Positions 1 to 24,020 of a stretch of DNA of 24,020 nt are shown here, one piece after another. Source of the stretch: Thraustochytrium sp. TN22 (taxonomy: Eukaryota; Sar; Bigyra; Thraustochytrida; Thraustochytriidae); the NCBI GenBank assembly GCA_013306675.1, contig JABLUY010000379.1, positions 1 through 24,020 on the forward strand, in the 5' to 3' direction. The first letter of the stretch is position 1, and each line of letters begins with the position of its first letter. Under the pieces are notes generated by a model that was not told where the DNA came from, did not search any database, and saw nothing but the letters and a program-made list of their open reading frames with translations. The position numbers and the translations under genes were made by a program.

Positions 1-1103
1 CTCGCTGGCTCGCTCGCTCGCTCGCTCGCTCGGGTTTGGGCGCGGCGCCGCAGCGGCGGCGGGGCGGGGCACGGCGCGCGCCCTCGCCGCGGCGGGCGCC
101 CGCCGCGGCGAGGCGCGGGCGCGGCCACGTCGAGGCGGACAATCCCGCGCGCCTTGGCGTGCAGCGGGGCGCGCCGCCGCCGGGCTCGAGGGGCCGGGCC
201 GGGGCGGTGCTTGACCTGCGCTGGGAGCTCCACGGGGAGCTCCTGGTCCTTGCGCTTTGGGGTGACGCGCGACGTGCGGACGACGAAGGCTTCGTGCGGA
301 CGACGAAGGCTTTCCTGTTTGCTTACATACGCGCCGCGGTCGCGCCTCGGTCGACGAGATGGGATGTGCGCAGGAGATGACGGCTTCAGGACAGGCGCGT
401 GGACAGCTGCTTACCTGGCCAGGTAGCATACCTGGCCAGGTACGCACGCACCTGGCCAGCTCCCCTGGCCAGCGGCCTGCCGAGATCGCCGCTCTGTGCC
501 GGGCACAGCCCGCGGCGCCGCAACCGCTCGCAGTCGGCCAAAGCCACGTGCTGGATCTTCGTGGCTCGCCCCTGCCAGTGCCACGCCCGGGATCGGCGTC
601 CTGCCCACGACCACTGCAAGACGAAACCAGGCCGCGCGCCGCCTGCGACAGGACACATCCGTCCCCTGTTCTCCAGCCTCATCGCTCGCCTTTCCCTGCC
701 CTGCCCTGCTTGGAGCGTCGGCGTCGGCGTGCCGCGCGCGGGCCCGGCGGCGGCGGCGCTGCGCGCGCTGCGCTGCGCTGCTCTGCTCTGCACCGGCGCG
801 GCGCGGCGCCGCGCGGCACGGCACGCGGGCCCCGCGGCGCCCGGCCGGCCGCAGCGGCCGAGTTTCGCCCGCCGGCCGGGCGTCGCGCGGACGCCGGGGC
901 AAAAGGCCGGCGGCCGACCGTTGAGGCGCGTTAGGCGGCGCGGCGGCGCGGGCGCGGGCGCGCGCGCGCGCGCGGCAGAGCGGCCGCGCGGCGCGGCGGC
1001 GCGGCGGCGCGGCGGCGAGCGGCGGCCGCTGGCGAGCCGGCCTGCAGCAGGCGGCGCCCGGCGCGAGGCAGCGCGGCGCGGCGCGGCGCGACCGGAGCAG
1101 ACC
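1..1103. other. 5' flank of the dynein intermediate chain gene, no gene seen
   Basis: No supportable gene. It opens with a (CTCG)n microsatellite at 1-32. A roughly 20-bp tandem pair with core GACGACGAAGGCTT lies at about 274-312. A cluster of CCTGGCCAG palindromes lies at 414-473. From about 740 the DNA becomes an extreme GC-rich, CG-alternating stretch up to the dynein start codon. The dynein frame stays open upstream to about 399, but it contains no ATG before 1104 and the predicted peptide is Arg/Ala/Pro low complexity, so I treat it as 5' UTR and promoter. Confidence 0.6.
414..473. promoter_or_regulatory. Cluster of four CCTGGCCAG palindromic motifs
   Basis: The 10-bp palindrome CCTGGCCAGG occurs perfectly at 414-423 and 431-440, each flanked by TA on the left and TA on the right. 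Two near copies, CCTGGCCAGC, lie at 451-460 and 464-473. Four copies in 60 bp with start-to-start spacings of 17, 20 and 13 bp look like a clustered binding site. The distance to the dynein start codon is about 630 bp. The symmetric shape loosely recalls the RFX X-box of ciliary genes but does not match its GTNRCC consensus, so no factor is assigned. Confidence 0.35.
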
Positions 1104-4100
1104 ATGGAGGGCGCCGGCGACGACGGCGCCGCCGCGGCGCCCGAGCAGGCGCCGGAGGAGGCGCGCGCGGGCGAGGGCGAGGGCGGGGGCGAGGGCGAGG
1201 GCGGCGACGCGGAGCCCGGGGCCGAGCCCGCGCAGGCGCCCGCCGGCGGAGAGGAGGCCGCCGCGGACGGGCTCGCTGCGGCCGCAGAGGATGGGGCGGC
1301 GGCCGAGCCGGCTGCGGCGGAGGCCCAGGGCGAGGCGCCCGCGGGCGGCGCGCAGGCGGCGGAGGGGGAGGAGCAGGGCGCGCTCAAGTTCCCGGCGGAG
1401 CGCCCGGACGGCGTCATGCCGATGATGATCTCCATCAAGAACATGGAAAAGTACGAGCTCAAGACCGGCGACGGGATCAAAGACACCGTGCCGTTCAAGC
1501 TCTTCGGCAAGGAGGCGGTGCTGGAGGAGATCCAGGAGCTTGGGTTCTACTCAGACTTTAACGACTTCAAGGAGGGTATCAAGGCGTACCCCGGGGAGGA
1601 GATTCTGGTGATCGCGGACCCGGACGAGGTGTACGGGCAGAACTGGATGATCTGCCTGACGGTGGAGAGCAAGGAGCAGCTCTTCGCCATCATCGACGCC
1701 GAGGCGCGGCGACTGCAGGAGCTGAAGCGGCTGGCCGAGGAGGAGGAGGCGCGCCTGCTGGCCGAGGAGGAGGCGCGGCGAAATGTGGTGTACGAGGACA
1801 AGCCGATCGTCCCGCACGAGCGCAAGTCGGCCACGAGCGTCGAGACAGAGGCGGAGATCGGGTGGCTGGACGTGCGGCCGACGCGCAAACTCATGGTCAT
1901 GGAGATCTCGCGCAAGCGCAGCGAGTTCGGCGCGCCGGTCAAGTTCAGCGACCGTGACTCCGAGCAGACCGGGCTGATCCAGTTCCGCCAGCACAAGGAC
2001 CCGAACTTTGAGTTGAAGCGGCGCGAGCGCGACGTGGGCCTACAGGCGTGCGCGTCCTGGACGGCCGCGTGGATCCCCAACTCGCCGTGGGCGCGAACCG
2101 AGGACGCCGACGGCGGGGCGCAGCAGCAGAAGCAGTCCGCGCCAGAAGGCGAGGACGAGCTCGAGGTGCCCACCACGGCGGAGATCTTCGCGGCGCGGCC
2201 CATGGCCGTGGGCGCGGCCGGCAAGCGCGTCGCGAACGTGAGCGCCTTCGAGTTCTGCAGCGAGGACCTGACGCCGGAGGACTTCCAGGCGCCGCGCGAG
2301 CTGCCGCAGCTGGTGGAGATGGGCACGCAGACGCCCTTCTTCCGCAAGCTGAACGCAACGACGCAGTATCAGCACGTGGAAATGACGCCCGAGGAACGCG
2401 CGAACCTGGAGGAGGATGACCTGGCCGCCTTTCTCGCGCAGGTACTGCCGAGCGTGGAGGTGGCGCTGCAGCAAAACGAGACCATCGACGTGTTCGCGAA
2501 CGAGTTCCACCGATTAAGGTCCGAGGAGGTGGCGGGCCTGGGAAACAAGGAAGACAACGTGCTGCGAGAGCTGCGCACCTTCACGGACCTCATCTACTCG
2601 AACGGCAAGACGCTGCCGTGCGTGGACTGGCACCCGCGGTCGCAGAACGTGGTGGCTGTGGCTTGCGCCGATCCGTTGCAGTTTGACCAGCGCGTCGAGG
2701 TGTCGGGCCACGAGCGCAACTCCTTCATCCTCATCTGGAACTTCGCCGACCTCATTCATCCGCAGCTCGTGCTCAAGTCGCCGCATGAGTGCCGCTGCTT
2801 CGCCTTCAACCCGGACCAGCCGCATCTTGTGGCCGGCGGCTGCGTCACCGGCCAGGTCGTCATCTGGGACCTCTCCCACGCGCAAGACAAGCTGCGCCGC
2901 CGCAAGGGCGCTGACAACGGCGGCGCTGCCGACGAGGCGTCGGCCGCAGCAACCGGTGTCGATGCCGCCAACGGCGCGGCCGTGCCCGAGGCGAGCGGCG
3001 CCGGCGCTGCCGGCGCGGGTGGCACTGCGCCCGATCCAGGCGTCGTCGCTGCGGAGGCCACGGACGCGGAGACCCAGGCCAAGGCGGCCGCCGCGGACTT
3101 GGACGCGGCCGGCACAAGCATCGAGCCGGTGGAGCCCCTGATGATCTCGCCCATCGAGCAGTCCCACAAACGGCCGGTGTCGCACCTGGAGTGGCTGCCG
3201 GGCAACCTGCATGTGAGCAGCTCGGGCCGCGTGAGCGGCGACGTGCGGTACGGCACCAAGGACAGCCTGTCGAACCAGTTCATCACGTGCGCGAGCGACG
3301 GGCTCATGGTGATCTGGGGCCCGCGGTTTAATGGCGCGAAGCAGGCCAAGGCGGAGGCCGCGGCGGCCGGCGCCGCTGCTGCGCAGCAGCAGGGTGACGC
3401 GAGCGACCCGAGCGCCGGCGACGCCAGCAGGCTCGCTGAAGAGACGCCCTGGAAGCCGATCTTCAAGACGTCCCTGGTGCGCCAGGGCAGCCGGCCGTGC
3501 GGGCTCACCAAGGTTTCGCTGCGCGGGCGGGTGGACGCGCTGCTGGACCTTGTGAACCGTCAGCTGGACACCAGGCGCACCCCCGGCGCCGCGGCGGCGG
3601 GCGCGCCCTCGGCGGACCTGCAGGAGGGCCGGCCCATCTCGGCACTCGGGCTCACGGCCACCGGCACCATGTTCTCGTGTGCCACGGAGGAGGGCGAACT
3701 CATCTTCGCGGACTGGCAGGGCGCCCGTCTGGCGAAGATGTCCGCGCGCAGCACCGACAACGCCGACGGGACCAAGGGCATCGAGGACCCGCACAAGATG
3801 ATGCTGGACGAGAAGATGCTCTGGGCGACACGCGACCACTTTGCCGCCTGCCTGGACCTGCGCAGGTCGCCCTTTTTCCCGTACCTGCTGCTGTCCGTGT
3901 CGGCGCACAGCTTCAACATCTGGAAGGAGGACCTGGCGCAGCCCATCTTCTCCTCGCCGCTCAGCACTGGGTCGGCGCATCTCACGTGCGCCGACTGGTC
4001 GCCCACGCGCCCGGGCGTGATCATGGTGGGAAAGTCGGACGGCACCGTGGACATTTGGGACTTTGTCGACCAGTCGCACCGGCCGAGCGCGACGGCCGCC

Positions 4101-4766
4101 ATCACGGCCTACGCCATCACCTCGCTGCAGTTTCGCTGCACTGCCAAGCAGGCCGGCGGTGCGGTGTCTGGCGCTGCGAACAAGCGCGCACCGCGCGTGC
4201 TTTCCGTGTCGGCCTCGCAGCCGCGCGACGAGCACACGCTGCGCGTGGCGCGCGTCAAGGAGGCCACGGCCAATGCGCCGCTGGGCGACCAGCCGCAGTT
4301 TTTGGCGCTGGGCGACGCCACGGGCAGCCTGCACATTCTCGACGTGCCGCGCAATCTGCGCTGGCGCATGCCCACGGAGGACAAGCTCATGGTCACCTTC
4401 TTCGAGCGCGAGTTGCAGCGCGTGGCGCACGTGAACTCGCGCCGCACGGTCCGTCAGCGCGAGCGCGAGGCGGCGCTCGACCCGACGCTGCTTGGCACCG
4501 GCCCAGAATCCGCGCTGGACGCCGATGAGAACGAGGTGCCCAACGAGAACAGCAAGGAGTACCGCAAGCTTGTGCTTGCCGAGGAGCGCCGTTTCCAGGA
4601 GATGGCCGAGAAGCTGCTCTCACCCGAGGATCTCGCGCTTGCAACTGGCGGCGTCCGCGCCAAACCCAAGCCCGCCAAACCGGCCGCGGCCAAGTCCCCG
4701 AAGCGCGGCCAAAGCAACCACCACCATCACACAAATAATAACAACAATGGTGCGGCCAAGGCTTGA
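1104..4766 (+). CDS. DNAI3: Axonemal inner-arm dynein intermediate chain, WDR63/DNAI3 (IC140-like)
   Basis: The 1220-residue product is an intermediate chain of the I1/f inner dynein arm of the flagellar axoneme, where it links heavy chains to the doublet microtubule. ATG 1104 is the first in-frame ATG and has a strong context (ACCATGG). Residues 1-90 are an Ala/Glu-rich acidic tail not typical of the family. The conserved core then begins, including the family signature ISRKRSEFGAP at about 268-278, followed by KFSD, and VALQQNE at about 453-459. WD40 repeats fill roughly 490-1110 (for example a CVDWHP blade start and the IWNF and IWDL blade ends). Two Ala/Gly/Asp-rich loops are inserted between blades (about 600-670 and 740-780), which helps explain a length greater than the roughly 890 residues of the human protein. 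The C-terminus is charged and ends with short His and Asn runs. No intron is needed. It converges with SNU13. Identification rests on recognised family motifs; IC138/WDR78 is a less likely alternative. Confidence 0.92.
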   Translation: MEGAGDDGAAAAPEQAPEEARAGEGEGGGEGEGGDAEPGAEPAQAPAGGEEAAADGLAAAAEDGAAAEPAAAEAQGEAPAGGAQAAEGEEQGALKFPAERPDGVMPMMISIKNMEKYELKTGDGIKDTVPFKLFGKEAVLEEIQELGFYSDFNDFKEGIKAYPGEEILVIADPDEVYGQNWMICLTVESKEQLFAIIDAEARRLQELKRLAEEEEARLLAEEEARRNVVYEDKPIVPHERKSATSVETEAEIGWLDVRPTRKLMVMEISRKRSEFGAPVKFSDRDSEQTGLIQFRQHKDPNFELKRRERDVGLQACASWTAAWIPNSPWARTEDADGGAQQQKQSAPEGEDELEVPTTAEIFAARPMAVGAAGKRVANVSAFEFCSEDLTPEDFQAPRELPQLVEMGTQTPFFRKLNATTQYQHVEMTPEERANLEEDDLAAFLAQVLPSVEVALQQNETIDVFANEFHRLRSEEVAGLGNKEDNVLRELRTFTDLIYSNGKTLPCVDWHPRSQNVVAVACADPLQFDQRVEVSGHERNSFILIWNFADLIHPQLVLKSPHECRCFAFNPDQPHLVAGGCVTGQVVIWDLSHAQDKLRRRKGADNGGAADEASAAATGVDAANGAAVPEASGAGAAGAGGTAPDPGVVAAEATDAETQAKAAAADLDAAGTSIEPVEPLMISPIEQSHKRPVSHLEWLPGNLHVSSSGRVSGDVRYGTKDSLSNQFITCASDGLMVIWGPRFNGAKQAKAEAAAAGAAAAQQQGDASDPSAGDASRLAEETPWKPIFKTSLVRQGSRPCGLTKVSLRGRVDALLDLVNRQLDTRRTPGAAAAGAPSADLQEGRPISALGLTATGTMFSCATEEGELIFADWQGARLAKMSARSTDNADGTKGIEDPHKMMLDEKMLWATRDHFAACLDLRRSPFFPYLLLSVSAHSFNIWKEDLAQPIFSSPLSTGSAHLTCADWSPTRPGVIMVGKSDGTVDIWDFVDQSHRPSATAAITAYAITSLQFRCTAKQAGGAVSGAANKRAPRVLSVSASQPRDEHTLRVARVKEATANAPLGDQPQFLALGDATGSLHILDVPRNLRWRMPTEDKLMVTFFERELQRVAHVNSRRTVRQREREAALDPTLLGTGPESALDADENEVPNENSKEYRKLVLAEERRFQEMAEKLLSPEDLALATGGVRAKPKPAKPAAAKSPKRGQSNHHHHTNNNNNGAAKA

Positions 4767-5312
4767 CACGATCAACCCAAGCTGAGACGAGCAATGTACA
4801 CCGGCAAGCAAGCGTGGATAAATGGCACCGTTCAACTCTCTCATACCATAGGCCTTCTACTTCGAAGTAAATCGGGGAAAGGGTTTGCTTTGCGTCCTTG
4901 ATGGCGTGGGTGGGTTGGGTTGACTTGGGTTGGGTTTGACTAAGGTTGCCGCAACATGCACGCAAGTACACGCGCGGCATGGCCGTGCGAGCGCTCCAAA
5001 CAGCGCATTGGACGCCCGGATGAGACAGGGAGGCAGGCAGTGAAAGAGGCGAGGCGCTATGCTGCGCGCCCGCCCCAATCATATGCCGCGGCCCGTCCAC
5101 CCGGAGCCCGGCAATCGCGGGAAGGGGCTGTGTCCTTCATCGCGCTCGCGCGTCGAAAGAGAGGGGGGGGGGGGATCGTGGGAGGAGAGATTGTAGAGAA
5201 GCAGAAGAAGAAGAAGAAGCAGAAGAAGAAGAAGAAGCAACAGCAACAGCAGCAGCAGCCTGCGTGGCTAGCTGGCTGGCTGGCTGGCTGGCGACCAGCG
5301 CACTCCTCCCAT
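4767..5312. other. Convergent 3' intergenic region with simple repeats
   Basis: Shared 3' flank of the dynein gene (+) and SNU13 (-). It holds a 12-bp perfect palindrome TACTTCGAAGTA at 4858-4869, a patch of GGGTT-like units near 4907-4938, a run of twelve G at 5163-5174, a GAA/CAG/CAA triplet tract at about 5200-5257, and GGCT repeats at about 5264-5290. No gene is seen. Which of these lie in the two 3' UTRs cannot be told from sequence alone. Confidence 0.6.
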
Positions 5313-5702
5313 TTAGATGAGCAGCTTCTCGATGTCGAGCTTGACCTGGTCGATCTGCTTCTTGAGCTGCGAGCCGTCGTTGCTGAGCACGCTGCAGGCG
5401 ATGACCGGGCGCGACACGCCGCACGCGCGGCCGAGCGCCGTCTTGCTGCTGACGAAGACGTACGGCACGTTCTTGTCCTCCGCCAGCAGCGGCAGGTGCA
5501 GGAGGATGGCCAGCGGCTCGGCGTCCGCCGCCATGATGACGAACTCGCTGCGGCCGCGGTTCAGCGTCTTGGTCGCCTCGTTCGCGCCCTTCTTGAGCTG
5601 CTTGAGGTTGCTCGCCTGCTGCACCAGCTCCAGGATCGTCACCGACAGCTCCTCGCCCGCCAGCGGGTACGCCCGCGGGTCCACGGCCTCGCCCTTGCCC
5701 AT
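5313..5702 (-). CDS. SNU13: SNU13 / NHP2L1, 15.5K k-turn binding protein
   Basis: The 129-residue product matches the normal length of the SNU13/15.5K family (L7Ae superfamily). In the family this protein binds the kink-turn of U4 snRNA in the U4/U6.U5 tri-snRNP and of box C/D snoRNAs, nucleating snRNP assembly in the nucleus and nucleolus. Visible signatures are PRAYPLA at 9-15, [20 protein letters not shown] with the L7Ae core at about 27-45, the RNA-binding [13 protein letters not shown] stretch, [25 protein letters not shown] and [15 protein letters not shown]. The start is the ATG at 5702 (AAGATGG context); the frame is open further upstream, but that part is Ser/Gly/Arg low complexity and lies outside the family. 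No intron is present. It is divergent from the CxxC protein gene, with a shared 507-bp promoter interval. Confidence 0.97.
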
Positions 5703-6209
5703 CTTCTCGCTGCTGCCGCTGCTGCTGAGGCCTGCTCCGCGCCGGGTGCTTATGGTTTGCCTCCCGCGCCGCCGCGCTCGACCGAGGCGCCCTCGCGCGC
5801 CGCGCCACCCATCCAGCCCCGTTCCCCGCGCTCCCGCGGGACGCCCGCGCGCGGTCCCCAACGGTACTGGCAGCGAGGCGAGCGCGGCGGAGGGCGCGCG
5901 AGGCGGAGGCCTGGGCTGCGGCGCGGCGCGGCGCGGCGCGGCGCAGGGCGGGGCGCGCGAGGACGAGATGGTCTCGTTCTTTTTCTGGGGAAAAGGCGGC
6001 TGGCGGCAGGACTTGACGCGGGTTTGTCGCGGGTTGAAGGCGGGTTTTGGCAAGTCTCTCTCTCGTGCATGCATCGCGTCCTGCTGCGGCGCAGGGCGGC
6101 GGCGACTTGTGTCTTGCTTGTCCGAGTCTTGTCTTGTCTTGCTTGCCTTTGTCGTGTCTTGGCGCTCTGCTGACTCTCTGACAGAACGGGGTTCTTTCTC
6201 GCCGTCACG
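5703..6209. promoter_or_regulatory. Shared divergent promoter interval (SNU13 / CxxC protein)
   Basis: This 507-bp gap separates two start codons pointing away from each other, so it must hold both promoters. Composition is asymmetric. The SNU13 side is C/G-rich with GCGCG runs and repeated GGCGC near 5925-5945. The other side has C/T-rich motifs such as TCTCTCTC at 6056-6063 and repeated CTTGTCTTG-like units at 6114-6160. I see no TATA box. Nothing else is supportable. Confidence 0.5.
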
Positions 6210-6704
6210 ATGGCGGCGAGGAGGAGGTCGAGCTCGGCGAGCAGCGCGATGCGGAGCGCGGTGTGGCTGCAGAGCGGGGAGGCTGCGGCGGGGAGGCAAG
6301 ATAAGGACTCGGAGATGGCAAGCGAGAGTGCGGTGGAAAGCCTGGACGAGTCGCAGAGGGCCGCGGAGGAGGCGAAGCGAAAGGCGCGGCGACGCGGGCG
6401 CAAGCTGTGCGCACTGTGCGGGCTCAAGTTCTCGGCCGCGAGCATGGCCACCAAGGTAACCCGCAAGCGAATTTTGGAGTGGCGGCGCAGCCACGGCCTT
6501 TGCAACGCCAAGCACGCATCGCCCTTCACCTTGTACGACTACGTGAACGTGTGCACGTTTTGCTCGCAGTTCTTTGGCGCGCCGGTTCCGGCCGCGCATG
6601 TCCAGGACCGCAGCGAGACCGCCGAGGTGCGGCCAATGATCTTCGCAAATGAGGACCGCACCATGGCATGCCCACAGCCGTATTTCGCAACCATGTTTAG
6701 GTGA
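6210..6704 (+). CDS. Small CxxC/CxxC putative zinc-binding protein, function unknown
   Basis: The 164-residue product was not recognised as a named family. ATG 6210 is in a good context (CACGATGG). Residues 1-65 are Ser/Ala- and then Arg/Lys-rich (a basic patch RKARRRGRK at 57-65). A compact C-terminal module follows with CALC (C67, C70), HGLC (C98) and CTFC (C115, C118), spaced as in a zinc-ribbon-like fold, with aromatic residues LYDYVNV before the second pair. That spacing makes metal binding plausible but unproven. The predicted stop lies inside the string TTTAGGTGAGA, which looks like a splice donor, so the true C-terminus could differ. It ends 72 bp from the stop codon of the convergent nucleotidyltransferase gene, so their 3' UTRs probably overlap. 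Confidence 0.7.
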
Positions 6705-6776
6705 GACCGCGTCACGTGCTGCACCGTGTGGGCCAAAGTAATAGCTCTAAGGAAGTAGCTCATCCACGTCCATGTT

Positions 6777-9700
6777 TCATTGTCTTTCGTCAGCGTCGTC
6801 GCGGGGCTGGCAGAGCAGCTCGAGGAGATCCTGGCCCGGGTCGGCCGTGGTGAGCACGGCATAGGCGCGCACAAGCTCCTCGCGGATGAGGCGGAACTCG
6901 CGGTCGCGCACAACGTGGGCGACATCGTAGCTGGTCTCGAAGGGGTCCTCGATGGCCATGCGCTGGTGCAACTTCCACGAGTCCTCGCTGGCTTTGCTCT
7001 CCTTGGTGACGAGGTGCGGGTCGCGGATGCCGACCACATGGCGGCGCCAGTCGAAGCTGAAGGCCATGGTCCAGAAGAAGCCCACGACGAGATCGGCGAG
7101 GGAGCTCGTGTTGCCACGCGCGAAGGCCGCGAGCTTGGCCTGCGCCTGCGCCATGCGCGCCGGGTCGGCAAAGTGCGCGCTCTGCGGGTCTGCGTAAAAG
7201 TAGGTGTCCGCCTGCGCGCCCTCGGCGCTGCACTGCACGAGCACCACGGGCAGGCCGGCAGCGGACGGGTCGTCGGGCGGCTCGGCCGTCGTGTCGAGGC
7301 GCTGGCCGTCCCAGGTGGGCGGGAGCGCCTGCAGCGGCGGCAGGAGCGGCGGGTCAAGGTGCTGCAGGTAGTGGATGACGAGCAAAATGTAGCCATAGCT
7401 GGAGAGCGTGCGGTCGGCCGGATTGTTGATCCTGCGGCGCTTGGCCCAGGTCTTGACGACGTAGGCGAGCTGGCGCATGCGCGGGTCGATGAGCGAGTAA
7501 GCCCGCAGCAGCAGCGTGTTGCGCAGCGCGAGGCGGTTGTCGACGCAGATGTCGCACTCGAGCTCCATGGGGCCGTGCCGAAACTGCAGAATCGGGATGC
7601 GCGCCGTCTTGCGCGAGTCGTCGACGTCCTCGAAGCCGTTCTCGCGCAGGGTGGCGGCCAGGTCCTCGACGGCCTTGGCGGCGGGCGGCGCGCCGAGCAG
7701 CTCCGAGGGCGTCTCGTCGAAGAGCGCCTCAGGCCAGCGCGCGCCGGACCGCGTGAGCACGAGGCAAATGTCGAGGTCCGAGCCGTCCGAGCCGAAGTTA
7801 TTCACGGAGCTTCCAAACGGCACGAGCTTCGCGTCGCAGCCCCACATGACCGAGGTCTGGTTCACCACGTTCTGCAGCTCGTCCACGAAGGCGCGGCGCT
7901 CCTGCTCCATGGCCGGGTCCGGCATGGCGCCCTCCGCGAGGCGCACGGCCGCCTCGTCCAGCGCCTGCGCGCGCGACGCCGGCAGCGCGCGCTGCGCGCG
8001 CAGCTCCTCCACAGACTCGTGCAGGACCAGGCCCAGGTCGCGCGCGTAGTGCGCGCGCATCTCCTCCTTGGACGGGTAAAACATCTCATCCACCGGGCAA
8101 TACAGCGTGAGAAGACCCTCGAACTCGTTGCGGTCCTCGGGCCGCGCCACGCGGGCCACGGCGGCGCAGCGCAGGAAGGCGTCCAGCACGCCGCGCAGCG
8201 AGCTCGCAAGCGTCGCGCGGTCGCGGACGTTCTGTCCCACGCTGCGCTCGGACGCCAGCATGGCGTCCTTGGCCTCCTTCCAGTCCTGGAAGTCCGCCTC
8301 GCCAAGCAGGCCGGCGTTCTCCAAGTCCTCGGTCGTCAGCGGCTCGCCGCCGCGCTCCGCCTCGCGCTGCGCGAGGGCCTCTGCGCGCGCCTGCTCCTTG
8401 CGCCCGTTCAGGTGATTGTATCGCGCGCGCCGCTCCTCAAACATGGGCGTTTCGTTCTCAATCGCCGCCGAGAGGTCGTCGCAGCGCCGCTGCACCTGCG
8501 AGATGGTCGCGCGAATAATTTGCACCATCTCCCGGTACAACGACGCCTCCTGCCGGTCCTCCTGCGACTTGACGCTCGGGGCGCCGCCCTGACCGCCGCC
8601 CTGGCCGCCGCGGCCGCCGCGCCGCGCGCCGCCCTGGCCGCGACGCCCGCCGCCGCCATTGTTGTTGTTGTTGCCGCCGTTGTTGCCACTGTTATTGCCG
8701 CCGCCGAGCTGGCTCATGAGCGGCTGCCGCAGCGTGCGCAGCTGCCGGATGAGCGTGGCAAACTGCATGGTGGCGTTCGAGAGCTTTCGCCGGTCCGAGA
8801 GGTTCTTGCTCACAAAGTCGAGCGCCTCAAACATGTCGGCGCCCTGGACCTCCACGTACACCGTGTTAGACCGCGCCACCGGCATATCGACCTGCTGACC
8901 GTCCGCGTCCACGGCCGCATCGCCCCGAAAGTAGCGGAAGTTGTACTGACCCACGCCGCGCGGCGTGCGCAGCCGCAGCGAGCCGCGCACGATGCCGGAC
9001 CCGGACTCAAGCTTCGACATCATGCCCACCTCACGGTCCAGGATCGACCCGTCGCATGTGTCGATGCGCGTCCGCGCGCGGTACAAACCGACCCAGTCCA
9101 CCGGCTTATGCCGGCTCATTTCCTCGTAAGAGCTGCGCGACACGTGCTCCATCGGGATCACCCAGTCCACTCGAATAAACTGGTTCGGTCCTGTGCGCGA
9201 TGGCGTCACAGTCATCTCGCCTTCCGGCTTGTACATGAAGCGCGCAGCACGCGGATTCTTGCGCTGTGTCTTGTCCTCGCCCTCGTGGTCCAGAGGCGCG
9301 CCGGCCACCGGCCGAGACGGTGCCATGTGCTGCGGGGTTTGCTGCTGGATCTGCTGGATCTGCTGGATCTGCTGGTGCTGGTGCTGGTGCTGGTGCTGGT
9401 GCTGGTGCTGTTGAGGCGGCACATGGTGCTGTTGGTGCAACGCGGCCCGCCGCATGCGCTCTTCAAGCTCCTCCATGGACATGGCGTTCGGCGGTAGCAT
9501 GTTGCTCAGTGACGGTTGCGACCAAGGCGAATCCTGCGGCGGCTGCACTTGCTGATGCGTGTGCTGAGCTTGACGCTGCCAATGTTGTTGTTGCTGCTGC
9601 TGTTGCTGCTGCTGGCGATGCTGCAGCGCCGCATACTCGCTCGCTTGCATCTGGCGCATGTCCAGCGGTGGCGTCTGCGTCGGCGTGGGCGCGGGAGCAG

Positions 9701-10038
9701 GCGGCGGTGAAGGAGCCAACCCAGGGTAGTGTTGGCGCTGCTGGTGCTGCGACGGCGGCAGCTGGCTGGGGTAGCCGGGTGGGAGCTGGCGCGGATCCCC
9801 GCGGCTCTGCGGAATCTGCATCATGCGTTGCATCATCTGCTGCAGCTCGGCCGACTGCTGAGTCGGCTGCGGGTCCCAGGGCGACGAAGAAGACGGCGGC
9901 GGTGGCCCGTAGCTATGCTGCGGCGGCAGGCGCTGGCTTGGAGCCATTCCAGGTGGCACCGGCCCGCGCGAGTACGCAGAGGATCCATCGAAGCCGCCAA
10001 AGCTCGGTGCTGACATGAAACCTGGCGGGAGTTGCTGG

Positions 10039-10095
<57 letters not shown>

Positions 10096-10379
10096 GGCTG
10101 CTGCTGGTAATACTGCTGTGTCGGCTGCTGCGTCGGCTGCTGCTGCAGGAATCCAAGTCCGGGCGGCCCGGCGCTCATGTAGTGCTGCTGGCTGCCAAAG
10201 TCCTGGCGGCCCTGCATCAGCGGCAGGCCATGCTGCTGCTGCTGCTGCTGGTACTGCTGCGGCGGCTGCAACTGCTGCTGTTGCGACGAGTACTGCTGCT
10301 GACCGAGCTGCTGCTGCTGCTGCTGGCCGTGCTGCGGCGGCAGGTGCTGGCCGGGCGCATATCTTTGGCGGTCCTCCAT
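6777..10379 (-). CDS. Q-rich SKICH-like / Cid1-type terminal nucleotidyltransferase (non-canonical poly(A)/poly(U) polymerase)
   Basis: The 1200-residue product starts at ATG 10379 in a strong context. Residues 1-365 are Gln/Pro/His-rich and disordered, with an 18-residue Gln run, an HQ dipeptide run and QIQ triplets. Residues about 370-512 form a beta-rich module with DWVGLYRA, QYNFRYFRG and NTVYVEV, resembling the SKICH domain of NDP52/TAX1BP1. A Gly/Asn/Arg-rich linker follows, then a charged helical region (about 620-720). The C-terminal catalytic half has the Cid1/TUTase signature: FGSS at 855-858, GSDLD with candidate metal ligands D868 and D870, and a third Asp at 943 in LECDICVDNRLAL. 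It continues with the helical core (VVKTWAKRRRINNP), the PAP-associated segment LADLVVGFFW, and IEDPF at 1143-1147. The family adds non-templated U or A to RNA 3' ends; which nucleotide is used cannot be read here. An intronless 3.6-kb frame. Confidence 0.9.
9370..10094 (-). repeat. Gln/His-coding triplet repeats including (CAG)18
   Basis: Inside the nucleotidyltransferase gene, 10041-10094 is 18 perfect CTG units on the + strand (CAG coding Gln on the sense strand). Nearby blocks are shorter CTG runs at about 9588-9615 and 10232-10250, a GGTGCT-type run coding His-Gln at about 9374-9410, and a GGATCTGCT repeat coding Gln-Ile-Gln at about 9346-9374. Perfect triplet purity in an otherwise mixed codon background suggests recent slippage expansion, so length polymorphism between strains is likely. 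Confidence 0.85.
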
Positions 10380-11292
10380 GCTCCGAGCCGCGGGTCTCGG
10401 GCGCCCGTCGCGGGCCTCGCGGCCGGCCTGCGCGCGTCTGGCGGCCTCCCGCTCGCTGTGGCCTGCCGACCGCGCCGCCGCCGCCTGCGCTCGCGCGCGC
10501 GACGTTGGGCTTTGTCAGTGGCGGCTCTAGCTCGGATGCCAAGCCAAGAGGCCCAAGCGACGGCCTATCTATCATGTCCAAGCCTCATCAGCGCAGCGTC
10601 ACCACGAAGAAGGCGATGCTATGCTGCCCGGAGTCATGGTGCCTCGATGGCCGCGGCTCAGAGCGGAAGTGCTTCGTCAGGGCCTGCGAGGACCGACGAG
10701 GTTTTGCATGCAGTGTAGAGTCTCTCGGGGCGATGCGAAGCTGTACGTGCAGGTTGATCCGAATGGTCTCGGAGCGAGCTTGGTGCCAGTCGTGAGCGTG
10801 AAAGCTCTGAGATAAGATGGCGCACAGTTACACTTCGAAGAGGCGTGCCTTGTTGCAGACCATCTCACGTCCGACGAGCTTATGCACATTTGGCGCAGGT
10901 CGATCGACATGCACATTTGGCGCAGGTCGATCGATGACTTTCTCTACCGCGGCGAACGAAACAAAGACAAGCTCGCAACGTCACGGTACAAGCGAGTCTC
11001 GGTGAAAGCCTCGGCGTTGCGCTCACGAGCGACAGGTCGTTCCAGGCGGAGCTGAGCTGCACGGAGGGAGTCAGGAAGTCCTCGAAGAAGCGGCCTATGC
11101 GTGGTTGGTTAGGGCGGCGGCGCGCCAGGGCCTGCTTGGCGCAGACCCGAGCGAGTGGCGGCGGCGTCTCTCGCGCGCGCGGGGGGCGGCGCGGCGGCGG
11201 GCGGCGCGGCGGCGCGGCGAGCGAGGCGGCGCGGCCGGGTTCTCTCGGGATCCGCTTCGCTTCGGGCTGGGGCGGGCGTTCCGACGGCTGTC
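10380..11292. promoter_or_regulatory. Divergent intergenic region with a 27-bp tandem duplication
   Basis: This 913-bp gap separates the start codons of two divergent genes and should contain both promoters. No gene is supportable. The notable element is a two-copy tandem repeat of 26-27 bp at 10882-10934 (each copy begins ATGCACATTTGG and ends CGATCGA). From about 11155 the sequence becomes GGCGGC-rich; the frame of the downstream gene is open there but has no ATG. Confidence 0.55.
10882..10934. repeat. Two-copy 27-bp direct repeat
   Basis: Copy 1 is 10882-10907 and copy 2 is 10909-10934, identical over 26 bp and separated by one base. Each copy ends in the palindromic CGATCGA. It lies about 360 bp upstream of the nucleolin-like start codon, so it could be a duplicated regulatory site, or simply a recent slippage duplication. 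Confidence 0.85.
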
Positions 11293-12633
11293 ATGGGGTC
11301 CAAGGGCGGCGCCGGGGACAAGAAGGAGGCCAAGTCGCGCAAGCGGCAGCGCGACGAGCGCGAGGAGGAGGTGGTGGAGGACGACGAGAGCAGCAGCGAC
11401 AGCGAGGATGAGAGCCCTGCGCTGATGCGCAAGAAGAAGGACGCCGGGGCCGAAAAGCCCAAGAAGGACAAGAAGGACAAGAAGGACAAGAAGAAGGACA
11501 AGAAGAAGAAGGACAAGGCTGCCAAGGCCAAGGCGGATGATGAGGACGAAGACGAGGACGAGGAGAAGGCCGCCGAGGCGACGGAGAAGTCCACGAAGAA
11601 GGACAAGAAGAAGAAGGAAAAGAAGGACAAGAAGAAGAAGAAGGACAAGAAGAAGAAGAAGGAGGAAGAGGAGGAGGAGGAGGAGGAGGAAGAGGAAGAA
11701 GAAGCTGGCGCCGAGGATGACGAGAAAGATGAAGTAGAGGAGCCAATGCAAAAGCGCCGCAAGAAGAAGGAGCAAGAGGACGCCGGCGCGGCCCGGGAGG
11801 AGGGCGAGGAGGAGGAGGAGGAGGAGGAGGAGGAGGAGGAGGACGGTGAGGAAGGCAAAAAGAAGTACACGCAGAACCGGCTGTTTGTGGGCCAGCTGCC
11901 GTACAACGCGACGGTGGAGTCGATCAAGGAGCACTTCGAGAAGCACGGCGTGTTCAACACGGAGGTGCGGCTGCTGACAGACAAGAAGACGAACAAGTCG
12001 CGCGGCATCGCGTTCGTGGAAGTCAAGACCGGCAAGGACATGGCACTGGCGCTGCGCGTGCACCACACTCGGATGTTGGGGCGCATGATCAACGTGGAGC
12101 GCACGGTGGGCGGCGGCGGCAACTCTGATGGCCGCAAGGAGCGGCTCAAGACGCTGCGAGAGGTGCAGAACAAGCAGGTGCACAAGGACGTGCGCGGTGT
12201 GATCGACGAGCTGCTCAAGGCTAACCCGCGCAGCGAGGTGAGCGTGGAGGACTTTGACGAGCGCATCATCGAGGCACTCGGCACGCTGCCCCGTGACGCC
12301 GTGGAGCAGCTCGTGGTGGAGTTCGTCAACTCGGACAACATGGGCAACGTCGAAAACCGCTCGGCCTGGCTCATGGGCATGCTGGCGCGCGTGCGCAAGA
12401 AGCTCAAGGACAGCGAGGACTTCTTTAGCAAGCCACATTCAGGTCGCGGTGGCGGTCGCGGTGGCGGTCGCGGTGGCGGTCGCGGTGGCGGTCGTGGCGG
12501 CGGTCGTGGTGGTGGCCGTGGCGGCTTTGGCGGCGGTCGTGGCGGCGGTCGAGGCGGCTTTGGCGGCGGCGGCCGCGGCGGCGGTCGTGGCGGCTACGGC
12601 CATGGAGGCCGCGAGTCGCGCGGGCAGTGGTGA
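11293..12633 (+). CDS. Nucleolin-like RNA-binding protein: acidic/basic tracts, RRM, hnRNP Q-type acidic domain, RGG tail
   Basis: The 446-residue product starts at ATG 11293, the first in-frame ATG (GTCATGG). Residues 1-190 alternate Lys-rich KKDKK blocks with long Glu runs, as in nucleolin and related nucleolar proteins. One RRM spans about 195-270, with RNP2 LFVGQL and RNP1 SRGIAFVEV. Residues about 290-373 contain DFDERIIEAL, a short variable segment, then NVENRSAWLMGML, which closely resembles the N-terminal acidic (NURR) domain of hnRNP Q/R (SYNCRIP). The tail (about 383-446) is a run of RGGG repeats with Phe and Tyr insertions and ends RGQW. The likely role is nucleolar or ribonucleoprotein RNA binding, possibly rRNA or snoRNP related. 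Calling it nucleolin outright would be too strong because nucleolin lacks the NURR-like domain. The gene is intronless. Confidence 0.9.
   Translation: MGSKGGAGDKKEAKSRKRQRDEREEEVVEDDESSSDSEDESPALMRKKKDAGAEKPKKDKKDKKDKKKDKKKKDKAAKAKADDEDEDEDEEKAAEATEKSTKKDKKKKEKKDKKKKKDKKKKKEEEEEEEEEEEEEEAGAEDDEKDEVEEPMQKRRKKKEQEDAGAAREEGEEEEEEEEEEEEDGEEGKKKYTQNRLFVGQLPYNATVESIKEHFEKHGVFNTEVRLLTDKKTNKSRGIAFVEVKTGKDMALALRVHHTRMLGRMINVERTVGGGGNSDGRKERLKTLREVQNKQVHKDVRGVIDELLKANPRSEVSVEDFDERIIEALGTLPRDAVEQLVVEFVNSDNMGNVENRSAWLMGMLARVRKKLKDSEDFFSKPHSGRGGGRGGGRGGGRGGGRGGGRGGGRGGFGGGRGGGRGGFGGGGRGGGRGGYGHGGRESRGQW
11647..11704 (+). repeat. 58-base pure purine tract coding Lys/Glu
   Basis: Positions 11647-11704 contain only A and G on the + strand. 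This is the purest part of a wider purine-rich stretch (about 11430-11870) that codes the KKDKK and poly-Glu blocks. Such tracts can form triplex or R-loop structures. The simplest explanation is codon constraint from the Lys/Glu repeats. Confidence 0.8.
12444..12600 (+). repeat. RGGG-coding minisatellite
   Basis: Tandem 12-bp units of the form GGTCGCGGTGGC, at first nearly identical and later mixed with CGTGGC variants, encode the RGG tail of the nucleolin-like protein. The near identity of the first units suggests recent expansion. Confidence 0.85.
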
Positions 12634-13039
12634 TGAAAGAAGGAGAGAAAGAAAGAAGCGAGCAAATTGTTCAAGGCAACGAAATCCAAATGCTTTTGAT
12701 TCATACGAGATTCATGACAAACGTGGGCTAGTTGCACTCGAGGAGCTAGCTATCTGGCCCGGGTGAACAGACCCCTGGCACCGTGACACGGGAACGGGAA
12801 CAGAACGCGCGAGGATATGAGCGCGTCGTTGCGCGGGCAGTGGTGATGAAAGAAAAGAAAAGAAAGAAAGAAGCGAGCAAAACGTTCAAGTCAACGAAAT
12901 CCAAATGCTTTTGATTCATGACGAACGTGGGCATCAGGTGGTCAGGCTAGTTGCACTCGAGGAGCTGTTTGGCCCTGGAGAATAGACGCCTGGCACACGG
13001 GAACGGAAAAAGGACGCGCGAGGAGACGGGCGCATCGTC
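12618..13039. repeat. Imperfect ~210-bp tandem duplication spanning the stop codon and 3' flank of the nucleolin-like gene
   Basis: Copy A (12618-12830) and copy B (12831-13039) align end to end. Both begin GCGCGGGCAGTGGTGATGAA, which in copy A is the last codons and TGA of the nucleolin-like gene. Both then carry a GAAAGAAAGAAG tract, AACGAAATCCAAATGC, CTAGTTGCACTCGAGGAGC, and a shared end near ACGCGCGAGGA. Copy B has a short insertion (ATCAGGTGGTCAGG) and small deletions. Copy B therefore duplicates a stop codon context and probably the native 3' end signals. Confidence 0.88.
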
Positions 13040-13297
13040 CTGTCTGGTCCGGTCCGGCGGGCAGGCAGGCAGGCAGGTAGGCAAGCAGGATGGCCACGTA
13101 GAGGAGACCAGGATCGCTTCGATCCGATTTAACTCGATTTGATCCGACTGCAGTGAGGGGTCGCCCGTTCGCTCGCGAGAGCACACACAAATGCTAATCG
13201 GCAAGCTTGGGGCGCTTGCTCACAGTCAGTACGCGCGGAATCGAAGTACAGGCGATGGCGGACGGGCGAGGTGCACGCGGCGTGCCCGTGGCGCATC
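12634..13297. other. Convergent 3' intergenic region
   Basis: Shared 3' flank of the nucleolin-like gene (+) and the guanylate kinase gene (-). Most of it is the tandem duplication described separately. The rest holds a GGCAGGCAGG-type 4-bp repeat at about 13061-13090 and a GATCCGATTT/GATTTGATCC patch at about 13117-13146. No gene is seen. Confidence 0.6.
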
Positions 13298-14128
13298 TTA
13301 GGCGGAGCTGATGGACTTCTCGACGACCGGGTACCAGTCGCCAAGGCGCGAGAGGAGGTCAATGTAGGCGGCGTCGAGGTCGTCGTTGACGATCTTGACG
13401 TCGACGTTGCCGGGCTCGTCGAGCCAGGCCATCTCCTCGCGCGCGTTGTGCAGGCGCTGCAGGAGATCCTCCTCGGTCTCGGTGCCGCGCGCGCGCAGGC
13501 GCTGCTCGAGGATCTCAAAGGAGGGCGGTGCGATGTAGACGCAAAAGGGGTTGAGCGAGGTGGCGCGCACCTTGCGCACGCCCTGGATGTCGATCTCGAG
13601 GATGCAGATCTTGCCCTTGGCGGCGACATCGCGCACGGCCTGCTCGGAGGTGCCGTAAATGTTGCCGTGCACGTTGGCGTGCTCAATGAACTCGCCGCGC
13701 GCGATGCGCTCCTGCATGGACTCGTGGTCGGTGAAGTGGTAGTGCACGCCGTCCTCCTCGCCTTCGCGCGGCTGGCGCGTGGTGTGGCTCACGCAGAGGC
13801 CGAAGACGTCGCTGTGGTCACGGAAGAGGCGCTTGACCAGCGTGCCCTTGCCGACGCCCGAGGGCCCGCACAGGATGAGCGGGCGCGCCTCGCCGTCGCG
13901 CGGCAGCAGCGTCGCGAAGTAGTCGCACGCGAACGCGCAGATGTTCTGCGGCTTCATGAGCAGCACCTGGCTCAGGAAGTCGCTCATGATGTGCTTGAGC
14001 TCCGGGTGCTCCTCCACGTACTTGACGTGCTCCTCCTTGAGCAGGTCCTTGCGCGAGTTCAGCTCGCTCGCCTGCTGGAAGCTCAGCCCGGCGCTGCCGC
14101 CGCTGGCCGCGCTGCGCGCGCTGTTCAT
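13298..14128 (-). CDS. GUK1: Guanylate kinase with N-terminal RIIa/Dpy-30-type docking domain
   Basis: The 276-residue product catalyses ATP + GMP to ADP + GDP. ATG 14128 is the only in-frame ATG before the conserved region; the frame is open upstream but has no ATG. Residues about 30-74 (KYVEEHPELKHIM, then KPQNICAFACDYF) form a helix pair typical of the RIIa/Dpy-30 dimerisation and docking fold. The kinase follows: P-loop GPSGVGKGT at 88-96, GMP-binding SHTTRQPREGE at 114-124, GEFIEHANVHGNIYGTS at 145-161, ILEIDIQGV at 177-184, and the lid/adenine region PPSFEILEQRLRARGTE at 201-217. All key motifs are intact, so the enzyme should be active. RIIa domains often anchor enzymes to AKAP-like scaffolds such as the radial spoke, so a flagellar role is a reasonable inference given the nearby dynein gene. 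It is longer than the usual roughly 200-residue enzyme because of the extra domain. Confidence 0.95.
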   Translation of the reverse strand: MNSARSAASGGSAGLSFQQASELNSRKDLLKEEHVKYVEEHPELKHIMSDFLSQVLLMKPQNICAFACDYFATLLPRDGEARPLILCGPSGVGKGTLVKRLFRDHSDVFGLCVSHTTRQPREGEEDGVHYHFTDHESMQERIARGEFIEHANVHGNIYGTSEQAVRDVAAKGKICILEIDIQGVRKVRATSLNPFCVYIAPPSFEILEQRLRARGTETEEDLLQRLHNAREEMAWLDEPGNVDVKIVNDDLDAAYIDLLSRLGDWYPVVEKSISSA

Positions 14129-15243
14129 CCCTGCGCGCTCCTCCTCGCGCTCGTACGCCGCCGCCACGAGCGACGCGCGCGCTTCGCCGCCGACCGCCGC
14201 TCCAGCCAGCCAGCCAGCCGGCCACTCAGCGGGCGCGGGCGCGGGCGCGGGCGCGGCCGGGCGGGCGGGCGGGCGCGCTGCCGTCGTGGCCGCCTCCTCG
14301 AGCGCGCTCCGGGTCTGCCGCGCCGCCGCGCGCGCGCGCGCTGAGGAGTCGGCGCCGCACGCGGCCCGCGCGGGACCGTGCCCCCGCGAGGCAGCGCCGG
14401 GGGGCACCGGGCGAGTCGGGGCCGCCCTTGCGCCGCGCCGCGCAACTGCGCGCGGGTCCGTTAACCCACTTGCGCGCGCGGGGGGCCCACTTGCGGCGCG
14501 TCGTGGCCGCCGTCACCACCGGCCGGGGCGCGTGCGCGCGCGGCGTGTGCATGTTGGGCGAGGAGGAGGTCACGGTGGAGCGGGGCGCGTGCGAGGCGAG
14601 GCGCAGGACGCGGGGTTGTGGACTGGCCGTGCAGGAGAGCGACCTCGTGCGGCGGCTGGAGACGGCCTCGTGCGGCTGGAGAGCCCCTGGAGTCTGCTGC
14701 GCGAGGTGGCTTTCGTTGCGAGGTTTTGTCAAGGTGACTTCTGCGTGACGCAGCCTTGTGTGAGCGTCAGAAGCTGGCAGGACTCGGACGACTAAGACGC
14801 GACGTCCGAGCAGGCAGTCCATCAGGATGGTGCCGTCGTATAAAGCTAATTTACATCAAGGTAGTTCGTGGTAACAATACAGCTAGCTACCAGCAGCAGG
14901 CGCGTCGGAGGGCTCGCATTCCTGCTGGCTGGTTGTTGTCGTTGGTGATGGCAGCCCAGCAGAGGCTCGCCGCCTCCGTCGCCAGCGCTTGAACGTTCGT
15001 CTTGTAGCGCAGCCCTCTTCGTTCATCGTCGGCCCGAGGCGCTCATGGCGGGCTTCGCTCCTCGCGCTGTCCTTAAAAGCGAGGCCTCGTGCTCATACGT
15101 CGGCAGCGCTTTGCCTGCCTGCGCGAGTTGAACTTGCCCGCTCGAGTTCGAGTTGACGTGGAAGGCAGGCGACCTCGACTCGGACCTTGACGTCGGCGAC
15201 CTCGCCGCCGCAGACTCGTAGCTCGCGCGAGAGGCGGCAGCGC

Positions 15244-15286
<43 letters not shown>

Positions 15287-15314
15287 GCAGCGGCGGCAGC
15301 CAGAGCACGAGCGC

Positions 15315-15352
<38 letters not shown>

Positions 15353-15356
15353 CACC
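14129..15356. promoter_or_regulatory. Divergent promoter region (guanylate kinase / SEC12)
   Basis: This 1.2-kb gap separates divergent start codons. No gene is supportable: open frames here are Arg/Ala/Gly-rich artefacts of GC content. The guanylate kinase side carries GGGCGC repeats at about 14229-14275. A TATAAA at 14839-14844 lies 513 bp from the SEC12 start, too far to be a core promoter unless the 5' UTR is long or spliced. The SEC12 side ends in two (GGC)n blocks. Confidence 0.5.
15247..15353 (+). repeat. Two CGG/GGC triplet blocks directly upstream of the SEC12 start codon
   Basis: About twelve GGC units at 15247-15281 are followed by three CAG units, a short interruption, and about twelve more GGC units at about 15317-15352. 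The second block runs straight into the start context GCCACCATGG. These units must lie in the 5' UTR if transcription starts upstream. The frame relation does not support coding, because no ATG precedes them in the SEC12 frame. Confidence 0.85.
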
Positions 15357-16862
15357 ATGGGCAAGAAGCACGTGAACATGGCGACCAAGTTCCCCGTCTT
15401 CGCCATCAGCGAGACGGGGCTGGGCGTGGCGGGCGCGCCGGGGCAGCAGGCAGTGCTCAACGTGGGCGGCGGCGGCGCGGCGCGGACCGGCGTGGGCAAC
15501 CTCGTGACCGGGTTCACGCTGGACCTGACTCCCGAGGGCGACCCCTGCGTAAGGCAGCTGCTGGCCTTCAACACCGGCCAGCGGCTGTGCACGACGGTGG
15601 ACGTGGCGCCGGACCAGGAGAGCATCGCGTGCAGCCTGGAGGGCGGCTGCCTGGTGCTGCGGTACGACGCGGACGCGGACGCGCTGCAGGAGGTGGGCTT
15701 CTTCGAGACGGACGCGGCGCGCGACGAGTCCACGCCGGCTTGCCAGAACGTGGCGCGCTTTCACCCGCACGATTATTCGGTGCTCGCCACGGGCGGCGAC
15801 GACACCAGCGCCAGCCTGTGGGAGCTCTGCATCGAGCGCAAGACGAGCGAGGGCGGGGATGAGGGCGTGCCTGGAAATGAGCCCGATTCGGCGCCCTCGC
15901 CCGCCTCGCCCAAGATCGAGGAGAAGGGCGTCGAGCTCAAGGCCAAGGAGGACGACCAGGCAGAGGCGGCCGCAGACGCTGGTACCGAGCCGGGAACGCC
16001 GGCGCCCGAGCGCAAGGCTGACGAGGAAGAAACCGGCGACGACGGGGAGCATGAGGACCAGGACCAGGAGAAGGACCAGGAGAAGGAAAAGGCCAAGGAG
16101 ACCAAGGAGGCCGCGGCGGGCAACAAGAACGACGAAAGCAAGGAAGCCGCGCCGGCGCTGCAGTATACGCTCGTGGCGAAGCGCACACGCAAGCTGACGG
16201 GCCACACCAAGGGCATCAAGGACCTGCACTTCTCGCCGTCCGGCGCGCTCCTGGTGACGGCGTCCGGCGACAACACGTGCAGGATATGGGGTGTGAGCGA
16301 CGGCAAGCTGCACCAAGTCATCCCATCAGACCAGGCCGCCGGCATGGTGTTCCGGCGGTGCCGGCTGGTGGAGGATGGGCGCCTGCTGACGCTGCAGGCA
16401 CGGCCGGGCCGCGGCGGCCACTCCTTCTTGGTGGAGTTCGTGCGCGACGAGGCCGCGCCCCTGGGCAAGCAGTGGACCCTGCACCGTTCGGTGCGCGTGC
16501 TCAAGGGGCTCGCCACCACCATGCACGTGCGGCCGCCCCTGGTGTGCGTAGCCGACGCCGCGGGCGGCCTCACGCTGCACGACCTGGAGACGCTGCGCAA
16601 CCTGGCGCACCTGGACGAGGTGCACAGCCTGCCAGTCACGGGTCTATCCTCGCTCTCGCACCCGAAGGACGCCTCGCGCGCCTTTGTACTCACGGGCTCC
16701 ATGGACAAGACCATGGCCATGATCCCGGCCGAGGCACCGCGCAACCTTGGCTTCTGGCGTCTCGCCGTCCCTCTCATGCTCATTCTCATCGTGTTGCTGC
16801 TGCGGTTCGCGCTCTTTTCCGAGCCCGAGCCGGAGTTTGTCGGCACACATGCCGAGCTCTGA
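15357..16862 (+). CDS. SEC12: SEC12/PREB, ER-membrane exchange factor for SAR1
   Basis: The 501-residue WD40 protein has one C-terminal membrane span. In the family it sits in the ER membrane and loads GTP onto SAR1 to start COPII coat assembly. ATG 15357 has a perfect GCCACCATGG context. The key signature is GGGGAARTGV at 37-46, matching the K-loop motif (GGGGAAKTG) that contacts SAR1. WD40 blades include LATGGDDTSASLWEL and LTGHTKGIKDLHFSPSG then TASGDNTCRIWG. A highly charged Glu/Lys/Asp-rich insertion (about 165-265) splits the propeller. The TM segment is about 468-487 (LAVPLMLILIVLLL), leaving a short lumenal tail ending THAEL. That tail resembles the HDEL/KDEL class of ER retrieval signals. 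Intronless; convergent with the ankyrin gene. Confidence 0.93.
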   Translation: MGKKHVNMATKFPVFAISETGLGVAGAPGQQAVLNVGGGGAARTGVGNLVTGFTLDLTPEGDPCVRQLLAFNTGQRLCTTVDVAPDQESIACSLEGGCLVLRYDADADALQEVGFFETDAARDESTPACQNVARFHPHDYSVLATGGDDTSASLWELCIERKTSEGGDEGVPGNEPDSAPSPASPKIEEKGVELKAKEDDQAEAAADAGTEPGTPAPERKADEEETGDDGEHEDQDQEKDQEKEKAKETKEAAAGNKNDESKEAAPALQYTLVAKRTRKLTGHTKGIKDLHFSPSGALLVTASGDNTCRIWGVSDGKLHQVIPSDQAAGMVFRRCRLVEDGRLLTLQARPGRGGHSFLVEFVRDEAAPLGKQWTLHRSVRVLKGLATTMHVRPPLVCVADAAGGLTLHDLETLRNLAHLDEVHSLPVTGLSSLSHPKDASRAFVLTGSMDKTMAMIPAEAPRNLGFWRLAVPLMLILIVLLLRFALFSEPEPEFVGTHAEL

Positions 16863-17317
16863 GGAGATGAAGTGGTAGCTTTGTGAACGAAGAATAGAAC
16901 TTGGGGTCATGTGAACGAAGAAGATGATCCAAGAGAACGAAGAAGATCATTCAGTGCGCCGCTGGCTGACGACGATGCATGCACGCATCCAGCGAAAATT
17001 CATACATGGCAAATTTACACAGGCGAGACAGGACAACAGACAAAGGGAAGGCGAACACAGGGAGGGTGGCGATAGGCACATCAGCCAGGCAGATCAGGCA
17101 GGCAAACACAGAGATTAGCGGGCGGCCGGGTGGCCAGGCGGGCGGCCGGGTGGCCAGGCGGGCGGCCGGGTGGCCAGGCGGGTGGCCGGGTGGCCAGGCG
17201 GGTGGCCAGGCAGGAAAGAGGGCGATCAGCGCATGGGCTCCCTTTCAGCACCGGAGGCTGCGCCTTGGGAGCGGCGACGGCAACGGCGACGGGAACGGGA
17301 ACGGGACAGCATGGTCG
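16863..17317. other. Convergent 3' intergenic region
   Basis: Shared 3' flank of SEC12 (+) and the ankyrin gene (-). It contains three GAACGAAGAA motifs (16885-16894, 16913-16922, 16935-16944) just after the SEC12 stop codon and a GC-rich minisatellite at 17121-17210. No gene is supportable. Confidence 0.6.
17121..17210. repeat. 20-bp minisatellite, about 4.5 copies
   Basis: The unit GGCGGCCGGGTGGCCAGGCG repeats at 17121, 17141 and 17161 without change, at 17181 with one change (GGTGG), and partially from 17201. Near-perfect identity suggests recent expansion. It lies in the 3' intergenic region between convergent genes. Confidence 0.9.
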
Positions 17318-18553
17318 TCATAGCGACCCTCGCACGTCATGCATGGAAGCCGGCGTTGATGAGGCTGCCGAGGATCGTGCGACGGCGCGCTGCTCGCAGG
17401 CACCCGTCTCCCGCGCGCGCTCCGGACTGTAGCTCTCGGGCGTCTCCGGGACCTCCGTGCGGGCCCCGTCCCCGTCATGCGGACAACTTGAGGACGACGA
17501 GACGGACACTGAAATGCCCAGCTGACCAGCCACGTCCGCCGTGCTAGCTGCTCCTGTTACGCTCCCTGCGCTCATGCCCGATGCGCTCATGCCCGATGCG
17601 CTCATGCCCGATGCGCTCGTGCCCGATGCGCTCATGCCCGACGCGCTCACGCTCGACTGCGCGCTCGTAGGGCCGGGGCACACACAGGGCTGCGGCGGCT
17701 GCGGCGGCTGCGGCGGCCGGCTCGGGCACAGGCATTCGGCGAGCTCGGCGGCCCGCGCCTTGGCGCCGGCATCGCCGCTGCCGCAGTCCTGGTCGCCGTC
17801 GTTGCTGTTCAGTTTTCGCTTCTTGTTGCAGACCCACATGGCCACCTTGTGCTCGGCGGCCGAGAGGCCAAGGTCCGCAATGAAGGTGCGCATAGGCTCG
17901 TCCGAGACGTCCTCGAAGACGCTGGTCTTGGGCACCGGGAGCTGGCGGCCGATCTTGCCGGTGACGCGCCAGACCTGGAGCAGCATGCGCGCGCGCGGCG
18001 GGACCTCCGGGTCGGCGATATCGATGATGCCGTCGATCTGTTTGCCACACTGCGAGTTTTCCAGCACGATCTTGCAGACGACGAGGGCCTTGAGCAGGCC
18101 GGTCTGCGCGGCGAGCTGGCACGGCGTCCGGCCCTCGCAGTCGCGCGCGTCGAGGCGGGCGCCAGCCTCGATGAGCAGCAGCGTCGCCACCTTGTGGCCG
18201 TGCTCCATGGCGCCGTGCAGCGCGGTCTTGCCCTTGGTGGACACCACGTTCACATTGGACCCGCGCTCGATCAGCATGTTCACGATGGAGTCGAAGCCGC
18301 CCTTGGCCGCGTAGAAGAGCGGCGTGTGCCCGACGCAGTCCAGCGCGTCCAGTTCCGCGTGGTGCTTGATGAGCAGGCTCGCCACCTCGTGGTGCCCGTA
18401 CCTGCACGCCTCGTGCAGCGCCGTCGACTTGTACATGTTGTCCTGGCAGCTCACCGGCGCGCCCTCCTTGAGCAGCTGCACGCACTCCTCCTTGCGCCCA
18501 TTGTGCGCCGCCGACCGCAGCTTGCAGCACAGGTCCGAGCCCGTGTTGCCCAT
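17318..18553 (-). CDS. Ankyrin-repeat protein with predicted N-myristoyl/palmitoyl anchor
   Basis: The 411-residue product starts at ATG 18553, the only in-frame ATG before the conserved part. The N-terminus MGNTGSDLCC fits an N-myristoylation site (Gly2, Ser6) followed by a Cys pair (9-10) for palmitoylation, predicting membrane or flagellar-membrane anchoring. Ankyrin repeats run from about 11 to 160, with recognisable ALHEACRYGH, TPLFYAAKGG, TALHGAMEHGH and TPCQLAAQTG helices. The middle (about 160-270) is not recognised. The C-terminal third is low complexity: Pro/Gln PPQPPQPPQP, a SASGM repeat at about 300-330, and a Ser run. The partner is unknown. No catalytic domain is visible; it is most likely a scaffold. 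Intronless. Confidence 0.85.
   Translation of the reverse strand: MGNTGSDLCCKLRSAAHNGRKEECVQLLKEGAPVSCQDNMYKSTALHEACRYGHHEVASLLIKHHAELDALDCVGHTPLFYAAKGGFDSIVNMLIERGSNVNVVSTKGKTALHGAMEHGHKVATLLLIEAGARLDARDCEGRTPCQLAAQTGLLKALVVCKIVLENSQCGKQIDGIIDIADPEVPPRARMLLQVWRVTGKIGRQLPVPKTSVFEDVSDEPMRTFIADLGLSAAEHKVAMWVCNKKRKLNSNDGDQDCGSGDAGAKARAAELAECLCPSRPPQPPQPPQPCVCPGPTSAQSSVSASGMSASGTSASGMSASGMSASGMSAGSVTGAASTADVAGQLGISVSVSSSSSCPHDGDGARTEVPETPESYSPERARETGACEQRAVARSSAASSTPASMHDVRGSL
17566..17655 (-). repeat. 15-bp coding minisatellite (SASGM repeat)
   Basis: Six 15-bp units of ATGCGCTCATGCCCG (+ strand) run from 17566 to 17655; the four inner units differ by at most one base and the end units are more diverged. 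They encode the SASGM repeat in the C-terminal tail of the ankyrin protein. Unit length is a multiple of three, so copy-number change keeps the frame. Confidence 0.9.
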
Positions 18554-20101
18554 GCTCCCGCGGCCGCTGCCGCGCACGCAGGCGCCCCGCGCGTTTTGAA
18601 CGTGGATTCAAATTCAAACTCGCCCAATCGTCCTCGCAGGGCGCCGGGCCGCCGCGGCTCGGCTCGGCTCGCGCGCGCCTCGCCTCGCCGCTCGCGCCCG
18701 CGCCCGCGCCCGCGCCGCCGCTCGCGCTCTCTGCCGCCGCCGCGCGCGCCCGCGCGGAGGCCGCGGCGGAGAAGGAGGACTAGCGCCGCCGCGCCTCTGT
18801 CGCGCTTCCCTTGTTCCTCGGCGCCGCCTTACGCGCCGCCTGCTCGCGCCGCGGCCGCGCCGCGCCGCGCCTGCTCGCCGCCGCCGCGCGCCGCCTTAAC
18901 CCGGCGGCCACCGGGATGCCCCGGTCGGCCCAAGCGGCGGCGGCGCGCCGCGGCGGGACTCGCACGAGGGGACGAAGAACCCGGAGACCTCGGAGGACTC
19001 GGAGGACTCGAGGCGCCGGCGGGCGGCGAGCTGCGAGCTCGCTCCCGAGGATGGAGCTGCTGAGCGCGAGCCGACGCAGAGCATGGAGTGGACGAGGATC
19101 GAGCTCAGGCTGCCGAGGATCGAGGCGAGTTCGTGGCGGCGAGGACCTGCACTCGACGACGGGGAGGATGTCGACGTTGAGCAGCGTGGCCGACGACGAA
19201 AGACGTGCGGCGGAATTGGGAGGAGGGGTCGACGATGCAGTGCGGGCTGCGCGAAGCGACTGCGCGAAGCGAGGCGCCGCGAGGCCTGGCATCGGCCGAG
19301 GGCAGGTTCGCTGGACGGGATGAAGAATGGAAGCTGGGCTCCGGCCAGTGGCCAGCGGTACTTGTTGGCTGCTGAAGTGCGGGATCGGAGCGGCTCGTGG
19401 GCCGCCACGAGAGACGAGGCCAGCCAGCGAGTAGACAAGATGGAGGTCCGAACAAGGAACTTGATGAGCCTGGGCGACGACTTTCGAAGTTTCGATTCAA
19501 GGGTTGCTCTGTCCAGGTCGAGCCGTACCGAGCGCCGCGCGGTGCGGCGAAGGGATGAAGGTTCGAGTGTGAGAGCGTGCGCGATCGCGCTTGAGAGCGT
19601 GCGCGATCGCGCTTGCGCTCTTGCGCTCTTGCGCTCTTGCGCTGTGACGCTCTTGCGCTGTGACGCTCTTGCGCTCTTGCGCTCTTGCGCTCTGACGCTC
19701 TTGCGCTTTGACGCTCTTGCGCGCTCTGACGCTCTTGCGCTCTTGCGCTCTGTGCGCATGCACTTTGGAGGTGTTCTCGCACGCTTTCGCGAACGTTGGT
19801 TGGTACCTTCACCACCACCACCACCACGAACCTGAACCAGCAAGACAGCAAAGCACTTGTAAACAGGACTTTGTTTCTCGAATTAGCATGCATAGCATGC
19901 ATAGCGAGCATCGCGCGGTGTGGCGCGGCAGAGAGCTCGTGGCGGTCGGACGCAGCGGACGTCTCGAGCAAGAAGCTCGAGATCAGCTTTCGACCACGCG
20001 TCGTCATCAGGTGCGAGACAAGCCTGCTAAGAGAGGTCCGGCCCGGGCTATCGGAGTAGCCCAAGGCATTCTTCTACAGCACTGGTCGATTGAGACCTTC
20101 A
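18554..20101. other. Repeat-rich 1.5-kb intergenic region, no convincing gene
   Basis: It contains the promoter of the ankyrin gene on its left and the 3' flank of the first four-TM gene on its right. Several long frames are open here on both strands but their products are Arg/Ala/Ser low complexity or direct translations of the GCGCTCTT repeat, with no domain-like pattern. A 9-bp tandem AGCATGCAT occurs near 19884-19903 and a CCA run at about 19811-19827. The start of the region (18601-18780) is very C-rich. Confidence 0.55.
19571..19757. repeat. Degenerate GCGCTCTT minisatellite and 22-bp tandem pair
   Basis: Two identical 22-bp units beginning GAGAGCGTGCGCGATCGCGC lie at 19571-19592 and 19593-19614. 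They run into about 140 bp of 8- and 9-bp units of the type TTGCGCTC and TGACGCTC up to about 19757. The mixture of two unit variants suggests repeated slippage. It lies beyond the 3' end of the first four-TM gene. Confidence 0.85.
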
Positions 20102-20584
20102 TTAGAAGCGATGGATGGCCGGAAGGAGATTCATACAGAGCACACTGTTGAAGAGCGGGGTGATGACCCAGACCACGCCTTCCAGCACCTCAAGCACGAC
20201 GCGCACGGACAAGAACCCGGTGACCTGCGCGTAGAGCAGCGCAGCCACCACGCAGCCGGTGAGCACGGACATGAAGTGCTGGACGACCTGGGCCCGCTTC
20301 TGCGTGGCAAACTCGCGATACTCGTCCGGTATCTTGCGAAAGCCGGACGAGTCCGGGTCGTAAAGCCCACGCAGAACCAACACTCAGTCGTAGTTGAAGC
20401 CGGACGAGAACAGCAGCGCTCCCGACAGCACCAGCTGCACGAAGCGCCCGAAGCCCGCCCACGCTTCGGCGCCGCGGCCCTGGGCGCCAAAGTACGTGAC
20501 CGCCGCGCCGCCCATGATGGCCACGCCCGCCGCCATGCGCCGGTACGCCTGCCGCGGGTGGATGAGCCGCATCTCGCGCCCCAT
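20102..20584 (-). CDS. Four-TM protein, copy 1, interrupted by an in-frame TGA (readthrough, recoding or early pseudogene)
   Basis: ATG 20584 (context AGCATGG) opens a frame reading MGREMRLIHPRQAYRRM. After 66 codons it meets TGA at 20384-20386, then continues in the same frame for 93 codons to TAA at 20102. The two halves align without a gap to the paralog at 21560-22146. Copy 1 reads FNYD-stop-VLVLRGLYDPD where copy 2 reads FEYDSIMVIRNIYNPD, so TGA stands exactly where copy 2 has Ser (TCC). Conservation continues past the stop (PDEYREF versus PEEYREF). Predicted TM segments are about 18-33, 47-63, 105-125 and 136-153. There is no intron at the position where copy 2 has one. The family was not recognised. 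It may be a pseudogene, a sequencing error (TCA or TGG to TGA), or genuine recoding; the sequence alone does not decide. A 66-residue two-TM product is the default if the stop is real. Confidence 0.75.
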
Positions 20585-21559
20585 GCTCGCGCGCCGCACC
20601 GCCGGCCCGCGCCGCCTCGCCGCGCCGCGCGGCCGGCGACGCCCGGCCGACCACGCCTGCGGCCTCGTTGCGGGACTGGGTCAGCGCTTCGACGAATCGA
20701 TCTACACCAACGTCTACACGCGCTGCGTGGCTCTGTGTTCGTCGTGGTGTCGCTCAGCGTCGGTGAAAACTTCGCGGCTGGCCTCTGCCAGTCGCAGTGC
20801 CGCCTCACGGCTGCGAGCCACGTGACACATGCCGTGCGGTGCTTTCAGCTTGAGCGAAGTCGAAGCGGTATCGAGGGGTGGGTCAACTGCGACAAGCAAG
20901 GCTGTCGCGAGTCACGACTCGCGGCGTCGCAGCCTGAGGCTCGTGAGAATGAGGTCAACGGCGACGTTCTGCTTGCGAACTGGCAGGCTGATTGGGAGTC
21001 CCGGGCGAGGCTAGAGTCGCCCGCGTTGAGGGAGCTTAGTCGTGGCAAAGAAGGTCAGAGCGGGCGAATCCTTGGTCTCAAGGCAGGGCAGAGACGCGCT
21101 CGTCGAGCTTTGAGAAAAAAATGAGTGGGCAGATTCGAGCGCTCGACGCCGGGGCGGACAGGGTGAGGCCAGAGACTTCATCATTGGATGGCGCCCGCAA
21201 CATTCAAGAAAGAAAGAAACAAAGATAAAGGCTGCCTTTCCTTGTGGCGGGAGCCCCGTGACGAGCTGTCGAGCTGGGCGGGACGGTCCAGGCTGACAAG
21301 ACGAGGAGAGCACGCCATCTTGCTCGATCAGTGCGTTCGCCTTGAAGTCACTGGCAATACGGAGAGTCGGCCCGATATTCAGAGGCGATGCTCAAGGCAT
21401 CCTTGAATGTGAAGCTGGGAATCAATTCATGTTCGTCCCTGGCGACGCCCCGCGGTCGCGCCTCCGCAGACTTTGCCCTTGGCTTGTACGCACGCGGCGC
21501 AGCTCAGGTTCCTTCGCGACGACCCCTCGTCCGCGGGACCTTGCGCTGTCGGTGTCGGT
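20585..21559. other. Intergenic region between the tandem four-TM paralogs
   Basis: This 975-bp gap holds the promoter of copy 1 and the 3' flank of copy 2. I looked for a third, decayed copy and saw no stretch resembling YRRMA or PEEYREF. An A6 run lies at 21115-21120 and a GAAAGAAAGAAAC tract at about 21208-21220. No gene is supportable. Confidence 0.55.
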
Positions 21560-22146
21560 TCAGATCCTGTAGAGCGGGACGAGTTTGAGGTTGTTCATGT
21601 TGGAAAAGGTGACGGCCAGCATCCAAGCAGCGTTGTCAATGACGCGAAAGAATGCTCGCTTCGTCAAACCCTCGTCAGAGAGGTGCGCCTGGAGCATCCA
21701 GAAGAGAGACGTGAGCACGACGACTTTGATGTAGTGTCGGAGAACCTTGGTTCGCTTCATAGCCTCGAACTCCCTGTATTCCTCCGGCACGATACGGTAG
21801 CCAAGACCGTCCGGATTGTAGATGTTCCGGATCACCATGATGGAGTCGTACCTGAGAGAGAGAGAGAGAGCGCGGGCGCCTGAGTTAGTCTCTGGCTCGC
21901 ATGAAAGGCGCGCCGACTCTGCACAGCAACGTACTCGAAGCCTGACCAAAAGAGCACCGCCTGCATCGAGATCATGAACATGAACTGCTCGTACGAGATG
22001 GTCTCGAGCTCCACAACGGAGTACAGGTACGTGGACAGGCACATGAGGGAGGCGCCCAAGGCCATGCGCCTGTATGCCTTGTGCGGCAGGCCGAGCGTGT
22101 AGCTGCGCAGCGACGCCGCCGCCCTCACCATCTTGTCCTTGCCCAT
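21560..22146 (-). CDS. Four-TM protein, copy 2 (two exons), unrecognised family
   Basis: Exon 1 is 22146-21935 and exon 2 is 21851-21560 on the minus strand; together they give 504 nt and a 167-residue product. Splicing joins TTCGA to GTACGACTCC and restores the reading through FEYDSIM, which is gap-free against copy 1. Start ATG 22146 reads MGKDKMVRAAASLRSY. Predicted TM segments are about 28-47, 54-72, 111-128 and 138-158. A charged loop between TM2 and TM3 holds the best-conserved part, NPDGLGYRIVPEEYREF, where copy 1 has DPDSSGFRKIPDEYREF. No signal peptide is obvious. I do not recognise the family and assign no function. The two copies are in tandem, same orientation, about 1 kb apart. 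Confidence 0.85.
21852..21934 (-). other. 83-bp spliceosomal intron in four-TM copy 2
   Basis: On the minus strand the intron begins GTACGTTGC and ends in a (CT)8 pyrimidine tract followed by CAG. Donor and acceptor follow the GT-AG rule. It is supported by the restored frame and by alignment with the intronless copy 1. It is the only intron I can support in this window. Confidence 0.9.
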
Positions 22147-22766
22147 GCTGCCGGTTGCGCCGGCGCACGCGGGGCTGGGCAGGAGGGAATCGCGGCCCGG
22201 CCGCGCCCGCTGCGCGCGGCCGCCGGGCCCGCTCGCGCGCGCGCGCGCCCTCTGGCCTTCGCGCCCTGGCGCCTTGGCGCGCGCCCGAGTCGCAGTCGCG
22301 GTTGCTCGCCGGAGTACCAGGTCTGACTCTGAACGGTGACGGGGAAAGCGACGAGACTCGGAGGGCCAAAACCAAAGTGCGGGCGGCGGTGCGAGCTGCG
22401 AACGAGGAGGCGTACGCTGCGGCAGGTTCCTCGCGGCCAGCAGCCTGGAGCGCGTGCTCGTGCCGCGCGCTCGCTCGCGGCAAAGGTTCCGTGCTTCTCG
22501 TGGCGGCAACGCTGGCGCGCGTTCGTTGTCGCTGTCGAGCGAGCGAGCACTTGACGAACGTGGACAACGCGACGCGACAGGCGACGCGACCCAGTCGTGT
22601 CGTCGTCGTCCGCGCAGTTGATCTGAGCTATGCTGGAGAATGAACCGGCGCGAGCAAGCAGGCACTGACTCGGACAGAGAGTGGCGGGGGTGGCAGGCAA
22701 GGACGTCAATGTCGCAAGGATGTCGCAGAACAACATGCTTGATAGGGTACCATCAGTCAGCAGGCG
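22147..22766. promoter_or_regulatory. Upstream region of four-TM copy 2 and 3' flank of the ankyrin/F-box gene
   Basis: This 620-bp gap is bounded by the start codon of copy 2 and the stop codon of the next minus-strand gene. The part near the start codon is GC-rich (GCGCGCGCGCG near 22233). A GACGCGACAGGCGACGCGAC partial repeat lies at about 22567-22590. No gene is seen. Confidence 0.5.
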
Positions 22767-23949
22767 TCACCACAAGACCTCATCGAGGTTGTCGGGACGC
22801 AGAATGCGGGAGCGCTCGCGCTCGCGCGCCTGGCGCGCCGAGGCCACGGTGGTGACGGCCGCCGGGGGCTCGGGCCCACGCGTGAGCGTGCGCAGGGGCG
22901 AGCTCTGTGGCCTGACGCGCAGGCGAGGGACGACCTCGGGGCGAACAAAGGCCGCAAAGGGCGCCGCGGCGAGGCCGCCGTCCTGAGCCGCGGCGAGGTC
23001 TACGGCCGCCCAGGCCTGGCACGTGCAACGCGGCGCGGTGGCGCCCGCAAAGGCAAAGATGCGGGCGAGCGCAGCCTCTGGCATGCGCTGCAGCGCGCGA
23101 GAAGCCGGGACCGCGGCCGCGGCCGCGGCGCCGCGCGAGGCCGCCTCCATGACGGCGCGCGTGGCGGCGTCGGCGGCCTGGTCAAAGGCCGCATCGCCAA
23201 AGCGGTCCGCAGCTTGCGGGTCGGCGCCGAAGGCGATGAGCGCGCGCGCGACGCGCGCGAACCCCTTGCGCGCCGCGTAAAAGAGCGCAGACTCGCCAAA
23301 GTCCGTCTTGCAGTGCACATCGGCGCCTGCCGCGAGCAGAGCTTCCACAACCTGCGCGTGGCCGGCGTAGGCCGCAAGGTGCAGCGCGGACTCATGCTCC
23401 GCGTTGCAGGCGTCCACCAAGGCGCCACGCGCGATGCACAGACGCACGACTTCCAGATGGCCGCGGCGCGCCGCCGCGTGCAGCGGCGTCTCGCCGTTTG
23501 CATCGCGGCAGCCGATCAGGTGAGCGTGTCGCCGCAGCGCGGCGCGCACGCGACGTGCGTCACCAGACTCCACGGCACGCAGCACCGCGTCTTGCGGGCC
23601 CTCCTGCAGCCTCCGCAGCGTCTCGCTCGCGTCGGCGGCCAGAACCCTTCCCTTCTCTAGCTCCTGCTCCTGCTGCTCCTGCTCTTCCGCGCCATTGTTG
23701 CCTGCGCCGCGCAGCGCCTTGGCCAGCTCGGCCGCCTCGCAGGCCGCCTCGCGTCTGCGCCTGTGCACGAAGATGGCGCACTTGCGGTCCGCGCGGTCGG
23801 GCGATACGAGCGCGAGCAGCTCGTCTCGCAGGCGCAGCGGGTGCGCCGCGGCGTCCTCCGCCGCCGCCGCCGACGTCGTCGCCGCCCTCGTGCGCGCGCT
23901 CGCCGGCCGCCGCGCCGCCACCGAGAAGTTGCGCCCGGCCGCCACGCGC

Positions 23950-23980
<31 letters not shown>

Positions 23981-24020
23981 GCGCGCGCGCGCGCGCGCCG
24001 CCCTCCGCGCGCGCCGCCGG
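22767..24020 (-). CDS. Ankyrin-repeat / F-box-like protein, 5' end outside the window
   Basis: The frame runs from the stop at 22767 to the right edge without a stop and contains no ATG upstream of the conserved domains, so the start or a first exon lies beyond the window. From the N-terminal side it shows a low-complexity Ala/Arg stretch, a charged segment with a Gln/Glu run, and at least four ankyrin repeats (about 23200-23590) with TPLHAAARRGHLEVV, ALHLAAYAGHAQVVEALL, ALFYAARKGFARVA and a weaker fourth. An F-box-like segment follows at about 23000-23090: LQRMPEAALARIFAF and later CQAWAAV, matching the LPxExLxxIF...W pattern. Ankyrin/F-box proteins are typically substrate adaptors of SCF ubiquitin ligases, but the F-box is short and this is an inference. 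Confidence 0.8.
23950..24010. repeat. CCG repeat and CG-alternating tract at the right edge
   Basis: About nine CCG units at 23953-23980 run into an alternating CG stretch to about 23998. On the minus strand this would read as Gly and Arg/Ala codons in the ankyrin/F-box frame, or it may be 5' UTR. The alternating CG part could adopt Z-DNA form. Confidence 0.75.

What the first reader, a model, noticed from the sequence alone, without database searches (positions are those of the whole stretch)
20102..20584. In-frame TGA in a four-TM gene with conserved coding sequence on both sides
The frame from ATG 20584 meets TGA at 20384-20386, yet the same frame stays open for 93 more codons and aligns gap-free with paralog copy 2. 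The TGA falls exactly at the codon where copy 2 has Ser (TCC): FNYD-stop-VLVLR against FEYDSIMVIR. Conservation after the stop, including the charged loop PDEYREF and two TM segments, is as good as before it. Options are UGA readthrough, selenocysteine or other recoding, a very recent null allele, or a base-call error (TCA and TGG are one change away). The absence of other lesions argues against an old pseudogene.
Basis: partly seen in the sequence, partly recalled or inferred. Interest (0 to 1): 0.8.

Follow-up and report, generated by a model that had tools for sequence, protein, structure and literature searches.

The report
Four-helix membrane selenoprotein in a protist
The apparent stop codon in the middle of this protist membrane-protein gene is most likely read as selenocysteine, because the gene carries the same RNA signal that the genome's recognisable selenium proteins carry, which makes it a predicted selenium protein of a kind I could not find described.

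Summary
The in-frame TGA is real and is best explained as selenocysteine (Sec). The window lies in a 37.9-Mb eukaryotic assembly that has tRNA-Sec (anticodon tca), SepSecS, eEFSec and selenophosphate synthetase. It also has three recognisable selenoprotein genes (two glutathione peroxidases and a SelT-like Rdx protein) with TGA at the expected place. Ninety-four bases after the TAA of the finding's gene lies a SECIS hairpin: TGATGAC, 12-nt helix, AAAGC, mini-stem, CGAC. The three control genes share the half-motif TGATGAM-N11..13-AAAGC. It occurs 29 times in the genome; 5 of the 29 fold as a SECIS: the three controls, this gene, and a second new gene, an RGS-domain membrane protein with its own in-frame TGA. 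The Ser-coding tandem paralog and a Cys-type glutathione peroxidase have no such hairpin in the stretches scanned. The 93 codons after the TGA are clearly coding. A base-call error, a null allele or plain readthrough would not predict a SECIS there. The protein has four predicted helices, unknown function, and Sec near the end of helix 2. I found no homolog outside this genome, but no named eukaryote collection was on hand. Recoding mechanism: known. Protein family: apparently new. Selenium incorporation itself is not shown.

The parts
20102..20584 (-). Predicted selenoprotein gene, 160 aa, four predicted helices, one Sec (residue 67); ends at TAA 20104-20102
   Evidence: translation; paralog alignment; codon position and codon usage; four long helices, low-confidence model
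20384..20386 (-). In-frame TGA, read here as Sec codon (U67), near the end of predicted helix 39-71
   Evidence: aligned with TCC (Ser) of copy 2
19945..20007 (-). SECIS element core: ATGAC, 12-nt helix II, AAAGC apical bulge, mini-stem TCTCGAGC/GCTCGAGA, 3' quartet CGAC; begins 94 nt after the TAA; preceded by TG (TGATGAC from 20009)
   Evidence: 0 of 4,000 shuffles of the 1,001-nt flank give a hit with this energy and regularity
21935..22146 (-). Paralog (copy 2) exon 1
   Evidence: spliced product ends at TGA
21560..21851 (-). Paralog (copy 2) exon 2, Ser (TCC) at the Sec position, true stop TGA
   Evidence: no SECIS-like fold in its 974-nt 3' flank
21852..21934 (-). 83-nt GT-AG intron of copy 2, absent from the Sec copy

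Best explanation
The gene encodes a small four-helix membrane selenoprotein. During translation the UGA at 20386-20384 is decoded as selenocysteine by tRNA-Sec and eEFSec, recruited through the SECIS hairpin in the 3' UTR (core 20007-19945), and translation ends at the TAA at 20104-20102. The tandem paralog carries Ser at that place, has no SECIS-like fold in its 3' flank and uses UGA as its ordinary stop. Sec sits near the membrane border of helix 2, probably on the cytosolic side (inferred from the Arg-rich N-terminus), next to a conserved charged loop. The most likely role is thiol/selenol redox chemistry at the membrane surface, perhaps with Cys111 or Cys150, both absent from the Ser copy. 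Shown: TGA, SECIS-like hairpin of the genome's own type, coding tail, machinery genes, control genes. Inferred: actual Sec insertion, topology and redox role.
For: SECIS 94 nt after the stop. It is the only strong SECIS-like hit on either strand of the 24-kb window (-27.6 kcal/mol; the one other hit below -12 was -17.7, on the plus strand, with a multi-branched fold). The same scanner finds SECIS hairpins after the genome's two TGA-bearing glutathione peroxidases (L008, L009) and the SelT-like gene (L011). Shared features that the scanner did not ask for: TG and A before TGA, GC after AAA, C after the 3' GA; distance from the stop 82-128 nt. The half-motif TGATGAM-N11..13-AAAGC has 29 hits in 37.9 Mb, reversed control 6; 5 of 29 fold, each 82-128 nt after the stop of a TGA-bearing gene, and 24 of 29 do not fold even with relaxed energy and pairing limits. 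The Ser paralog (974 nt) and a Cys-type glutathione peroxidase (800 nt) have no such hairpin after their stops. Machinery: tRNA-Sec with anticodon tca, SepSecS E=2.6e-114, eEFSec domain E=1.4e-18, selD E=2.9e-80. Coding tail.
Against: The SECIS fold is not the minimum-energy fold of the longer flank: -38.3 with the base of helix II forced against -39.7 free in 106 nt; -33.1 free against -28.7 for the core structure alone in 89 nt; the free fold of 131 nt differs. The core alone does fold that way (-28.7). The 131-nt stretch is only mildly more stable than shuffles (z=-1.75, 9 of 200 at least as stable). In the shuffle test 12 hits were as stable as the candidate but irregular, and the strict shape appeared twice at or below -18 with a core other than ATGA[AC]. 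Looser scanner hits also occur elsewhere: L006, L007, L005 twice, L011 minus strand. Rfam finds no SECIS in the window or genome, though it misses the control genes' hairpins as well. The only homolog has Ser, not Cys, at the site. No homolog from a second species was found. pN and pS between the two copies are uninformative (0.43 and 0.43 before, 0.46 and 0.64 after). No expression or selenium data.
Confidence: 0.93

Rival explanations
1. Base-call error or very recent null mutation in an ordinary gene; the true or ancestral codon is a sense codon.
For: One base separates TGA from several sense codons; the paralog has Ser; no reads were available.
Against: It would need an unrelated SECIS of the genome's own type to lie by chance in the 3' UTR. 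Counting every SECIS-folding motif hit in the genome as background (5 in 75.8 Mb of both strands), about 7e-5 would be expected in the 1,001-nt flank (arithmetic). 0 of 4,000 shuffles reach its energy and regularity. No such hairpin in the stretches scanned after the Ser paralog and the Cys-type glutathione peroxidase.
Confidence: 0.03
2. Programmed UGA readthrough that inserts a standard amino acid (Trp, Arg or Cys) and yields two isoforms, independent of selenium.
For: The truncated product (66 aa, two helices) could exist; UGA is the leakiest stop (general knowledge).
Against: Does not predict a SECIS; the genome has genes with TGA at the known Sec site and the same hairpin.
Confidence: 0.03
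3. UGA reassigned to an ordinary amino acid in this organism.
For: In-frame TGA in several genes.
Against: UGA is the terminal stop of copy 2, of glutathione peroxidase L008 and, as read here, of the RGS gene. In L008 the TGA stands at NVASK-U-GLT (catalytic site, recalled), where the neighbouring copy has QCGLT.
Confidence: 0.01

Closest known systems
Eukaryotic selenoprotein genes with an AAA-type SECIS and mini-stem (here: two glutathione peroxidases and a SelT-like gene of the same genome)
   Same: In-frame UGA, SECIS in the 3' flank with the same sequence motif and spacing, same decoding machinery
   Different: Those have a thioredoxin-like fold and known redox motifs (recalled); this is a four-helix membrane protein without a Pfam match and without a redox motif that I recognise
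MSP, membrane selenoprotein of Dictyostelium, Chlamydomonas, Volvox and Ostreococcus (PMC2375036, passages read)
   Same: Predicted membrane selenoprotein, reported there from an amoeba and green algae only
   Different: MSP is said to have two Sec residues; this protein has one.
PF23816 (DUF7187)
   Same: Copy 2 residues 91-142 match weakly (E=0.0012, 19.7 bits)
   Different: Below the curated cut-off of 27 bits; the Sec copy itself has no match
RGS-domain membrane protein of the same genome (L028, C112)
   Same: In-frame TGA at what looks like the end of a hydrophobic helix (by eye), followed by LRGL; same SECIS type 82 nt after its stop
   Different: RGS domain in front (E=5.9e-14); relation of the membrane parts not significant

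Membership tests
Eukaryotic selenoprotein gene | In-frame UGA with coding sequence continuing after it | tested here: met
Eukaryotic selenoprotein gene | SECIS in the 3' UTR: UGAN/NGAN quartet, helix of 12-13 nt, unpaired AA | tested here: met
   the definition of the core is recalled and agrees with the three control genes. That the hairpin lies within the transcript is not shown
Eukaryotic selenoprotein gene | Organism has tRNA-Sec, SepSecS, eEFSec, selenophosphate synthetase | tested here: met
   SBP2 and PSTK were not searched for
Eukaryotic selenoprotein gene | Homologs with Cys or Sec at the site (usual support, not strictly defining) | tested here: not met
   The only homolog found has Ser; PMC7539508 (section 10 read) describes homologs with residues other than Sec or Cys for known families
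Eukaryotic selenoprotein gene | Selenium incorporated into the protein | not testable with these tools
   Needs labelling or mass spectrometry
MSP membrane selenoprotein | Two Sec residues | tested here: not met
   One TGA only; the two-Sec statement is from a passage of PMC2375036
MSP membrane selenoprotein | Sequence similarity | not testable with these tools
   MSP sequence not held
PF23816 (DUF7187) | Match over the curated cut-off | tested here: not met
   Copy 2 19.7 bits against 27; Sec copy none

The most novel reading that the evidence does not exclude
Lineage-specific membrane selenoproteins in which Sec sits at the end of a membrane helix: one free-standing four-helix protein (this finding) and one fused to an RGS domain, so that selenol chemistry at the membrane border would feed into G-protein signalling. 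This would place Sec in a fold and a pathway that I could not find described for it.
Probability: 0.3. Interest if true: 0.78.

Novelty: new member of a known kind. Interest (0 to 1): 0.6.

Why it matters
New eukaryotic selenoprotein families are few: a survey of 137 algae reported 42 families, three of them new (PMC7539508 abstract), and those three are described with thioredoxin-like, AhpC or Trx-like domains (passages and section 9 read). A helical membrane protein with one Sec near a helix end, beside a tandem Ser paralog without a SECIS-like fold, gives a natural pair for testing what Sec adds and how a gene gains or loses a SECIS. It is also an example of how an ordinary reading of the frame cuts a selenoprotein in half.

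Tried and rejected
Rfam on the window and Rfam SECIS_1 on the genome: no match, also none for the control genes, so uninformative. MAFFT alignments of the hairpins put helices out of register, so no covariance model was built. PDB by sequence (copy 2 only): none. Relatives of the pair in viral contigs and bacterial/archaeal genomes: none; these scans rest on short peptide patterns. More paralogs in the own genome: only the tandem pair. Homology between this protein and the membrane part of the RGS gene: not significant (best local hit E=0.63; probability 1.75%, and to the RGS part; the best local hit does not align the two Sec sites, and a class-preserving resampling of the 45-residue windows gave 190 of 5,000 at or above the observed score, again with an alignment that does not match the Sec sites). 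Structure model: four long helices but mean pLDDT 58.6, too low for a fold search, so none was run. dN/dS between the copies: uninformative. An intron that removes the TGA: rejected, because the conserved residues run straight across. Light-harvesting proteins PF00504: no match, so probably not a typical alga; the organism stays unidentified.

The SECIS was first seen by eye in the 3' flank; the scanner was then written from the recalled general SECIS definition, so its criteria are not blind to the candidate. The pattern was written after seeing all four hairpins, but the three control genes share it without the candidate.

Full report
What is there. On the minus strand a 160-residue frame runs from ATG 20584 to TAA 20104-20102 with one in-frame TGA at 20386-20384. 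Read through, it is homologous to its tandem neighbour, copy 2 (exons 22146-21935 and 21851-21560, 83-nt GT-AG intron), over most of its length (46 of 147 columns identical, E=8e-28). The TGA stands where copy 2 has Ser TCC. The tail after the TGA is coding by codon position (GC 0.66/0.35/0.84) and by codon usage (+16.1 in frame against -55.6 and -65.5 in the other forward frames and at best -0.2 on the reverse strand). pN is nearly the same before and after (0.43 and 0.46); pN/pS itself is uninformative at this divergence. Length alone proves little in this GC-rich DNA: 10,407 of 23,741 offsets on the strand are open for 93 codons.

The organism. The window is a whole 24,020-base contig of a 37.9-Mb, 453-contig eukaryotic assembly. 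No light-harvesting protein was found. Its name is unknown to me. The Sec machinery is present: tRNA-Sec with anticodon tca (73.9 bits; a second, sub-threshold match is a tRNA-Ser by ARAGORN), SepSecS (2.6e-114), an eEFSec domain (1.4e-18) and selD (2.9e-80). SBP2 and PSTK were not searched for.

Control genes. The family search gave four glutathione peroxidase matches: two with an in-frame TGA (L008, L009), one with a TAG (L007) and one without a stop (L006). In L008 the TGA stands at NVASK-U-GLT; the neighbouring L007 has QCGLT there, and its TAG stands at what looks like the end of an exon. In L009 the site reads NVATT-U-GTT. The Rdx search gave two matches, one with a TGA (L011), reading FCTS-U, which I call SelT-like from recall of that motif. 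L008, L009 and L011 serve as controls; their sites are those at which selenoproteins carry Sec (recalled).

SECIS. In the finding's 3' flank I saw, and a scanner then found, TGATGAC / 12-nt helix / AAAGC / mini-stem / CGAC, with the core at 20007-19945, 94 nt after the stop. It is the only strong hit in both strands of the window; one other hit, -17.7 on the plus strand, is multi-branched. The three control genes have the same element 89 to 128 nt after their stops. All four share, beyond what the scanner asked for, TG and A before TGA, A or C after it, GC after AAA, and C after the 3' GA. The half-motif that the three controls share occurs 29 times in the genome, 6 times when read backwards. 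Of the 29, 5 fold as SECIS: the three controls, this gene and L028; 24 do not, even with energy and pairing limits relaxed. In 4,000 dinucleotide shuffles of the 1,001-nt flank no hit reached the candidate's energy together with its regularity; 12 hits were as stable but irregular, and the regular shape appeared twice at or below -18, once at or below -24, never with an ATGA[AC] core. In 273,878 bases of fetched loci (both strands, overlapping) the strict criteria returned only the candidate and the three controls; L028 falls just outside them (10 paired and 2 unpaired instead of 11 and 1), and looser hits occur in L005, L006, L007 and on the other strand of L011. The Ser paralog's 974-nt flank and 800 nt after the Cys-type glutathione peroxidase L007 hold no such fold.

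Against. The longer flank prefers another fold by about 1.4 kcal/mol in 106 nt, and the 131-nt fold differs too. Rfam has no hit, but it misses the controls too. No ortholog from a second species was found; the collections scanned are viral, bacterial and archaeal, so this says little. The only homolog has Ser.

A second new gene. L028 (C112) has an RGS domain (5.9e-14), hydrophobic helices (by eye), an in-frame TGA at SGYQRV-U-SGLGLRGL with coding composition on both sides (0.66/0.45/0.93 and 0.64/0.42/0.86 against 0.58/0.58/0.54 in the flank), and a SECIS 82 nt after its stop. A Sec followed by LRGL resembles SGFNYD-U-VLVLRGL here, but homology is not significant. No paralog of its membrane part was found in the genome. 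That the TGA before ATFTRN is its terminator is my reading.

How it likely works. Decoding: UGA to Sec through the SECIS, eEFSec and tRNA-Sec, termination at UAA. Protein: four long helices (pLDDT 58.6, low confidence), Sec near the end of helix 2 (39-71). The Arg-rich N-terminus suggests that this end is cytosolic (inference). The Sec copy has Cys111 and Cys150; copy 2 has a single Cys, at residue 36. A selenol/thiol pair at the membrane surface is therefore my guess for the chemistry; nothing here tests it.

Prior work. PMC7539508 (abstract, passages, sections 5, 9, 10 and 22 read) reports 42 algal families. Its abbreviation list includes MSP and a 'Hypo' class whose sequences I could not see. 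PMC2375036 (passages read) describes MSP with two Sec residues and three hypothetical Ostreococcus selenoproteins. No paper of the library held all of 'RGS domain', selenoprotein, selenocysteine and 'SECIS element' (298 papers hold three or more, papers with more terms are listed first, and the 15 listed hold no 'RGS domain'). Other searches, of which I saw titles and starts of abstracts (16 of 16 papers; 47: 15 of 17; 50: 9 of 9; 64: 11 of 11; 65: none found; 68: 15 of 115), showed no four-helix selenoprotein there. Identity with one of the published hypothetical families is not excluded.

Verdict. The mechanism is known; the protein appears to be a new kind of member of the selenoproteins.

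Noticed in passing
L028 533-1420 (+), SECIS from 1501; G000:C112 near 15948: RGS-domain membrane protein with in-frame TGA and a SECIS 82 nt after its stop: a second apparently undescribed selenoprotein in this genome.
   Followed up: partly
L008, L007 (G000:C43 76.8-79.2 kb): Tandem glutathione peroxidases, one with Sec (TGA, SECIS) and one with Cys (no such hairpin in the 800 nt after its stop): a within-genome Sec/Cys pair.
   Followed up: partly
G000:C23 39679-40629 and 63416-63501: Selenophosphate synthetase and tRNA-Sec lie on the same contig about 23 kb apart.
   Followed up: no
window 19580-19760: Run of short repeats (GAGCGCAA / GAGCGTCA type, by eye) 3' of the SECIS on the minus strand.
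   Followed up: no
window 17318-18577 and 22767-23945: Two ankyrin-repeat proteins flank the membrane-protein pair, both on the minus strand.
   Followed up: no
window 13298-14407: Guanylate kinase domain (1.4e-59) with a weak RIIa-like match in front of it (E=0.024, below cut-off).
   Followed up: no
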